DNA of 64,000 nucleotides from SAR324 cluster bacterium (lineage in GTDB: Bacteria > SAR324 > NAC60-12), in contig JADFZZ010000005.1 of assembly GCA_015232315.1 (NCBI GenBank), positions 124,001 to 188,000 on the forward strand, written 5' to 3'. Positions 1 to 64,000 of this stretch are shown in pieces. Within the stretch, counting starts at the first letter, position 1. The number at the start of each line of letters is the position of its first letter. A program made the position numbers and the translations under genes. Below the pieces are notes generated by a model. That model worked only from the letters and a program-made list of their open reading frames with translations, did no database searches and was not told where the DNA came from.

Positions 1-1050
1 ATGATACAGTTCCACAAGTTTGCTGGCAATTTTATGAGACGGCAGCACAAATTCAGCACCACCGCGTTCAATGGCACGTTTGGGCATACCAAATACAGTG
101 CAGGTTTCTTCCGCTTCGACAACGCTGTGTCCTCCCAGTTTTCTAAGGCGAACGACACCATCGGCACCATCCGATCCCATACCAGTCAAAATCACACCCA
201 ACCAGTTTTTTCCAAGGTGATCGCACAGGGACTGGAATAAAACATTGACCGACGGACAGTTGATATCCGATTGACTTCCATGCCGTATGTTAATGAACCG
301 GACCAGTTCATTACGCACAGAGATTTCCATATGTCGTCCGCCGGGAGCGATATAAATGGTTCCCCGTTCAATGATTTCCATGTTCTCGGCCTCTTTCACG
401 GTCATGGGACAGACATCGTTGAGATGAGCCGCAAGTTTGGCTGTAAATTTTTCCGGCATGTGTTGCACGATCAGGATGCTCAGATTCAGTTCCGCCGGAA
501 TCTGCGGAAGAATTTGATAGAGCGTCCCCGGACCGCCAGTAGAAACCCCCAGACCAATGATCCGTGAACCATCTGTTTTTCCAGGCAACACCCGATGATG
601 CACTTTCTGGACAGACTCATGATAAACAGGCTTGAATTTGAATTTCTGTCGTTTGCCTTCAGTCGCGGCCAGATGAATTTTTTCCAGCAGATGATACGTT
701 TCCCGGTCAATGTCCAGCGATATTGACCCGGAAGGCTTATGAATGAAATCAAACGCTCCCTGCGAGAGAGCCTGAATTGTTTCTTCTGCGCCTTCATCTG
801 TCAGCGCGCTGACCATGATTACCGGCAAGGGACATTCCCGCATGATGTGTCCCAGGGCTTCAAGCCCATCCATGACAGGCATGTTGATGTCCAGTGTCAT
901 GACATCCGGTTTCAAGGCCTTGACCTTATCAACCGCTTCCTGTCCATCAGAGGCCGTGCCAATCACATGAATGGCCGGATCTGTTTCCAGCATTTTTTTA
1001 ATTTCACTCCGCATCAACGCGGAATCATCTACAACCAATACTCGTATCAT
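1..1050 (-). CDS. cheB: CheB protein-glutamate methylesterase (C-terminus cut by window edge)
   Basis: Chemotaxis methylesterase/deamidase that removes methyl groups from receptor glutamates when phosphorylated by CheA. Seen: an N-terminal receiver domain with the acidic pair D8-D9 and phospho-acceptor D54 (in MTLDINMP), a linker, then the CheB catalytic domain with GVSTGGP (catalytic Ser), VQHMP (His) and GMGSDGADG (Asp). The 350 codons visible are close to the usual full length, so only the last few residues are missing. The ATG starts with MIRVLVVDDS, the normal CheB beginning. A three-domain CheW gene lies 56 bp upstream on the same strand, so the two are probably co-transcribed in a chemotaxis cluster that continues to the left. 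Confidence 0.93.
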   Translation of the reverse strand, partial: MIRVLVVDDSALMRSEIKKMLETDPAIHVIGTASDGQEAVDKVKALKPDVMTLDINMPVMDGLEALGHIMRECPLPVIMVSALTDEGAEETIQALSQGAFDFIHKPSGSISLDIDRETYHLLEKIHLAATEGKRQKFKFKPVYHESVQKVHHRVLPGKTDGSRIIGLGVSTGGPGTLYQILPQIPAELNLSILIVQHMPEKFTAKLAAHLNDVCPMTVKEAENMEIIERGTIYIAPGGRHMEISVRNELVRFINIRHGSQSDINCPSVNVLFQSLCDHLGKNWLGVILTGMGSDGADGVVRLRKLGGHSVVEAEETCTVFGMPKRAIERGGAEFVLPSHKIASKLVELYH

Positions 1051-1106
1051 GCTTATTAATTTTCATTACAGGCCTTTTCCTGTGGAATTGGCCAAAATTC
1101 TTGGTT

Positions 1107-2612
1107 TCAGGGGGATTCCAGCAATGCGGGTTCAATATCGCCATCGTAAAATTCGGCCTGACTCAAAGTTTCCGGAGTGTCAATCAGAATGACGATTTCA
1201 CCTTTTTCAGAAGTTCTTCCGATGCCTTCAACAAATTCATTGTATTGACGATTGATGCCTACCGGTTTTTCAAAAAGGTTGTAGGGAACATGATCTATCC
1301 CCAGAATCTGATCCACTTGAAATCCTGCTTTCTGATCATTCACTTCAATAATGATAATGCGTGTTTTTTCAGAGACAGGCAATGGTTGATTTCCAAAAAA
1401 AGTAGCCATTTCAATGATGGTGATCACATCGCCCCGGAGATTGATCACGCCTTTCACAAACGGTGGCGCCTTGGGAACCCTGACCATTTTCTGGATCGTT
1501 GTGATTTCATTGATTTCCAACACGCGAACCGCGAATGTTTCTTCTCCGACTTTGAATTTCAGAATGGAAATTATTTCGGAATGGGTTTCCTCTTCGGATG
1601 TTTCATCTTCAATGTCATTGAGTTCATCTCTAAGCTGCTGAAGATGTGCCTGTTCGTCTTCTGTAAGCAGGCTTGGCAGGTTCAACGCCATGATGACTTC
1701 AGTATGATCATTGCGTTTGATTTTGATAATACCATCCAGTTGTTCAGCACTGCGTCCACTGATATTGGGCGGAGGTGGCACAATATCATTTTCCAGGACA
1801 TGAAAGACTTCTGTGATTTGATCCACAATCAATCCCATCATCAATCGGTCATCATTGACAATCAGGACCGATGTGTCTTCCGTGTAAGCGATATCAGGGA
1901 GTAAAAAACGACGCCCAAGCCGGAGAATAGGCAATGCCTGGTCCCGTTGATAAAAAATGCCTTCAATTTTATCGGCCATTTCCGGCACCAGTGTGATTTT
2001 GGGCATTTCAATGATTTCTTCGACATAATTGATATCCAGCGCATAATAGTCCTGATTCAGTCTGAAACCGATCAGAATGCGTTCCCGATACGTTTTTGAA
2101 ACCTGAAGCGGATGAGCCAGGTTTGTTTTCTTGTCATCTTTGGGAATATGATTGTGCAGCACAAGTTCGGCAGGGTCGATCAGCAGATCAGTGTCAATCA
2201 GCAGAAGGACTCCTTCGTTCTGGCGAACTGATCCGAAAATGTAACTGGACTCTGAACGGCTGACAATGGCGGGTGGCGGTCGAACATCTTTGCTGTTGAT
2301 GGGCAACACCCGGGTCACAGCATCCACAATCATCCCTACTTTAACACCATTGACCGAGACAATCAGAATCCGTGTCATATTGGTGGGAACCGCGGCTGGC
2401 ATATGAAACCGGTTACGCAGATCAATCACGGAAATCACCTCACCACGAAGATTGATCATTCCTGAAAAATAGTAGGGAGCCCGGGGAACAGGGGTTATTT
2501 TGTCCGGTAAGGTAATAATCTCTTCCACAGCATGAATCAGAACACCAAAAATTTCCTGATTTACCATGAAGGTCACAAACTGTGAAATATCTGAACGTGG
2601 ATCCAGTTTCAT
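1107..2612 (-). CDS. Chemotaxis coupling protein with three CheW domains
   Basis: 501 residues containing three tandem CheW-type domains, roughly residues 10-145, 180-315 and 345-490. Each has the family signature of a short strand set followed by a G-hINLRG or equivalent turn: GMINLRGEVISVIDL in the first, a diverged GIFYQRDQALPILRL in the second, GVINLRGDVITIIEM in the third. Ordinary CheW has one domain of about 150-170 residues and links receptors to CheA. Triple-CheW proteins are known but uncommon and are thought to scaffold receptor arrays. No CheA or receptor is in view. The middle domain has lost the NLRG turn, so it may have a different contact role. An acidic stretch (DIEDETSEEE) separates domains two and three. 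Confidence 0.9.
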   Translation of the reverse strand: MKLDPRSDISQFVTFMVNQEIFGVLIHAVEEIITLPDKITPVPRAPYYFSGMINLRGEVISVIDLRNRFHMPAAVPTNMTRILIVSVNGVKVGMIVDAVTRVLPINSKDVRPPPAIVSRSESSYIFGSVRQNEGVLLLIDTDLLIDPAELVLHNHIPKDDKKTNLAHPLQVSKTYRERILIGFRLNQDYYALDINYVEEIIEMPKITLVPEMADKIEGIFYQRDQALPILRLGRRFLLPDIAYTEDTSVLIVNDDRLMMGLIVDQITEVFHVLENDIVPPPPNISGRSAEQLDGIIKIKRNDHTEVIMALNLPSLLTEDEQAHLQQLRDELNDIEDETSEEETHSEIISILKFKVGEETFAVRVLEINEITTIQKMVRVPKAPPFVKGVINLRGDVITIIEMATFFGNQPLPVSEKTRIIIIEVNDQKAGFQVDQILGIDHVPYNLFEKPVGINRQYNEFVEGIGRTSEKGEIVILIDTPETLSQAEFYDGDIEPALLESP

Positions 2613-2671
2613 AGATTAACTTTGATGGTCAGAGATTGGCAATAGACAGTCCTTATTTTCAGAAACATAGT

Positions 2672-2688
2672 ATGACACAAACTGTCAT
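2672..2688. repeat. Inverted repeat in the cheW upstream gap
   Basis: ATGACA-CAAAC-TGTCAT forms a perfect 6-bp inverted repeat with a 5-bp spacer. It lies in the 149-bp gap (2613-2761) upstream of the triple-CheW gene and downstream of the NtrC-class regulator, both on the minus strand. It could be an operator or a chance palindrome. Nothing else recognisable is in this gap. Confidence 0.25.
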
Positions 2689-2761
2689 GTCTATTTGGAT
2701 ATATAAATTCTTGAGTCCTTTGTGAATAGTAAAAATCAGTTTGATCACAAAACTTTATTTT

Positions 2762-4261
2762 TTATGCTTCGTCCAGGTCGCCATCGTCCCCGTCTTCTCC
2801 ATCAATTTTATACTCATTGAGCTTGTTTCTTAAGGTGCGAATACTGATTCCCAAAATTTTTGCGGCATGAGTCCGATTGCCTTCTGTTTTTTTCAAAGTT
2901 TCCAGAATGAGTGTTTTTTCAGCTTCCTTCATGGACATCCCTACTTCGATTCCCAGCGATTCGCTACCGGCAGGAATTCTGGTGGAGGCCGTTGCCGTTG
3001 CCGTCGCGGCGACGATCGTCGATGCGGCGACAGACTGTGCTTCGGCATAGGCGTTATCTTGCAGGGCTGAAGAAAATTTTGCGTGATTGTGCATCAACAG
3101 ATGTTGTGGCATAATCTCTTTGCCATTACACAACAGCATGGAGCGTTCAATCACATTTTCCAGTTCCCGCACATTTCCACGCCAATTGTAATTCATCAGC
3201 ACTTCCAGGGTTCCCTGTACCAGTATGGGTTGTTCACGGTTGTTGAGACGGGAATGTTTTTCCAGAAAATGACCCACCAATACCGGAATGTCATCTTTTC
3301 GTTCCCGCAAGGGAGGAAGTTCCAGTGGAATCACATTCAACCGGAAATAAAGATCTTCACGGAATTTGCCTTCTTCCACCAGTTTGAGCATATCCCGGTT
3401 GGTGGTGGCGATAACTCGCACATCGACCAGAAGCGGTTCTTTTCCGCCGACTTTGTCAATTTCATGTTCCTGAAGCACCCTGAGCAGTTTGGCCTGAAGG
3501 GGAACGGCCATTTCACTGATTTCGTCCAGCAGGATGGTTCCACCATGGGCTTGCTCAAATTTTCCACGATGATCCTGATTGGCTCCGGTGAAGGCGCCTT
3601 TTTTGTATCCAAACAACTCGCTTTCCAGCAGTGTATCGGGCAGAGCCGCACAATTCACCGCGACAAACGGTTTGCCTGCCCTGTCTGATTGCTGGTGAAT
3701 ATAGCGGGCCAGCAATTCTTTTCCGGTTCCACTCTCGCTCTGAATCAGGACCGTCGCTTTACTCATGGCCACATTTCTGACCACATGCAGCAATGCCAGC
3801 ATGTGTCTGTTTTGTGTGACAATGTCTTTGAACAGATCCGGAGATGTTGCCTTTTTCAAAGGTTCATTACGGGATTGTGCCTGTGGTGCCCGTTCCTTGA
3901 ATGCCAATGCCCGTTCAACGACGAAATTGAATGTTTCAAAATTGAAGGGCTTCAGGATATAATCAAACGCACCATGTTTCATGGCTTCCACAGCCGTTTC
4001 AATGGTGCCATAAGCTGTGACCATGATGATCGGCATGACTGGATCCAGTGCTTTGATATCCTTGAGCAGTTCCAGACCACTCCGTTTGGGCATGGTCATG
4101 TCGGTGATCACCATTGAATATTTTTTGTCCTTGAATTTTTTCAGTGCGTCAATGGCGTTATGGGAAAGTTCAACTTCGTATCCGCAGTGCTTGAGAGTTT
4201 CGGACATGGCAATACGCATTTCCACTTCATCATCTACAATGAGTATAGGATACTCTGTCAT
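2762..4261 (-). CDS. Sigma-54-dependent response regulator, NtrC/AtoC class
   Basis: Transcription activator of sigma-54 promoters. Seen in order: receiver domain (ILIVDDE, phospho-acceptor D54 in VITDMTMP, K in ILKPF), AAA+ domain with Walker A SESGTGKE, the sigma-54 contact loop GAFTGA, Walker B-like GGTILLDEIS and the arginine-finger region FREDLYFRLNVIPL, an Ala/Thr-rich linker, and a C-terminal Fis-type helix-turn-helix (NRTHAAKILGISIRTLRNKL). About 499 residues, longer than the usual 450-470 mainly because of the linker. The ATG at MTEYPIL has AGGA 9 bp upstream and is preferred to an in-frame TTG six codons earlier. The cognate kinase lies 39 bp upstream. Its targets are unknown; flagellar or chemotaxis control is possible given the neighbours. 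Confidence 0.93.
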   Translation of the reverse strand: MTEYPILIVDDEVEMRIAMSETLKHCGYEVELSHNAIDALKKFKDKKYSMVITDMTMPKRSGLELLKDIKALDPVMPIIMVTAYGTIETAVEAMKHGAFDYILKPFNFETFNFVVERALAFKERAPQAQSRNEPLKKATSPDLFKDIVTQNRHMLALLHVVRNVAMSKATVLIQSESGTGKELLARYIHQQSDRAGKPFVAVNCAALPDTLLESELFGYKKGAFTGANQDHRGKFEQAHGGTILLDEISEMAVPLQAKLLRVLQEHEIDKVGGKEPLLVDVRVIATTNRDMLKLVEEGKFREDLYFRLNVIPLELPPLRERKDDIPVLVGHFLEKHSRLNNREQPILVQGTLEVLMNYNWRGNVRELENVIERSMLLCNGKEIMPQHLLMHNHAKFSSALQDNAYAEAQSVAASTIVAATATATASTRIPAGSESLGIEVGMSMKEAEKTLILETLKKTEGNRTHAAKILGISIRTLRNKLNEYKIDGEDGDDGDLDEA

Positions 4262-4300
4262 AACCGTGATTCCTTTCAATTAGTTCCTGGTTTAATACGT

Positions 4301-5632
4301 TCAGAAAGAATCTTCATCCAATATTGGAAAAAGCAACGTCACATTGGTGCCCTGGCCTGCTTCACTTTCCACATCAATCACCGCACTGTGAGACTCAATG
4401 ATGTTGTGAACAATGGAAAGTCCGAGGCCGGTTCCCCGCTCCTTGGTCGAGAAAAACGGATCAAATATTTTCTTTTTCACATCAGGTGTCATCCCCATTC
4501 CCGTATCTCGTACCGTAATTTCAACCAATTTCAAACTTTTCCTCCGGTATCCGGGAAGATGCTGAAACCGCTTGAGCAGTTTTTTATTTTTCGTCTGTAA
4601 ATTTCTGGTACTCAGAATCAATGTTCCGGGTTCCAGCATGGACTGAATGGAATTCATGATCAGATTATGGAACACCTGTTTCAGCAATTCAGTTTCTCCC
4701 AGAATGGTGGTCATCTGTGCTGAAAAATTTGTTTCGAGCTGAATATCATTATGCTCAATCAGATACTTGCAGAAATCCAGCATTTCGTACAAGAAGGCAT
4801 GGACATCCAGTCTTTCCTTCCGGACATGGCGCGGTTTGGTAAATTCCAGCAGATTTGAAATGATATGATTCATGCTTTTGATCGCAGAGGAAATATGCTC
4901 AATCAATGTTTGCTGCTGAGTGCCCGGAGGAAGTTCTTTTTTTAACAGGGACGAAAACAATTCAATGCTTCCCAGCGGATTTCTGATTTCATGAGCAATG
5001 GTGGCCGCCATTTCACCCATGACCGTGAACCGGTTCTTGCGGTCGGCTTCCGCTTCCAGTTTTTTCAGGTCCGTAATGTCCTGCACATTGATGATCAATC
5101 CCAGCACATCGTTTTTTTCGCTGTACATCAACGAAATATAAAGTCTGAATTTAAGCCGGGTGTCATCATTTTTAATATACTCAATTTCCTGTTCATCCAC
5201 CTGTTTATAGGGTTCCAGCAACGCCATGGTCATTTGCGGCGGCAGGACTTCTACTTTCAGCAGTTCATTCAGATGTTTGCCATGAAACTCTTCGGCCATC
5301 GCACTGGTCATACGGAGAACCGTCTGATTGATCGAGGTGATGATTCCATCAAGATCTGTCACAATAATGCCAATGGCAGAGCTTTCAAAAATATTGGACA
5401 GGTAGTTTTTTACCCGTTCCTTTTCCAGCAGATTCTGTTCAAGTTCCTTGTTTTTTCTGGCCAGTTCATGATTCAGTTCATCAACTTTTTCCTCAATCCC
5501 TCGATAATATTCCCTGAGTTTGACTGTGGCCTGATTGAATGCCTCGAATCCCTGCATTAATAATTGAGAGTTGATCGGGTCTTTTTCCGTGATCTCAATA
5601 GCCAGGGGCTCCAGTTCCGGTTTTTGCGTCAT
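4301..5632 (-). CDS. PAS-domain sensor histidine kinase, NtrB/AtoS-like
   Basis: Partner kinase of the NtrC-class regulator just downstream. Seen: N-terminal coiled coil (about residues 20-70), a PAS domain (about 70-190; SAIGIIVTDLDGIITSINQT), HisKA with the phospho-histidine in TIAHEIRNPLGS, and HATPase_c with N box (HNLIMNSIQSM), G1 (DTGMGM), F box (FDPFFSTKERGTGLGLS) and G2. No transmembrane segments, so it is cytoplasmic and probably senses an internal signal. Kinases of this layout (FlrB/FleS, NtrB) pair with sigma-54 activators. The ATG at MTQKPELEP was preferred to an in-frame TTG 12 codons upstream; neither has a convincing ribosome site. Confidence 0.91.
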   Translation of the reverse strand: MTQKPELEPLAIEITEKDPINSQLLMQGFEAFNQATVKLREYYRGIEEKVDELNHELARKNKELEQNLLEKERVKNYLSNIFESSAIGIIVTDLDGIITSINQTVLRMTSAMAEEFHGKHLNELLKVEVLPPQMTMALLEPYKQVDEQEIEYIKNDDTRLKFRLYISLMYSEKNDVLGLIINVQDITDLKKLEAEADRKNRFTVMGEMAATIAHEIRNPLGSIELFSSLLKKELPPGTQQQTLIEHISSAIKSMNHIISNLLEFTKPRHVRKERLDVHAFLYEMLDFCKYLIEHNDIQLETNFSAQMTTILGETELLKQVFHNLIMNSIQSMLEPGTLILSTRNLQTKNKKLLKRFQHLPGYRRKSLKLVEITVRDTGMGMTPDVKKKIFDPFFSTKERGTGLGLSIVHNIIESHSAVIDVESEAGQGTNVTLLFPILDEDSF

Positions 5633-5884
5633 AATTCGGATAAGAAAAAGGTGATAAAGACAAATCAAAATGATTCAATGCCCTCATGCACAAAATGTAC
5701 ATTTTTTTCATGATGACAAAAGTTAACTGATTTATCCCGCTGAAAACCCGCATGAATACGGCCATTGCGGGAAAAACCAAATGATCTGACGAACAGCTTG
5801 AATTTTTAATTTATATAAGGAAGGTTAACCTAGTTTCCGGCGAAAGCCGTCATCAATTGATCAACCATCCATTCAGGAGAACAC

Positions 5885-6151
5885 ATGGCATCTCAAGAGC
5901 AATTTGAAGACGCGGCAAAACAGGTTCAAAATCTACCAAGCCGCCCGGGCAATGATGAACTGCTTCAACTTTATGCACTTTACAAGCAGGGTTCCGAAGG
6001 CGATGTCAAAGGTGACAGGCCAGGTTTCGCAGATTTTGCCGGACGAGCTAAATATGACGCATGGGCCAAGCAAAAAGGCAAAACCCAGGATCAGGCAAAA
6101 CAGGCTTATGTGGACATGGTCGAAGGTCTGAAGAAAAAATACGCGGGTTGA
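5885..6151 (+). CDS. Acyl-CoA-binding protein (ACBP)
   Basis: Small soluble carrier of long-chain acyl-CoA esters. The 88 residues match the ACBP family over their whole length: the ligand-binding helix with LYALYKQ, the turn KGDRPGF, AKYDAWAKQKGKT, and the C-terminal helix AKQAYVDMVEGLKKKY. The Tyr, Lys and Trp positions used for CoA and acyl-chain binding in known ACBPs are present. AGGAG lies 6 bp before the ATG. The family is universal in eukaryotes and patchy in bacteria. The gene stands alone, divergent from the kinase gene to its left and 120 bp before gatA. Two acyl-CoA dehydrogenase genes lie about 42 kb further on. Confidence 0.95.
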   Translation: MASQEQFEDAAKQVQNLPSRPGNDELLQLYALYKQGSEGDVKGDRPGFADFAGRAKYDAWAKQKGKTQDQAKQAYVDMVEGLKKKYAG

Positions 6152-6271
6152 TCATTACCGTTAAAAGCACCTCCATCAGCAGGGCGCGTTTTATTCCAGA
6201 CGTGTCCCTGACTTGCCAGTTTCTTCCTGAAATTCATTCCATTTTTGCCTTAACCCGAGCCGATTGTCATT

Positions 6272-7735
6272 ATGCTGTTTGATACCCCTTTTGTTTCTCT
6301 TGTAAGCCAGATTGAACGTCAAACGATTCAGGCTACCGCGCTGGTCAATGCGGTTTATGATCATATTGAAAAATTCAATCAGGAATTGAATGTCTATCTG
6401 TCTTACCTGCCCCGCAGCAAGGCACTGGAACAGGCCCACCGTATTGATGAAAAAGCAAAATCAGGACAACCGCTGGGAAAACTCGCAGGCATCCCCTTCT
6501 CGGTCAAAGCGAATATTTGTGTGGCGCAGAAAGAACTGACCAATCATTGTGCTTCAAGAATTCTGGAGAATTTCAATTCACCATACAATGCGACGGTCAT
6601 CCAGAAACTGCTGGATGAAGACGCGATTCTGATTGGCATCACGAACATGGATGAATTCGCCATGGGCTCTTCCACAGAAAATTCCGCGTTTGGTGTGACA
6701 AAAAATCCCTGGGACCTCTCTCGTGTACCCGGCGGCAGCAGCGGCGGTGCGGCAGCATCGGTAGCCACAAGGATGGCGTTTTTCGCTCTGGGCTCTGACA
6801 CCGGCGGCTCTGTAAGGCAACCGGCTTCGTTCTGCGGTGTTACCGGACTCAAACCCACTTATGGGGCCTTGTCTCGATATGGCTTGATTGCCTATGGATC
6901 ATCACTGGATCAGATTGGCTGTATCACCCAGCGTGCTGAAGACAGCCACACCATTTTTTCAATCATCCATGGCTATGATTCCCATGACAGCACTTCCTCC
7001 ACTTATGATTGGACAGACTCACCGGCTGTTGATCTTTCAGCCTTACGTTTCTGCCTTCCTGAAGAATACATGGATCCTGAAGCGATTGAACCTGAAGTGA
7101 TTGAAAGCGTCAACGCGATGGTTGAAACTTTGAAAAACAACGGTGCCACGGTTGAAACACGGTCACTGGATTTTCTGATACACGGAGTTCCCGCATATTA
7201 TATTCTCGCTTTTGCGGAAGCCAGTTCCAATCTCGGACGGTTTGACGGAATCCGCTATGGAGTACGAGGTGATGAATCATCATTGGAAACGGTGTATCGT
7301 TCTTCACGGGGAAATGGATTTGGCAAGGAAGTCAAACGGAGAATCATGCTGGGTACCTTTGTGCTGAGTTCGGGATATTACGATCAGTATTACGGCAAAG
7401 CAAACCGGGTACGGCAATGGATCGGCAAGGAAATGGACAAGGTTCTGGGCGAATTTGATTTCATTCTGGGGCCTACAGCGCCGCATCCTGCTTTCAAACT
7501 GGGAGAAAAAACCGAAAATCCGCTGACGATGTATCTGGCAGACATCTGCACAGTCGTCTCTAACCTGGCACAGACTCCATCCATCTCTATTCCCGGAAAA
7601 CCGACAGCTTCCGGATTACCGGTAGGAATCCAGTTCATGGGCAAACGCCATGATGATTTCAGAATGCTGAAGACTGTGCAGGCCCTTCAAGCGGTGACGA
7701 CGCATCATCAACGCATGCCGGATCTCATTTCCTGA
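6272..7735 (+). CDS. gatA: Glutamyl-tRNA(Gln)/aspartyl-tRNA(Asn) amidotransferase subunit A
   Basis: Amidase subunit of GatCAB, which releases ammonia from glutamine for transamidation of mischarged Glu-tRNA(Gln) or Asp-tRNA(Asn). Seen: amidase signature with the Ser-cisSer-Lys triad at about K79 (IPFSVKANI), S156 (PGGSSGGAAASVA) and S180 (SDTGGSVRQPA), plus the GatA C-terminal block SISIPGKPTASGLPVGIQFMG. 487 residues, normal length. gatB and gatC are not beside it. Assignment to GatA rather than another amidase rests on the MDEFAMGSSTENSAFGVTKNPWD block, which is characteristic. The ribosome site is weak. Confidence 0.94.
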   Translation: MLFDTPFVSLVSQIERQTIQATALVNAVYDHIEKFNQELNVYLSYLPRSKALEQAHRIDEKAKSGQPLGKLAGIPFSVKANICVAQKELTNHCASRILENFNSPYNATVIQKLLDEDAILIGITNMDEFAMGSSTENSAFGVTKNPWDLSRVPGGSSGGAAASVATRMAFFALGSDTGGSVRQPASFCGVTGLKPTYGALSRYGLIAYGSSLDQIGCITQRAEDSHTIFSIIHGYDSHDSTSSTYDWTDSPAVDLSALRFCLPEEYMDPEAIEPEVIESVNAMVETLKNNGATVETRSLDFLIHGVPAYYILAFAEASSNLGRFDGIRYGVRGDESSLETVYRSSRGNGFGKEVKRRIMLGTFVLSSGYYDQYYGKANRVRQWIGKEMDKVLGEFDFILGPTAPHPAFKLGEKTENPLTMYLADICTVVSNLAQTPSISIPGKPTASGLPVGIQFMGKRHDDFRMLKTVQALQAVTTHHQRMPDLIS

Positions 7736-7745
7736 AATGGTTCCG

Positions 7746-7822
7746 TAGGATGGGTAGAGCGTTAGCGAAACCCATTGAGTTTTGTTGGGTTTCACTTCGT
7801 TCTCCCCAACCTACCCACCATG
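7746..7822. repeat. Palindromic interspersed repeat
   Basis: Arms TGGGTAG...GCGAAACCCA and TGGGTTTCAC...CTACCCA form an imperfect palindrome about 70 bp long, able to fold as a long hairpin. It fills the gap between gatA and the PIN gene. Similar GGGTAG/CGAAACCCA palindromes are scattered in many bacterial genomes as small non-coding repeats. It may also act as a terminator for gatA. Confidence 0.6.
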
Positions 7823-7865
7823 CCAAACCGAAAATTAAACAGCCCTGCTATCAACAGGAGTCGTT

Positions 7866-8339
7866 ATGAATAAAAAAATATTGCGAATCTACGTGGATAC
7901 ATCTGTTTTCGGGGGAATGTTTGATGAAGAGTTTTCCGACATTAGCCAACGGTTTTTTAAGCAGGTGAGTGAAGGTCGATTCAAATTGGTTACTTCAGCA
8001 GTAGTTCAACAAGAACTGGAACCTGCTCCTGAAAAAGTGAAACAGCTATTTCAGAAAATGTTGCCATTAGCAGACATTGTCAGCATCGAACGAGAAGCGT
8101 TAGAATTGCAGCAAGCATACATTACAGAAGGAGTCGTCACTGCAACATCTGCTCTGGACGCGCTTCATGTTGCTTTAGCGACGGTGAACGGTTGTGATCT
8201 GATAATTAGTTGGAACTTCAAACATATTGTACATTTTGACAAGATTCCGATGTATAATGCCGTCAATACACTGAAAAACTTTGGGCACATTGACATATAT
8301 TCGCCAAGGGAGGTGATTCACTATGAAGAAGATATTTGA
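7866..8339 (+). CDS. PIN-domain protein, probable VapC-like ribonuclease toxin
   Basis: 157 residues with the PIN-domain acidic pattern: D12 in RIYVDTSVFGG, an acidic residue in VVQQELEP, and the ALDALHVALA block with the third acidic site; the end SWNFKHIVHFDKI is typical of this PIN subgroup. The family cuts single-stranded RNA in a metal-dependent way. AGGAG lies 5 bp before the ATG. The stop overlaps the start of a 52-residue gene by 17 bp, so the two are translationally linked, toxin first. No transcription-factor-like antitoxin is present. Confidence 0.85.
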   Translation: MNKKILRIYVDTSVFGGMFDEEFSDISQRFFKQVSEGRFKLVTSAVVQQELEPAPEKVKQLFQKMLPLADIVSIEREALELQQAYITEGVVTATSALDALHVALATVNGCDLIISWNFKHIVHFDKIPMYNAVNTLKNFGHIDIYSPREVIHYEEDI

Positions 8340-8481
8340 TTGCGTGGAAATGAAACGGGAAGGAGCTAAAAAAATTCTGGAACAATTACAAGGGATAACG
8401 ATTGAACAGCAATTAGACTACTGGAAATTGATAGAAAAAAAAATAAAGGAAAAGGCGAATCCACAATATTCCATAAACTGA
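8323..8481 (+). CDS. Small protein downstream of PIN toxin, putative antitoxin
   Basis: 52 residues beginning MKKIFDCVEMKREGAKKIL and continuing with a long charged helix (IEQQLDYWKLIEKKIKEK). The start sits inside the PIN gene and has GGGAGG 9 bp upstream. Short, helical, charged proteins in exactly this position accompany many PIN toxins of this subgroup. I recognise no DNA-binding fold, so an antitoxin role is inferred from context and length. Too short to appear in a normal ORF listing. Confidence 0.72.
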   Translation: MKKIFDCVEMKREGAKKILEQLQGITIEQQLDYWKLIEKKIKEKANPQYSIN

Positions 8482-8493
8482 AAATGTGAATCA

Positions 8494-9678
8494 CTATTCT
8501 GAGTCACACGCCTCAATCCCAACCATGGTGAGATCGTCGTTCAACTCGGTATTTCCAGAAAATTCCATCGCATGAGTCAGCAGGGTCTCCATGATGTCTG
8601 TGATGGAGCGATCATAAGCGGTGCTCAGCAGGTTCTTGCAGCGTTTTAAGCCAAAAATTTCATGTTTTTCATTTTCTATTTCCAGTAACCCATCCGTAAA
8701 CAGCACCAACTTGTCTCCCGGATAAAAAGGGATTTGGGCATCCTCGAAACGGGCCAGATCTGAAGGAATAATTCCCAGGAGTGCGCCATGACGATCCAGA
8801 AGTTCCACATCAGGTTGTCTGGATCTGATGTATACGCCAGGAGGGTGGCCTGCCGACGCATAGAACAATGATTGCCGGTGGGGATCATAGATGGCATAGA
8901 ATAGTGTCGCGAACTTTTCATCCGGAATTTTTTGATACAGCGCGTCATTGAGGCGCTGTAAGGTTCTGGCGGGTGAACTATTTTCAAAAGCAAACGTTTT
9001 GAACAATCCATATATCATGAAAGACAGCATGGCAGCCGAAACCCCATGACCTGTTACATCAGCGATCATGATTCCAATTTTATCTTCAGGCAATAACAGC
9101 ACATCATAAAAATCACCACCAACCTTTTCTACCGGAATGAATCGGGTGGCAACAGTCGCGCGGGGAAATTGAATGAAGGAATGAGGTAATATGGCCTGTT
9201 GCAGGGAGCGTGCTTGTTCAAGATCCGCCATCATTTTGAGATTGACCGCATACAACTCGCGCTGGTGATCCTCAATTTTTCGTAACATGGTTGATTTTTC
9301 GATGGCATTCAGCATGGCACGATACAGAGATGCGGATGTGATCTGCCCTTTGATCAGATAGTCCTGAACTCCCATCTTCATGGCATTGACCGCAATGGAT
9401 TCATCGCCCTGTCCTGTAAGAAAAATAACAGGTTTATCATAGTCGTTGGCCAGCATGGCCTGGAAAAGTTCTATTCCGGTGCGGGAACCTAATTGATAAT
9501 CAATCAGGCAGATGTCATGCGGAGCCTGACAGGATGTTACGAGAGCCTGCTCGAACGTGGCACACCATTGAAGTTCTATCAGCGTCTCATGAATATCCTC
9601 AACAAGCATCCGGGTGATGAAACAGTCATCTTCGGAATCATCAACCAGCAGAACTCGAATTACCGTTTGTTGTTCCAT
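8494..9678 (-). CDS. Response regulator with PP2C-type (SpoIIE/RsbU) phosphatase domain
   Basis: 394 residues: receiver domain at 1-130 (VLLVDDSEDD, D60 in ICLIDYQLG, K in YLIKG), a short coiled coil (about 135-165, ELYAVNLKMMADLEQARSLQQAILP), and a PPM/SpoIIE phosphatase domain with metal sites in VGGDFYDVLLL, IMIADVTGHGVSAAM, SAGHPPGVY, LFTDGLLEIEN and LNDDLTMV. Proteins of this type dephosphorylate anti-sigma-factor antagonists (partner switching) or feed chemotaxis-like output. GAGG lies 7 bp before the ATG. It is 9 bp downstream of a single-domain response regulator, so the two form an operon. No STAS or RsbW-type partner is visible in the window. Confidence 0.92.
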   Translation of the reverse strand: MEQQTVIRVLLVDDSEDDCFITRMLVEDIHETLIELQWCATFEQALVTSCQAPHDICLIDYQLGSRTGIELFQAMLANDYDKPVIFLTGQGDESIAVNAMKMGVQDYLIKGQITSASLYRAMLNAIEKSTMLRKIEDHQRELYAVNLKMMADLEQARSLQQAILPHSFIQFPRATVATRFIPVEKVGGDFYDVLLLPEDKIGIMIADVTGHGVSAAMLSFMIYGLFKTFAFENSSPARTLQRLNDALYQKIPDEKFATLFYAIYDPHRQSLFYASAGHPPGVYIRSRQPDVELLDRHGALLGIIPSDLARFEDAQIPFYPGDKLVLFTDGLLEIENEKHEIFGLKRCKNLLSTAYDRSITDIMETLLTHAMEFSGNTELNDDLTMVGIEACDSE

Positions 9679-9687
9679 GTTGCGGCC

Positions 9688-10137
9688 TCAGGTGCGGGTA
9701 GGGAGTTTGACAAATGTCAGCCAGAAATTCTCAATACTTTTGATCACCTTGATGAACTGTTCAAAATCTACCGGTTTGACGATGTAGCTGTTGACATGCA
9801 GTTTATACATCCGGTGGATGTCATCGGCACTTTCTGAGGTTGTCAGGACAATAACCGGCAATTCTGTAAACCTTGGATCTTCACGTATCTGTTTGAGTAC
9901 CTGACGGCCGTCAATTCCCGGAAGATTGAGATCAAGCAATACCAGATCAGGCAAAACGGCATCCTGGTATGGATTTTCTTTTCTTAAAAATCTGAGAGCG
10001 CTTTCACCATCGTTCACCACATGCAGGTTATTTTTAATTTTGCCTTCCTTGAGTGCTTCCTGAGCCAGAAACACATCATCCGGGTTGTCTTCCACCAGCA
10101 GCAGTTCGACAGGTTGACCCATAGATTCTGTATGCAT
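9688..10137 (-). CDS. Single-domain response regulator, Rcp1-like
   Basis: 149 residues forming only a receiver domain: LLLVEDNPDD acidic pocket, phospho-acceptor D69 in LVLLDLNLPGIDG, Thr/Ser in VIVLTTSES and Lys in SYIVKPVDF. The NPDDVFLAQEAL start and the VNSYIVKPVDFEQF end resemble the Rcp1 class that serves phytochrome-type kinases. Two kinases with phytochrome-like cores lie upstream on the same strand, so it is a plausible phosphate acceptor for them. GGAG lies 5 bp before the ATG. Confidence 0.92.
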   Translation of the reverse strand: MHTESMGQPVELLLVEDNPDDVFLAQEALKEGKIKNNLHVVNDGESALRFLRKENPYQDAVLPDLVLLDLNLPGIDGRQVLKQIREDPRFTELPVIVLTTSESADDIHRMYKLHVNSYIVKPVDFEQFIKVIKSIENFWLTFVKLPTRT

Positions 10138-10209
10138 AAATTCTCCATTAAATTAATTGGATTGTTAAGGATTGATCGGATCAGAACCTAATGATTTCAC
10201 CATCAGGTT

Positions 10210-11403
10210 TCAATCTTTAATTACGGTAAACGCGACATGCGTCAGGAAATCCTCAAGTTCGTCAATCATTCCGGTAAAGATTTCCACATCGTCTGACGGA
10301 CAGTTTTCCAGAGACCGTCCCTGCGCATTCACCTTGTCCAGATTATGAGAGCCTCTGATTTTGTGTCCCAGTTTGCGGATGGCCTCAAAATCTTTTTGCT
10401 CCAGCGCGTTCCTGAGTTCCTGACACTGATTGCGTTTACTCTCGAGGATTTTGGGCATGATGGGTGCCAGCATCCTTGGGATTGCGACTTGATATACAGT
10501 CACGTCTTCGGCTATTGCGGACGTAGAGGTCCCTGTTTTCGGAGGCGTATGTCGCCCCAATGCGGATAGAATAATGCTCTTTGCGGTTTCATACGTCAGC
10601 GGTTTGATCAAATAGCTGTCACAACCGGCATCCAGACATTTTTGTAATTCCTCTTTAAATGCATGGGCGGTCAACGCCAGAATCGTTGTCGGTGTTTTTT
10701 TCTGTGACTGTTCCCATTGCCGGATCTGTCGGGTTGCTGAATATCCATCCAGCACAGGCATTTGCATGTCTATCAGCACCAGATCATAATGATTTTTCTG
10801 AAATAAGGTCACTCCTTCCTGACCATTTTCTGCCAGATCCACGGTTCCTCCCATGATTTCCAGAAAACGTTCAATGATGATTCTGTTATCGAGTGAATCG
10901 TCTACAATCAGGGTATGAAATGGATGGGCTGTGTGGATTGCTTCGGGGTGTGTGAGGTGGTTCACATGCACCGACGATTTTTGTGTGCTTGACGGAGAGG
11001 CCTCTTTATCGACCTTGAATTTCAATGAAAAGAAAAACTCACTTCCTGTCCCCGGAGTACTTTTAAAATCAATGGTTCCTCCCATCAGTGTGACCAGACG
11101 TTTGCAAATGGCTAAGCCCAGGCCTGAACCACCATATTGTCGGGTAATCGCGGAATCCGCCTGGTAGAAATTCTGGAATATTTTCGACTGCTTATCAGGT
11201 GAAATACCAATGCCGGTATCCATGACACGAAAGTGGAGTTGACACCATTCTGATTCAGATGAAATTTTTTCATCAATCAACTCAATCAACAGTTTCACCT
11301 CGCCAGTAGCGGTAAATTTTACGGCATTTCCCAGCAGATTGAACAGAATCTGGCGCAGACGTGTGGGATCACCGATAATCCGGGAAGGAATGCCGGAATC
11401 CAT
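10210..11403 (-). CDS. C-terminal part of a decayed hybrid histidine kinase (HATPase-receiver-Hpt)
   Basis: 397 residues: HATPase_c ([45 protein letters not shown]), receiver domain ([30 protein letters not shown]) and an Hpt-like end with [12 protein letters not shown]. There is no HisKA dimerisation/phospho-acceptor domain before the ATPase. The reading frame stays open upstream of the ATG through [16 protein letters not shown], the usual linker that follows HisKA in hybrid kinases. The ATG has no ribosome site. The gene therefore looks like the 3' part of a larger kinase gene whose middle has been deleted; the 5' remnant is at 11412-11642. It may not be expressed. Confidence 0.72.
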
Positions 11404-11411
11404 AGCGCAGG

Positions 11412-11642
11412 TTAAATCCAGGCTTTTTTTATCCGTTTCCGGAGCTCTTCAGCGATATCCACAATGATGCCATGCACATGACCGTCTATTTCATAAATCA
11501 TGGGGGGCAACGCATGATTTCCCAGAAACAGAAGGGGATGTTCCGGAATTGCTGTGTGGCCGTCAGACTCCGCAAACAAGCGCGATTCCTGAAGCATCAG
11601 GAATAAAATCAATAGCAAAAAAATGTGTTTGAAATTTTTCAT
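11412..11642 (-). pseudogene. 5' remnant of a periplasmic-binding-domain hybrid kinase
   Basis: 76 codons: signal peptide (MKNFKHIFLLLILFLMLQESRLFAE) followed by the first strand and helix of an SBP_bac_3 ligand-binding domain (PPMIYEIDGHVHGIIVDIAEELRKRI), then a stop. The frame differs from the kinase fragment that follows directly. The junction, near a run of A residues in GATAAAAAAAGC, joins the beginning of the sensory domain to the region just after HisKA. A deletion of most of the sensory, transmembrane and HisKA parts plus a frame change explains this best. Confidence 0.7.
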
Positions 11643-11792
11643 AAATGATTACCGCCTTAATAATTGGTAAGCGTTCAACTTTCAGTGTTTATGCGCTTCA
11701 GAAGCATTATAACTCAATAGCAGAAAATATTGTTTGGCTTCCAGGCCTTGAGAATTCCTGAAAACTGATAACTGACGGCTGAACGCTTTGTT

Positions 11793-13289
11793 TCATGCCA
11801 CCTGAGTCAGTGGAATAGTCCAGAAAATGGTTGTGCCTTCTCCCACCCTTGATTCAGCCCAGATGCGCCCTCCATGCGCGACAACAATCCTTTTGGCGAT
11901 GGTCAGGCCGACTCCTGAACCTTCATACCGGGTACGGGGATGAAGGCGTTTGAACATCTGAAACACTGTTTCCAGGTACTCCTGAGGAATCCCGATTCCA
12001 TTGTCAGCAATAGAAAACTGCCATTCGTGAGACTCCAGAAATATTGCGGAAATGCGAATTTCCGGAGACTGGTCACTCCGGAATTTGATGGTGTTGTCGA
12101 GCAGATTCAGCAGCAGTTGCCGCCATTGTTCGCGATTTCCGCTGATCCGGGGTAACAGATCCTGTTGAATGTGAGCCTGGTGTTGTTCAATCAGTGGTTT
12201 GATTTCATCGGTGATTTCTTTCAGCAACTCATTGACAGAAAAACTTTCAAAGCGCGAATCATCCTCCGATGAGATGGATGCTGTTTTTAACAGGTCGTTG
12301 ACCAGCCGTTTCATCCGTTCGCCAGCCTTGACCGCCCGTGAAATCAATTCTTTTGAGCCTTCATCCATTCGCGATTCATTACGGCGCTGAAGAATCTGGA
12401 TGAATCCTGTCATGGAGCGTATGGGTTCCTGAATATCATGAGCAATCAAAAACGCGTACTCACTCAGTTCCTCATTTTTCTGCACCACCTGCCGTGCGTA
12501 TTCTTCAGCCCGCTGTTCCGCCACTGTATGTGCCTGAATCTCATCCTGCAAGGATTCACGGACAGTCCTCAACTGAAACGTCATCTGGTTGAAATCGTTG
12601 GCGAGGTTGCCCAGTTCATCATGGCTTTCCAGCCTGATCCGATGATCCAGATCTCCCTTGCCGATGATCCGGACACCCTGCTGAAAACCGGTAATGGCTT
12701 TCAGCAGATAACGATTGAATTTAATGACCACCATGATCAGAATACCTCCGCCGACCATAAAAGAAATCAGCAGGGTGTTGTGAATCTGATTCTTACGTGT
12801 CAAAAGACGATTTTGAATGACGCCGGACAAGTGCTGGATGCTGGACATCAATTGCAAGGCGCGGATGGACAACCGGGAAGTCATGATCTTTACCCGATCA
12901 GAATGGCTGAAATGTTCATGGTCTGAGTTCGGTTGCCGCTCAAATTCCACCAGTTCCGTGAAGGTTCGAAGTACCTCCTCGAAGGACGAACGTGTGCTGT
13001 TGATCAGATATCGCTCTTCTTCATTTCCCGCTTCAATGGTGTCAATCAACAGTATAATTGAGTCATAACGCTGATGCCACTGCTGAAATGCCCGTTCCAC
13101 CGGATTATCCAGATAGTCACGGGACAGCAGATTCAATTCCAGAATTCCTCGTGTCAACTGGTGCATGGTGCCTTGGTGGCGTATGATTTTGTTGGACTGC
13201 TCAAAAGACAAAGAGAACAATCCAAACGAAAAGATACAAAAAAGCACGATAAACAAAGCGTTGAGCCAGGATCTGAGTTTGATGGTCAT
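11793..13289 (-). CDS. Membrane sensor histidine kinase (HAMP, phytochrome-type core)
   Basis: 498 residues: TM1 (about 10-28), a helical periplasmic domain (29-170), TM2 (about 173-195), HAMP (about 195-250), coiled coil, HisKA with the phospho-His in FLIAHDIQEPIRS and HATPase_c (REQWRQLLLNLLDNTIKF, DNGIGIPQEYLETVFQMFKRLHP, YEGSGVGLTIAKRI). The AHDIQEP/FQMFKRLHP type of core is that of cyanobacterial-type phytochrome kinases. It starts 5 bp after a solute-binding protein gene, which probably supplies ligand sensing. Its core closely resembles the kinase at 14321-16273. Confidence 0.92.
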   Translation of the reverse strand: MTIKLRSWLNALFIVLFCIFSFGLFSLSFEQSNKIIRHQGTMHQLTRGILELNLLSRDYLDNPVERAFQQWHQRYDSIILLIDTIEAGNEEERYLINSTRSSFEEVLRTFTELVEFERQPNSDHEHFSHSDRVKIMTSRLSIRALQLMSSIQHLSGVIQNRLLTRKNQIHNTLLISFMVGGGILIMVVIKFNRYLLKAITGFQQGVRIIGKGDLDHRIRLESHDELGNLANDFNQMTFQLRTVRESLQDEIQAHTVAEQRAEEYARQVVQKNEELSEYAFLIAHDIQEPIRSMTGFIQILQRRNESRMDEGSKELISRAVKAGERMKRLVNDLLKTASISSEDDSRFESFSVNELLKEITDEIKPLIEQHQAHIQQDLLPRISGNREQWRQLLLNLLDNTIKFRSDQSPEIRISAIFLESHEWQFSIADNGIGIPQEYLETVFQMFKRLHPRTRYEGSGVGLTIAKRIVVAHGGRIWAESRVGEGTTIFWTIPLTQVA

Positions 13290-13294
13290 AGTCG

Positions 13295-14308
13295 TTATCG
13301 AATGAGAGTGATGGCTTCCGGTTTAACTTGCTGCATGGCATCCAGAGAGATCATTTTCAGATAATTGGGAAGAACCATTCCCGCATCCGGATTGCTTTCC
13401 ATCAGCCACTGTGCCTCATCTTCCATGGCCAGAATCAATGCTTGCGGCATATCCAATGTGTACTGGGACCTTCCACTCAAATCGGTGATATAATCATCGG
13501 TGAGTTCAAACTGTCGTGCCAGAATTTTCCTGAATTCATCGGGGTGCAGTCTTATAAAATTTTCTGCGTCATTCAGTGCATACAATACCCGGTGCAGTTC
13601 TTCAACATGCTTAACAATCCAGTCTTGACGGGCGACCAATACAAAATAAAATTCCTGTTCATTGGTGCCTTTCATGACACTTACCTGATCACCCATTTTT
13701 TGCAAAATCTGGTAACCAACGGGTTGCCATGTCATCACAGCATCCATTTCTCCGGTTTCCAGTTTGTGTTCCAACTGTGAGGCTGGCAGATCAATCAAAT
13801 CAAGATCGTTGCCTGATAATCCATTACGGATTAAAAAACGGTTCAGTCCGAATTCTCCGCCAGTCCCCTTGATCAAACCAATTTTTTTTCCTTTAAGATC
13901 TGATGGCTGCTGAATATTCCGGTCATTACGAACAATCAGATTATGCGTCCTGAAAGTGGCAATATTGCCCACAATTTGTAAATCAGTCGGCGTTAAGGTT
14001 TGATTGACAAACACAAATTCAGAACTGGTTGCCAAGTCCAGTTGTCCTGTCTGCACATCACTCAATGTCCGTTTGCCAGTCGTATAAGACTGAAAATCCA
14101 CACTGACCTGATGTTTGACAAAATATCCCTGATCCTGTGCTACCCAGGCCAATGCACCAGCATCCCCTCTAAAAACACCAAAGCGCAGGGGTTGTTCCTG
14201 AATGATTTCGGTGTGTTCCGGTTCAGAATGTTTTTGATTCCACAGGAAAACAGCCAATAACATTCCTGTCATGATTCCAGCGATGAGCAGACTTTTAGAT
14301 TTTGACAT
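13295..14308 (-). CDS. NMT1/SsuA-like periplasmic binding protein
   Basis: 337 residues with an N-terminal membrane anchor or signal (LLIAGIMTGMLLAVFLW) and a two-lobed binding-protein fold of the NMT1/THI5/SsuA type: LRFGVFRGDAGALAWVAQDQGYF, GQLDLATSSEF, DLKGKKIGLIKGTGGEFGLNRFL, GEMDAVMTWQP. No ABC permease or ATPase is adjacent. Instead it lies between two histidine kinase genes with gaps of 5 and 12 bp. This suggests a ligand receptor for the kinases rather than transport. There is no lipobox cysteine, so it is probably anchored or secreted. Confidence 0.87.
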   Translation of the reverse strand: MSKSKSLLIAGIMTGMLLAVFLWNQKHSEPEHTEIIQEQPLRFGVFRGDAGALAWVAQDQGYFVKHQVSVDFQSYTTGKRTLSDVQTGQLDLATSSEFVFVNQTLTPTDLQIVGNIATFRTHNLIVRNDRNIQQPSDLKGKKIGLIKGTGGEFGLNRFLIRNGLSGNDLDLIDLPASQLEHKLETGEMDAVMTWQPVGYQILQKMGDQVSVMKGTNEQEFYFVLVARQDWIVKHVEELHRVLYALNDAENFIRLHPDEFRKILARQFELTDDYITDLSGRSQYTLDMPQALILAMEDEAQWLMESNPDAGMVLPNYLKMISLDAMQQVKPEAITLIR

Positions 14309-14320
14309 GAACTCTCCTTA

Positions 14321-16273
14321 TCAATTCAGATTGTTTTTGGGCAGTGTCCAGTAAAACGTAGTCCCTTGCCCCGCTTGGGATTCCACTTTGATTGTTCCGC
14401 CATGACGTTCAACGATTTTTTTACAAACACTCAGGCCGATGCCGCTGCCTTCATATTCCGTGCGGCCATGAAGGCGTTTGAACATTCCAAAAATGGTTTC
14501 AAAATGCTCCGGCGCAATTCCGATTCCATTATCCGCAATGGAAAATATCCAGTGGTCTTCATGTTCCTGAACGCCCAGATGAATTTGGGGTGTTGTTTCT
14601 CCATGAAATTTAACGGCATTTCCCAGCAGATTCTGGAGAAGCTGTTCCCATTGCTGGGCGTCCACCTGAACTGAAGGCAAGGCATCATGGGTGATCTTTG
14701 CCTGATGTTCCTGAATCAGCAACTGGAGCGATGACAAAACATTTTTCAGGGTTTTATTCAGGTCTGTAAGCCGAAAGGGTTGCTGCTGAGTGTCTATCCG
14801 TGAATACGTCAGCAAGGAATTAATCAGATCCATCATCCTCAACCCCGCGGCATCCGCCCGTTTCAGGATCTCAATGGCGTTAGGCTCCAGTGCCGACTGA
14901 TAACGCTGAAGAAATAACTGAAGTAAATTCATCATGACTCTCACTGGTTCCTTGAGATCATGAGAAGCAATGTAGGCAAATTCTGTCAGTGCCTTGTTGC
15001 TTTGCTCCAGTCTGTTGGCGTAATGAGCCATTTGAGTCTCTGCTGTTTTACGTTCGGTGATATCTTCAGAAATGCCCAGTAGCAGTTTCGGATTGCCTGC
15101 TTCATCAGGAATGGTCACTTTCCTGGTGTGCAGAATACGGAGTCCCTTGTGTCTGGTTTGAATGGGTTCTTCGGCAATATCCAGAAGCTCGCCTTTTTCC
15201 AGAATTTCACGATCTTTTGCTGTGAAAAAATCCGCCTGTTCCTTCGGGAAAAAATCATAATCGTTTTTTCCGATCAGTTCTTCCCGGTTATAGCCCAGAA
15301 GATATTCCCCCTCCTTGTTGAAATGGACAAACCTGAGCGATTGGGCTTCCTTGACAAATACCATGGACGGGATGTTCGCCAGAATGGATTCGAGATAAAT
15401 ATTCTGTTCCCGCAGTTTCTTATCGGCAATTTGCACATCTGTTCTGGCCTCAAACAATTCCCGTGTCCGTTTTTCAATGCCCTGTTCCAACTGCTGATTC
15501 AGAATTTCCAGATCCTGTTTGAGAAGACTCTGTTTGTGTTCTTCCTGAACAAGCTGATCCAGCATGCGGTTAAAACCTGACGCAAGAATGCCCAGTTCAT
15601 CCTGTTGTCCCGTATCCGCTCTGGTGTCTCTTCTGCCTGAAAATGTGGCTTCGACCACATGCACCAGGTGGTGTAACCGTTGAGTCAGCGATCTTGAAAG
15701 CCCATAGGCACAGAACACCCCCACCAGAATGGCAACCAGCGAAAACACAAGACCATCCACTAAAATATCATTCAGAGCCTGTTGATACTGATCCCTGTTT
15801 CTGCGCACACGGGCCCATCCGATGATGTCGGTATCTCTCAAAATGGGGAACCCCATTTCAATAAAATGCTCGTCATCGCGGATCACGGTGAGTTCTTTTC
15901 CATGCTGAATCAAATCCAGACTGACCTGATCACTCAAATATTTACCGATCAATGCCGTTTCAGAATGGGCCATAATTTTTCCATCCATGTCCGTCAGTAT
16001 GATAAAACTGATATCCTTGTAAAACTGATAGGATTGCACAATTTCTGACAATCCTGCCAGATCGCTGGATAACACCCACGGAACACTGCTTGCGGCCAAT
16101 GAACGGCATAAACTGAGGGTGCGTTCCACACTTTGATGATACAGAAACGCTTTTTGCCGGAAAAAAAGATCCTGCACAAAAAAACTCATGAGCACCGCAT
16201 GAACCAGTGCGACACTGAGCACCAGTTTCTTTTTGATGGTCATGTTCAGCCACCATGTTCTGATTCCTGTCAT
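14321..16273 (-). CDS. Membrane sensor histidine kinase (periplasmic sensor, HAMP, PAS, phytochrome-type core)
   Basis: 650 residues: TM1 (about 14-34), a periplasmic sensor with a single Cache-like fold (about 35-165, IILTDMDGKIMAHSE), TM2 (about 170-192), HAMP (LTQRLHHLVHVVEAT), coiled coil, PAS with PAC end (LANIPSMVFVKEAQSL ... ILHTRKVTIPDEAGNPKLLLGISEDITERK), HisKA (FAYIASHDLKEPVRVM) and HATPase_c ([41 protein letters not shown]). GAGG lies 6 bp before the ATG. It is the first gene of an apparent three-gene set: kinase, binding protein, kinase. Confidence 0.93.
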   Translation of the reverse strand: MTGIRTWWLNMTIKKKLVLSVALVHAVLMSFFVQDLFFRQKAFLYHQSVERTLSLCRSLAASSVPWVLSSDLAGLSEIVQSYQFYKDISFIILTDMDGKIMAHSETALIGKYLSDQVSLDLIQHGKELTVIRDDEHFIEMGFPILRDTDIIGWARVRRNRDQYQQALNDILVDGLVFSLVAILVGVFCAYGLSRSLTQRLHHLVHVVEATFSGRRDTRADTGQQDELGILASGFNRMLDQLVQEEHKQSLLKQDLEILNQQLEQGIEKRTRELFEARTDVQIADKKLREQNIYLESILANIPSMVFVKEAQSLRFVHFNKEGEYLLGYNREELIGKNDYDFFPKEQADFFTAKDREILEKGELLDIAEEPIQTRHKGLRILHTRKVTIPDEAGNPKLLLGISEDITERKTAETQMAHYANRLEQSNKALTEFAYIASHDLKEPVRVMMNLLQLFLQRYQSALEPNAIEILKRADAAGLRMMDLINSLLTYSRIDTQQQPFRLTDLNKTLKNVLSSLQLLIQEHQAKITHDALPSVQVDAQQWEQLLQNLLGNAVKFHGETTPQIHLGVQEHEDHWIFSIADNGIGIAPEHFETIFGMFKRLHGRTEYEGSGIGLSVCKKIVERHGGTIKVESQAGQGTTFYWTLPKNNLN

Positions 16274-16629
16274 TCTGAACCTCTTGAAAATAATTCCTGC
16301 TGTAAATAATTTGGTGATGAAATCCTGTGGCTTGCCACGATGTCATCCCCGTGAAAACGGGGATCCAGGAGTGCGCCGATGGATTCCGTGTCAAGCACGG
16401 AATGACACCGTGCGATGGCTTGAATCAGTTGCCGTCACCAGAAAATTTACAGCAACAAATAATTTTGTTTCAGGTCACACCTGAAATTCTGCCGACACCT
16501 CTTATACTTTGAATGGGTGAAACTTTGATTTTTTGTCATGCTGAATGCAGTGAAGGATCTTGTGCCACAGGTCAAGATTCCTCGCTACACTCGGAATGAC
16601 AAACTTCCAGATTTCACCCATCCCAAGTA
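16274..16629. repeat. Repeat-rich gap with two palindromic elements
   Basis: No gene seen. At 16341-16407 a double hairpin of the widespread type GTCATCCCCGTGAAAACGGGG ... GGATTCCGTG-TCAAGCACGGAATGAC. At 16534-16602 a different element with ends GTCATGCTGAATGCAGTGAA and CTCGGAATGACAAA, itself enclosed by arms TGGGTGAAA and TTTCACCCA. Both resemble REP-like small repeats found between genes in many proteobacteria. A partial copy of the second type occurs at 21857-21897. Confidence 0.6.
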
Positions 16630-17526
16630 TTAATCAAGAGGTCGGACATGAGTACTGAAATTCTGCAGGAAATCATGGACAATCTGATAGGACTCGTCTG
16701 TCGCGGCTTCAAACTGACTGATTTCCATGGGGTGCAGAATTGCTCGTCCGGCCTCATGATCCTGCAAATGAAACATAAGGTTTCCCATTTTTTGAACCAC
16801 GTCCAGAGGGACATCCTCACGAAACACCAGACCGTTATTGATCAGGGGGGAGGTTTCCCATGAAACCACGAGTTCCGCCGCTTTATCCGGAAATTTCCGT
16901 TGAAACGCCATCCAGGGAATCGGCCATGTCGCTGCGGCATCACTGTTTTTCAGCAGCACATTCATGATCGAAGACTCCTGAGAACCAACATAGGCATTGG
17001 TAATGTCCTGTTGGATATTGAGGCCATTCTCCCACAAAAAGTATTGGGGCATCATGGTGGCGGCCAAAGCAGTCGGCGCAGGATAGCTGACGGTTTTTCC
17101 CTTCAAATCGGTGACCTGCCGGATGTTTGCGTCTTTTCTGGTCAGAATGATCCCCCGGAAATTGAAATCATCTCCCATTTTACCAAAAACATGATAGCCG
17201 TTCTGGAGTGCCTGAATGGTCTGATAGGGATTAGGCAGCGCCAGATGGTATTTTTTCGCATTTAAACGCTGGTCAAACGTCGCGTAATCTTTCGAGGCTT
17301 CCAGAGAGATTGTTACTTCAGGTATCTGCTCATTCAGAAATTTGATGAGAGGTGAAAAGTCCTCAAACAGTCGGGCGGGATTATGCAGAGGATGAACCGC
17401 AAATATTAATTTGGTAGTTTTGAGCGGAGACTGGTCGGAATAGGTGGGGTTGTAATCAGATCGGGACCTCGAATCACAGGCAATCAGTATCAATAAGACC
17501 GGCAGATAGAACACAGGGGTCTTCAT
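16630..17526 (-). CDS. PhnD-like phosphonate/phosphate-type binding lipoprotein
   Basis: About 298 residues. Signal peptide with lipobox LLILIAC, so a lipoprotein. The mature part has the PhnD/PBP fold: FAVHPLHNPARLFEDFSPLIKFLNEQI, YHLALPNPYQTIQAL, DLKGKTVSYPAPTALAATMMPQYFL, and the end VLLKNSDAAATWPIPW. Known PhnD proteins bind phosphonates for transport, but many homologues act with sensor kinases. No phosphonate genes are nearby. It lies upstream of the kinase island on the same strand, separated by a repeat-rich 356-bp gap. An alternative ATG ten codons earlier (17556) would lengthen the signal peptide and has a slightly better ribosome site. Confidence 0.85.
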   Translation of the reverse strand: MKTPVFYLPVLLILIACDSRSRSDYNPTYSDQSPLKTTKLIFAVHPLHNPARLFEDFSPLIKFLNEQIPEVTISLEASKDYATFDQRLNAKKYHLALPNPYQTIQALQNGYHVFGKMGDDFNFRGIILTRKDANIRQVTDLKGKTVSYPAPTALAATMMPQYFLWENGLNIQQDITNAYVGSQESSIMNVLLKNSDAAATWPIPWMAFQRKFPDKAAELVVSWETSPLINNGLVFREDVPLDVVQKMGNLMFHLQDHEAGRAILHPMEISQFEAATDESYQIVHDFLQNFSTHVRPLD

Positions 17527-17658
17527 GTGCCGTAATACGTTTATTCTCAAGGGCATTCTGTCCCGCTAGAATTTGAATGAATCAGAAGAAGACAGTTTGT
17601 CAAATTCCTCCAGATATTCCAGTCCGGTTTTGCTTCGGAAAAGTTCCCGGAGCTGATG

Positions 17659-19110
17659 CTATTTTTTCCAGAAGGAGGGATAAAACAGAATCATGACGGT
17701 AAAAATATCGAGACGACCCAGCATCATGCTGAAGGATAAAAACCATTTTCCGGCCATGGATATATGGCTGAAATTTTCTGCGGGTCCCACTCTGCCAAAG
17801 CCGGGACCAATGTTCCAGAAGGTTGCCATCACCGCTGTCCAGGAACTCCACCAGTCCATATCGCTTAAAAATGTCAACAGCGCTCCGCCCCAGAGCACAT
17901 AAAACAGATTGATGATGAAGAAGGCCAGCACGTTATTGAGGGTGGCGTCATCCAGCGTGGTGCCATTGACTCTTATTTTGTGGATAATCATGGGTTGCAG
18001 GAGTTTTTTGATACGATTGCGGATGTGTTTGACTATGATGACAAACTGGATGATCCGGATGCCGCTGGTGGTGGAACCGGAACAAGCCCCGATGAAGATG
18101 GATACCAGAATGATCATTCGTGCCGGATCGGGCCAGAAATCATAATTGGCAGTGGCAAAACCTGTGGTGGTGAGAATGGAAATGACCTGGAAGGAACCGT
18201 ATCGCAACGCGTCCCACCAGGAAGGATAAGTTCTATCTTGCCAGAGGGCTATGGCAATGATCAAACACAGGATAACCACCACCCCGATGTAATAGCGGAT
18301 CTCCGTGTCAGATTTCAGATAATCCCAGTTGCGGGTCAGCAATGTGTAGTGAATGATGAAATTGGTTCCGCCCAGTAGCATGAATATGGAAACCACCCAA
18401 TCCAGATAGGCGCTGTTATAGGCCGCCATACTGGCATTTTTGGTAGAATAACCTCCGGTCGCGATGGTGCCGAACGCATGGCACAACGCGTCAAACAGGC
18501 TCATGCCGCCAGCCATCATCAACAGAGTCAGAGCCAGATTGAGTGCGATGTAGATCACCCACAGCCAGATAATTTTCTGCCGCAGGCGTGAAAATAACTG
18601 AATATTTTCCTGCCCTGGATCCGATTCCACCTTGTACAGTTGATGGTTGCCAATACCAAGTAGCGGAACCACCAGCAAAGTCAGAATAATAATGCCCATG
18701 CCACCGATGAAATGCGTCATGCTTCGCCAGAAAAGGAGGCCCTGCGGCAGTGATTCAATGTCCTTGAGAATGCTGGCCCCGGTCGTGGTATAGCCACTCA
18801 TGACTTCAAAAAAACTATCAGTGAAGGATGGAATGGAACCATGGATCATGAAGGGTAAAGCGGATACTGAGGAGATAAGGATCCAGCCCAGAATGACAAT
18901 CAAAAAACCATCTTTGAGAAAAAACTGACGATGTTTCCGAAATTTCCACCACAACGGAAATCCTGAAAATAATGCGATCTGGCTGGTGATCAGAAAGGCA
19001 CGAACGTCATCGCCCCCATAATAAACAGCACATCCCAGCGGAAACAGTAGCATACCGGCAATCACGATAAGCAACATGCCCAAAATATGAAGAATGGTGA
19101 AAGGATTCAT
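17659..19110 (-). CDS. trkH: Potassium uptake protein TrkH
   Basis: 483 residues, the same length as E. coli TrkH. Integral membrane K+ channel-like subunit of the Trk system. The four pore-loop filter motifs are visible in order: SGYTTTGAS, FGTIATGGYS, ILTTTGFA and NIGPGFG, each following a pore helix. The IGACSGSTTSGIR block before the third/fourth repeat boundary is also diagnostic. It needs the NAD-binding subunit TrkA for gating; no trkA gene is in the window. Confidence 0.95.
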   Translation of the reverse strand: MNPFTILHILGMLLIVIAGMLLFPLGCAVYYGGDDVRAFLITSQIALFSGFPLWWKFRKHRQFFLKDGFLIVILGWILISSVSALPFMIHGSIPSFTDSFFEVMSGYTTTGASILKDIESLPQGLLFWRSMTHFIGGMGIIILTLLVVPLLGIGNHQLYKVESDPGQENIQLFSRLRQKIIWLWVIYIALNLALTLLMMAGGMSLFDALCHAFGTIATGGYSTKNASMAAYNSAYLDWVVSIFMLLGGTNFIIHYTLLTRNWDYLKSDTEIRYYIGVVVILCLIIAIALWQDRTYPSWWDALRYGSFQVISILTTTGFATANYDFWPDPARMIILVSIFIGACSGSTTSGIRIIQFVIIVKHIRNRIKKLLQPMIIHKIRVNGTTLDDATLNNVLAFFIINLFYVLWGGALLTFLSDMDWWSSWTAVMATFWNIGPGFGRVGPAENFSHISMAGKWFLSFSMMLGRLDIFTVMILFYPSFWKK

Positions 19111-19147
19111 GAAATGGTCAGCTCGTCAGGAGGTCATTGAAGAAGCA

Positions 19148-19393
19148 TCAGGAGGTTGCGTCAGTCTCATGATCGGTTTTCGCGGCAAGCTGTTTTTCCA
19201 GTTGCTCCACCCGTTTCCGTAGCAAGGCAATTTCCTTTTCCATGCGTGTTTCCATCATCCGTAATTTGTCATACAGTGAAAATTCCGCCTGATTTCCCCG
19301 GGATCGAATAATGCGATACAGCGTCATGGCAATGAGCAGAATCGCCAGAATAACCAGCAGGGTTTGGCTGTTTTGATTCATCATATCATTCAT
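19148..19393 (-). CDS. Small membrane protein with coiled coil
   Basis: 81 residues: a single transmembrane helix near the N-terminus (TLLVILAILLIAMTLYRII), then a basic turn and a charged coiled coil (LRMMETRMEKEIALLRKRVEQLEKQL). The layout recalls PspB-like or other small scaffold proteins, but I recognise no family signature. Its ATG overlaps the stop of the PhoD-like gene (ATGA) and has AGAGG upstream, which supports co-translation. Confidence 0.72.
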   Translation of the reverse strand: MNDMMNQNSQTLLVILAILLIAMTLYRIIRSRGNQAEFSLYDKLRMMETRMEKEIALLRKRVEQLEKQLAAKTDHETDATS

Positions 19394-20904
19394 GAAACCT
19401 CTTCAGTTTTGTTGGAATAGCGTTGTGGCGCAACAGGATAAACCGCATCAATCGGTTTTTCACAATGCCAGCGACACCACAGTTTGTCATCTGAACCAAG
19501 TGAAATTTCCATAAAATTGCGGGATCGGATGATTCCCTGCGCACCAAAAGGTGTGAGTAGTCGGGTGGTGACAGATTGGTATTCCGTGTCGTTTTCAGGC
19601 TCTTTTGTAACAGCCAGCAAGCCATTCCATTGCAACAGGGACGGCGGAGGATGAACAATTCCTGAAGAAATAATCTGGGTGATTTGCTGTCCGGTTTCCT
19701 GATCCTTGATCTGGCCCAGGCCACCAACATGTACATCGCCTGAAAGAATAACGGTGTGGCGACTGTTGAGATGACGGGAATAACGCAGAAGGTTGTGAAT
19801 GAGTTTCATCCGTTCCCCCTGATGTGGTGCTGCACTCCAGTGATCAAACACATCGTCTTCCAGTTCTTCCAGCCAGGGGGTTGCTTCAAAATATTTTTCA
19901 ATCAACGCAAACGATCGATAGACAACGGGCACGGATGACAAAACGAGGAAGTGTTGAGCCGGGGTTTGCTGATTCAGCCAGGATTTGACTTCCTGCCAAT
20001 GTTGGAGATTCATCACCTGCTTCCGGGTACGTTGAGTTCTGAGATCCAGCCCCAAAATCAGGAAGTCCCGAAAGCGCAAGCCCCACGAAAGTCCATCGCC
20101 ATTGTGGTGAAGCATGGTTTTATTGTGCAAGGATCTGAGTTGAAACAAGATGAAATGTTCACGGGCCACAGAAAAAATCTGTTTGAAAACCGGACACTGT
20201 TGCAAGGGGTCAGGATAAGAACCCCAACCATCAAAAATATCATGGTCGTCCCACATCATCACACTGGGAATAGAGGCCAGCATTTCGCTCATGGCGTCAT
20301 CCGCCGACCATGCACTGATGTAAAGCTGTTCATAAAATCGTTGCAGTTCCCGGATCATCCGGGCCGGTGGTTTTCCGGCAATTTGCCGGGACATGGCTTG
20401 CCGGCTCCAGTTTTCCAGTGCGGGAATGCGAATCCACAAGTCATCCGCATAAACCTGGTCGCCCCCCATCATCAACAAACTCAGCGGATGTTCCTGATGG
20501 AGTTTTCTGAGTTGATGCCATAATTCCCAGGGACTGGTTGTTTTTTTGACGAGCGACGCCGAGGAAAAACCATTGCAGGACGCATAGGCCAGGCGGGGTG
20601 TTTCCTTGAGTCCGGGAATATAAAACCGCCATTGGCTACGACCAAACCGGTCAGCAACAGGCTTGTTTTGTTCAAGAATCCGGTAGGTTTCCCAACGGCC
20701 ATCAGCTTGTGGTTCCAGCATGATTTCTGTTCGGAAGAACAAACCCTGAGGTGTGGACGTGACAGGAATGGCACGTTGGCTCTGGCTTCCTGCTGCAACG
20801 TGCCATTGTTCGGTAGATGTGTTTTTTGGGGCGAGAAAACAGAAGGTATATCGTGAATCGTTTTCAATTCCTAATAAAGGCCCCAGCAATAGTTTTTCAG
20901 GCAT
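19390..20904 (-). CDS. PhoD-like metallophosphoesterase / alkaline phosphatase D family
   Basis: 504 residues. Phosphodiesterase/phosphatase of the PhoD group in the metallophosphoesterase superfamily. Seen: metal-site motifs GGDQVYADD, MMWDDHDIFDGWG and VILSGDVHVGG, plus ILGLDLRTQRTRKQV typical of PhoD-like proteins. An N-terminal beta domain (about 1-110) precedes the catalytic part. There is no signal peptide, unlike secreted PhoD, so it is probably cytoplasmic. It overlaps a small membrane-protein gene by 4 bp. The substrate is unknown. Confidence 0.88.
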   Translation of the reverse strand: MPEKLLLGPLLGIENDSRYTFCFLAPKNTSTEQWHVAAGSQSQRAIPVTSTPQGLFFRTEIMLEPQADGRWETYRILEQNKPVADRFGRSQWRFYIPGLKETPRLAYASCNGFSSASLVKKTTSPWELWHQLRKLHQEHPLSLLMMGGDQVYADDLWIRIPALENWSRQAMSRQIAGKPPARMIRELQRFYEQLYISAWSADDAMSEMLASIPSVMMWDDHDIFDGWGSYPDPLQQCPVFKQIFSVAREHFILFQLRSLHNKTMLHHNGDGLSWGLRFRDFLILGLDLRTQRTRKQVMNLQHWQEVKSWLNQQTPAQHFLVLSSVPVVYRSFALIEKYFEATPWLEELEDDVFDHWSAAPHQGERMKLIHNLLRYSRHLNSRHTVILSGDVHVGGLGQIKDQETGQQITQIISSGIVHPPPSLLQWNGLLAVTKEPENDTEYQSVTTRLLTPFGAQGIIRSRNFMEISLGSDDKLWCRWHCEKPIDAVYPVAPQRYSNKTEEVS

Positions 20905-20930
20905 GGAACACTCTCGTGACGAACAGGAAA

Positions 20931-21740
20931 TCAGGATGCAGTCAGCAGTTTTTCACGAAAGAACGCCAAAACCTGATCGAGTGCCTGTCGAGTCGGGTGT
21001 CCTTCCTGATCCACATTGTCATAGACCAGTACCGAATGGGCAACAGGCGAAATGCCATGGGGATTTCCCAGCGAGGAATCAATATCGACCGCGATAAAAT
21101 TGTCGCCAAGTTCGTCCTTCAGTCGTTTGAAACGTTCATCAGGAACCATGAAATCTTTGGAAAAACGTAAGCCGAGCACACATAAGTTTTCATCCCTGAC
21201 ACGTGCCTTGACCTGCGCCAAACTTTCCTCATCGAGGCCGATATCGGATTTTAATTTTTTGTTCAAAGCAAATGGCATGGAGGGTTGACTGAGAACCGGG
21301 GCCAGCATGTGTTTGTCCACACTCATGCCCAGGGCGAAGCCTCCGGAAAAACACATTCCCACAGCGCCAACGCCCGGCCCCCCACATTCTTCATGAGCGT
21401 AACGGGCGAGTGCCCGTAACCATTCAATCACAGGACTGGTTTTGTTGGTGGCAAACACGGTAAACTCTTTCATGACACAAAGTCGGGCAATGGTGTTCAG
21501 GGAATATCCAACACCAATCTCTTTTCCCGGTGTTCCCATCAGCGAAGGCATGAATACGGTGAACCCCTGTGCGATGACTTTTCGGGCAAACTCAACAACG
21601 CCCGGATAAATCCCCGGCACTTCATGCATGACGATCACCGCGGGCCCCTGGCCGCCACGATAGAAAATTTTGGTTTCGTTGTTATGGGTGAACGAGTGTT
21701 CCGTGAATCCATGGAATACTTCATCAATTGAAGATGACAT
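20931..21740 (-). CDS. Dienelactone hydrolase family protein
   Basis: About 269 residues of alpha/beta-hydrolase fold. Seen: VIVMHEVPGIYPGVVEFARKVIAQGFTVFMP, the nucleophile elbow VGMCFSGG with Cys as in dienelactone hydrolase, and the C-terminal His in GNPHG. The family opens lactone rings or hydrolyses related esters; the natural substrate here cannot be told. The ATG at MSSSIDEVF has AGGAG 5 bp upstream and is preferred to an in-frame start 34 codons earlier. Same strand as the PhoD-like gene, 26 bp upstream of it. Confidence 0.87.
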   Translation of the reverse strand: MSSSIDEVFHGFTEHSFTHNNETKIFYRGGQGPAVIVMHEVPGIYPGVVEFARKVIAQGFTVFMPSLMGTPGKEIGVGYSLNTIARLCVMKEFTVFATNKTSPVIEWLRALARYAHEECGGPGVGAVGMCFSGGFALGMSVDKHMLAPVLSQPSMPFALNKKLKSDIGLDEESLAQVKARVRDENLCVLGLRFSKDFMVPDERFKRLKDELGDNFIAVDIDSSLGNPHGISPVAHSVLVYDNVDQEGHPTRQALDQVLAFFREKLLTAS

Positions 21741-22089
21741 CCATTCTCCTGTGGTATGAGGTGACAGTCGTTGATTGTTGATTCCTGGCGCACCATATTC
21801 TGAATCCCCCGAATAAAACAAGTAAAAATAGGCACCTTTCATTTTCCCGGTTACAGTTTGTCATCTCGACTAAGGAGCGATCCTATGCGGAATGACACCT
21901 TCAAGCTGTCACAGTTTCTGAAAGGTGCCTGAATGTATTCCTGTTTTAAAAAATTTAATGCGCAGCACTGGAATATATCCAGAGATTGATATAGGTTGTG
22001 AACCTTTTTGTCTCGTTCTTATTCAAAAACCAGGATACGAAGTCACGGTTTAAAACCAACAGATATCAACGATGAACATGGAGAAACAC
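21741..22089. other. Intergenic region with a partial palindromic repeat
   Basis: 349 bp between the divergent dienelactone hydrolase gene and the small Cys/Gly/His protein. At 21857-21897 a fragment GTCATCTCGACTAAGGAGCG ... CGGAATGACACC resembles the repeat at 16534-16602. The remainder should hold the promoters of both genes; I see no clear -35/-10 pair. Confidence 0.4.
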
Positions 22090-22329
22090 ATGAATTCAAT
22101 TAGATGGATTCGTCAGGAATCAGTGGCTGAAAAATCAGTGACAGAAGATTATCTGCTGATGCAAACCATTTGGGAAAACACCCCGAAAAAATTCAAAAAA
22201 GACCTGCTGGTTCAGAAACATTTTGCTGACTTCGCAGAACTTGAACCCTTGAATACGGCAGAAGAGGAAGAGGACGAAGAGGGGCATGGTGGCTGTGGCG
22301 GAAACTGTGGAGGACATTGCCAGCACTGA
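22090..22329 (+). CDS. Small protein with acidic run and Cys/Gly/His tail
   Basis: 79 residues. The first 55 are an ordinary, helix-forming, mildly basic segment (NSIRWIRQESVAEKSVTEDY, then FKKDLLVQKHFADFAEL). The end changes sharply: a run of Glu/Asp (EEEEDEEG) followed by GHGGCGGNCGGHCQH, with three Cys and three His among Gly. Such a tail could bind a metal ion, as in SlyD-like or nickel/zinc-storing tails, or be a substrate for modification. I recognise no family. GGAG lies 6 bp before this ATG, which is preferred to the ATG six codons earlier. A kinase-fold gene follows 107 bp downstream. Confidence 0.7.
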   Translation: MNSIRWIRQESVAEKSVTEDYLLMQTIWENTPKKFKKDLLVQKHFADFAELEPLNTAEEEEDEEGHGGCGGNCGGHCQH

Positions 22330-22436
22330 CGTCCAAACGAGCGAACCCGCATAATAAATAAAAATCACCATAGTTTTCTGGAACCAACCGATAAAAACTA
22401 CTACATCCCCTGAAACACTGCTCATAGAGGTTAGGT

Positions 22437-23453
22437 ATGCATAGTTTTCTCAAGGCCTTGGCTGACGTAATGAGTCATCGGAATATTTCGAAAATACCGG
22501 AACGTCTTGCTCCTTTATCCGAAGACAATTTCATTGCTTTTCTGGAGGAAATGCACCTTAGAGAACCGCTGGATACCAGTTTTCTTGAAAAATCGGGAGT
22601 GAGTCAGGAAGACGTTGATCAGTTGTTGGAACGAATCAATCACGATATGAGTGAAGTCCTCTCACGAACATCCAACACATCCCATGTAATTCGAGTCGAA
22701 AATCGAAATTTTGTCGGCATGGGAGGACTGAACTCCATGGGAAATCAAAACCTACTTGCAGTGAGTGGCTGTGCCGCAATTGTCTATTTTGGGGATGCGG
22801 TTTATAAGTACCCTCTGAACGAAATTTTTGAATTGATGATGGATCCAGAGTTGAAAAACCATCGCAGGGCTGAAGATTTATTGGAAGAGTGGGAAGCCTG
22901 TGACATCCCTGAAAAATTTAGAAATAAATTTGGTATTCCTGAACTACAACACAAGGATGGGATTTATCGGATGCAGTATGTGGGACGATCGCTGGATATT
23001 GTCGCACTGCAAAAAATCATCACAGCCATTGATCCTGATATCAATACCCGCCTTCAGCATTACAATCCCTACCTCGATTCGTTGGAGCACATTCCTCCGG
23101 TACAAGTGATTCGTTTGATGAAAGAAATCATTTTTCACAATATGCCTCAACTGAGGGATGATTCCATTGATTATGGAGAAATGCTGGCTATAATTTTGAA
23201 TTCTGAAAATCCCTGTATCAGTCAGGATCACTATGATGCCTTCAATTCTTTCCTCGATTTTGCCTGGAATCATGGCTTTGTGTACAGAGACAAAATTGTT
23301 GACAACCTGACCTTGCTCAATGGAAAAATCTATTTGATCGATTTTGGAATGGCAAATTCCTTCCCTCCTGACAGACCGCCTGATCGTGAGCGATATCTCA
23401 TCAACCGGGAAAACCTGATCAATCGGCAACTGCGCCAATTCATCATCAAATAA
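22437..23453 (+). CDS. Kinase-fold protein of unknown role
   Basis: 338 residues. N-terminal helical part (about 1-90) without recognised motifs, then a protein-kinase-like fold: GCAAIVYFGDAVYKYPL (beta strands with the ATP-binding Lys), IYRMQYVGRSL (hinge), and a catalytic loop YRDKIVDNLTLLNGKIYLIDFGMA, which has the RD, the metal-binding Asn and the DFG motif. The usual His of HRD is Tyr and the Lys two residues after Asp is shifted. It most resembles bacterial small-molecule or effector-type kinases, but the target cannot be told. GAGG lies upstream of the ATG. The gene may work with the small Cys/Gly/His protein before it. Confidence 0.68.
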   Translation: MHSFLKALADVMSHRNISKIPERLAPLSEDNFIAFLEEMHLREPLDTSFLEKSGVSQEDVDQLLERINHDMSEVLSRTSNTSHVIRVENRNFVGMGGLNSMGNQNLLAVSGCAAIVYFGDAVYKYPLNEIFELMMDPELKNHRRAEDLLEEWEACDIPEKFRNKFGIPELQHKDGIYRMQYVGRSLDIVALQKIITAIDPDINTRLQHYNPYLDSLEHIPPVQVIRLMKEIIFHNMPQLRDDSIDYGEMLAIILNSENPCISQDHYDAFNSFLDFAWNHGFVYRDKIVDNLTLLNGKIYLIDFGMANSFPPDRPPDRERYLINRENLINRQLRQFIIK

Positions 23454-23892
23454 AATCTCTCCAATCAGTCATGTTGCGTTGGCATTAATTCTACTTTGTT
23501 AACCCTTAATTTTTACCACAGAGACACAGGGAAACAGGGGTGTATGGGGGCATGAGGACAATGTAGTCAACTTAAGGCGTTCTTCGTCGGGGAATCCCCC
23601 TTTCAAAGGGGGCATGGGGGATTTAACGCTCAGAATTACATCCCCCTAACCCCCTTGAACCAAGGGGGAATTAATACTCAGCACCATTCATAATGCTTAA
23701 GTTGATGACATTGGGCATGAGGAGGGCACAAATTGTAGGGGCGAACCTGTGTGTTCGCCCTGATCCCGGGCTGGCACACAGATCTGCTCCTACCGGACAA
23801 AGCCCAAACCGGGTGGAAAATCACAGACCGATTTTTTGACACATGGTTGAGAAGGTGACCAATCCCGGGCGAAGGTCATGTTCGCCTAGCAA
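23454..23892. repeat. Repeat-rich intergenic region
   Basis: 439 bp without a gene. At 23593-23672 a pair of C-run/G-run elements (AATCCCCC ... GGGGGATTT and ATCCCCCTAACCCCCTTG ... AAGGGGGAA). At 23736-23760 a hairpin GGGCGAAC-CTGTGT-GTTCGCCC. A second, inverted partial copy of the latter (CCCGGGCGAAGGTCATG TTCGCCTA) ends right before the yceI stop codon, making a larger imperfect palindrome over 23736-23890. All are of known small interspersed repeat types. Confidence 0.55.
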
Positions 23893-24486
23893 TTACTTTT
23901 TTTCTATGACTTCAGCATCAATCTTGAGCGTGATTTCCTCACCCACGGCCCAGCCACCAAAATCCATTTGTTTATTCCAGCTCACACCGAAATCCATTCG
24001 GTTGATTTTTCCTTCAGCTCTAAAACCAGCACGGGATCCAACATATTGGGATTGAATCATACCGATCAATTCACCTTCCAGAGTTACCGCTTTGGTGACG
24101 CCACGAATGGTTAAATCACCGATAACCTGGTATTTGTTGCCTTCCAGTTTTTTGACAGAAGTGCTTTTGAAGGTGATTTTCGGATTTTTTTCAGCATCAA
24201 AAAAATCTCCGCTCCTTAAGTGCTCATCGCGTTTCTGATTTGCTGTATCAATGGAGGTCACATCAATTTCAGCCTGAATGTTGCTGATATTTTTATCAGC
24301 GTCAATCTCCACACTGCCACTGAACGAATTGAATTTCCCTGACACATTTGAAATGACAAGGTGGGTTGCTGAAAAACCAACAGTCGTGTGTGTGGTGTCA
24401 ACCTCATAAACAGCCGCGGAAACCTGTCCCGACAGCAATGCGACAAACGCGAACAAACCCAGACAGAGGGTCGATATTTTTTTCAT
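23893..24486 (-). CDS. YceI family periplasmic protein
   Basis: 197 residues with a signal peptide ending near GQVSAAVYEVD. The mature protein is a YceI-type lipocalin-like barrel: YEVDTTHTTVGFSATHLVISNVSGKF, SIDTANQKRDEHLRSGDFFDAEKNPKI, DLTIRGVTKAV, and the end MDFGVSWNKQMDFGGWAVGEEITL. The family binds isoprenoid lipids such as polyprenyl chains in the periplasm; a stress-related role is common. GGGAG lies 5 bp before the ATG, which is preferred to a GTG two codons earlier. Confidence 0.93.
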   Translation of the reverse strand: MKKISTLCLGLFAFVALLSGQVSAAVYEVDTTHTTVGFSATHLVISNVSGKFNSFSGSVEIDADKNISNIQAEIDVTSIDTANQKRDEHLRSGDFFDAEKNPKITFKSTSVKKLEGNKYQVIGDLTIRGVTKAVTLEGELIGMIQSQYVGSRAGFRAEGKINRMDFGVSWNKQMDFGGWAVGEEITLKIDAEVIEKK

Positions 24487-24608
24487 ACTCACTCCCGTAA
24501 AATATGTTGATTCATTAAAGCGGTATCTCCTCAGACCATCTGATTAAATACCAAGGAAACATCCTTAATTGAGAATTTTTGAAAATGAAAGCGGAAAATT
24601 AGACTATT

Positions 24609-25136
24609 TTAGTCCTGATTGGCGATTGCCTTTAATTCCCGTTTATAAGCCAGGCGAACATCGAGAAAAAACGGGTGCCAGGTGTTTTCCTTCAAGTCGG
24701 GAAATGTCCAGCGGAAGGTTTCAAAGCCCTGTCGGTTTTTCATCAGGGTCATGTCGGCCCAGACGCCATCAGCCAGATACACTTTATGGGATCCCGGTTT
24801 GCTGGACAGTAAAACAAGTTTGTGCAGATCGATATAGCCCGGGTCAAGGTTGACCTGTCGTTGCCCGTTTATGGAAAATTGCTGTTCAATTTGACTGGTA
24901 TGCTGTTTCCAGCGATGGATCTGTTCCAACGAAACAATCCCGGCGAAACTCACAAATTTCCGGAACAAGGCCGACCCCATTTCCGGAGCGTAATAATCCG
25001 TCTTGTCGAAGGGAATGCTGACGGATGTTTGCTGGAGGGTCATACGGGTCAGTTCACACAACGACAACAGCGCTTCAGTGGCCAGAGATTCCTGCTGAAA
25101 AATCAGTCCTGTGATTATTTTAACATGGAGGGACAT
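24609..25136 (-). CDS. DUF4416 family protein
   Basis: About 175 residues. The sequence matches the DUF4416 pattern: an N-terminal strand HVKIITGLIFQ, FDKTDYYAPEMGSALFRKFVSF, GQRQVNLDPGYIDLHKLVLLSSKPGSHKVYLADGVWADMTL and the C-terminal W-T-F-P-D-L. The function of the family is unknown; it is found mainly in deltaproteobacterial-type genomes. The ATG at MSLHVKI fits family starts better than a GTG 20 codons upstream. It is divergent from the oppF-like gene, 98 bp away. Confidence 0.82.
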   Translation of the reverse strand: MSLHVKIITGLIFQQESLATEALLSLCELTRMTLQQTSVSIPFDKTDYYAPEMGSALFRKFVSFAGIVSLEQIHRWKQHTSQIEQQFSINGQRQVNLDPGYIDLHKLVLLSSKPGSHKVYLADGVWADMTLMKNRQGFETFRWTFPDLKENTWHPFFLDVRLAYKRELKAIANQD

Positions 25137-25234
25137 GGAATGGATACCTTTCAGGGCTGATTGAGCTTGAGCTTTAGGGTTGACTTTATGTACCACAGAC
25201 CCCGAAGTTTACAATGCAACTTTTATGAGTTTCT

Positions 25235-26191
25235 ATGGACGCCTTACTTGAAATAAAAAATCTGCGGGTGCAATTTCCTGTGAAACATGGTCTCTGGGGC
25301 CATACCACTACAGCTTCCATCATCAACAGTCTGTCACTGGCTGTGAAACCCGGTGAGATTCTGGGGATTGTCGGAGAATCAGGATGCGGAAAATCGACGC
25401 TGGTGCGGACTATCATGAAAATCAATCCCATCACTTCCGGTCAGATTGCTTATCAGAGAACGCCTGTCGGCCAAATCAAAAACAGAGACTATTATCATCA
25501 TATCCAGATGATTTTTCAGGATCCGTTTTCTTCGTTGAATCCCAAAATGAAAATTGGCGCGCTGTTGGCAGAAATGCTGGAATTGCATCAACCGCAAGTA
25601 AACGTGCGTGAAGCTTCAGCCTTGTTGATGGATGAAGTGGGCTTGCCGGCAACCGCACTGGATCGCTACCCCCATGAATTCAGTGGTGGTCAGCGTCAAC
25701 GGATCGCAATCGCACGGGCACTGGCGGCAAAACCTTCGTTGCTGATTGCGGATGAGGCGGTATCAGCCCTGGATGTTTCCATACAAGCCCAGATTTTGAA
25801 TTTGTTGAAAGCCCTGCAGGAACGCTACCAACTCAGTTTGATTTTTATTTCGCACGATTTGAACATTGTGAACGCGTTTTGTGACAGAATTCTGGTGATG
25901 TATCTGGGGAAATTTGTAGAACACCTCCCCGGAAAATCACTGCACAGTGCGAAACATCCCTACAGCAAGGCACTGCTGAACAGTCTGCCAAACTGGCAGA
26001 AAAAAAATCAGCATCTGGAGTTGCTGTCAGGAGAGCCGCCCTCAGTGCTGGATATTCCTCCCGGGTGCCCGTTTTATTCCAGATGCAATGAGTCAATGGA
26101 ATCCTGCACCGCGGAATTTCCATCCCGGACTGAACTTGGGGCTCAGCATTGGGTTCACTGTCAACTCTATCAATCATCACACTGCAATTGA
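25235..26191 (+). CDS. Oligopeptide/dipeptide ABC transporter ATP-binding protein, OppF/DppF-like
   Basis: 318 residues. ABC ATPase with Walker A GESGCGKST, Q-loop MIFQDPFSSLNP, signature SGGQRQRIAIARAL, Walker B LLIADEAVSALD and H-loop SHDL. The C-terminal GCPFYSRC ... C extension with several Cys is the Fe-S or disulfide-type OppF/DppF tail. No partner ATPase, permeases or binding protein lie beside it, so it serves a transporter encoded elsewhere or is orphan. It ends 9 bp before the next signalling gene. Confidence 0.92.
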   Translation: MDALLEIKNLRVQFPVKHGLWGHTTTASIINSLSLAVKPGEILGIVGESGCGKSTLVRTIMKINPITSGQIAYQRTPVGQIKNRDYYHHIQMIFQDPFSSLNPKMKIGALLAEMLELHQPQVNVREASALLMDEVGLPATALDRYPHEFSGGQRQRIAIARALAAKPSLLIADEAVSALDVSIQAQILNLLKALQERYQLSLIFISHDLNIVNAFCDRILVMYLGKFVEHLPGKSLHSAKHPYSKALLNSLPNWQKKNQHLELLSGEPPSVLDIPPGCPFYSRCNESMESCTAEFPSRTELGAQHWVHCQLYQSSHCN

Positions 26192-26200
26192 TTTCGAACC

Positions 26201-28711
26201 ATGGCTCATATTCTCCTTGTTGATGATGACCCCCTCAGTATTCAATATTTGAAACTCACGCTCAGGGAATTGGGGCATACCTTCAATGCCACCCTCAAGC
26301 CCCGAAATGTGCTGTCCATGCTTTATCAGGAACATTTTGATCTGATTCTGATGGATATCCACATGCCGGAAATGAATGGTCCCGAGTTGCTGAAAGCTTT
26401 ACATAAAACTCCAGGATTCCACCGAATTCCCGTAATCATGATGACGGGAGACATGGAAGATCAGCTCATGGTGGATTGCTTTGAAAATGGAGCGGTGGAT
26501 TATTTGACCAAGCCTGTCAGCAATCTGGTCATGAGCGCACGTATCAAAGTGGCGATCAATACCAGCAAATACAAACTGCTTCTCGAAAACAATGTTCTGA
26601 AAAGCCATGAACAACTGCATTCCACTGAAACAGAGCTGAAACGGTTGCGTCAAGTGATCACCCAATGGGAAATGTTGCCGCATGAGGTACAGGATTCGAT
26701 GGAAAATCTGTTGCTACGGTTTGGCAACAATCTTGATTATCTGGATGAAGACCTGAAACAAACACTGGTCCGAATCACTGTCCGGTACGGGGAGATGTTG
26801 ACACAGTTCATCAACATCGCACGCACGCATCAACCTGAGAATGTTCAAATCAGGCAACACCGGGTCAGCCTGCTCAAGGATCTGCCCATTTTCAAACAAC
26901 TCAGTAATTTTGATCTGATCACCCTCACAGAAAAAATGGAGGTGTTGACACTGCCCGCAGACACGATGCTGTTGCAACAGGATGAACCTGCGGAAGCTGT
27001 GTTTTTCATTGAGAATGGCACCGTTGAAATTCTGGTCAATGATGAACTGGTTGCCCATCGACATGCGGGGAGTTCTATTGGTGAGATGTCCTGCCTGAGA
27101 GGCGAACTCAAGGCCTCGGCGACTGTTCGGACATTGACGTCCTGCGTTGTGTTGAGAATCTCGCGGGAGGCGTTTATGGAGATTGTCAATCGGCTTCCCC
27201 AGTTGTGGCAAAACGTATTTCAGGACATGACCAACCGGTTCAATGCGGTCAATCAACGCTTGAGCGAAGTCTTTCAGCACACACCTCAAGGTATGGTCAA
27301 AGTGGATCAGAAGGGCTTGATGACCAACGAATTTTCAACCAGAGCGACCGATTATCTGGGTTCCAGACACCTGATGGGAAAACCTGCAACGGCCTCCTTG
27401 TTTCCTGACAATAAACAGTTACAAGAATTGTGGAAGGATGCGTATCATCTGTTTTTTGAAGATACCCGTATGGAGTTTGATATGCTGACTGAGGTTCTGC
27501 CCAGAGAAACGACGATCCAATCCAGTCATGGAACCACACGGGAAATCAAACTTTCCTATTATCCCTGCCGGGATGCGAATGCTCAACTGGTAGCGATTGA
27601 TATTGCGCTGGAAGATGTGAGCCGTGCCAATCAGATGTCACGTCAAAGCAAACAACTGATGATAGAAAAACAGGTTGTGGCCAGGATTTATGATGACCCT
27701 GAGTCTTATCTCACCATGCTTGATCTTGCGGATTCTGTTTTACAAAGTGTGAATCACTTTGAACAGATCATAGATCAGGTAAAACCTCTGGAAATTCAGG
27801 AAACAGGGACTGAAACCATGAGAGTTCTGCACACGTTGAAGGGCATGAGCGGATTATTCCTGCTGGATGAATTGAAAGACGCGGTGCATGTTATGGAAAC
27901 CGAAATCATGTTGATTCGTGAGGAGGAAAATCCGGAATCCATTGACAAACAGGAAGGATGGGACCGCAAAAAAGCAAATCTGGAATATCAGATCCGTCAT
28001 GCGCATGAACTGTTTGACAATATCAATCCCGAGCTACGCGAACGCCTCATGGGCGTGGTGCTGGTCAGGGAGAACTTTGAACAATTGAAACATTGCCTGC
28101 TCAGTGGGGATACTGAAACCATGCGGAAAATCCTGTTTGCGGCAGAACAAGTTCCCGCATTGCGACTGGCCCAGCACTGGCCTAAAGAAATATGCCGTTT
28201 GGGAAAACAGACAGGAAAACAGATCAAATTCAAACTGGAAGGTGAACGACTGCTGATTCGCCGAAACCTGTTTGATGAACTGGAGGGACCGCTGGTTCAT
28301 TTGCTGAGAAATAGCGTGGATCATGGAATTGAACTCCCGGAAGAACGGTTACAGAAGGGAAAAAATGAATGGGGTTACATTCTGTTCAAGGTCAGCCGTG
28401 AGCAGAATAATATGGTTCTGGAAGTGCAGGATGACGGACGTGGCATTGAGCTGGATAAAATTGTCGAAAAAGCCCGAAAAACAAGAGCACTGGATCAGTC
28501 AGTCATTGAACAGTTTATTCTGGAAAATACGGCCTGGAAGATATTGTTTCTCCCGGGATTCAGCACAGCCTCCACCCTGACGGAGGTTTCCGGACGCGGT
28601 GTGGGTTTAAGCAGCGTTGAGGACATGGTGGCAAGGAATAACGGCATTCTGCAAATGGAAACTGAACCAGGTCAGGGAACCAAATTCCGCTTGGTAATTC
28701 CACTGACCTGA
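26201..28711 (+). CDS. Multi-domain signalling protein: receiver, cNMP-binding, PAS-like, Hpt and CheA-type ATPase
   Basis: 836 residues. Seen in order: receiver domain 1-125 (ILLVDDDP, D52 in LILMDIHMPEMNG, K in YLTKPV), helical linker, cyclic-nucleotide-binding fold about 228-345 (LPIFKQLSNFDLITLTEKME, GSSIGEMSCLRGELKASATVR), PAS-like region about 365-480, Hpt-like helix bundle with H544 in HTLKGMSGLF, and a CheA-type HATPase (LVHLLRNSVDHGIELPEERL, DDGRGI, LFLPGFSTASTLTEVSGRGVGL). CheA P3 dimerisation and the CheW-like P5 domain are absent. A kinase that senses phosphorylation and perhaps a nucleotide is likely. Partners are unknown; an unrecognised gene follows 69 bp downstream. Confidence 0.88.
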   Translation: MAHILLVDDDPLSIQYLKLTLRELGHTFNATLKPRNVLSMLYQEHFDLILMDIHMPEMNGPELLKALHKTPGFHRIPVIMMTGDMEDQLMVDCFENGAVDYLTKPVSNLVMSARIKVAINTSKYKLLLENNVLKSHEQLHSTETELKRLRQVITQWEMLPHEVQDSMENLLLRFGNNLDYLDEDLKQTLVRITVRYGEMLTQFINIARTHQPENVQIRQHRVSLLKDLPIFKQLSNFDLITLTEKMEVLTLPADTMLLQQDEPAEAVFFIENGTVEILVNDELVAHRHAGSSIGEMSCLRGELKASATVRTLTSCVVLRISREAFMEIVNRLPQLWQNVFQDMTNRFNAVNQRLSEVFQHTPQGMVKVDQKGLMTNEFSTRATDYLGSRHLMGKPATASLFPDNKQLQELWKDAYHLFFEDTRMEFDMLTEVLPRETTIQSSHGTTREIKLSYYPCRDANAQLVAIDIALEDVSRANQMSRQSKQLMIEKQVVARIYDDPESYLTMLDLADSVLQSVNHFEQIIDQVKPLEIQETGTETMRVLHTLKGMSGLFLLDELKDAVHVMETEIMLIREEENPESIDKQEGWDRKKANLEYQIRHAHELFDNINPELRERLMGVVLVRENFEQLKHCLLSGDTETMRKILFAAEQVPALRLAQHWPKEICRLGKQTGKQIKFKLEGERLLIRRNLFDELEGPLVHLLRNSVDHGIELPEERLQKGKNEWGYILFKVSREQNNMVLEVQDDGRGIELDKIVEKARKTRALDQSVIEQFILENTAWKILFLPGFSTASTLTEVSGRGVGLSSVEDMVARNNGILQMETEPGQGTKFRLVIPLT

Positions 28712-28780
28712 GGTCAGGTACCGGACATCTTTTTTTCAGAGTTTGATCTCTGAGTTTTCCTGTTTTTTGAAGGTATGATT

Positions 28781-29593
28781 ATGGGCGTCTCTGCATCTTC
28801 AATAAAAATTTCATCAAAAACTGACTCGATCGCGTCAGGACTACAGCCTTCATATCAGGTCATTCCTGAGATCAAACCAGAAGATTTTCCTCCGATTGAC
28901 AGAGTAAAAGCCGAGGTTGGTGCTGAACTCAGAGGGGTTTATGAGGAAGTCTCCAATTTTTTTATCACGCTCACAATGCTCGACGCGCCTGATGAACAAA
29001 TGCTCACGATCCTTGAACTTTCCGGGATTGTTACTCTGAACCCCTGCTATCTGTCATTGCTGTATACCATACAGAGCACATGCAAAGACAGAATACCCAA
29101 AAGCAGTGGGGCTTTTCAAAAAATTCTGTTTCAGGGAATGTATCTGTTCGTCAATGCTGAACTGCAAAAAAATGAAGAAAAAATCAGGGAAACTCACAAA
29201 AAATTGACGTATCTGAATTCAAAAGTTTCTTCGATTCGAGCTTTTATCGGACAAAGCAAAGACATGCTGATACGGTATTTCAACGATACGACTGTGATTT
29301 CGAGTGAAAATCTTCAGCAAGGAAAACAGCGCATTGAGGTGCTGAATCAATTGCTGAAAACGTTACCGAACTATCAGAAAGTTCTGGATAAAGTGAATAC
29401 ACTCGAATCCAAAGCACGGAAAGTCACGGTCATCAGTGAACTCCTGATTTCCTTCCTCACTGTTGAGGAAACCATGCTGCATAAAGGCCAGACAGGACAT
29501 ATCAATGACTACACCGTTCAAAGTATGGACCGGATAACCAGCATGCTTCGTATTCTAAAAACCTATCACTCGTCAGCGTCATCTGTTAATTGA
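28781..29593 (+). CDS. Unknown helical protein downstream of the multi-domain kinase
   Basis: 270 residues from the chosen ATG, which has AAGG 7 bp upstream; an ATG two codons earlier is too close to that site. Mostly alpha-helical by composition, with a coiled-coil-like stretch (AELQKNEEKIRETHKKLTYL). No signal peptide, membrane segment or catalytic motif is seen, and I recognise no family. Same strand and close spacing to the 836-residue signalling protein suggest a shared operon and perhaps a common task. Confidence 0.72.
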   Translation: MGVSASSIKISSKTDSIASGLQPSYQVIPEIKPEDFPPIDRVKAEVGAELRGVYEEVSNFFITLTMLDAPDEQMLTILELSGIVTLNPCYLSLLYTIQSTCKDRIPKSSGAFQKILFQGMYLFVNAELQKNEEKIRETHKKLTYLNSKVSSIRAFIGQSKDMLIRYFNDTTVISSENLQQGKQRIEVLNQLLKTLPNYQKVLDKVNTLESKARKVTVISELLISFLTVEETMLHKGQTGHINDYTVQSMDRITSMLRILKTYHSSASSVN

Positions 29594-29617
29594 CAATCAT
29601 CGTAAGGTATCAGAACT

Positions 29618-29887
29618 ATGATCCACCATCAGATCACTGTTACGGGAATTGTACAGGGTGTGTCTTTTCGCTATTACACGCAATTGGAAGCGGTGAGACT
29701 GGGCATTCTGGGATATGTCAAAAACCAGGCCGATGGCAGTGTTTTTATTGAAGCGGAAGGTTCTGAAGAAGCGATGCGTTTTTTTGAGGATTGGTGTCAC
29801 CTGGGTTCCCCCATGTCTCAGGTGAAAAATGTGATCGTGAAAAAAGGGAACGTGAAAAATTATTCTGATTTTCAAATACGCTACTGA
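29618..29887 (+). CDS. acyP: Acylphosphatase
   Basis: 89 residues, the normal size for acylphosphatase, which hydrolyses carboxyl-phosphate bonds of metabolites such as acetyl phosphate and 1,3-bisphosphoglycerate. Seen: the phosphate-binding loop GIVQGVSFRYYT with catalytic Arg, and GYVKNQADGSVFIEAEG with the catalytic Asn. It lies 24 bp after the unknown gene on the same strand and is closed by a strong hairpin. Removal of acyl phosphates could affect nearby receiver-domain signalling, but that is speculation. Confidence 0.95.
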   Translation: MIHHQITVTGIVQGVSFRYYTQLEAVRLGILGYVKNQADGSVFIEAEGSEEAMRFFEDWCHLGSPMSQVKNVIVKKGNVKNYSDFQIRY

Positions 29888-29900
29888 TTGGAGTCGCGTG

Positions 29901-29934
29901 TTCCCCCTGAGGTCTATGAGTGCTTCAGGGGGAA
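29901..29934. terminator. Bidirectional hairpin between acyP and the CBS gene
   Basis: TTCCCCCTGA and TCAGGGGGAA form a perfect 10-bp stem with a 14-base loop. It sits between the stops of two convergent genes (29887 and 29941). There is no long T-run on either side, but position and stability suggest transcription termination in both directions. Confidence 0.6.
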
Positions 29935-29940
29935 ATGAAC

Positions 29941-30423
29941 TCAATCGTTTTGTTCATCCTGACGCTCTTTGGCATATTGGAGCAATTTCCAGGTCAACCG
30001 AACAAAATCAGCTTCAGTGATGATGCCCAACAATTTTTTGCCATCCAGCACAGGCAGACAGCCATATTTATGGTCAAACATGAGTTTGGCGGCGTCTTGC
30101 AGATCCGTGTCTGGTGTGACCGTTGCAATTTCTTCCCGCATGACCTCAACCACAGGAATACCCTTGAGAATATCGGCTTCCTGTTCCTCATCCAGATCGG
30201 CCAGTGTGGAAATATTCATGGCAAGAAGATCGCGTTGAGTGATTAATCCGATAAATTCATGACGATGATTGATCACAGGCATGTGTCGGATTTTTTTATT
30301 TTCCATGAGAAATTTGGAAATATTGAGATTGTCGTTTTCTTTTAATGTGAACAGCTCTGTTGTCATTAAATCTTTGACTTTCAACATCACATTATTTTTG
30401 ATCATCTCATGGATAGCTAGCAT
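29941..30423 (-). CDS. CBS-domain pair protein
   Basis: 160 residues made of two CBS motifs: first about 15-80 (VKDLMTTELFTLKENDNL, IRHMPVINHRHEFIGLITQRDLL) and second about 90-150 (VVEVMREEIATVTPDTDL, YGCLPVLDGKKLLGIITEADFVRL). CBS pairs form a module that binds adenine nucleotides and regulates partner proteins. There is no attached enzyme domain. AAGGGG lies 4 bp before the ATG. Convergent with acyP. Confidence 0.93.
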   Translation of the reverse strand: MLAIHEMIKNNVMLKVKDLMTTELFTLKENDNLNISKFLMENKKIRHMPVINHRHEFIGLITQRDLLAMNISTLADLDEEQEADILKGIPVVEVMREEIATVTPDTDLQDAAKLMFDHKYGCLPVLDGKKLLGIITEADFVRLTWKLLQYAKERQDEQND

Positions 30424-30633
30424 GTGGCCCCTTTATCAGTTTGGAGGTTTGCAATAAAAAAACAAACGTGCTTCAATGAATTTGAACAATCGTTGGTCGT
30501 TGTCAGGTGCATCAAAGATGATAAACAAACATGTTTACGGAAATCAGGTTTCATGACTACCCTACATTAGGATGTCTAGCAAAATCGTCTGAGTATGTAT
30601 AGGAAAAAGACAATTTAAAAACAGGAGGAACCA

Positions 30634-31038
30634 ATGGCTCGTCATATTGAAAAATCAGAGCAGGAATGGAAACAGATTTTGACACCTGAACAGTTTCAGA
30701 TCTGTCGCAAAAAAGGAACAGAGCGAGCCTTTACCGGCCAATACCATGCTCACAAACATGCCGGGATCTACCAATGTGTGTGTTGTGGAACGTCTCTGTT
30801 TGACTCAAACGCAAAATTTGATTCCGGGACCGGGTGGCCCAGTTTCTGGAAGCCGTATAATTCAACAAATGTCGAAACCGAAACAGACCGAAGCTGGTTC
30901 ATGGTCAGGACGGAGGTCCTGTGCGCTGTTTGTGGAGCGCATCTGGGACACGTCTTTGAGGATGGTCCAGCGCCTACTGGAAAACGTTATTGCATCAATT
31001 CAGTTTCACTTAATTTTGTTTCAGAGGGAAATTCATGA
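30634..31038 (+). CDS. msrB: Peptide-methionine (R)-S-oxide reductase MsrB
   Basis: 134 residues. Repairs methionine-R-sulfoxide in proteins. Seen: the two zinc-binding pairs CVCC and CAVC, the substrate loop [33 protein letters not shown] with the catalytic Cys. AGGAGG lies 6 bp before the ATG, a strong ribosome site. The stop overlaps the start of a receiver-cNMP gene (ATGA), so the two are co-translated. The 210 bp upstream should hold its promoter but I see no clear consensus. Confidence 0.96.
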
Positions 31039-31877
31039 GCCAAACTCAATCAAAAATTCTGCTGGTAACCCAGGATCAGGAAGCCATTAAACTACTAACC
31101 AGTACCTTTAAGGCCATTAGAACATTTCAGGTTCTTACCGCCTCCAATCCGGAAAAAGGCATAGAATTCATGAAGGCCCATGAATCTTCCATTGTACTGC
31201 TGATTGTCGATGAATTTGGCGGATTGCAGTTCAACATGCTGATTGAAAAATGGGTTGAGCACAAACAATGGTTTAAAATCCCACTGATTTTGCTCACCGA
31301 AGAAGTCACTTTTGCCAAACTCAAGCAATGTAAGGAGCATTACATTCATCATGTGTTGGTCAAGCCTCTGGAAAAACAGAACACCTTTGAAAAACTGAAA
31401 GCGGTTTTGAAGGTAGAACAAAATCTTTCCAATGAATTTATTGAAAAAATCAGAAACGCTGAATTTTTCATGAATTTCAAACTGGATGAAATCAAAAAAC
31501 TGATGGAACTGGGATTTGTAAAAAAGTTTGAAGCAGGTCAAGTGTTGATCAGAGAAGAGGGAACCATTGACAAACTGGGCATTATTCTCGAAGGAGAAGT
31601 TGGCGTTTACCGTATTCATCCGTCTTATGAACCCCTGTTGCTGACAGAGTTGAAGGCCTGCGCACTGCTGGGCGAAACAACCCTGCTGTCACGCGAACGC
31701 TCCCGTACCAGAGTGGTGAGCCACACCCCTTCGCTGGTGTTCATGCTCCCCTATTTTGCGATTCAGTTGTTTCCCGATGAATTGAGAGAGAGGCTGTTGA
31801 GAGTGATAATCCGGACACTCACCCAGAAATTACGAGCGCTCAGTCAGGATATGGCGCCATTCCCTGACGAATCATGA
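31035..31877 (+). CDS. Receiver-like and cyclic-nucleotide-binding domain protein
   Basis: 280 residues: a receiver-like domain at 1-125 ([10 protein letters not shown], Asp in [11 protein letters not shown] in LILLTEEV, K in VLVKPLEK) whose acidic pocket is only partly kept, followed by a cNMP-binding fold at about 140-255 ([53 protein letters not shown]). No DNA-binding domain, so not a Crp-type transcription factor. The receiver plus cNMP combination is also found inside the 836-residue protein at 26201-28711. Overlaps msrB by 4 bp. Confidence 0.8.
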
Positions 31878-31896
31878 ATTATATTCCGTTCGTTGC

Positions 31897-32628
31897 TCAC
31901 GATGGATTGGACCGGGTGGAAGTCACTTCAAAATGTTTTTGAAAGGAATATTGATCAACAGGAACCATCAACCCTTCAAAAAAACCGGCAAACGCGATCA
32001 GATCCTCTCCTTCCAGAGGATTGACCAGTTTAGGCCCGGTCATCCTTAAAATCCCCAGACCCGCATGAATTGCCATATCCACCAGTTTGTGACCGAAAGC
32101 ACCGACCCGCATCAGATTCAACGGTTCAATGGCAAAATGGTTGAGCGATATTCTGGTGATTTCTACGGCCGCATTGACGGTTTGGTCTGTATGGATATGT
32201 TTGACGGGGTTTTTTCTGATTTTACGAACTACCTCAAAGACCATCTCAGCATCACCGGGACCCACAGGGCAGGCCAGCATATAGCGTCCACTTTGTTCGA
32301 TCACAATGGTATCTTCCACCCATTGCGCAAACTTCAACAATTGTGTTGAATCCATCTGACGCAATAATCTACCGGATGTTGTTCGGGTCAATCCGACTGA
32401 AGTCTGAATTCCCATCGTGACCAGACGTTGTCCGAAATTTCCGGCATGAATCAGATCCAGTGGTCTCAGAAAATAATAATTCAGGGTCACTTCAGAAATT
32501 TCACACAGCAGACGGACAATGGCGTCAGCATGTTGCATGATGTCCGGATTATTTCTGATCTCGCTTACTTTTTCAAAAACACGAATCCCCAGTGCTTCGG
32601 GAATCGGGCTTGCCAATACATAGGCCAT
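31897..32628 (-). CDS. Unknown protein with internal duplication
   Basis: 243 residues made of two similar halves of about 105 residues. Matching blocks: EKVSEIRNNPDI / EVVRKIRKNPVK; EISEVTLNYYFLRPLDLIHAG / EITRISLNHFAIEPLNLMRVG; FGQRLVTMGIQTSVGLTRTT / FGHKLVDMAIHAGLGILRMT. Each half may be a helical module, and the protein a pseudodimer. No family recognised; no signal peptide or membrane segment. It lies 30 bp upstream of nothing on its strand but follows the TerB-like gene closely (both minus), so they may be co-transcribed. The stop lies 19 bp from the end of the convergent receiver-cNMP gene. Confidence 0.78.
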   Translation of the reverse strand: MAYVLASPIPEALGIRVFEKVSEIRNNPDIMQHADAIVRLLCEISEVTLNYYFLRPLDLIHAGNFGQRLVTMGIQTSVGLTRTTSGRLLRQMDSTQLLKFAQWVEDTIVIEQSGRYMLACPVGPGDAEMVFEVVRKIRKNPVKHIHTDQTVNAAVEITRISLNHFAIEPLNLMRVGAFGHKLVDMAIHAGLGILRMTGPKLVNPLEGEDLIAFAGFFEGLMVPVDQYSFQKHFEVTSTRSNPS

Positions 32629-32658
32629 ATTCGTCCCATGGGTTCATTGTTTTAAGAA

Positions 32659-33069
32659 TCAGCGTTCTAACATCGGGATTTTGACGCCCAGGTGATCCTG
32701 TAGTTTATGGAACATGAGGAGTTCGCTGGAATCAATGGTGCCGTCAGACAGTGCCACAGGAAAAATGTTCTCCAGCAAAATCTTTCTGGCTTCCGGCGAT
32801 TCTGGGTATTCCAGTGAATGAAGCAGGGACTCAAAATCGGGTGGTTCCATGAAATCTGTCTGAATCAACTGGTTATCACTGTCTGACAGATTCAGAATTT
32901 CAGACATTTTAAGGAAATAATCTGCTTCAGAAGGATGCAGAATCCCATCGGCCTGAATCATTGCGACCAACAATCGCAAATAGGTGACCGGTGAAATATT
33001 CCATTGTTCCATTTTCTGACGAAGTTGCTGATCAATCAGTGATGAAGGTAATTTAGGCGAGGAGGTCAT
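32659..33069 (-). CDS. TerB-like helical protein
   Basis: 136 residues. The pattern VTYLRLLVAMIQADGILHPSEADYFLKMSEIL and ILLENIFPVALSDGTIDSSELLMFHKLQDHLG resembles the TerB/DUF533-type helical fold, with two Asp-Gly turns (ADGILHPSE, SDGTIDSSE) that look like metal-binding EF-like loops. TerB proteins are linked to tellurite resistance and stress signalling, but this family is broad. ATG at MTSSPKL chosen over a TTG ten codons earlier. The next gene on this strand, unknown and duplicated, starts 30 bp downstream. Confidence 0.72.
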   Translation of the reverse strand: MTSSPKLPSSLIDQQLRQKMEQWNISPVTYLRLLVAMIQADGILHPSEADYFLKMSEILNLSDSDNQLIQTDFMEPPDFESLLHSLEYPESPEARKILLENIFPVALSDGTIDSSELLMFHKLQDHLGVKIPMLER

Positions 33070-33140
33070 ACGGATTCCATATTTCAAACAGTGGATCAAT
33101 GAAGGGTTTTACGACACAGGATATATTTTATTAAACATAT

Positions 33141-33250
33141 TCAGAAAGGGAACACCATATCTTTTTTATGTCCGTTGTAATAATGTCTGAACAGCCCATG
33201 AATACCGTATCGAAGAATCATCTGCGGATACAGGCGTGAAGGTCTACCAG
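33141..33250 (-). pseudogene. Possible shifted C-terminal extension of the YdjM-like gene
   Basis: In the frame shifted relative to the YdjM-like gene, the sequence reads without a break across its stop: RPSRLYPQMILRYGIHGLF then RHYYNGHKKDMVFPF and a stop at 33141. The composition looks like real coding sequence. There is one internal ATG but no convincing ribosome site. It may be the original end of the YdjM-like protein or a relic of another gene. Confidence 0.3.
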
Positions 33251-33832
33251 TTAATGATGGTTGGTACTGTTGGCAATGAAAGGCAACCATTTGACTGACC
33301 GGGAATCAAGGAATAAATGAGTGTAATGTCCTGCCACGCATCCTACGACAAAAATCCAGTATTGTTTGAGAAACGCCAGGACATTATGCCACGAAAACGA
33401 TGCAAACCAAGCCTCCTGAACTCTGAAATATTCATACACAATGGCCAGAAAAACTGAAACCAGCCATGGTGTGATTTTCCAGTGAGTCCAACCGCGATGC
33501 TTGTGGATGACTGGCAACAACACACTGAACGCCACAAGCGCAAACAGATCCATCTGGCGTTTCACATATAAAATTCCCAGTATGATCAGCATGATTCTGA
33601 AAAACCATCGTTGTGGAACCGATGCGGTATCCAGGTCAGGAAAGAGTGACATGAACCAGGTTATCGCAAAGATAGACAGCAAAATTGAAACAGGATTCAT
33701 GTGCTGTAGGGGTGCGTTCATGATTTGCTTCAACAATTCGGGAGTGACAGGAATCACGCCAGAAAAAACCGCAAGGCCTGCGACTCCAATTCCGGTAATC
33801 CCCCCCCCAAACGCATGTCCTTTGAAATTCAT
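33251..33832 (-). CDS. YdjM/DUF457-like membrane protein
   Basis: About 193 residues. Integral membrane protein with about four hydrophobic segments and the metal-site pattern of the YdjM (LexA-regulated membrane-bound hydrolase-like) family: GHAFGGGITG, SLFPDLDT, HKHRGWTHW and GHYTHLFLD. Family members are called putative metal-dependent hydrolases; the reaction is unknown. ATG at MNFKGHAFGG was preferred to a TTG 12 codons upstream. After the stop, another frame stays open to 33141 and looks protein-like, so a frameshift near the end is possible. Confidence 0.8.
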   Translation of the reverse strand: MNFKGHAFGGGITGIGVAGLAVFSGVIPVTPELLKQIMNAPLQHMNPVSILLSIFAITWFMSLFPDLDTASVPQRWFFRIMLIILGILYVKRQMDLFALVAFSVLLPVIHKHRGWTHWKITPWLVSVFLAIVYEYFRVQEAWFASFSWHNVLAFLKQYWIFVVGCVAGHYTHLFLDSRSVKWLPFIANSTNHH

Positions 33833-33884
33833 CTTTTGTTTCTCGGAAAGACGGTTGATACTGCCCAAATAATATTTTGAACTC

Positions 33885-34058
33885 GACAGTGGTAAGTTCT
33901 CAGCTTTCAGTTCTCAGTTTTTATTTTTTGAACCGACTGAAATTATTATTATTTTTACAGGCATAAAGGTTTCTTTGAAAGTTTTATATTTATAAAAATA
34001 TTAATTTCAATGACTTACTAAAAACTGAAGGCTGATAACTGAAAACTTATAACTCTTG
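33885..34058. repeat. Inverted repeats around the AEC gene upstream region
   Basis: A tract rich in CTCAGCTTTCAGTTCTCAG near 33897-33919 is mirrored by AACTGAAGGCTGATAACTG near 34023-34042. The two arms are imperfect inverted copies separated by about 100 bp of AT-rich sequence. A third fragment of the same kind (GAAAACTGATAACTGACGGC) is at 11760-11780. This resembles a known type of small dispersed repeat. The AT-rich centre may hold the promoter for the AEC permease gene. Confidence 0.5.
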
Positions 34059-34115
34059 AGTTTGAAAGCGAACATCCGAAACCTATACCAATATTTATTT
34101 TCAGACCAGACATTT

Positions 34116-35033
34116 ATGACTTATCAGATCATCTCGGCAATTCTTGAAATTTTCGCAATGTTTGCAGTGGGTTGGCTGTCACGGCACTGGCGATATCTGA
34201 CTCAGGACACCATCGCGAACTGGTCCAGATTTGTGCTGGATATCATGATGCCCTTCCTCATTCTTCACACCATTGTCGGCCATTTTCATGCAAACCAATG
34301 GGTTGAGTTCTGGGTCCTGCCAGTGCTGGGGCTTGGAATCATTGTTTTGGGCACACTCATGGGATTGATGCTCAAATCGGGAATGAAAAGTCAGGATCCA
34401 CAGATCCGGAAGACCTTTCTCCATCTGTGCGCAACCAATAATTTCGCGTTTCTTCCCATCATTATCCTACAAAATCTATGGGGCGATTCTGCAGTTGCCA
34501 TGCTGTTTATCTTGCATCTGGGAACTTTGGTCGGATTCTGGTCGATTGGAGTGGGGGTTTTGGGTGAATTCAACTGGAAGGCGGCCGGAAAAAACATGCT
34601 AACTCCGTCGTTGATAACTTTAATCGTTGCTATTGTGATTGTTTTTCTTGATTTACAACGATGGATTCCATCCATTTTTCTCAAAATTTCAGGTGAAATC
34701 GGAGATGCGTCTGTTCCTTTGATTTTAATTCTGATTGGAGCCTCCCTGTATCAGATAAAAATTCGGGATGATCTGAGAGATCTGATCTACATGACAGTGG
34801 TCCGCCTGATTCTGATTCCGTTGGTGACCATTGGAATTTTGAGAATTTTGCCGATTTCCCGTGAAATTTATAACGTCGCCACTATTTTAGCGTTAATGCC
34901 GGTTGCTTCCACATCGGTCATCCTCACACATCGTTATGGCGGAGCACCCGGGTTTGCGGCGGGGGCCAACATTGTTTCAACCTTATGTTCCATTGTGACC
35001 ATTCCCCTCTGGAGCGCATGGGTTTTGAAATGA
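34116..35033 (+). CDS. AEC-family permease (auxin efflux carrier-like)
   Basis: About 305 residues with some ten hydrophobic segments in two halves, the layout of the AEC/BASS superfamily. Motifs: LEIFAMFAVGWLSRHWRYLTQ at the start, CATNNFAFLPIIIL in the N-terminal crossover region, and VPLILILIGASLY and MPVASTSVILTHRYGG in the second half. Bacterial members export or import organic acids such as malate; the substrate is unknown. The ATG at MTYQIIS fits the membrane start better than an in-frame TTG 20 codons upstream. The stop overlaps the next gene's start. Confidence 0.86.
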   Translation: MTYQIISAILEIFAMFAVGWLSRHWRYLTQDTIANWSRFVLDIMMPFLILHTIVGHFHANQWVEFWVLPVLGLGIIVLGTLMGLMLKSGMKSQDPQIRKTFLHLCATNNFAFLPIIILQNLWGDSAVAMLFILHLGTLVGFWSIGVGVLGEFNWKAAGKNMLTPSLITLIVAIVIVFLDLQRWIPSIFLKISGEIGDASVPLILILIGASLYQIKIRDDLRDLIYMTVVRLILIPLVTIGILRILPISREIYNVATILALMPVASTSVILTHRYGGAPGFAAGANIVSTLCSIVTIPLWSAWVLK

Positions 35034-35977
35034 ATGAGATGGATCTCTCCATATTTAAAACAAAACCTGTTTTTTCAGGCTATCTGGCACCGGAAGGTTT
35101 TATACAGCAGGTTTTAGGAGAACTTGAACAGGTATTTGCGGTTTATGACCGGTTGATATTCGCGGAAGGACCACCTCAGCAAACATTCTGGTCACAAAAT
35201 GTCTGGAAAAATCCGAGGGTGCTTCAGATTGCGTCCATCAATGAGGCCGCAAAGCAATTGAGGCAGATCCAACGGAACTGGTGTCTGTATTCAATCTGTG
35301 CACATCGCAGGGCGCATCTCATTCAGGAAAAACTTCCTCATTTGTCCTTAAAACCAATCACGTTTCCCGCATCATTACCGCAACTGCCAATGGGTTCATG
35401 GACCTTGCTGGCTCCGGATTTCCTGATTGCTTCGTCTGATTGTTCGAGTTTGTTTCAGCATGGACAACTTCATTTTGAAGAAAACAGAACTGGGCCTCCG
35501 AGCAGAGCCTATCTGAAATTATGGGAAGCATTGACTCTTGCTGGAAAATATCCGGTGCAGGGAGAGCGTTGTCTGGAAATCGGGGCAAGTCCTGGCGGAT
35601 GGAGTTGGGTGCTTGAAAAAACAGGATCGGATGTGCTGTGTGTGGATCGTTCTGAATTGATTCCAGAATTGATGCGGTCTCCTCGTGTGACATTCCGTAA
35701 GGGAGACGCGTTTGCGATTCGCCCTGAAAAAGAAGAAGGGTTTGACTGGATATTCAGCGATGTGATCTGTTATCCGGAAAAATTACTTTCATGGCTCCAC
35801 ACATGGCTGGATACCGGGGCACCTATTCAATTTGTCTGCACGATCAAATTTCAGGGGCAGGAACATTATGAAATTCTACATGAATTTTCCAAAATTCCAC
35901 ACAGCAGAATCCTGCATTTGTCACACAACAAACATGAACTCACCTGGATTAGAACTGTTCCTGCCACTAAAAATTGA
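35030..35977 (+). CDS. RlmM/FtsJ-like rRNA 2'-O-methyltransferase
   Basis: About 315 residues. SAM-dependent methyltransferase with an N-terminal THUMP-like or RlmM-type part (1-170) and a Rossmann core: CLEIGASPGGWSWVLEKTG (SAM loop). The K-D-K-E tetrad of the FtsJ/RrmJ 2'-O-methyltransferases can be traced: K in SRAYLKLWEA, D in FSDVICY, K in CTIKFQG, E in KHELTWI. RlmM methylates C2498 of 23S rRNA in E. coli; this gene is a shorter, diverged relative, so the exact target is uncertain. The ATG overlaps the upstream stop (ATGA). Confidence 0.83.
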   Translation: MNEMDLSIFKTKPVFSGYLAPEGFIQQVLGELEQVFAVYDRLIFAEGPPQQTFWSQNVWKNPRVLQIASINEAAKQLRQIQRNWCLYSICAHRRAHLIQEKLPHLSLKPITFPASLPQLPMGSWTLLAPDFLIASSDCSSLFQHGQLHFEENRTGPPSRAYLKLWEALTLAGKYPVQGERCLEIGASPGGWSWVLEKTGSDVLCVDRSELIPELMRSPRVTFRKGDAFAIRPEKEEGFDWIFSDVICYPEKLLSWLHTWLDTGAPIQFVCTIKFQGQEHYEILHEFSKIPHSRILHLSHNKHELTWIRTVPATKN

Positions 35978-35995
35978 GGCAACGTCCTGGTTGGG

Positions 35996-37078
35996 TCAGG
36001 CCTCAATTCCGATTGCTTGCGTGATGGAAGAAAACCCGTCATTTTCGAGGCATTTTACCAGGCCCTGTTTGATCTGTTTGACGATTCCCGGCCCTTGATA
36101 AATCATTCCTGTGTAAATTTGAACAATAGTCGCTCCGGCTTTTATCTTTTCATAGGCATCTTCGGCTGTGAAAATTCCGCCAACGCCAATAATCGGAATG
36201 TTGGGGCCCAGGTGCTGATACAGGCTTTTAATGATGTCTGTCGATTTTTTCTGGACAGGGCGTCCACTGAGTCCGCCTTGTTCCTGCGTATGACTGGAAC
36301 TCTTCAAATGATTTCTGGATAGGGTTGTATTTGTGGCAATGATGCCATCCAGCGACAACTCCTTAACCACCTGGATTATATCCATCAGGTCACTCTGTTC
36401 CAGATCCGGAGCAATTTTCACAAAGATGGGTTTGAGGGGAAGTTGCATGGTAACCCGCAACTCCAGCAATTCGCTGAGCAATCTGGCCAAGGAGGATTTT
36501 TCCTGTAATGTCCGCAGGTTTTGGGTGTTAGGCGAGCTGATGTTCACGGCAATGTAATTTGCATAAGGATACGCTGTTTTCATGGCGGTTTTATAATCAT
36601 CAATAGCCTGATCCAGCGGAGTATCCTTGTTTTTACCGATGTTGATTCCCAGGCATCGTTGTGGGGGATTCTGCCGGATACGCGCAATCATTGCCTCAAC
36701 ACCTTCGTTATTGAAGCCCATGCGATTGATCACGCCCTCATCTTCCACAAGCCGGAATAATCGTGGTTTGGGATTTCCCGGTTGAGGCTTTGGTGTGACC
36801 GTGCCGACTTCCACAGAACCATACCCTAGGACAAACAATGGATTGTAAACCTGTGCATCCTTGTCAAATCCTGCGGCCAGTCCAAGGGGATTATCCAGTT
36901 CCAGCGAACCCAGTTTGCATTTCAGTGCAGGGTGTTCATAACCGAATACCTGGTTCAGGGTCCATTGTGCTCCTGGAAGAGCGCAATAATTATTCAAGGA
37001 ATGGACAGTCTTGTGATGGGCTTGTTCAGGATCCAGTTGAAACAGCACAGGACGAATCAGATTGTAAAAAGATGACAT
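35996..37078 (-). CDS. pyrD: Dihydroorotate dehydrogenase (quinone)
   Basis: 360 residues. Class 2 dihydroorotate dehydrogenase, an FMN enzyme at the inner membrane that passes electrons to quinone in pyrimidine synthesis. Seen: the N-terminal membrane-associating helix (FYNLIRPVLFQLDPEQAHH), NPLGLAAGFDKDA, GSVEVGTVTPKPQPGNPKPRLFRL, NRMGFNNEG, the catalytic-Ser block VNISSPNTQNLR, and GVGGIFTAEDAYEKIKAGATIVQIYTG. GAGGA lies 8 bp before the ATG at MSSFYNL; a start five codons upstream is less likely. Stands alone, convergent with the RlmM-like gene. Confidence 0.96.
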   Translation of the reverse strand: MSSFYNLIRPVLFQLDPEQAHHKTVHSLNNYCALPGAQWTLNQVFGYEHPALKCKLGSLELDNPLGLAAGFDKDAQVYNPLFVLGYGSVEVGTVTPKPQPGNPKPRLFRLVEDEGVINRMGFNNEGVEAMIARIRQNPPQRCLGINIGKNKDTPLDQAIDDYKTAMKTAYPYANYIAVNISSPNTQNLRTLQEKSSLARLLSELLELRVTMQLPLKPIFVKIAPDLEQSDLMDIIQVVKELSLDGIIATNTTLSRNHLKSSSHTQEQGGLSGRPVQKKSTDIIKSLYQHLGPNIPIIGVGGIFTAEDAYEKIKAGATIVQIYTGMIYQGPGIVKQIKQGLVKCLENDGFSSITQAIGIEA

Positions 37079-37251
37079 GGTTACTGTCCTCATTAAAAAT
37101 GGTTTTATAAAGTCTTGAACTTACAGACTGCTCATGTATTTTCTCGGCAAGACTCACTGAAAATAAATGTAAAAATTTAAAACAAAAGCTGAAAGCATTT
37201 GTGTTAGATGCTTCCAGTACAAAATTGATAACCCTCAAATCCAGGAGAAAA

Positions 37252-39129
37252 ATGACAGAGCAAACACAAAACATTGCTGAAACGCATGAGTATCAGGCAG
37301 AAATGAAGCAATTGTTGAACATCCTCATCCATTCACTTTATACGGACAGAGAGGTGTTTTTGCGGGAGTTGGTTTCAAACTCGTCGGATGCTATGAGCAA
37401 ATATCAGTTTCTGGCACTGACAAGCACTGATGCCATTGATAAGGAAGCACCGCTTGAAATCACTATCACCCATGATGAAAAAGAAAATTCAATCACTATT
37501 GAAGATTCCGGAATTGGGATGAACAAGGAAGAACTCATCAAGAATATTGGAACTATCGCCAATTCGGGTACGCTGAATTTTCTTAAGGAAGCCAACGCAG
37601 GTGATCAGAAACCTCAAAATCTGATTGGCCAATTCGGAGTTGGATTTTATGCGGTTTTCATGGTGGCCCAGAAAGTTGTGGTATCCACACGATCCTGGAA
37701 ACAGAATGAGCAGGGTTGGGAATGGTCCTCTGACGGATCTGGACAATATCAGCTTAGAGCTATTGAAAAAAATACCAGAGGAACTTCTATTACAGTCTTT
37801 CTCAAGGAAGATGCCAAGGAATTCTGCAGCAAATATAAACTGGAATCCATTATCAAAAAATATTCCAACTATATTTCGTTCCCTATCAAGGTGGATGGCA
37901 ACACCGCAAATAAGGTCCTAGCACTTTGGACACAACCAAAGTCCAGCGTAAAAACAGAAGATTATGAGGCTTTTTACAAAGAATTGACCTTTGATAACAA
38001 GACGCCCCTACTCAATCTGCATTTATCCGTGGATGCGCCGATTCAATACAGCACACTGCTCTATATTCCCAGTGAAATCACCAACGACATCCTGTATTCA
38101 CGGGAAGGCAAGGGCTTGAATTTGTATGCTCAACGTGTGTTGATTCAACATGATAACCATCACTTACTGCCGGCTTACCTCCGCTTTGTCAGAGGGGTGG
38201 TTGATTCGGAGGATCTGCCCTTGAATGTTTCTCGTGAAAATATTCAAAAAAACGCATTGCTTGACAAAATTAAAAAAAGTCTGACAACACGTTTGCTCAA
38301 GGAATTACAGGAACTTTCACAATCCAATTCAGAAAAATATAACGACTTCTGGAAGCAGTATGGTGTGTTGATCAAGGAAGGAATCACTTCTGATTTTGCC
38401 AACAAAGATAAATTAGTTGAATTGTTGCGTTTTAATTCTTCCGTGCAAGATGATAATTCAGTGACGGTTTCACTGAAAGATTATGTAGGGCGTATGCGTG
38501 ACGACCAAAAAGAGATTTACTTTGGGATTGGACCTTCCAGAGAAAGTATCATGCATAATCCCAATCTGGAATACTTCAAAAAACACAATTTGGAAGTCCT
38601 GTTTCTCTATGATCATATTGATGATTTTCTGATGTCGGATCTCCGGGAATATGAGGGCAAGAAATTCAAAAGCATTTCTCAAAAAGATATTGAAACCGTC
38701 GATTCTGATAAAAACGCGGATCAACTGTCTAAGGATGATACCAAAACACTGATTGAATTTATCAAAAAACAATTGGCGGAACGTGTTGCGGATGTGATTG
38801 AATCCAAACGTCTGGTAGAAAGTCCTTGTTCTCTAATATCCCAAGGTGAGAGCATGAGTTCTCACATGGAAAAAATGATGAAAATGGTCAACAAAGAATT
38901 TCAGATGAGCAAAAAAACCATTGAAATCAACACGTCTCATCCAATTATTAAAAATCTGAGTGAATTGATTAAAAAAGATGCTGAGTCATTTTTTCTTAAG
39001 GAAATTGTAGAACAGTTATTCAGCAATGCCCTCCTGATTGAAGGCCTGCTGGATGATCCTCTGGAAGGCTTACCTCGAATTTATCGCTTCATGGAAGCCG
39101 CATCAGCACATCAATTGTCAAAGTCCTGA
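37252..39129 (+). CDS. htpG: Chaperone HtpG (Hsp90)
   Basis: 625 residues. ATP-dependent Hsp90 chaperone. Seen: N-terminal GHKL ATPase with ELVSNSSDAMSKYQF, EDSGIGMNKEELIKNIGTIANSGT and GQFGVGFYAVFMVA; middle domain with DSEDLPLNVSRE; C-terminal dimerisation domain. AGGAG lies 6 bp before the ATG at MTEQTQN; an upstream in-frame start would add 17 poorly fitting residues. At 37113-37140 CTTGAA and CTCATGTAT resemble a heat-shock sigma-32 promoter, but the spacing is short, so this is weak. A strong terminator follows. Confidence 0.97.
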   Translation: MTEQTQNIAETHEYQAEMKQLLNILIHSLYTDREVFLRELVSNSSDAMSKYQFLALTSTDAIDKEAPLEITITHDEKENSITIEDSGIGMNKEELIKNIGTIANSGTLNFLKEANAGDQKPQNLIGQFGVGFYAVFMVAQKVVVSTRSWKQNEQGWEWSSDGSGQYQLRAIEKNTRGTSITVFLKEDAKEFCSKYKLESIIKKYSNYISFPIKVDGNTANKVLALWTQPKSSVKTEDYEAFYKELTFDNKTPLLNLHLSVDAPIQYSTLLYIPSEITNDILYSREGKGLNLYAQRVLIQHDNHHLLPAYLRFVRGVVDSEDLPLNVSRENIQKNALLDKIKKSLTTRLLKELQELSQSNSEKYNDFWKQYGVLIKEGITSDFANKDKLVELLRFNSSVQDDNSVTVSLKDYVGRMRDDQKEIYFGIGPSRESIMHNPNLEYFKKHNLEVLFLYDHIDDFLMSDLREYEGKKFKSISQKDIETVDSDKNADQLSKDDTKTLIEFIKKQLAERVADVIESKRLVESPCSLISQGESMSSHMEKMMKMVNKEFQMSKKTIEINTSHPIIKNLSELIKKDAESFFLKEIVEQLFSNALLIEGLLDDPLEGLPRIYRFMEAASAHQLSKS

Positions 39130-39138
39130 TATTTTTTG

Positions 39139-39164
39139 ACGCTCTTCGCAAGAAGAGCGTTTTC
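39139..39164 (+). terminator. Rho-independent terminator after htpG
   Basis: ACGCTCTTC-GCAA-GAAGAGCGT followed by TTTTC: a perfect 9-bp stem with a GNRA-type tetraloop and a short T-run, ten bases after the htpG stop. It separates htpG from ccmB. Confidence 0.85.
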
Positions 39165-39187
39165 CCACCTTCGGCTCTCCTGTTTTT

Positions 39188-39865
39188 ATGAAAAATTTTT
39201 TTCAATCCACCTTCATATTAATCTGGAAAGATCTGATCATTGATCTGCGCAAAAAAGAACAATTCATTTCCATGTTTTTCTTTGCATTCCTCACGTTGCT
39301 TATTTTCTATTTTGCCTCTGCGGACAATCCGGGTTTATTCAAAAAAAGTATTTCGGGCATTATCTGGGTGGTTTTTCTCCTTTCGGGCATTCTGGGCCTG
39401 AACAAATCATTTGGTCAGGAAGTTGATAACGATTGTATAGGAGGTTTGCTGTTAACCCCTGTAGACCGTAGTGCATTGTTTCTGGGAAAACTGCTGTCAA
39501 ACGCGATTTTCATGCTTATGATTCAGGCGATGATCATTCCATTGTGCATTGTTTTTTTCGGGACTACTCCGCAACTCATAGGCGAACTGATTCTGGTGCT
39601 GATGGCTGGAACATTAGGATTTTGCTCACTGGGAACATTATTGGCGGCAATGTCCGCATCATTAAAAGGCAAAGAAATATTACTGCCTATTCTGTTATTT
39701 CCTCTCATGATCCCCAACTTGATGTGTGTAGTTAAAATCACAACATACGTTTTTTCCCCTGAAATGGCGGAGTTCCCGATGGCCTGGTGGAAACTGCTGA
39801 TCATCTTTGACGTTTTATTCAGCGTTGTATCACTTCTGGGTTTTGAGTTTATTAGCGAATCCTGA
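39188..39865 (+). CDS. ccmB: Heme exporter protein CcmB
   Basis: 225 residues with six hydrophobic segments. Membrane subunit of the CcmAB transporter acting in cytochrome c maturation (system I). Family marks: LIWKDLIIDLRKKEQFISMFFFAFLTLLIFYFA, FLLSGILGLNKSFGQEVDNDCIGGLLLTPVDRSALFLGK, and LLPILLFPLMIPNL. ccmA, ccmC and the rest of the operon are not beside it. A CcsA/HemX-like gene lies 17 kb to the right but belongs to another setting. The start follows a terminator by 24 bp. Confidence 0.93.
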   Translation: MKNFFQSTFILIWKDLIIDLRKKEQFISMFFFAFLTLLIFYFASADNPGLFKKSISGIIWVVFLLSGILGLNKSFGQEVDNDCIGGLLLTPVDRSALFLGKLLSNAIFMLMIQAMIIPLCIVFFGTTPQLIGELILVLMAGTLGFCSLGTLLAAMSASLKGKEILLPILLFPLMIPNLMCVVKITTYVFSPEMAEFPMAWWKLLIIFDVLFSVVSLLGFEFISES

Positions 39866-39936
39866 TTGTGCACTCGCACAAATATTTTGAGAATACAGGC
39901 ACTTGCCATCTTTTTTGTGCAGTTGCACAAAAAAGA
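39866..39936. promoter_or_regulatory. Two TTGTGC/GCACAA palindromes before the phasin-like gene
   Basis: TTGTGC-ACTC-GCACAA at 39866-39881, immediately after the ccmB stop, and TTGTGC-AGTT-GCACAA at 39915-39930, the core of a longer perfect palindrome (39909-39936, arms TCTTTTTTGTGCA and TGCACAAAAAAGA). The shared six-base arms with a four-base spacer, 49 bp apart, look like two copies of an operator. A candidate -35 TTGACA follows at 39938, with only a weak -10 (CATTTT) 17 bp later. The longer palindrome could instead terminate ccmB transcription. Confidence 0.5.
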
Positions 39937-40014
39937 TTTGACATTCTTTCAAGATCCACGCATTTTATTTTCTGTTGAGTTCAATCATTCAAAACTGATG
40001 AGTTTGGAGAACAT

Positions 40015-40611
40015 ATGACTAATAAGATCAAAGACATGGGGCAAGAATATCAGGATGCTGTACTGAAAGGTATTGAGGCATTGTTCACATTACAGAAGCA
40101 ACTGATTGAAAGCACCTTTGAAATTTATGAAAAGGGTTTAAAAGCTCGTGAAACAGGTTACGAGAAGACCAAAAATAAAGCAGAAGATTTGACCACACTC
40201 GTGGAAAAGCAACTTTCATCAGGCCAGGAAAAGATCAAAACCACCATGAATAAGTTTGCTGACAAATTTTTGCCTGATTCCAAAGAAACTCTGGAAAAGA
40301 TCGAACAGGTTGTCCAGGAAAATCTGGAAAAAGTAACTGAACAACTTAAAAAAATTCTGAACACCACCATTGATCAGAATATTCAGAAAACTTTTAATTC
40401 AGAAAAAGAACTTCTGAATAAAATTAAAGAAATTTACGATAAAAATATCAGCAATTATCATTCACAGGTTCAAAAACTTCTGGGTGGCGTACCTGAAAAA
40501 AAATCAGCAACTTCAGAGCAAGCTCCTAAAGCAGAAGTAAAAAAAGCTCCTGTTGCTAAAAAGAAGGTTAAAAAACCTGTTGCAAAATCCCCTGCTCCTT
40601 CAAAATCTTAA
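40015..40611 (+). CDS. Phasin-like coiled-coil protein with histone-H1-like tail
   Basis: 198 residues. Long amphipathic helices fill residues 1-150 (VLKGIEALFTLQKQLIESTF, EKIEQVVQENLEKVTEQLKK), and the end is a Lys/Ala/Pro-rich tail (about 165-198; APKAEVKKAPVAKKKVKKP). This two-part design recalls PhaF-type phasins, which coat polyhydroxyalkanoate granules and bind DNA through an AAKP tail. No PHA synthase gene is in the window, so this is a suggestion from composition. GGAG lies 5 bp before the ATG. A 65-residue gene follows 15 bp downstream. Confidence 0.72.
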   Translation: MTNKIKDMGQEYQDAVLKGIEALFTLQKQLIESTFEIYEKGLKARETGYEKTKNKAEDLTTLVEKQLSSGQEKIKTTMNKFADKFLPDSKETLEKIEQVVQENLEKVTEQLKKILNTTIDQNIQKTFNSEKELLNKIKEIYDKNISNYHSQVQKLLGGVPEKKSATSEQAPKAEVKKAPVAKKKVKKPVAKSPAPSKS

Positions 40612-40626
40612 TATCAGGAGAATGAA

Positions 40627-40824
40627 ATGGCTGGAAAATTTGCTGAAAAAGTGACCCGCGAAGAGCTTGAAGAAGCGATGAGAATGTTCTTCGATAAAGG
40701 CGGCAAAATTACGAAAGTTCAAGGTGCCAAGCCTGCAGGTGATCATTATGATCCCAATGAGGCATTTGAAGATAGCAGTTCATTCGAGCTGAATCACATC
40801 GTTGGTTTAAGCCTTGAACCCTAA
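40627..40824 (+). CDS. Small unknown protein in the phasin-like operon
   Basis: 65 residues, starting MAGKFAEKVTREELEEAMR with a helix, then a basic turn DKGGKITKVQGAKP and an acidic C-terminal half (YDPNEAFEDSSSFELNHIV). AGGAG lies 6 bp before the ATG, a strong site, and the gap to the phasin-like gene is 15 bp, so it is very probably a real co-transcribed gene. No family recognised. Confidence 0.75.
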   Translation: MAGKFAEKVTREELEEAMRMFFDKGGKITKVQGAKPAGDHYDPNEAFEDSSSFELNHIVGLSLEP

Positions 40825-40827
40825 GAG

Positions 40828-41015
40828 TCTCCCCTGCCCATCATTGATGGGTAAATTCCTCGCTCAGACTACTCCCCTGGTTTGAGCGAGCATTATTTCC
40901 TTCAAACCGTGTGAAAGGCTTTTACTTAAGTTATTTTCCCCTGGCTTGAGTATATCAAAGGCCTACGCGGACGTTCTTCACTCAGGTTGTTCTCCCCTGG
41001 GCCTGAGTGAAGAAC
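40828..41015. ncRNA. Cluster of hairpins with a shared CTCCCCTGG loop
   Basis: Three hairpins with different stems but the same loop core. Hairpin A 40859-40890: stem CTCGCTCAGAC/GTTTGAGCGAG, loop TACTCCCCTG. Hairpin B 40924-40951: ACTTAAG/CTTGAGT, loop TTATTTTCCCCTGG. Hairpin C 40973-41015: GTTCTTCACTCAGG/CCTGAGTGAAGAAC (perfect 14 bp), loop TTGTTCTCCCCTGGG. A fourth TCTCCCCTG at 40828 precedes a short hairpin CCCATCA/TGATGGG. Stems differ while pairing is kept, which points to RNA structure. They lie between convergent genes. On the minus strand the loops read CCAGGGGA. No long T-run, so simple terminators are not an adequate explanation. Confidence 0.5.
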
Positions 41016-41027
41016 TATCTATCTTCT

Positions 41028-41300
41028 TCATCCCCCGATAAATCTTGGAAAATTTGTAAAAACAGATGCCATGTACGTTGTTGCCTGTGTCAATAACCAT
41101 GGAAACAGCAGCGCAATGATCCCTAGGATAATTCCCATTTTTGGAATGATCGAGAGGGTTTGTTCCTGAATCTGGGTCACAGCCTGAAATATTGAAATCA
41201 GAATTCCTATTACAAGAGCTCCTGCCAACATTGGCGCAGAAAGAAGCACCGCCATTCGAATTGATTCCATCGCAAATGAAATCACAAAAGATTGAGTCAT
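41028..41300 (-). CDS. fliQ: Flagellar export protein FliQ
   Basis: 90 residues with two transmembrane helices, the FliQ/SctS layout. Core subunit of the flagellar type III export gate with FliP and FliR. Family blocks: LLSAPMLAGALVIGILISIFQAVTQIQEQTLSIIPKMG and the end FTNFPRFIG, which matches flagellar FliQ rather than virulence SctS. GGAGG lies 6 bp before the ATG. It is odd that fliP, fliR, flhB and flhA are not adjacent. Instead it follows an M16 peptidase gene by 21 bp. Confidence 0.93.
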   Translation of the reverse strand: MTQSFVISFAMESIRMAVLLSAPMLAGALVIGILISIFQAVTQIQEQTLSIIPKMGIILGIIALLFPWLLTQATTYMASVFTNFPRFIGG

Positions 41301-41321
41301 AAACCACCTCCATACATACGG

Positions 41322-44300
41322 TTATTTATCATTATTTTGTTGTTTCTTGAAATTCTGAATGGATTGAATGGTTCCTTGAGGAACTTTGTCAGAAACATGA
41401 TCTTTGCTGAAAAATAAAAGTATGAGTCTTCGCTGGTTTTCAGAAATAAGGTATGTCGATAAAAATTTGTTGAGATCGTCCATTGATATTTGTTCCAATG
41501 CCCTGATATCTTTGCTGAGATAATCAAAATCAGCATGCTTTTCAAAGGCGGTATCGAAGAGCCAGGAGGCTTGCCCCATCACGGAGTTTGCTTTTTGGAG
41601 CCTGGAATTAATCAAGGATTTTTTCAAGAGTTCAAATTGCTCAGGTGGTAAAGACGGAAGTTGTTCAATAAACGCTTCCAAAAATTTATTAATGCGCTGC
41701 AAGAGTAAATCTGGAGCATAATTTCCGGATTGAATAATAAATAATAATCCAAGCAGTTTGTTATTATTTGTCATTCCACCATCCAGCAAATACCCCAGTT
41801 GTTGCTTTGTCCTCATTTCATTATAAAATTCCGGCCCCAGGATCTGGCCGGTTAAGGCAACGGCGGCATTCAGTTCCGGGGTTTCCATATCGGTCTGTAT
41901 ATCCATAATAATGGCTGAATTGTTGTTGGACACCTGATGCACAAAATCCTGAGATCCTTTTGAAACCCTGAGGATTTCCTCTTCAAACAGATTCTCTTTA
42001 GGAAGTGGTTCACCTTGAAGATATTGAATAATTTTTTCTGTTGCCTGCCTGACTTCTGTTTTTGACAGATTACCATAGGCCAGTTCCTGGATAAAATATG
42101 CTTTGAACAGGTTCTCAGCCACATATTTTTTTAGATCATTCAGCGTCAGGTCAGGTAATATTTTTTCATAATCAAACAAGGAAAATTTTTCTTTTTCAAG
42201 CAACAGGCTCCGGTAATAAAAGGCCTGCTGATAGGTTGCCTGAAATTGAAAATTCTGATATTCGCGAAGCAATTTTTCTTTGATGCTCTGGAAGGTTGAT
42301 TCATCAATGGTGATATCCTTCAATTTTTGAGAAATAGTTACCAGCAAATCGGGTAGTTTGTCTGAATAACCGCCCACTGAGAGCAGAACACCTTTTTTGT
42401 CGGTGCTTAAGCTAAAATCAAGTCCGGCCATTCTTACAGGATAACTGAACTCATTCAATCCCTCCATCATAGATTTTGCATAAAGCTGAGAGAGTACCGC
42501 ATGTCTTGGTGTCTCATAAACCTGTGGTGTGTTGAAGAGAATAAATACCTGCCCCTTGGGACTCTCAAAGTGAATATCCTGTTGAAACCATACTTCCGCA
42601 AAAGGAGTTTCAATTATTTTTTCAGGAACATCCATCACATGCTTGATCAGAAGTTTTTTTAACAAAGGCGCACTGGTGGTATCCAGTTTCAGTCCAGTTT
42701 GTAATTCAGACCAGTTTTTCCAGATGTTTCCAAGTTGTGACATTGCCGAGGCAATCAGTCCTTCCTCCAATCCTTCCTGTTTTAATCCTGCGATACTTTG
42801 ATATGTCAGTTGAAATTTTGCTTCATCTGTCAGAATCGCCAGGGATTGAGGAATGAAGGGATTTTTTTTTGGCAGAAACAGTTCGGTGGGTATGGACAAG
42901 GAATTCCAGGTTTTCATTAAATCAATGTCAGATGTTTCAACGGCATAATGGGCGTTATAGTATGGAGTAACCATGCCTGTCGGCTGATTGTTACTGGAAA
43001 TAACGACCAGCATATTATCCGGAGTGAACCTGTGTAACAATTGTTTAAACACTTCAGGTTCAAACTCAGAATAGACAAACGGGGCCTCCAGCAGATCTGT
43101 CAACGGAATGGTCTGCATCAGTGCTGAAAACATGGACACCAGCGAGGAACCTTCCTGTTTTTCCGCAAATTTGTAATCCAGTTCTGACATTGTCCGGACG
43201 TCATTATACATATATTCCGGTAATTCTGTTTCTCGTAAGAGTTTCAGATAACGAAACACCTCTATGATGATCTCCTGATAATGTTCCATACCATCAGGAG
43301 ACAATGAGATAGAAATCGTAAATGCAGCATAGGAATTGGTTGACAGGCTTGTTCCCGCAGATAATTCTGTGGCCAGATTCTTCTTTTTCAGTAAAGATAA
43401 CAAACTTCCTTTGCCCTCATGTCCAATTAGATATCCCAGAATCTGGAGGGGTTTGCTTTTGTACCACTGTTCCACCGCAGGAAGTGGGAACATCAACTGT
43501 AACGTTCTTTTGTCTTTAATAGTCTGGATTCGTAACAATCGAAACCGTGATTCTTTTTTTAAAAACTCAGAGGGAAACGTGAAGGTTTCCATATGGTGAT
43601 TGGCAATTTGAGAAAAACGACTGCGTACAAAACGTTCAAGAGTATCCAGATCTTCTTTTCCAGAAATCGCTAAAGTCATTAAGTTACTGGAATAATGCTG
43701 TTTGTAAAACGTAACTAATTCCTCCTGAGTAACCCCGTTCAAGGTTTCCAGATTTCCTGTCGAAAACAATCGTGCAGGGTGTTTTTCGTCAAAAACTTGC
43801 TGAATGACATGTTGCATTCTCCAATAATCATTGGGGATATTTTTTGAATGTTCCGAATCAACCGCATGGATTTCACGCTCAACAAATTGAGGATTGAACA
43901 AGGGGGCGACAAAAAATTGCGCAAATCGGTCTAAAGCATCTTCCAGATAATCAGAGGCGATTTCAAAGTGATAATTGGTATGATCATCCGCAGTATAGGC
44001 ATTTGTATAGCCATCATGGTCTGAAACAAATTTCTGGTAACTCCCGGCTTCAGGATATTTTTCTGTACCCAGAAACAGCATGTGTTCAAGAAAATGAGCC
44101 AAACCCGGACGCGTCACAGGATTGTTGAGTGAACCAACCGCAACGTTGAGTGAGGCTGAAGACTTCTGAATGGTGGGATCAGAAATGAGGAGGACTTTGA
44201 CCTGATTGTCCAGAATGAACCGCCGATAACTTCTTTGGTCATAACGGGCATCCTGCTGGTCTGCGATTTTTGTGTCCGCATGAGCCGTTAATGAAAACAG

Positions 44301-44342
44301 GATTGACCACGCAAATAAAAACGAACTCATTCGGTGTAACAT
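41322..44342 (-). CDS. Secreted M16 (insulinase/pitrilysin-type) metallopeptidase
   Basis: 1006 residues, the size of pitrilysin. Signal peptide (MSSFLFAWSILFSLTAHAD). Zinc site HFLEH at 83-87 with the further ligand near E164 (HAVDSEHSKN), the inverted HxxEH of M16A. C-terminal inactive-half blocks ALTGQILGPEFYNEMRTKQQLGYLLDGGM match protease III/insulinase. It acts in the periplasm on short peptides in the best-known relatives. It lies 28 bp after a J-domain gene and 21 bp before fliQ, all minus, so these form one transcription unit. Confidence 0.94.
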   Translation of the reverse strand: MLHRMSSFLFAWSILFSLTAHADTKIADQQDARYDQRSYRRFILDNQVKVLLISDPTIQKSSASLNVAVGSLNNPVTRPGLAHFLEHMLFLGTEKYPEAGSYQKFVSDHDGYTNAYTADDHTNYHFEIASDYLEDALDRFAQFFVAPLFNPQFVEREIHAVDSEHSKNIPNDYWRMQHVIQQVFDEKHPARLFSTGNLETLNGVTQEELVTFYKQHYSSNLMTLAISGKEDLDTLERFVRSRFSQIANHHMETFTFPSEFLKKESRFRLLRIQTIKDKRTLQLMFPLPAVEQWYKSKPLQILGYLIGHEGKGSLLSLLKKKNLATELSAGTSLSTNSYAAFTISISLSPDGMEHYQEIIIEVFRYLKLLRETELPEYMYNDVRTMSELDYKFAEKQEGSSLVSMFSALMQTIPLTDLLEAPFVYSEFEPEVFKQLLHRFTPDNMLVVISSNNQPTGMVTPYYNAHYAVETSDIDLMKTWNSLSIPTELFLPKKNPFIPQSLAILTDEAKFQLTYQSIAGLKQEGLEEGLIASAMSQLGNIWKNWSELQTGLKLDTTSAPLLKKLLIKHVMDVPEKIIETPFAEVWFQQDIHFESPKGQVFILFNTPQVYETPRHAVLSQLYAKSMMEGLNEFSYPVRMAGLDFSLSTDKKGVLLSVGGYSDKLPDLLVTISQKLKDITIDESTFQSIKEKLLREYQNFQFQATYQQAFYYRSLLLEKEKFSLFDYEKILPDLTLNDLKKYVAENLFKAYFIQELAYGNLSKTEVRQATEKIIQYLQGEPLPKENLFEEEILRVSKGSQDFVHQVSNNNSAIIMDIQTDMETPELNAAVALTGQILGPEFYNEMRTKQQLGYLLDGGMTNNNKLLGLLFIIQSGNYAPDLLLQRINKFLEAFIEQLPSLPPEQFELLKKSLINSRLQKANSVMGQASWLFDTAFEKHADFDYLSKDIRALEQISMDDLNKFLSTYLISENQRRLILLFFSKDHVSDKVPQGTIQSIQNFKKQQNNDK

Positions 44343-44370
44343 TTTTTTCCATATAAAAAGGGAGAATTAT

Positions 44371-45066
44371 TCATGTTTTTCGGGATACATTTCGACGAAC
44401 CAACTGATTTCCATGCAAATCGGTAACCGTTTCAATTTGATGATCAAACAACGCATTAAGCATCATCACATAAGCTTTTCGATCATTTTCTACTGTTTTC
44501 CCACCAAAAGGCCGACGCCACAAGCTTCCATGAGGTGCGTCAGGTATTGAAATTTGACAGACCCCCAGGGTTTCAATGGATTTTATATGGTGGCTAAAGT
44601 CATGAATCCACAGATCCCAGTCTTTACCGCCAAAGGTCCTAAAATAGGATTCTGCCTGATGTGTGATTTGTTGCCAATAATGTTTTTCAAGTATATTAGA
44701 TCGATGCTGCAGATGCCAGTTGAGATCAAATCCTTTTTTGAACCAGTGGGGATTGCGTTGGCATATTTTTAATACAACTTCAAAAAATTGTGCTTCATCC
44801 ACAGTATTTGACGGAGGTGGATTTTCAACGGCTGGTGGGGGGTTTGTTTCCGCACGGGAATTGATGGAGGAAACGTGAGAAATGAGGATTTGATAGGCGA
44901 CAGTGATTTCTTTTGTTTTTTCCGAGGCTTTTGCCTGTCTTCTGGGATTGTCCACATATCGGTCAGGATGCCAGACATGCAGAAGATCACGATAATTTTG
45001 TTTAATTTCTTCAACAGAAGCCTGTGGACTTACTTCCAGAATTTCACACGCCTCTTCCAGCGTCAT
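44371..45066 (-). CDS. J-domain (DnaJ-like) protein
   Basis: 231 residues. N-terminal J domain, about 1-65, with the HPD triad in YRDLLHVWHPDRYVDNP and the helices ACEILEVSPQASVEEIKQNY. A Pro-rich linker (about 75-88) leads to an unrecognised C-terminal domain rich in Trp and His (HWFKKGFDLNWHLQHRSNILEKHYW). J domains stimulate the ATPase of Hsp70; the rest probably chooses the client. First gene of the unit with the M16 peptidase and fliQ, beginning after the serC terminator. Confidence 0.87.
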   Translation of the reverse strand: MTLEEACEILEVSPQASVEEIKQNYRDLLHVWHPDRYVDNPRRQAKASEKTKEITVAYQILISHVSSINSRAETNPPPAVENPPPSNTVDEAQFFEVVLKICQRNPHWFKKGFDLNWHLQHRSNILEKHYWQQITHQAESYFRTFGGKDWDLWIHDFSHHIKSIETLGVCQISIPDAPHGSLWRRPFGGKTVENDRKAYVMMLNALFDHQIETVTDLHGNQLVRRNVSRKT

Positions 45067-45082
45067 AGAAGAACCTCGGAAT

Positions 45083-45107
45083 AAAAAAGGAAGGGGAATC
45101 CCCTTCC
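45083..45107 (-). terminator. Rho-independent terminator after serC
   Basis: On the minus strand GGAAGGGG-ATT-CCCCTTCC followed by TTTTTTA: perfect 8-bp GC-rich stem, three-base loop and a T-run, just past the serC stop at 45115. Confidence 0.88.
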
Positions 45108-45114
45108 CTGAGAA

Positions 45115-46206
45115 TTAACCATTCTGACGTTCAAACTCTTTCATAAAATCAGCAAGAGCATTGACACCCGCAACTGGCATGGCGTTATAGATTGAAGCAC
45201 GAACACCACCGGCATTGCGATGTCCTTTTAAGGCATATAAACCTTGTTTCAGTGCGTCTTTCAAGAATTTTGCCAACAGATCTTCAGAGGGAAGATTGAA
45301 CGTCACTGTCATGATAGACCGATGATCTGGATGAGACACCGCTTTATAAAATCCTGAATTGTCCAAAAGATCATAGAGAATGTTTGCTTTTTGGACATTG
45401 ATTTTTTCAAGGGCGGCAATTCCACCCAATTCTTTAAACCATTCCAGCACAAGCTTCATCATGTAAATCGCAAAAGTGTTGATGGTGTTGGTCATGGAGT
45501 GATCTTTTTCATATTGGGCATAGTCAAGCAACGTGGGTGTTTCCGGGATCGCATGTCCAAGCAGATCCTCGCGGATTACCACCACAGCCACTCCTGAAGG
45601 CCCGAGGTTTTTCTGAAGGCCAGCGTAAGCAATGCCAAATTTAGAAAAATCCACCACTCTTGACAGCATTTCAGAGGTAAAATCGGCTACCAGAGGTACG
45701 TTTCCTGTTTCTGGAAATTGCTGCCATCGTGTGCCATAAATGGTATTGTTTCCAGTGATATGGAAATACGCGGCATCCTGATCAATTTTCGAAACATCAA
45801 AGGCTGGAATACGATCATATTTTGTGTCGGCACTGGAAGCAATGACATCTATTTTCCCATATCGTTCCGCTTCTTTACGGGCAATTTTGGCAAAATCCCC
45901 TGACTCCACATAAATTGCTTTCCGTGAAGGTGATCGCGCAATAAGGTTCATGGGAATAGCTGAAAACTGCATACGGGCGCCACCATGAACATACAGGATC
46001 CTGTAGTTTTCCGGTAAAGATGTCAGTTCCTTGAATAAAGTATCTGTTTCAGCGAGAAGTGCTTCAAATTCCTTGGATCTATGGCTGATTTCAATCACAG
46101 ACGCACCCATTCCATTGAAATCCAGAAACTCTGCCTGTGCTTTTTCCATGACAGAAATGGGTAACATTGCAGGGCCAGCCCCAAAATTATAAACACGATT
46201 TGTCAT
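45115..46206 (-). CDS. serC: Phosphoserine aminotransferase
   Basis: 363 residues. PLP enzyme converting 3-phosphohydroxypyruvate to phosphoserine in serine synthesis (and acting in PLP synthesis in some bacteria). Seen: N-terminal VYNFGAGPAMLPISVMEKAQAEFLDFNGMGASVIEISHRSKEF, HVHGGARMQFSAIPMNL-type block, PLP-lysine in AYAGLQKNLGPSG, and the C-terminal GHRNAGGVRASIYNAMP. AAGGA lies close before the ATG at MTNRVYNF; a start nine codons upstream is less likely. It lies 26 bp after serA. Confidence 0.97.
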   Translation of the reverse strand: MTNRVYNFGAGPAMLPISVMEKAQAEFLDFNGMGASVIEISHRSKEFEALLAETDTLFKELTSLPENYRILYVHGGARMQFSAIPMNLIARSPSRKAIYVESGDFAKIARKEAERYGKIDVIASSADTKYDRIPAFDVSKIDQDAAYFHITGNNTIYGTRWQQFPETGNVPLVADFTSEMLSRVVDFSKFGIAYAGLQKNLGPSGVAVVVIREDLLGHAIPETPTLLDYAQYEKDHSMTNTINTFAIYMMKLVLEWFKELGGIAALEKINVQKANILYDLLDNSGFYKAVSHPDHRSIMTVTFNLPSEDLLAKFLKDALKQGLYALKGHRNAGGVRASIYNAMPVAGVNALADFMKEFERQNG

Positions 46207-46232
46207 AGGTTCCTTATGAAAAAAGATTATCA

Positions 46233-47402
46233 TTATAAACTTCGAACATTGATTACACCCTCAATTTCTTTCAGAATGGATATTAATTCTTCCGATGGCT
46301 TTGTCTCAATATCAATCAGATTGTAGGCGATATCATTACGACTTTTATTAATCATATCAATGACGTTGATATTTTTATCGGCCAAAATCGCAAGAATTTT
46401 GCTCAGCATTTTAGGGATATTTTTGTTGGTCAGTGCCAAACGGTAGCCACTGCTACGTTCCATATTCAACGCGGGAAAATTCACTGAATTCCGAATGTTT
46501 CCATGTTCCAGAAAATCCTTGAGTTGTGATGCGGCCATAACAGCGCAATTGTCTTCGGCTTCCTCTGTGCTTGCGCCGATATGCGGCATCATAATGATTT
46601 GTGGAATTTCGATAAATTCTGGAACTGGGAAATCAGTCACATAATGATTCAATCTTTTATCAGCAATAGCCTGAAGAACAGCCCCGGTTTCCACAATTTC
46701 CGCCCGTGAAAAATTCAGTAAGCAACCACCTTTTTTCAAGGTTTTGATATTGTTGGTATTGATCAATTTGATTGTACTTTCCATCACCGGCAAATGAAGT
46801 GTTACATAGTCTGAACGAGATAACAGCGATGGAATGTTTTCTGCCTGCTGAACTTCATTGGAAAGACGCCATGCGGCTTCAACTGACAGGGCCGGATCAT
46901 AACCATACACTTTCATGCCCAGTTTGAGTCCCATCTCCGCTACCATAGATCCGATTGCGCCCAAACCAATCACGCCCAGTGTTTTGCCCGCGATTTCATT
47001 TCCGCCAAAATTTTTCTTTTCTTTTTCTACCAGTTTATTCATTTCATCATAAGCCATGTTTTTATTCAGATTTCGACTGAAATGAATGCCCTCAATGATC
47101 CCTCTGGAAGATAACAGCAAGCCGCTGAGCACCAGTTCCTTGACCGCGTTGGCATTGGCTCCAGGTGTGTTGAACACAACAATTCCTTTTTCTGTGCAAT
47201 GATCAACCGGAATGTTATTCACTCCGGCCCCGGCTCGAGCAATGGCCTTGACAGAATCAGTAAGAGCCTCCAACGCAAGTTTGTGACTGCGCAGAAGCAT
47301 TGCATCTGGATGACCAATCTCACTGGCTACTTCATAAGAGTCTCTCGGGAATTGGTCTAACCCCTTGATGGATATTTGGTTAAGCGTCAATATTCGAAAC
47401 AT
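46233..47402 (-). CDS. serA: D-3-phosphoglycerate dehydrogenase, short type with ACT domain
   Basis: 389 residues. First step of serine synthesis. Seen: NAD-binding GVIGLGAIGSMVAEMGLKLGMKVYGYDP, substrate/catalytic residues in IARAGAGVNNIP (Arg) and MPHIGASTEEAEDNCA (His), and a C-terminal ACT domain (about 315-389; INVIDMINKSRNDIAYNLIDIE) that usually gives serine feedback. GGAG lies 4 bp before the ATG at MFRILTLN. Pair with serC on the same strand. Confidence 0.93.
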   Translation of the reverse strand: MFRILTLNQISIKGLDQFPRDSYEVASEIGHPDAMLLRSHKLALEALTDSVKAIARAGAGVNNIPVDHCTEKGIVVFNTPGANANAVKELVLSGLLLSSRGIIEGIHFSRNLNKNMAYDEMNKLVEKEKKNFGGNEIAGKTLGVIGLGAIGSMVAEMGLKLGMKVYGYDPALSVEAAWRLSNEVQQAENIPSLLSRSDYVTLHLPVMESTIKLINTNNIKTLKKGGCLLNFSRAEIVETGAVLQAIADKRLNHYVTDFPVPEFIEIPQIIMMPHIGASTEEAEDNCAVMAASQLKDFLEHGNIRNSVNFPALNMERSSGYRLALTNKNIPKMLSKILAILADKNINVIDMINKSRNDIAYNLIDIETKPSEELISILKEIEGVINVRSL

Positions 47403-47598
47403 ATCTCTCCAAATAGTAAAATGAAACATGTGTTTTGCACACCATCGAAGCCGCAGGTTAATCACTCAGCGGAGTGCCAAACTAAGGAATGAACCTCAAA
47501 ATTACAAGTCTTTGTTCTGTGATGTGCAATGGAATTTCCTCTGGTAAACATGCTTGTATAGTGTTTCAGAAAAATAAATTGGCATCCTTCAAGAAGAC

Positions 47599-47638
47599 GG
47601 TTATCTTTGATTTTGTTGAGAAATCAAAGAAAATAACC
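47599..47638. repeat. Inverted repeat upstream of the transposase remnant
   Basis: GGTTATCTTTGATTT and AAATCAAAGAAAATAACC form a 40-bp imperfect hairpin with a 7-base loop. It lies 20 bp before the start of the transposase fragment and could be an end of the former insertion sequence. Confidence 0.5.
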
Positions 47639-47658
47639 TCTATCACCTTAAGGACACC

Positions 47659-48108
47659 ATGTTAAATTTTCGATTTGAGTTATCCCGTTTTCAGCCCAAA
47701 TCGCTCATGAACAATCTCAAAAAAACGACTCATTCCGATCAACTGACATTGGTCAATCGTATCCGTGGCATTTTAGCTGTGTCCGATGGACACTGATTCT
47801 CCACGATCGCTCAAATTCTTCAGGTCAGTGAAGAAACTATTCGTCAATGGGTGGTCAAATATCTATGCGGAGGTTTGAAATCTCTATTGACGCTCCGCAA
47901 GAAGCCTGGACGTCCTCCAAAATTGAACAAGGGATTTTTCATGCTGAAAGTTCTGCTCCGCCATCTGCTATGTTCATGGTGCCTTCCCCGGAAAATAAAA
48001 ATAGATAATGAATTGTTACGTTTGAGACTTAACAAACAAAAGCTGGAATGGGAAGAAAAAATCAGGGAGCGTCTGAGTTTTTTCATTTCAAATCCGCTAT
48101 CCGCATAA
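47659..48108 (+). pseudogene. Decayed transposase N-terminal fragment, IS630-like
   Basis: From the ATG the frame reads MLNFRFELSRFQPKSLMNNL and on to an in-frame TGA at codon 46, then continues with a helix-turn-helix of the type in IS630-family transposases: STIAQILQVSEETIRQWVVKYL, GGLKSLLTLRKKPGRPPKLNKG. After this the sequence departs from the family and no DDE catalytic part remains. It is therefore a broken, truncated copy. It separates the ser genes from the acyl-CoA dehydrogenase pair and has a hairpin just upstream. Confidence 0.75.
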
Positions 48109-48196
48109 AACACAGGAAATTACGTTGAAAAATAAATTCAGGTGGTATAGTAGACAGCTTGTATACTTTTCTGATCCTTTTTTGGAGGTTGTCTGT

Positions 48197-49537
48197 ATGA
48201 AAAATCCGATGAAACACATTAAAATTCCACAAACGCCCATGGGGGTGGGCCTGCGTATGCTGAACCAGTTTTCAGGATCACAACTGGCAAATCAGTTCGG
48301 CTTGAGGGAATACGCTGAAAAACTGATGTATCACGGAATGAAAACCGTGGTGAAAACTGGAACCATCGCCCAATCCCAATTTCAATCCCTGAAAAAAATT
48401 CTGCCGAAACAGGAACTTTCACATGCGACTCCAGCCAATGTGTTTGATCTGACCTTAAGCGATGAACAGCAGATGATTTGCGAAACCATCCATGAATTCG
48501 CGGATCAGCAGATAAAAAAGGTAGCTCGACAGGCCGATGAAGAGCGAACCGTTCCTGAAGGATTTTTCAAGCAATGCCAGGACGTCGGACTCAACCTGCT
48601 GGCGATTCCTGAAGCACTGGATGGAGCTGGCACCAGCCGTTCCCCTGTGACCAGTGTGTTGATGGCTGAAGAACTGGCGAAGGGGGATATGTCGCTAGCG
48701 TTGGCGGCTCTTGCACCGCTGGGAGTGATCAACGCCCTCAATGAATTTGGTAGCTTGAACCAGCAATCCCATTATCTTCCCAATTTTGCCGGCGAAGAAT
48801 TCGTTGCGGCCGCGATCGCGCTCATGGAACCCAAAGCCCGCTTTAATCCGGATCGACTTGAAACCAAAGCGGTCAAAACACCACAGGGATATGTTATCAC
48901 TGGTGAAAAATGCATGGTTCCGCTGGGGGCGCAATGCAAACTGCTGCTGGTTGTGGCGAATCTTTCCGGAGAGGGACCCAAAGCTTTTCTGGTAGAAACC
49001 CATGCGGAAGGAATCTCGTTTCAGGAAGAACGGCATATGGGGCTGCACGCTACCGGAATGTCACGAGTGAAATTGAACAATGTCACTGTGGCTCATGACG
49101 CGTTGCTGGGAGAACAGGAAAAAAACTATGATCATCAAAAATTGCTGGATCTCTGCCACATTGGCTTGTGCGCTCTGGCCGTGGGAACCTGTCAGGCTGT
49201 GCTGGATTACACGATTGATTACGCCAATGCCCGTGAAGCTTTTGGTGAACCCATCAGTCATCGTCAGGCGGTAGCCTTCATGATTGCGGATATCGCCACA
49301 GAACTCGAAGCCATGCGCATGATGACCTATCGGGCCGCTAGCAGGGCAGAGCAGGGACTGGATTTTCATCGGGAAGCGTACCTTGCCCGAATATTCTGTG
49401 CGGATAAAGCCATGGAAATCGGCACCAATGGCGTACAGTTGCTGGGCGGACATGGATTTGTATGTGAACACCCCGTAGAACTTTGGTATCGCCAATTGCG
49501 GGCAATCGGAATTCTGGAAGGCGGCTATCTTGTTTAA
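48197..49537 (+). CDS. Acyl-CoA dehydrogenase family protein (first of pair)
   Basis: 446 residues. N-terminal extension of about 85 residues before a flavin-dependent acyl-CoA dehydrogenase fold: LSDEQQMICETIHEFADQQI, EDVGLN/AIPEALDGAG-type core, GEKCMVPLGAQCKLLLVVA, HMGLHATGMSRVKLNNVTVAHDALLG, YANAREAFGEPISHRQAVAFMIADIATELEAM, and the end GTNGVQLLGGHGFVCEHPVELWYRQLRAIGILEG. The segment before the usual catalytic Glu position reads AIGILEGG, so a Glu is present there. GGAGG lies 8 bp before the ATG at MKNPMKH. Oxidises an acyl-CoA, substrate unknown. Confidence 0.9.
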   Translation: MKNPMKHIKIPQTPMGVGLRMLNQFSGSQLANQFGLREYAEKLMYHGMKTVVKTGTIAQSQFQSLKKILPKQELSHATPANVFDLTLSDEQQMICETIHEFADQQIKKVARQADEERTVPEGFFKQCQDVGLNLLAIPEALDGAGTSRSPVTSVLMAEELAKGDMSLALAALAPLGVINALNEFGSLNQQSHYLPNFAGEEFVAAAIALMEPKARFNPDRLETKAVKTPQGYVITGEKCMVPLGAQCKLLLVVANLSGEGPKAFLVETHAEGISFQEERHMGLHATGMSRVKLNNVTVAHDALLGEQEKNYDHQKLLDLCHIGLCALAVGTCQAVLDYTIDYANAREAFGEPISHRQAVAFMIADIATELEAMRMMTYRAASRAEQGLDFHREAYLARIFCADKAMEIGTNGVQLLGGHGFVCEHPVELWYRQLRAIGILEGGYLV

Positions 49538-49573
49538 TACAAATTCCATCTCAATTTTTTATGAAGGATTCTT

Positions 49574-50785
49574 ATGATCAATCTCGAAATTCCCAAAAGT
49601 TTGAAAGTGATTTCCGACATGGCCCATGAATTGGCGGAATCCATGTTTCGTCCTATTTCACGCAAATATGACACCGCCGAGCATGAATATCCGGTCGAAC
49701 TGAACATGTTGCGTTCCATCCTCGACGGCATGGAAGACGGCGGTGCCGGACAAGGCGCTGGCGGATTGAGCCGTGACAAGGAAAAAGGCAAAGACCCCAA
49801 AAAAATCCGTAATGGCAAAAATATGGGAACGGTCCAGAACATGATTGAAATGTGCTGGGGTGATGTTGGACTCGCCTTGACCATACCGGGGCAGGGGCTG
49901 GGCAACGCGGCGATTGTCGCAGTGGCAACTCCCGAACAGAAAGAACGGTTCCTGGGAAAATGGGCCGCCATGGCCATTACAGAACCCGGAACCGGATCAG
50001 ACTCCAGCAACATTTCAACCACGGCGGTTCTGGATGGCAATGAATGGGTGCTCAACGGTGAAAAAATCTTTGTCACTGCCGGAGAACGCGCGGATCTGGT
50101 GGTGGTCTGGGCCTCCATTGATAAAAAAGTCGGAAAAGCCGCGATCAAATCGTTTGTCGTGGAAAAAGGCACCCCTGGAATGGAAGTTGTCCGTCTGGAA
50201 AAAAAACTGGGAATCCGTGCCTCTGACACGGCAACCATCATTCTCGACAATTGTCGCATTCCCCGCAGTAATTTGCTGGGCACCGAAGAAATCGACACCC
50301 AGAAAGGGTTTGGTGGTGTCATGCAAACGTTTGACAACACCCGTCCAATTGTCGCCGCCATGGCAATTGGCGTGGCCAAAGCCGCCTTGGAATTAACTCA
50401 AGAGCTTCTTTCCAAAGAAGGAATTGAGCAAAAATATCAGGAACGCCTGTTTGATGTCAGTGCGGCTGAAGCGGAGCTGTATAAAATGGAAGCGGATCTG
50501 GAAGCGGCACGACTGCTAACCCTGAAAGCCGCATGGATGGCCGACAATGGCCGACCCAATTCCAGAGAAGCCTCCATGGCCAAAGCCAAGGCCGGACGCA
50601 TGGGCAACTGGGTCACATTGCGTTGCGTGGAACTTTGCGGAAGCCTGGGCTACAGCGAAGAATATCTGCTGGAAAAATGGGCGCGGGATTCAAAAATTCT
50701 CGATATTTTTGAAGGCACCCAGCAAATTCAAAAACTCATCATTGCCCGGAGTTTACTCAAAAAATCCTCAAAGGAATTGAAATAG
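49574..50785 (+). CDS. Acyl-CoA dehydrogenase (second of pair)
   Basis: 403 residues. Flavin enzyme with AAMAITEPGTGSDSSNI, VLNGEKIFVTAGERADLVVVWA, KKLGIRASDTATIILDNCRIPRSNLLG, RPIVAAMAIGVAKAALELT, and the C-terminal catalytic region CVELCGSLGYSEEYLLEKWARDSKILDIFEGTQQIQ with the base Glu in FEGT. 37 bp after the first dehydrogenase, so an operon. The two differ clearly and may form a heteromer or act on different chain lengths. The N-terminal Gly-rich GGAGQGAGG stretch around residues 56-64 is unusual. Confidence 0.93.
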   Translation: MINLEIPKSLKVISDMAHELAESMFRPISRKYDTAEHEYPVELNMLRSILDGMEDGGAGQGAGGLSRDKEKGKDPKKIRNGKNMGTVQNMIEMCWGDVGLALTIPGQGLGNAAIVAVATPEQKERFLGKWAAMAITEPGTGSDSSNISTTAVLDGNEWVLNGEKIFVTAGERADLVVVWASIDKKVGKAAIKSFVVEKGTPGMEVVRLEKKLGIRASDTATIILDNCRIPRSNLLGTEEIDTQKGFGGVMQTFDNTRPIVAAMAIGVAKAALELTQELLSKEGIEQKYQERLFDVSAAEAELYKMEADLEAARLLTLKAAWMADNGRPNSREASMAKAKAGRMGNWVTLRCVELCGSLGYSEEYLLEKWARDSKILDIFEGTQQIQKLIIARSLLKKSSKELK

Positions 50786-50786
50786 C

Positions 50787-51476
50787 ATGGATTCGTTTCT
50801 TGAATTTATCCGCCATGCTCTGGAAGAACAGGCCGATCCTGAAATTTCCAGAGGCATGGGCGCCTACATGAAAACCAGTCAGAAATGTTATGGAGTGAAA
50901 GCTCCCGAACGCCGTCAGATTTTCAGGGAAGCCCGCCTTCGGTTTCCTGTGAAAACCTTTGATGAATATCGGGAGTTGATTCTGGCTCTGTGGCAGGGGG
51001 AAAGTCGTGAAGAAATGTACATGGCGCTCGACGTTGCTGAATATTACAAAAAGTTTCAGACTAATGACGCCATGGATCTGTATGAAAAATTGCTGGAAAC
51101 CGCGACCAACTGGGATCTGGTGGATCCGATTGCCGGCAGTCTGGTAAGCCGGTTGGTGATGAAGAACAGGGCACATGAAGCCCGGTTGCAACAGTGGCTC
51201 CATTCTGAAAATTTCTGGTTCCGCCGATCCGCCCTGCTGGCACATCTCCGCCACCAGGACACCACCAACGTTCCCCTGCTGGAAGCATCCATCCTTCAGT
51301 TGATGCACGAAAAGGAGTTTTTTATCCGCAAGGCGATTGGCTGGGTTCTCCGTGGTTATTCCTATGTGGATCCTGAATGGGTTCAAGCCTTTGTAAAACA
51401 ACACGAAAACGAACTTTCTGGCCTCAGCAAACGGGAAGCCCTCAAAGCGATCCATCGAAAAGCCTCACGCCTTTGA
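50787..51476 (+). CDS. AlkD-like DNA alkylation repair protein
   Basis: 229 residues. HEAT-like helical repeat protein of the AlkD family, a DNA glycosylase that removes alkylated bases. Seen: KCYGVKAPERRQIFREARLRFP, EEMYMALDVAEYY, the W-D pair in ATNWDLVDPIAGSLV, FWFRRSALLAHLRH and EFFIRKAIGWVLRGYSYVDPEWV. It starts one base after the second dehydrogenase stop, so it is co-transcribed, a surprising functional pairing. Confidence 0.9.
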   Translation: MDSFLEFIRHALEEQADPEISRGMGAYMKTSQKCYGVKAPERRQIFREARLRFPVKTFDEYRELILALWQGESREEMYMALDVAEYYKKFQTNDAMDLYEKLLETATNWDLVDPIAGSLVSRLVMKNRAHEARLQQWLHSENFWFRRSALLAHLRHQDTTNVPLLEASILQLMHEKEFFIRKAIGWVLRGYSYVDPEWVQAFVKQHENELSGLSKREALKAIHRKASRL

Positions 51477-51521
51477 GTTTTCAGACAATCGTTGTGCGCG
51501 GATTCGCAAGTTGCAGGCATT

Positions 51522-53360
51522 TTATTCGGAATGCTGTTGTAGCACCTCCAGAAATTTTTGGCCGTAACGCTGAAGTTTTGTTTCGCCAACGCCGGTGATT
51601 CTGCTGAGCGCATCGATGGTTTGCGGGCCGATTTCCGCCATTTCCCGCAACGTCGAATCATGAAAAATCAGATAGGGTGGCACATTTTGGGCGCGGGCCA
51701 GATCCATCCGCAGTTCCCTGAGTGATTCCCAACGTTCCCAAGCAATTTGTGAACGGAAATGGCTGATGTTCAAGGGATTCTTTCGGGCAACTTTGGTCGA
51801 TGCTTTTTTGGCGACAAGCTGTTCTTTCCGCATGGTCAATCCCTGTTCGCCTTTGAGCACAGGCTTGCATTTACTTGACAGGCGCAAGCCGCCATAACCT
51901 TCCAGATCCACATTGAGCATGTCCATTGCCAGCAGTTGCCGGAACACCGAACGCCATTCCTTTTCAGACAATTCTTTGCCGATGCCGAATGTGGAAATTT
52001 CGTGATGACGCTTCTGACGGATTCGATCTGAGTCTTTTCCAAGTAGCACATCAATCAGATATTCCACACCAAACCGCTGTCCTGTCCGGAAAACACAGGA
52101 CAACGCTTTTTGTGCCGCAATCGAGGCATCCCAGGTTTCCACGGTGTTCTGACAAGTGTCACAATTGCCGCAGGAGTCTGCGGCATCTTCCCCGAAATAG
52201 CGGAGAATCACATGACGACGGCAATGGACTGTTTCACAATAACCCAGCAGGGATTCCAGTTTTTGCTGTTCCACCCGTTTATGCTGTTCAGAGGCTTCTG
52301 ATTTGGCCAGCATTTGCCGGATCATGATCACATCCGACAAACTGTAAACCATCCATGCGTCAGAAGGTTCACCATCTCTGCCGGCTCTGCCTGTTTCCTG
52401 ATAATAACCTTCCATGCTTTTGGGCAGATCGAGATGGGCCACAAACCGGACATTGGGTTTGTCAATACCCATGCCGAACGCGACCGTTGCCACAACGATG
52501 ATATTTTCTTCTCGCAAAAACCGGTATTGATGCCGTTGCCGATCCTTCGTTTCCATACCGGCATGGTAGGGCAGGGCCGTGTAGCCATGATCGGTGAGCC
52601 ATTCGGCGGTTTGCTCCACTTTTTTACGGCTCATGCAATACACAATGCCGGAATCATTGGGATGTTCTGTTTTCAGAAAATCCAGCAGTTGTTGTTTTGC
52701 ATTGGCTTTGGGAACCACCCGGTAATGAATATTGGGACGGTCAAAACTGGAAATAAAAATTCCAGCCTGCTCCAGCCCCAGTTTCAGGCGAATCTCACGC
52801 CGTGTCAGTTCATCCGCGGTCGCCGTAAGAGCAACCCGTGGAATTTCAGGGAAGCGTTCATGCAAAACGGTGAGTTGGAGATATTCCGGACGAAAATCAT
52901 GGCCCCATTGCGAGACACAGTGGGCTTCATCAATAGCAAACAGCGACAGTCGTGTTTGTGACAACAGGTTCAGAAACCGGTCAGTCAATAACCGTTCCGG
53001 AGCCACATAAATTAAATCAAGCTCGCCTTGACGAACCTGCTGCTCAATACGTTGATTTTCCTGGTAGGTCTGGGATGAATTCAGAAATTCGGCACGCACT
53101 CCATTTTGCTTGAGTGCTTCCACCTGGTCTTGCATGAGCGCGATTAGCGGTGACACAACGACGCCCACGCCTTCACGTAGCAGGGCTGGAATCTGGAAAC
53201 ATAAAGATTTTCCACCACCTGTGGGCATCAGCACGAGGGCGTCTTTTCCACAAAGCAGTTGATGAATGATTTCTTCCTGTCGGCCCCTGAAGGATTCATA
53301 GCCGAAGACATGTTTCAAAATTTCCAGAGGGGATGTGAAGGAAAAATTAGTATCGGGCAT
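51522..53360 (-). CDS. recQ: ATP-dependent DNA helicase RecQ
   Basis: 612 residues. 3'-5' helicase of recombination and repair. Seen: Walker [21 protein letters not shown] in [59 protein letters not shown], zinc-binding Cys set ([18 protein letters not shown] ... CGNCDTC), winged helix RQC domain, and HRDC domain at the end ([25 protein letters not shown]). ATG at MPDTNFS chosen over a TTG three codons earlier. Overlaps the upstream exonuclease gene by 14 bp. Confidence 0.96.
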
Positions 53361-54204
53361 AGGGATCAAAAGGACGGGATTGTCGTAGCAGATTGCGCAC
53401 AGTCGGCATATGCGGCTGAAACGGAATCGCGGGACGTGGAGGAACAGACAGATTAAGCGTGTTGCCGAAGGGGGTTTCTTTGAGCTTCAGGTTGTAAGTC
53501 ATCACCATCAGTGGTTCAAGATTGACCACATCTTCAATGTTGTATGCCAGCAGGGTATCGAGGGCATGCTGGTTTTTATTTTTAATATATTCATTCCACA
53601 GCAACACAGCAAACAGACCATCGATGCCATCAAGTTCCTTGCGGTCCAGGCCGAATTCCTTTTCACATTTTTTCAGTCCTCCCTTGTATCCCAGACTGCG
53701 CAATACATTTCTCAGATCGATGTGGGAATGGGGTAGTTTGATACCGAAATAAGCTTGAATGAACGGCACATCGAAGTTTTTGCCGCAAAAAGTTACCAGC
53801 AGCGAGTATTTTTTAATGTCTTCAGGAAAGTCCTGAAGGTTGATGCCATTCACATAATGGAATATTTTTTTTCCATCATATACGGCAATGGTGGTGATCT
53901 CGCTTTCACCCACGGTCAGTCCTGTGGTTTCGATATCCAGATAAGCCACACTATTCCGAAATTCGGAATAAAGCCGCCAATGCTGGGCTGACGCCAACCG
54001 CTGGGCAAAAAACTGAGGATGATTTTTTTGCAGATGATCAAATGAGTTACGTATTGCGGGATGATAAATTTCTTGTTGACGCCGGGTCAGTACAGGATCG
54101 CTTGTCTGAAGGAATTCTTTCCATGAACGAATCCCCTGGTCCCAAAATTTTTTTTCAGATTGAGGACCAATGGCGGGTAAATGACAGAAAGTGTGTTGAA
54201 GCAT
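53347..54204 (-). CDS. RNase H-fold exonuclease, YprB-like
   Basis: 285 residues. Nuclease of the RNase H superfamily with DEDD-type acidic residues: DIETTGL in [30 protein letters not shown], and [14 protein letters not shown]-terminal part contains a helix-hairpin-helix-like [24 protein letters not shown], as in YprB proteins that partner with RecQ-like helicases. ATG at MLQHTFC chosen; an earlier in-frame start adds 40 residues. The overlap with recQ supports a joint repair function. Confidence 0.85.
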
Positions 54205-54399
54205 GATATTCCGGTCAGGAGTGATGAGCAAGCAGATGATATCCGCTAAAATATCAGGAAAAATGAGAAAATCTCGCAATATCCTGAGTGTCAGGTTGTA
54301 CCTCTGAAGAATTAAAGAGTCCATGTTTAAGTCACATCTTCAGAATCCATGCGTCCGCATTGCCAATTGGAACAGCTTTTTCGCTCAGCAAAATTTTTC

Positions 54400-54427
54400 T
54401 TGAATGTTTGAATATTCAGGGTAAATA
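54400..54427 (+). promoter_or_regulatory. Promoter of tRNA-Asn
   Basis: TTGAAT, 16-bp spacer, TAAATA, ending 18 bp before the tRNA 5' end. Good sigma-70-type match with the expected distance. Confidence 0.5.
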
Positions 54428-54445
54428 GTCGGGACTTAACTGAGT

Positions 54446-54521
54446 TCCCCAATAGCTCAGTCGGTAGAGCAGGTGACTGTTAATCACCGGGTCCGTGGTT
54501 CGAGTCCGCGTTGGGGAGCCA
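54446..54521 (+). tRNA. tRNA-Asn (anticodon GTT)
   Basis: 76-base cloverleaf with encoded CCA: acceptor arm TCCCCAA/TTGGGGA, D arm with AGCTCAGTCGGTAGAGC, anticodon loop CTGTTAA with GTT, T arm CGTGGTTCGAGTCCGCG. The discriminator is G. Reads asparagine codons AAC/AAU. Confidence 0.97.
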
Positions 54522-54944
54522 TCCTATCAGTTATTTAGCCTTCCAAAGTTCCCCAAGACGAATCGACTACAGATTTCCTTTTTATAGCCTGGTCACAAAA
54601 AATAATATCAAAGGCCAACGTCATTATTTTGTTAATTCTTGTTGCGTGTTATTTTCAATCTAATCACGCAAATCCCGCTTACATTCCCGTTTTCTAAAGA
54701 TTCGCCCATACAATAACTGATGCTACTGGCGAAACGATGACGAGGGCCAATAGTGGCGCCATCCAAACCATAGCCTTGCAACCCGCAGGCTGAGTAATAA
54801 AAAGACCGATAGCCAGAAGTGAAGGATTCAATCTGGTGAATTATTCAATAATGCATGCAAATCTTGTTTTTTCGCAGAGGCTCGGCATATACTTCAGAGT
54901 TCACTTCGGACAAAAAATATTTAACCGGAATTATCGCATCAAGT
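54522..54944. other. Intergenic region between tRNA-Asn and recJ with a short coding-like relic
   Basis: 423 bp. On the minus strand, 54632 to about 54827, an open stretch without a start codon reads SGYRSFYYSACGLQGYGLDG, then ATIGPRHRFASSISYCMGES and an end near ITRNKN. Composition looks protein-like but I know no family. It may be the end of a lost gene. Tail sequences next to tRNA genes are common sites for integration relics. No terminator or promoter seen with confidence. Confidence 0.35.
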
Positions 54945-56675
54945 ATGTCTCTTTTAGACCTTTCATGGAAAAATCAGGAAATTGAAGGCCAACAACGCCT
55001 AATCCTTAAACTCAGCAACGAGTTTAATATTTCCAAGACTTTTGCCAGCATTCTGGTTTCGAGAAAATTATACCAGCTTGATGCTGTTGCGACCTATTTG
55101 TTTCCCTCTGAAAAAGATTGCCACCATCCCCGCAAGTTGTATCAGATTGATCTGGCTATCAACCGTATTTATCAGGCTCTGCAGTTGCGACAAAAAATTG
55201 CCGTCTACGGTGATTACGATATGGATGGCACTGCGGCCACTGTGATCATGTATCGTTATCTTCGTAAAATAGGCGGCAGAGTCTCCTATTTTATTCCGGA
55301 ACGTCTGAAAGATGGCTATGGCATGTCAGAAGCCACACTCATTATGTTAAAAAGCAAGAAAGTCGATTTAATAATCACAGTGGACAACGGTTCAGCGTCT
55401 GTCAAGGAAGCCCATTTTTTAAGGCAGGCCGGCATTGACCTCATCATTACGGACCATCATCAGCTTGGGACCGAAATTCCTGATGCGCTAGCGGTTATTA
55501 ATCCGATGCATCCTCATGGCACTTATCCGTTCAGCGGCCTTTGTGGTGCCGGTGTTGCCTACAAACTTCTGATTGCGCTGGATGAAAAACTTGAAAAACA
55601 TCATTACTGGGAAACCTCAGGCTGCATTCGTCCTAATCTGGAACGTGATCTGGATCTGGTAGCAATCGCGACCATTGCGGACCGGATGCCGCTGATTGAT
55701 GAAAACCGGTTTCTTGTACGCAAAGGATTAGAAATTCTGAATCAACATCCCCGACCCGGGTTAGAGGCCTTGATAAAAGCCTGCCGGGTTCATGGTGAAA
55801 TTACACCGAATGCTATCAGTTTTAAAATCGCGCCTAAAATCAATGCGGTTGGACGACTCAGTGATCCCAGTGTGGGCGTAAAATTGTTGCTGTCAAAGTC
55901 TGTGCATGAAGCACGGCCCTTTGCGCAAATACTGATTGATCTTAATGCCGAACGTCAGAATATTGAGCGTAAGATCCTTCATAGTGCCATGCTGTCTGCA
56001 GATACGCAGTCAGACAAACATTTTATTATTCTGCTTGACGAAACATGGCATCCGGGACTCATGGGCAACATTGCTGCCAAAATTGCCTCTCAATTCCACA
56101 AACCGACTTTGGCACTCACTCTGTCACAAGATAATTTTCTGGTGGGATCCGTAAGAGGTGTCGGTGGCATGGATGTCTGGACAATGCTTGAACGATGTTC
56201 CGGATTTCTTGAAAAATATGGCGGACATGAAGCTGCCGCCGGTCTGAGTCTGGTGACTCAAAATCTTCAGGGATTTTGCAGAAAATTTGAGGATGCGGTG
56301 GAACTTGCCCTCAACCAACCCCTACGTTCATCCAATGAACTGATGATTGATACATGGATTGAAGGCGATCAGATCAATCAACAATTTATTGAAGAATTGA
56401 CAAAAATGTCTCCGTTTGGATCAAACAACCCTGAACCCGTATTAGGCATTTCAGGCGCACTCGTTAAAAAATTATCGCTTTTTGGAAAAAATCATCTGAA
56501 ATTCATGATTGAAACATGTGCCAAAGAATTTGAAATTGTCGCATGGGAACATTCAGACTGGTATTTAAAGCTTGGAAAAACCATGGACCTGGCGGTAACC
56601 CCCCAAGGATGGGATCATGATAATCACGAAAATAAACCATTCCAATTTAAGGCAATTGATGTTAAAAGCGCCTGA
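54945..56675 (+). CDS. recJ: Single-stranded-DNA exonuclease RecJ
   Basis: About 576 residues. 5'-3' exonuclease of the DHH phosphoesterase family, acting in recombination and mismatch repair. Seen: motif I VYGDYDMDGTAATV, motif II TVDNGSA, motif III ITDHHQLG, the VINPMHPHGTYPFSGLCGAGVAYKL block, DHHA1-type GGMDVWTMLERCSGFLEKYGGHEAAAGLSL, and the OB-fold end. The ATG at MSLLDLSW is the first good RecJ-like start; an earlier in-frame ATG 30 codons upstream adds unrelated residues. Neither has a clear ribosome site. Confidence 0.94.
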   Translation: MSLLDLSWKNQEIEGQQRLILKLSNEFNISKTFASILVSRKLYQLDAVATYLFPSEKDCHHPRKLYQIDLAINRIYQALQLRQKIAVYGDYDMDGTAATVIMYRYLRKIGGRVSYFIPERLKDGYGMSEATLIMLKSKKVDLIITVDNGSASVKEAHFLRQAGIDLIITDHHQLGTEIPDALAVINPMHPHGTYPFSGLCGAGVAYKLLIALDEKLEKHHYWETSGCIRPNLERDLDLVAIATIADRMPLIDENRFLVRKGLEILNQHPRPGLEALIKACRVHGEITPNAISFKIAPKINAVGRLSDPSVGVKLLLSKSVHEARPFAQILIDLNAERQNIERKILHSAMLSADTQSDKHFIILLDETWHPGLMGNIAAKIASQFHKPTLALTLSQDNFLVGSVRGVGGMDVWTMLERCSGFLEKYGGHEAAAGLSLVTQNLQGFCRKFEDAVELALNQPLRSSNELMIDTWIEGDQINQQFIEELTKMSPFGSNNPEPVLGISGALVKKLSLFGKNHLKFMIETCAKEFEIVAWEHSDWYLKLGKTMDLAVTPQGWDHDNHENKPFQFKAIDVKSA

Positions 56676-56764
56676 CTTTTATTTATTGAAGTTTACATGA
56701 AGGATCGTCTGATTGTTTCTGAACACATCATTAAACAACTGTGTTATACGCTATTGAAACACCT

Positions 56765-57592
56765 ATGATTGAACATATTGGTATTGGGACAGGAATCATT
56801 TTTTATCTGATCGGTTGGGGGTTCAACCTCAATGATTCCAAAAATCCATCAATAATTCTGCGATTTTTACAAACACAGATGATCCGTGTTGGCTGGATGA
56901 TCCATACACTGATCCTCGGGTATAAGGCATACTACGGTATAGATTGGCCTGCCCAGTTGGTTCCGGATCTGCTCAATTTTGTATCATGGGCCAGTATTCT
57001 TCTGCTATTGACGGCAAGAAGCCGGATGAGTCATTTTATCAACATCACCATTCTACCAATTTTTGCTTCCATGCTGCTGATGCTGTCACTTTCTTTTGAC
57101 AGTGGATGGACACCCGGCATCGAAGTAACCGGTGAACATACCTGGAAATTTCAGTCATTTCTGCTGGCGCATATTGTCACATTGATTGCAGGACATTTGT
57201 TGTTTGCTCTGGCTTGTTTTTCCAGCATCCTGTTTTTGTATCAGGAATACCGGCTGAAAACAAAACTGGCAACGGTCAAGAGACAGCGCATGCCCTCTTT
57301 AAGTACGCTACGTCAAATCAGTTATCGAGCTACCTTCATTGGCTTTGTTTTTTTAACAGTTGGATTGCTTCTGGGTATTATGCTGGTTGATTCCACTCAT
57401 GGCATGAATCAATTTGGCGTTCGACGGATGATGTCGATCCTGGTGTGGCTCATGTATGGTTTTTTCATTGTGGAACAGCGCGTTCAGGGCTATCAGGGTA
57501 AACGGGTGGCGATTGGCTCAATCGCTGGTTTCAGCATGGTCATTCTGGCAATAATCATTGAAATCTATTATCTTCAAGTTCCAGCGTCATAG
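56765..57592 (+). CDS. CcsA/HemX-like cytochrome c assembly membrane protein
   Basis: 275 residues with about eight hydrophobic segments. Member of the CcmC/CcsA/HemX heme-handling family: FQSFLLAHIVTLIAGHLLFALACFSSILFLYQEYRLK, conserved His in LLAHI and H-G-M of VDSTHGMNQ, and W-rich block. A WWD motif as in CcsA proper is not visible; HemX, often next to hemA, is the better match. No hemA is beside it. A GTG eight codons upstream is an alternative start. It begins 89 bp after recJ. Confidence 0.82.
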   Translation: MIEHIGIGTGIIFYLIGWGFNLNDSKNPSIILRFLQTQMIRVGWMIHTLILGYKAYYGIDWPAQLVPDLLNFVSWASILLLLTARSRMSHFINITILPIFASMLLMLSLSFDSGWTPGIEVTGEHTWKFQSFLLAHIVTLIAGHLLFALACFSSILFLYQEYRLKTKLATVKRQRMPSLSTLRQISYRATFIGFVFLTVGLLLGIMLVDSTHGMNQFGVRRMMSILVWLMYGFFIVEQRVQGYQGKRVAIGSIAGFSMVILAIIIEIYYLQVPAS

Positions 57593-57601
57593 GTCCACTG
57601 C

Positions 57602-58546
57602 ATGAGATTTGAACAGATCCTCGGTAAATTCCAGGAAGAACTGAGGGAAACACGTGAATTCATGATATCTCATGTCACACGAGATCTTGGAACTATTAAA
57701 GGATCCGATGCGTTTGCCGCCTATCCAACATCCCAGTTTTTGCGTTCAATCATTCTGTTCAGCAGTGCCACTGATTCAAGAAATACCACCCTCCCTCTTT
57801 CTCAAATTGCCAGTGTGCTGGAATATCTGCATCTTGCCTCCAAACTTCATCGACACATTCCACAGATTGATGAATTCCGCCGACTCAACAAAGAAATTGC
57901 CAATTGGTGGCATAATGAACTGAGCATTCTCGCAGGAGATTATTTTTTATCGATTTCGTTCAAGATTCTCACACAGTTGGGGAACATGGATCTCCTGGAG
58001 CTAATTTCAAATGCGACAAGACTCATTTCACAGGGACAGGTTCTTGAAATAGCCAATGGTTCCGGAACCTCATCCGAGCAAATTTATTTTGAAATTGCAG
58101 GAAATAAAACCGGGAGCCTGGCAGCGGCGGCGGCAGTATGTGGGAGTATTTCTGATAATTCCGAAATGATTGTCAGGGATAGTTATTATGAATTTGGGTT
58201 TCAACTGGGCATCGCTCTGCAAATCCATGATGATGCACAAACCTGCGCTAATCCTCAAATGCTGGAATACGCCTTGCGTGAGAACAAGACGCTGTACCCC
58301 ATATGTTGCCTGCTGAATCGTTTTCCTGATCAACTGGAAACAAGGGAACTGTTGACCCATCTTCATGAAAACCATATACAATCCGCCAGTCAGTTGGCAT
58401 ACCGCATGTTGTCACAATTAGCCATCATGCCTCTGGTTGAGCAGGAAATTTCCTCAAGACTGCAAAAAGCCTCTTCCTCACTAAGCAAGCCTGATCAGTT
58501 TGAACATCTCATGGCGTTATGCCAGTCTCATAATTTTTCAGTTTAA
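57602..58546 (+). CDS. Degenerate polyprenyl diphosphate synthase-like protein
   Basis: 314 residues with the all-helical fold of trans-isoprenyl diphosphate synthases: LAGDYFLSISFKILTQLG (family block GDYLLA), ISQGQVLEI, KTGSLAAAAAVCGSI, and a second Asp-rich region LGIALQIHDDAQT. The first Asp-rich motif DDxxD is missing: the position reads YLHLASKLHRHIPQIDEF. Without it the enzyme should be unable to bind substrate Mg2+ normally, so this may be a regulatory partner subunit. Nine bases after the CcsA-like gene, same strand. Confidence 0.8.
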   Translation: MRFEQILGKFQEELRETREFMISHVTRDLGTIKGSDAFAAYPTSQFLRSIILFSSATDSRNTTLPLSQIASVLEYLHLASKLHRHIPQIDEFRRLNKEIANWWHNELSILAGDYFLSISFKILTQLGNMDLLELISNATRLISQGQVLEIANGSGTSSEQIYFEIAGNKTGSLAAAAAVCGSISDNSEMIVRDSYYEFGFQLGIALQIHDDAQTCANPQMLEYALRENKTLYPICCLLNRFPDQLETRELLTHLHENHIQSASQLAYRMLSQLAIMPLVEQEISSRLQKASSSLSKPDQFEHLMALCQSHNFSV

Positions 58547-58559
58547 AAAAGAAACACTA

Positions 58560-58587
58560 TTGACGAATTATTCCAAGACCCTATAGT
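58560..58587 (+). promoter_or_regulatory. Candidate promoter before the coiled-coil gene
   Basis: TTGACG, 16-bp spacer, TATAGT, about 98 bp before the ATG at 58685. Good sigma-70-type match just after the end of the prenyl-synthase-like gene. Confidence 0.4.
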
Positions 58588-58684
58588 GAGTCCTGCGAGA
58601 ATAAAGTGGAGAATCCCATGATTATTTAAGACAGGATGGATGTATTCTCATAAATTATTGTTGATGACCTGTTTTCAGTGAGAG

Positions 58685-58954
58685 ATGATGACCGAGCCAA
58701 ACCCAAATTCAGCCGAACATTCTACTATTTCAGCACCACCTCAAAACTGGCAATTGATGGATGCTGTACAAATGGTGGAAATGCTAATGGAACTCTTTGA
58801 TAATCAACGTGATGAAGCTCAGAATCACCTCAAGCGTGAACACAGCAAACTGGTGCGACTCAGCAAATCAGGTCATGCTCACAACAAACGAATGGTAGAA
58901 AAAAAAATTTCACAAATTGAAAAATCCATGAAATTGTTACTTGGAGTCGGATGA
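58685..58954 (+). CDS. Small coiled-coil protein of unknown function
   Basis: 89 residues: a polar, flexible N-terminus (about 1-20), then two helices, the second basic (QNHLKREHSKLVRLSKSGHAHNKRMVEKKISQIEKSMKLL). GAGAG lies before the start, where two ATG codons are consecutive. A sigma-70-like promoter is seen upstream. Its 3' end overlaps the end of the convergent gene by 18 bp. No family recognised. Confidence 0.65.
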   Translation: MMTEPNPNSAEHSTISAPPQNWQLMDAVQMVEMLMELFDNQRDEAQNHLKREHSKLVRLSKSGHAHNKRMVEKKISQIEKSMKLLLGVG

Positions 58955-60109
58955 TTTCCGGCTCGATTCCAACTGCACACGCCACCGGGACAATACATCC
59001 GAAAGTTTTCCACTCCAATCAGCCCATTCAACTGAAGCATCGGTGCTTTCCACCACCGATGGCGACCTGACAGAAATAGTTTTTTCCTGAACCATCTGTT
59101 TCAAGGCCTGAATCCTGGAGATATATTCAGAGTTGTCCTCAGCAACTTCTTCAACATCATTCAGGGTTTCCTCATTTTTTTGATTGCTGGCAGCATCTGT
59201 TTGAGTTGCGCCCAACCACATGGAATTGGCACGAACCGCATTGAGTGTTACTTTTTTTTGAGCGAATAATGACACCGATGCCAGAACATCATGTAGTTCA
59301 GGAAATGCCTCCTGACAATATCCCAGAAACCAGTCTGATCCAGGCAATGTCTGAGCATTTTCACCATCCATGACATACAGCACCAGAATCGCTTTCTGAC
59401 TTGAAATTCTGTGAATGAATGCAGGCATGCAGACGCTGGCCACTGGTTCTGGGATAATCTCATTCCAGTGTGTCGCCAATTTACCAACCCAGATCTGATC
59501 TTGTCTGGCCTGTCCTAAATCGCCCACATGGCACTCAATACGTTTTATATGGAGTCCCGGGACTGATTGGTTGAGTAATTTCAGGTAACGTTCCATCTCC
59601 AGATAAATAATCTGGGCAAATCCGCCATCATATACCACCAGGTGCAAAATTTCATTGTCCTGTTTTTTCTGTAAGCGTAAAAACCAGTGATTTTCAGTTT
59701 CGTCCAAACATGTGCCTGCGTCTTTTTCAAGAGCCTCCCGCAGCGCTGGAGCGGAAGAGAACGTTTTGTTGGTTAATAGCGTCAGGCTCTCATGAAACAC
59801 GGGTCGCAGATAATTTTTCAGTATTTCCACCGCTTGATAATCAATCTTCCATTGCCAGGATGTTTTGATGTTCCTGGGGTAGGCATTTTGAGCCAGAAAC
59901 TCATCCACAGAATGGAACCACATCTTGCGAAGTTTGATCAGATGTATTACATGATCCTGACCAAGCGCATGAAATAAATGGTTCAGCATTTGGGGCAACT
60001 TGTTTTTTGCCAGTTTTTCCCGGTGTGTTTCCTGAAAACCAACCTGTGATTTTACCTTCCGGGATATTTTTTTAAATACATCTGAATTTGCTATTTCTGG
60101 AGAAATCAT
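58937..60109 (-). CDS. Unknown protein with possible DciA/DUF721-like N-terminus
   Basis: 390 residues. Residues 35-105 (PQMLNHLFHALGQDHVIHLI, LRKMWFHSVDEFLAQNAYPRNI) weakly resemble DUF721/DciA, a helicase-loading factor family with the pattern W..ivG..la..t.P. The middle (150-290) has alternating strands and is unrecognised; the end (300-390) is acidic then basic and likely disordered. No signal peptide. AGGGA lies 4 bp before the ATG. The start codon overlaps that of algH on the other strand. Confidence 0.7.
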   Translation of the reverse strand: MISPEIANSDVFKKISRKVKSQVGFQETHREKLAKNKLPQMLNHLFHALGQDHVIHLIKLRKMWFHSVDEFLAQNAYPRNIKTSWQWKIDYQAVEILKNYLRPVFHESLTLLTNKTFSSAPALREALEKDAGTCLDETENHWFLRLQKKQDNEILHLVVYDGGFAQIIYLEMERYLKLLNQSVPGLHIKRIECHVGDLGQARQDQIWVGKLATHWNEIIPEPVASVCMPAFIHRISSQKAILVLYVMDGENAQTLPGSDWFLGYCQEAFPELHDVLASVSLFAQKKVTLNAVRANSMWLGATQTDAASNQKNEETLNDVEEVAEDNSEYISRIQALKQMVQEKTISVRSPSVVESTDASVEWADWSGKLSDVLSRWRVQLESSRKSSDSK

Positions 60110-60668
60110 GGATTCCCTGGAAAATGAAATGATTCCTGGATTATTGGTAGCAATGCCAAGCCTGCAAGACTCTTATTTTGAAAAAACAGTAGTTTTGATG
60201 TTGAATTATAATAGCAACGGTGCTTTTGGTGTCGTCATCAACAAAAATTCGAACAATCTGATTAAAGATTTATTAGTCAACAAAGACAATGTAAATTCAG
60301 ATAAATTTAATTTTCCGTTGCTATTGGGAGGACCTGTCCAGACAGATTCTTTCTGGGCACTCCATTCGCCTGATTTTTCCGGAGAATCTTCAACCACGGT
60401 CTCAACAAATATTTCAATCAGTTCCGCACAGGAAGTATTGTTGGCGATTGTTGGAGATGAAGGGCCTCAACAACTACACATCGGTTGTGGTTATGCCGGC
60501 TGGGGACCCGGCCAACTGGACAGGGAGATTGAGGATGAATCATGGTGGTTGATGCCCTTGAATGAATCACTGGTGATGACAACAGAACACAAAAAACAGT
60601 GGGAAATCATGATTCACGATCTGGGAATTGATCCCCTGATGGCATTTATCAAATCGGGAACTGTTTAA
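60108..60668 (+). CDS. YqgE/AlgH family protein
   Basis: 186 residues. Family blocks: NEMIPGLLVAMPSLQDSYFEKTVVLMLNYNSNGAFGVVINK (typical opening), FPLLLGGPVQTDSFWALHS, HIGCGYAGWGPGQLDREIEDESWWLMP. AlgH regulates alginate in Pseudomonas; the molecular function is not settled. GGAG lies 5 bp before the ATG. The stop overlaps the next gene's start (TAATG). Divergent from the gene to its left with overlapping start codons. Confidence 0.93.
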   Translation: MDSLENEMIPGLLVAMPSLQDSYFEKTVVLMLNYNSNGAFGVVINKNSNNLIKDLLVNKDNVNSDKFNFPLLLGGPVQTDSFWALHSPDFSGESSTTVSTNISISSAQEVLLAIVGDEGPQQLHIGCGYAGWGPGQLDREIEDESWWLMPLNESLVMTTEHKKQWEIMIHDLGIDPLMAFIKSGTV

Positions 60669-61276
60669 TGACGTTGCTTTATGCTATAGCCCACTCCATG
60701 GAGCGCGCTCATTTTTTTCTTGAAGGAAAAGTACCACTCATACAACTCCGTTTTAAAAACCAGTCTCTGCTTCCTTATAAAAATCAAATCACTGAATGGA
60801 TTCTTCAATATCGTGAGAGCCATATCATCATTAATGATAATCCTGAATTTGCCATAGCTGTGAATGCCTGGGGGGCGCACCTCGGACAAGAAGATTTACA
60901 GCATTACCAACCCGAAAATTTTTTCAACACGTCATTAAAGCTGGGAATTTCAACGCATTCTGTTGAGGAATGGCACATTGCCCAACAGTTTAAGCCGGCC
61001 TATGTGGGGTATGGGCCAATCTTTCCTACAAAAACAAAAACACTGAATTATACGACACATGGAATTCATGGATTGGCAACCTTTGTACAGAAGGTATCGG
61101 CTCCTGTTGTGGCAATCGGTGGAATCTCAGCAGACAAGCTGAAGGACGTTCTGAAGGCAAATCCATGGGCTATTGCCATGATTTCAGGTTTGGATCACCT
61201 TCAGACTCAGGAAGATCTATTTTTTCTGCAACGAACTTTTCTTTCCATTTCCCAGCAATCGGCCATAAACACGTGA
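60668..61276 (+). CDS. Thiamine phosphate synthase-like protein (ThiE/TenI family)
   Basis: 202 residues, TIM-barrel of the ThiE/TenI family: PLIQLRFKN, HIIINDNPEFAIAVNAWGAHLGQEDL, LGISTHSVEEWHIAQQFKPAYVGYGPIFPTKTK, APVVAIGGISADKL. ThiE joins the thiazole and pyrimidine parts of thiamine phosphate. The usual pyrophosphate-binding Asn/Asp and Lys positions are mostly kept but other thi genes are absent, so the TenI type is possible. Overlaps the algH stop. Its 3' end overlaps argA's 3' end by 60 bp on the opposite strand. Confidence 0.87.
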   Translation: MTLLYAIAHSMERAHFFLEGKVPLIQLRFKNQSLLPYKNQITEWILQYRESHIIINDNPEFAIAVNAWGAHLGQEDLQHYQPENFFNTSLKLGISTHSVEEWHIAQQFKPAYVGYGPIFPTKTKTLNYTTHGIHGLATFVQKVSAPVVAIGGISADKLKDVLKANPWAIAMISGLDHLQTQEDLFFLQRTFLSISQQSAINT

Positions 61277-62527
61277 TCCCTGAAAATCAAAATTCAGCCT
61301 TTTTTTCTGGGGTAATTGTTCATGGCTCATTTCAGTAAAGCCACAATTCTGGAACACGAGTGTGGTGCGAGTGAGTGCGAAGATGAGTTTATAGTAATTT
61401 TTCGGAGCAAGATTAATGGCTTCCAACACCATAAATCGACCGATTCCCCGATTGCGATGGGTTTCTTTCACGGCCAAACTGGCTATTTCAATGGATTGAT
61501 CATCATCATACGGGATAAGTTCACAGCATCCGGCCAATTCTTCATCAATACAATAAACCAGAAAATTTTCGATATGCTGTTCAACATATTGAATTGATCT
61601 GGAAACAATCGCAAAATCTTGAACAGGTTTTTTTAAAATTTCCAGAATCATATGACTGTCACTGAGTCGTGCTGGACGAATCTGTGTATAGGAACTGTTG
61701 GTCACCATGGTGCCAATCCCGGTGGATGTGAGTAACTCTGCCAGCAACGAGCCATCCAGGGAACTATCCAGCAGGTGACACCGCTCAACACCTCGTTCAC
61801 AGGCATCAATCAATGCCGATAAGGATGAGCGAAGTCTGAATTCCGGCTGATTATCTCGAAGCCATTGTTTCATGGCAGTGGTTGTCATTTCATGAATTTC
61901 AGCCAATGCTGGATGTTCCTCTTGAGATGTTTCTGTTAAAATGATTAACTTTCTGGCGCGGATTCTGGCGGCAACTTCTACGGCAACCCTGTTGGGATCC
62001 AGCAGTAGCAAACGACCTTTTTCACCAATCGCAAAGGGTGGAATGATTGGTAAATAATGTTGCTCTGTCATTTTTTGTAATGCTTTTGTATTGATATCAC
62101 GGATTATACCCGTAAAATGCGCCGTTTCATCCTGTTTGTAATCAATTTTCTCAGCATGAATGAAATGACTGGAAATCGGCACAATGTCTTTTCCATAACC
62201 ATGTAAACGTGTCATTAGCTGCCAGTTGATAAATGCGGTATTTTTCTGAATTTCTTCCATGGTGTCATATTCCTCATCGGTCTGTTGCGTTTGTCCCGGA
62301 TCAAACAATGAGGTTTGTAAACCCTGTATCAAAATAATACGAATACCTACCCGGTATAATAAAACCAGATCATCCAGCACGCCGGAAATATCATGTTGTA
62401 ACGCATCACCTGCGAGTTGAATTACAAAAATATCCTGATGAAACTCTTCCAGATAGGGTAATGCAGCTCTAAGATTATGAATGAAGCCAATCCACACCTT
62501 TTCAGAAGATATATCATGATCAGACAT
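61217..62527 (-). CDS. argA: N-acetylglutamate synthase (amino-acid N-acetyltransferase)
   Basis: 436 residues: amino-acid-kinase-like domain (about 1-290; FVIQLAGDALQHD, LVLLYRVGIRIILIQGLQ, LLDPNRVAVEVA) and a C-terminal GNAT acetyltransferase domain (about 290-436; IRPARLSDSHMILEIL, SLAVKETHRNRGIGRFMV as the acetyl-CoA loop). This is the bifunctional-shaped ArgA of proteobacteria, starting arginine synthesis and normally inhibited by arginine through the kinase-like domain. Convergent with the ThiE-like gene, with a 60-bp overlap of coding ends. Confidence 0.93.
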   Translation of the reverse strand: MSDHDISSEKVWIGFIHNLRAALPYLEEFHQDIFVIQLAGDALQHDISGVLDDLVLLYRVGIRIILIQGLQTSLFDPGQTQQTDEEYDTMEEIQKNTAFINWQLMTRLHGYGKDIVPISSHFIHAEKIDYKQDETAHFTGIIRDINTKALQKMTEQHYLPIIPPFAIGEKGRLLLLDPNRVAVEVAARIRARKLIILTETSQEEHPALAEIHEMTTTAMKQWLRDNQPEFRLRSSLSALIDACERGVERCHLLDSSLDGSLLAELLTSTGIGTMVTNSSYTQIRPARLSDSHMILEILKKPVQDFAIVSRSIQYVEQHIENFLVYCIDEELAGCCELIPYDDDQSIEIASLAVKETHRNRGIGRFMVLEAINLAPKNYYKLIFALTRTTLVFQNCGFTEMSHEQLPQKKRLNFDFQGSRVYGRLLGNGKKSSLQKK

Positions 62528-62556
62528 ACGACCTTTATGAAATGGAGAAAATCTGA

Positions 62557-64000
62557 ATGAATCCGCAAATCTCCGTGGTTATTCCCGCCTACAACAGTAA
62601 AGAACTATTACAACGCTGTTTGAAATCGCTGGCCAGTCAGACCGCATCGCTATCCCGCTTTGAAGTCATTGTTGTGGATGACGGGTCCAGTGATGGAACG
62701 ATGGATATGCTGCATTCATTTGCACAAAACAGTCCTTTCAAATTCAACTTCAGGCACATTCCAAACTCCGGCCCTGCAACAGCCCGGAATTTGGGGATTT
62801 CTCTGGCAACATGTGCTTGGATTGCATTTCTTGATGCGGATGTTGTCGCCCATCCCAACTGGATTCAGCGTGGATTGGAACTTATTGAACAAAATCCCTT
62901 TGCCGGTGGTTTTGAAGGCAAAACTGAGGTCAATAATCGCCATGAACAAACCGCATTTACGCATCAGACAGAGAATACCTTTGGCGGGCGTTATCCTACA
63001 TGCAATCTGATTGTACGCAAGGTGTTTTGTCATTTCTATACCAAATATCGAATTCCGTTTCGTGAGGACACAGACCTGGCATTTTGTATTCTTGAATCAG
63101 GATTCAATATTTTCTTTGATCCGCATCTGGTGGTGTACCATCCTCCCTTGTCACCCAATTATTTACGTCCTATTTACCTGGCAAAACGCTATTATTATAA
63201 TGGTCTTCTGCAACGAAGGTTTCCACGGCGTTATAAAAAGGAACTCGATATTCATCGAATCATGGGATTGGAAATCCCACACTTAAAATTAAAACTCTAT
63301 GGCATGTTCCTTTTATTCCAGATTGGGTTTATTGGGAGTCTGGCATATATCCCCTGGGGCGTCACACCGGCAATTTACGCAGGATCTGTCTATTTTTTCG
63401 CATATCTTTATGGGTGTGCTTTCAGCATGCTCAAAGTGGATGCACGCTCTCGTAAAATAGTGGATGGCTTGGCTTTTGCCGCACAAATTCACATTGTTCC
63501 CTGGATTCTATACCTCCAACTGATCAAGGGCTGGCTCGATTTTCGACAAGAAACGCCCTTTTCCAGACACAACTGGTTAAATCAGATTAAATTTCCTGTT
63601 GCCCAGCGTCCCCATGATATTATTCTGGTATCAACAGCAGACTGGAATCATCCCTTCTGGACCAACAAACAACACATTGCCTTACGTCTTGCTCAACGCG
63701 GAAACCGTATTTTATTCGTAGAATCCCTGGGTTTGCGTCAGATGACACCCTCTTCAAGAGACTTGTTGCGTATCTATCGACGTTCTCTGCTTCTGCTGAA
63801 AGGCATAAGGGAGCCTGTTCCTAATCTGTTTGTTTGGTCGCCCCCCATTATACCATTACATCGTTTTAATATTATTAGAAAAATCAACTGGGTTATTTTG
63901 AGCAAAATGATACAGCACTATTCTCGTAGTCTTCATTTTGAAAATCCGATTTTGTGGTCATACAACCCAATCATTTCGGAATTGGCGGATGATCTGAAGT
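62557..64000 (+). CDS. Glycosyltransferase family 2 protein fused to a second glycosyltransferase-like domain (3' end cut by window edge)
   Basis: At least 481 codons, open to the window edge. N-terminal GT-A domain: ISVVIPAYNSKELLQRCLKSL, EVIVVDDGSSDGT, NSGPATARNLGI, FLDADVV (DxD) and FREDTDLAFCILESG. Hydrophobic segments follow near residues 250-330 (MFLLFQIGFIGSLAYIPWG and following), so it may be membrane-attached. From about residue 350 a GT-B-like beginning appears: HDIILVSTADWNHPFWTNKQHIALRLAQRGNRILFVESLG. GGAG lies 9 bp before the ATG. Likely makes a surface polysaccharide or glycolipid. Confidence 0.86.
   Translation, partial: MNPQISVVIPAYNSKELLQRCLKSLASQTASLSRFEVIVVDDGSSDGTMDMLHSFAQNSPFKFNFRHIPNSGPATARNLGISLATCAWIAFLDADVVAHPNWIQRGLELIEQNPFAGGFEGKTEVNNRHEQTAFTHQTENTFGGRYPTCNLIVRKVFCHFYTKYRIPFREDTDLAFCILESGFNIFFDPHLVVYHPPLSPNYLRPIYLAKRYYYNGLLQRRFPRRYKKELDIHRIMGLEIPHLKLKLYGMFLLFQIGFIGSLAYIPWGVTPAIYAGSVYFFAYLYGCAFSMLKVDARSRKIVDGLAFAAQIHIVPWILYLQLIKGWLDFRQETPFSRHNWLNQIKFPVAQRPHDIILVSTADWNHPFWTNKQHIALRLAQRGNRILFVESLGLRQMTPSSRDLLRIYRRSLLLLKGIREPVPNLFVWSPPIIPLHRFNIIRKINWVILSKMIQHYSRSLHFENPILWSYNPIISELADDLK

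Follow-up and report, generated by a model that had tools for sequence, protein, structure and literature searches.

The chemotaxis kinase CheA (P1-P2-P3-P4-P5) is described as free of sensor domains and dependent on dedicated chemoreceptors (PMC10782961), and in the 13,673 CheA sequences of Berry et al. 2023 the reported share with CheW is 100% (PMC10782961). P5-less CheA-type sensor kinases are a known kind: the same Hpt-P4 output block is found behind other inputs (7TMR-DISM, GAF, PAS and REC domains), and outside SAR324 behind CHASE4 or HAMP inputs. In the hybrid kinase CheS3 of Rhodospirillum centenum, REC1 is reported to receive phosphate from CheA3 but not from the kinase part of CheS3 itself (PMC3868531).

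The window analysed here, a stretch of 64,000 nucleotides from a marine-type SAR324 cluster bacterium whose affiliation was also inferred from GatA, encodes a P5-less CheA-type kinase of 836 amino acids (26201..28711, + strand, as are all features below), supported by its open reading frame, by Pfam, NCBIfam and PDB matches and by relatives in the same genome. Its domain order is REC - helical segment - CNBD (the cyclic-nucleotide-binding type of fold) - PAS-like - Hpt - P4, and the REC, cNMP_binding, Hpt and HATPase_c matches all exceed the curated Pfam cut-offs. The receiver domain (residues 4-114, 26210..26542, PF00072, 4.1e-25) has all of the site residues that were checked, namely the acidic cluster D8-D10, D52, T82 and K104. 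The CNBD (residues 250-330, 26948..27190) is supported by PF00027 (9.2e-16) and by PDB alignments. The Hpt domain (residues 532-585, 27794..27955, PF01627, 1.3e-6) contains the predicted phospho-acceptor His544 (codon 27830-27832), a His kept in 29 of 31 aligned family members. The C-terminal P4 ATPase (28148..28708) carries the motifs HLLRNSVDHG, DDGRGI, GFSTA and GRGVGL; HATPase_c spans residues 697-835 (6.8e-14), and N704 is kept in 30 of the 31 members. Residues 651-836 match the NCBIfam CheA model (3.3e-50), well under its whole-protein cut-off as expected of a partial match, and residues 623-836 align with the CheA chain of PDB entry 4xiv (8e-41). Pfam finds neither a P5/CheW domain nor a HisKA (DHp) domain in the protein, and P5 can be called absent because the last residue of P4 is the end of the chain. 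With Hpt followed by P4, no CheW and inputs of its own, the protein fits the P5-less Hpt-P4 sensor kinases, as a soluble signalling kinase with the CheA engine and without the chemotaxis connector. The initial annotation, made from the letters alone, had listed receiver, cyclic-nucleotide, PAS-like and CheA-type ATPase domains within 836 residues, an Hpt phospho-site at H544 and no CheW-like P5; the domain searches agree (weakly for the PAS-like region), the profile search that it had proposed as a check of the cNMP domain gave a match, and the domain order that it called non-standard is indeed unusual.

Two regions are more loosely defined. The PAS-like region (residues ~366-476, 27296..27628, boundaries approximate) has no Pfam PAS match in the kinase itself, and is assigned from weak PAS_9 matches in aligned relatives, of which two in the same genome are under the curated cut-off (8.9e-4 and 4e-3); at E 0.01, PAS_9 matches 4 of the 31 members. 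The 63-residue linker between Hpt and P4 (27962..28150), whose length is 62-64 residues in 27 of the 31 members, has no Pfam P3 match, but may be a divergent P3-like hairpin: the PDB match to CheA P3-P4 begins at residue 623, and a single hhalign comparison of profiles of the linker and of CheA-type P3 regions gave a probability of 26% (E 1.3e-4). AlphaFold2 models built from single sequences were of poor quality (mean pLDDT 40.1 and 33.3), and so contribute no fold evidence on the CNBD pocket or a P3-like dimer.

Members of this family occupy 32 places in 16 of 52 SAR324 genomes. In the alignment, which covers 31 of the 32, Pfam finds HATPase in 30 members, cNMP in 29, Hpt in 29 and REC in 5; the CNBD-PAS-Hpt-P4 kinase is present in 15 of the 52 genomes and its REC-fused form in two. 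In the window's own genome, four relatives share the Hpt-P4 half, and a module-swapped relative (L002:6357-9509) keeps REC-CNBD-PAS and has HisKA-HATPase-REC-Hpt as its kinase half; the CNBD-PAS of the latter forms a single clade (95/94) together with the window copy and three other copies of this genome. CheW matches one of the 31 members, a row without a kinase, and in genome G033 a CNBD-PAS cassette ends in CheW (L106). A hand count of CheA-type ATPase places in the window's genome gave 40, of which 27 are without CheW, and most of the scanned CheW-less places carry input domains of their own. Other P5-less Hpt-P4 kinases number 22 in this genome, with single examples in the samples of the Desulfamplus, Treponema and Caulobacter phyla. 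A profile (A3), for which 19 rows of the 31-member alignment were used, was searched against samples of 395, 296 and 398 genomes from these three phyla, and at E 1e-25 gave 1, 4 and 1 matches, all six beginning at profile position 92 or later, beyond most of the CNBD; Pfam assigns Hpt and HATPase but no CNBD to five of them (L121, L122, L123, L125 and L152; not L124). Across the three samples, 1089 genomes from phyla other than that of SAR324, no CNBD-bearing match was found, with a sensitivity so limited, as only the top three to five candidates per genome were scored, that absence outside SAR324 is unproven. A scan of genome contigs for relatives kept 80 loci, in which a single open reading frame matched at most 284 of the 836 query residues, and those spanning both query ends consisted of a CheA or hybrid kinase together with receivers that were separate from it.

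The protein is probably a cytoplasmic P5-less CheA-type sensor kinase in which the REC - CNBD-fold - PAS input block controls the C-terminal Hpt-P4 block. P4 would use ATP to phosphorylate His544 of Hpt, and the phosphate would move from there to a separately encoded receiver protein; a cognate response regulator was not found. The N-terminal REC would act mainly as a switch set by another kinase, by analogy with the report on CheS3 REC1 (PMC3868531), and the CNBD may be a structural or protein-contact module, or may bind another ligand. Judging from its aligned residues, the CNBD has probably lost the usual mode of holding a cyclic nucleotide. The column of the phosphate-binding Arg has Arg in none of the 31 members (19 Ala, 8 Ser, 2 Val, 2 Ile), and all four PKG domains aligned to the CNBD have Arg at or beside it. 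In the window kinase the column is occupied by Ala305 and the adjoining one by Lys304, which could partly replace Arg in this copy because phmmer alignments place the PKG Arg opposite Lys304 in two domains (opposite Ala305 in one). The pocket Glu is kept as Glu295 (25 Glu and 6 Asp among the 31). As the nucleotide-holding residue is missing, the kinase probably responds to something other than a cyclic nucleotide. The initial annotation had suggested nucleotide control; in such a reading, cAMP or cGMP on the CNBD would switch P4. This is quite unlikely, even though the CNBD match is significant, PKG and PKA regulatory domains are its closest solved relatives in the PDB search, Glu295 is kept with Lys304 beside the Arg column, and the genome (5.25 Mb) encodes 45 class III cyclase domains: control by a nucleotide is unsupported given the loss of Arg throughout the family, both Glu and Arg being reported as essential for cAMP binding (PMC10354285), and the window's contig carries no cyclase domain among the 45 listed. 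The same source adds that in CNBDs deviating in this way binding can be neither predicted nor excluded (PMC10354285). This genome has five CNBD-kinase genes, two of which have a class III cyclase domain within 4 kb, one of them marginal, and the cyclase neighbourhood was rejected as a link (p about 0.08 by hand arithmetic, with a 5 kb window on each side). Intact REC residues, the kept Glu, Lys304, the 45 cyclase domains and the failure to find a cognate response regulator count against the preferred reading.

The intact REC and Hpt domains also admit an internal phosphorelay or sink, in which phosphate would pass from H544 to D52 of the kinase's own REC, to be dissipated or relayed, as in CheA with a fused CheY-like domain. 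Fused REC domains are reported as phosphate sinks in CheA of H. pylori (PMC10782961) and in CheA3 of R. centenum (PMC3868531), and several CheA proteins in the CheA survey have REC at the N-terminus (PMC10782961), but REC is C-terminal in most CheA hybrids that it describes (PMC10782961). Within the family, Pfam detects no REC domain in 26 of the 31 members; the module-swapped relative retains its N-terminal REC although it has a C-terminal REC and Hpt of its own; and of the five REC-CNBD copies in this genome four have intact site residues and the fifth has E for D52, with its Hpt and ATPase motifs intact. REC is likelier to be an input than an acceptor of the kinase's own phosphate, given its presence in five members only and its retention in the swapped relative; the earlier suggestion of a phospho-signal taken up and handed on inside a single chain is possible, though the less likely reading of the two. 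A two-gene system, with the product of the next gene as a dedicated partner (an anti-kinase, phosphatase or target), is very unlikely. That gene (28775..29593) encodes 272 amino acids with no Pfam family above cut-off and no assigned function, and begins 63 bp after the kinase on the same strand (not 270 residues and 69 bp, as initially annotated). It is single-copy, against four Hpt-P4 relatives of the kinase in the genome, and a weak terminator-like hairpin with a T-run (28735..28754) lies between the two genes; such sites number 6 in the region and 4.8 +/- 1.9 in shuffles. Beside its sole clear homologue in the 52 SAR324 genomes (G010; 26% identity, 3.4e-14), the 14 kb that were read in one direction gave neither a CNBD match nor one to a CheA-type P4, and adjacency to a kinase is possible on the other side, where the contig ends after about 200 bp. 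Co-occurrence, which the initial annotation had proposed as a check, thus lends no support, and the gene seems not to be a conserved partner of the kinase. Its weak matches (Pfam E 0.016 to 0.52; NCBIfam 0.0095 and 0.022; Rap phosphatase E 0.25), and an Erf4 match of its homologue (0.0025, under cut-off), were taken as noise.

An OppF-like ABC ATPase gene (25235..26191) ends 9 bp upstream of the kinase, a pairing not found elsewhere. The CNBD-PAS-CheW gene of G033 is likewise preceded by an ABC ATPase of this type, but that ATPase is closer to another paralogue (48% identity) than to the window's ATPase (41%), and no large kinase gene lies within 1.5 kb on either side of the four closest relatives of the latter (55-60%); the ATPase was rejected as a conserved link.

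In SAR324, a helix-CNBD-PAS cassette stands ahead of three output blocks: Hpt-P4 (30 of 31 aligned rows), HisKA-HATPase-REC-Hpt (the swapped relative) and CheW (G033). It might, as a tentative proposal, have lost the cyclic-nucleotide pocket and be an interchangeable input plug for at least three output machines. Such a plug would route one type of internal signal to two-component phosphorelays and to chemosensory arrays, and an added REC would let another kinase tune it. With the 27 CheW-less places of the window's genome and the loss of the ligand-holding residue, the cassette in its three settings would make regulation of P4 testable outside chemoreceptor arrays.

Compared with CheA, the window kinase shares an Hpt domain with HxxKG and a CheA-type P4, and differs in lacking P5/CheW, in its undetected P3 and in its own N-terminal REC-CNBD-PAS input. 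From the 22 other Hpt-P4 kinases of its genome, none of which has a CNBD match, it differs in its input, and the CNBD-bearing family is a variant of the P5-less CheA-type sensor kinases. The kinase block of CheS3 is presumably of a different type, and CheS3 is not known to contain a CNBD. Its likeness to the window kinase is an N-terminal REC in a hybrid kinase, reported to be set in trans in CheS3 (PMC3868531) and proposed to be so here. With the cAMP and cGMP receptors (CRP, PKA-R, PKG) the kinase shares the CNBD fold and the pocket Glu, but unlike them its family has no Arg in the pocket Arg column, retaining a classical second-messenger fold yet losing the ligand-holding residue.

The kinase (26201-28711 (+), 836 residues) is real and was placed correctly by the initial annotation, and its domain order is unusual. 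Profile searches agree with the domain content claimed there: Pfam matches above the curated cut-offs delimit a receiver (REC, residues 4-114), a cyclic nucleotide-binding domain (CNBD; cNMP_binding, residues 250-330), an Hpt domain (residues 532-585) and HATPase_c (residues 697-835); residues 651-836 are matched by NCBIfam models for CheA (3.3e-50), CheA chains lead the PDB matches (4xiv, 8e-41, residues 623-836), and the ATPase is recognizably of the CheA type. The REC site residues are present (D8-D10, D52, T82, K104), as are the ATPase motifs HLLRNSVDHG, DDGRGI, GFSTA and GRGVGL, and the Hpt phospho-acceptor is H544 within HTLKG, the histidine originally proposed. The CheW-like domain P5 is absent, as also claimed, because the chain stops where the ATPase domain P4 stops. 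No P3 (dimerization) domain is matched in the kinase by Pfam; the linker from Hpt to P4 has 62-64 residues in 27 of 31 aligned family members (the remainder being 82, 82, 82 and one kinase-less row), and its profile comparison with 12 CheA-type P3 regions, using 29 of the 31 rows, returned a weak probability of 26%. The PAS-like region of the kinase is backed by relatives only (sub-threshold PAS_9 matches in two relatives of the same genome; 4 of the 31 members).

The genome (5.25 Mb, 88 contigs) contains four relatives with the kinase half, three of them with REC (C3:132357, C30:37674 and C12:79794, given as contig and position; 45%, 49% and 41% identical to the window kinase) and one without it (C3:16110, 39%). 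A fifth relative (C30:35985, equivalent to 6357-9509 of fetched locus L002), in which REC-CNBD-PAS is followed by HisKA-HATPase-REC-Hpt, directly adjoins the kinase copy on contig C30. The SAR324 phylum has 32 matching places in 16 of 52 genomes, all but the HisKA-swapped copy being included in the family alignment (Pfam over the 31: HATPase 30, cNMP 29, Hpt 29, REC 5, CheW 1). With the alignment used to count rows in which one domain escapes Pfam, the kinase is present in 15 of the 52 genomes, and is fused to REC in two, the window genome and G010 (locus L093). GatA of the window genome, compared with 15 genomes of which two had no match, is 60% identical to that of G002 in the same family, 55% to that of a SAR324 cluster bacterium genome (via L044), 48% to that of G015 in the same order, and no more than 49% to GatA of the remaining named genomes; these values point to SAR324, close to family level. 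In genome G005, a CNBD-family member with Tyr replacing the Hpt His and an altered G2 box (L092:1465-3558 (+)) is likely a pseudo-kinase. In the same genome, at L145:5841-9433 (-), a chemoreceptor (MCP) gene and a CNBD-type, P5-less kinase overlap by 4 bp at the kinase start, although that kinase lacks the domain that would couple it to an MCP array.

The best new point is twofold: the pocket Arg has been lost throughout the family, and one input cassette occurs before three different output blocks. A phmmer comparison with a Plasmodium-type PKG places the phosphate-binding Arg opposite Ala305 (domain 1), Lys304 (domains 2 and 4) or Ser306 (domain 3), and its register cannot be fixed from a single sequence alone. 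In six of the 31 members the loop is one residue shorter, equal in length to that of PKG domains 1 and 4; opposite the PKG Arg, the six have Val, Ile, Ile, Ala, Ala and Val, which assigns the Arg to column 305. Over all 31 members, column 305 is Ala in 19, Ser in 8, Val in 2, Ile in 2 and Arg in none; the neighbouring column 304 is Arg once and Lys three times (the window kinase among these), and the pocket Glu position carries Glu in 25 members and Asp in the other 6. In PMC10354285, the pocket Glu and Arg are called essential for cAMP binding, and binding by two deviating domains is considered neither predictable nor excludable. Given these statements and the missing Arg, nucleotide control of the kinase, as initially suggested, is unsupported, though not disproved. 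A 280-residue REC-CNBD protein 1.4 kb downstream (31035-31877 (+)), whose receiver scores under the Pfam cut-off, has Arg residues near the pocket position as read from its translation.

A protein of genome G033 (L106:979-2538 (-)) has CNBD (7.8e-19) and CheW (1.5e-29) without a kinase, a CNBD-PAS-CheW fusion in which the family's input cassette is attached to a chemosensory coupling domain. Its branch in a 32-row tree of the CNBD-PAS part (12 of 29 inner branches starred) is very long (2.23), and its placement is unsure. One supported clade (95/94) holds all four REC-bearing kinases of the window genome, the window copy among them, and the HisKA-swapped copy; the REC-bearing G010 protein falls outside it. 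Because the tree groups the own-genome copies and places G010 elsewhere, we read the history as a lineage expansion in which REC was gained once and the kinase half was replaced once, at the PAS end; the REC of G010 may reflect a separate gain, or losses.

The receiver might act as a phosphate sink or relay: according to a CheA survey (PMC10782961), several CheA have an N-terminal receiver, and receivers fused to CheA frequently serve as phosphate sinks. Most members of this family are without REC, and in the HisKA-swapped copy an N-terminal REC occurs alongside the copy's own C-terminal REC-Hpt; the phosphate flow within one chain that the initial annotation envisaged is not supported, and, judged from these architectures, REC is more likely to have an input role than to serve as a relay. 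Of the tested cases found, the nearest to such an input role is CheS3: according to PMC3868531, its REC1 receives phosphate from CheA3 rather than from the CheS3 kinase, which it controls. Four of the five REC-CNBD copies of this genome have the checked REC site residues intact; the C12 copy has H, T, E and A in place of D9, D10, D52 and T82. A relative at L003:8768-11323 (-) has a receiver missing part of the acidic cluster, with Glu for the phospho-Asp.

The downstream ORF (28775-29593, 272 residues), formerly proposed as a partner of the kinase, matches no Pfam family above cut-off, is separated from the kinase by a weak terminator-like hairpin, and has no second copy in its genome even at E 10. 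Its one clear homologue among the 52 SAR324 genomes, in G010 (26% over 239 residues, 3.4e-14), adjoins a divergent gene; the 14 kb read beside it contain at least one HisKA hybrid kinase and no match to CNBD or CheA-type P4, and the contig ends about 200 bp away on the other side. The single copy and the surroundings on the side that was read leave the partnership without support. Three other matches to the ORF among the 52 genomes (E 0.06-0.1) were taken as noise. An OppF-like ATPase gene lies upstream, with 9 bp between its end and the kinase; this pairing was not seen elsewhere among the relatives examined.

By hand count, the window genome has at least 40 places with a CheA-type P4, 13 of them with CheW in the same frame and 27, among the matches listed, without; the latter comprise five of the CNBD family and 22 others. 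All 22 retain the Hpt H, K and G, and their Pfam tally (HATPase 22, Hpt 20, 7TMR-DISM 7, REC 5, GAF 4) includes no CNBD. One P5-less CheA-type kinase has 1999 residues (L134:2452-8451 (-)) and is probably the source of the Ser/Thr kinase and AAA_16 matches found in one member each of that tally. The same 5.25 Mb hold 45 class III cyclase domains and 39 CheW domains beside the at least 40 hand-counted ATPase places; three CheW domains stand in tandem in a 501-residue protein of the window (1107-2612 (-)), and a further triple-CheW frame lies on contig C59. No description of a REC-CNBD-Hpt-P4 kinase was found among the titles and abstract openings listed from mostly open-access literature, and we make no claim that it is unpublished. 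In the CheA survey (PMC10782961), CheW was found in all of 13,673 CheA proteins, with P1 (Hpt), P3, P4 and P5 as the core. The window kinase shares Hpt and P4 with CheA so defined but lacks P5, and is therefore not a CheA by that definition; on its domain content it is grouped with the P5-less Hpt-P4 sensor kinases.
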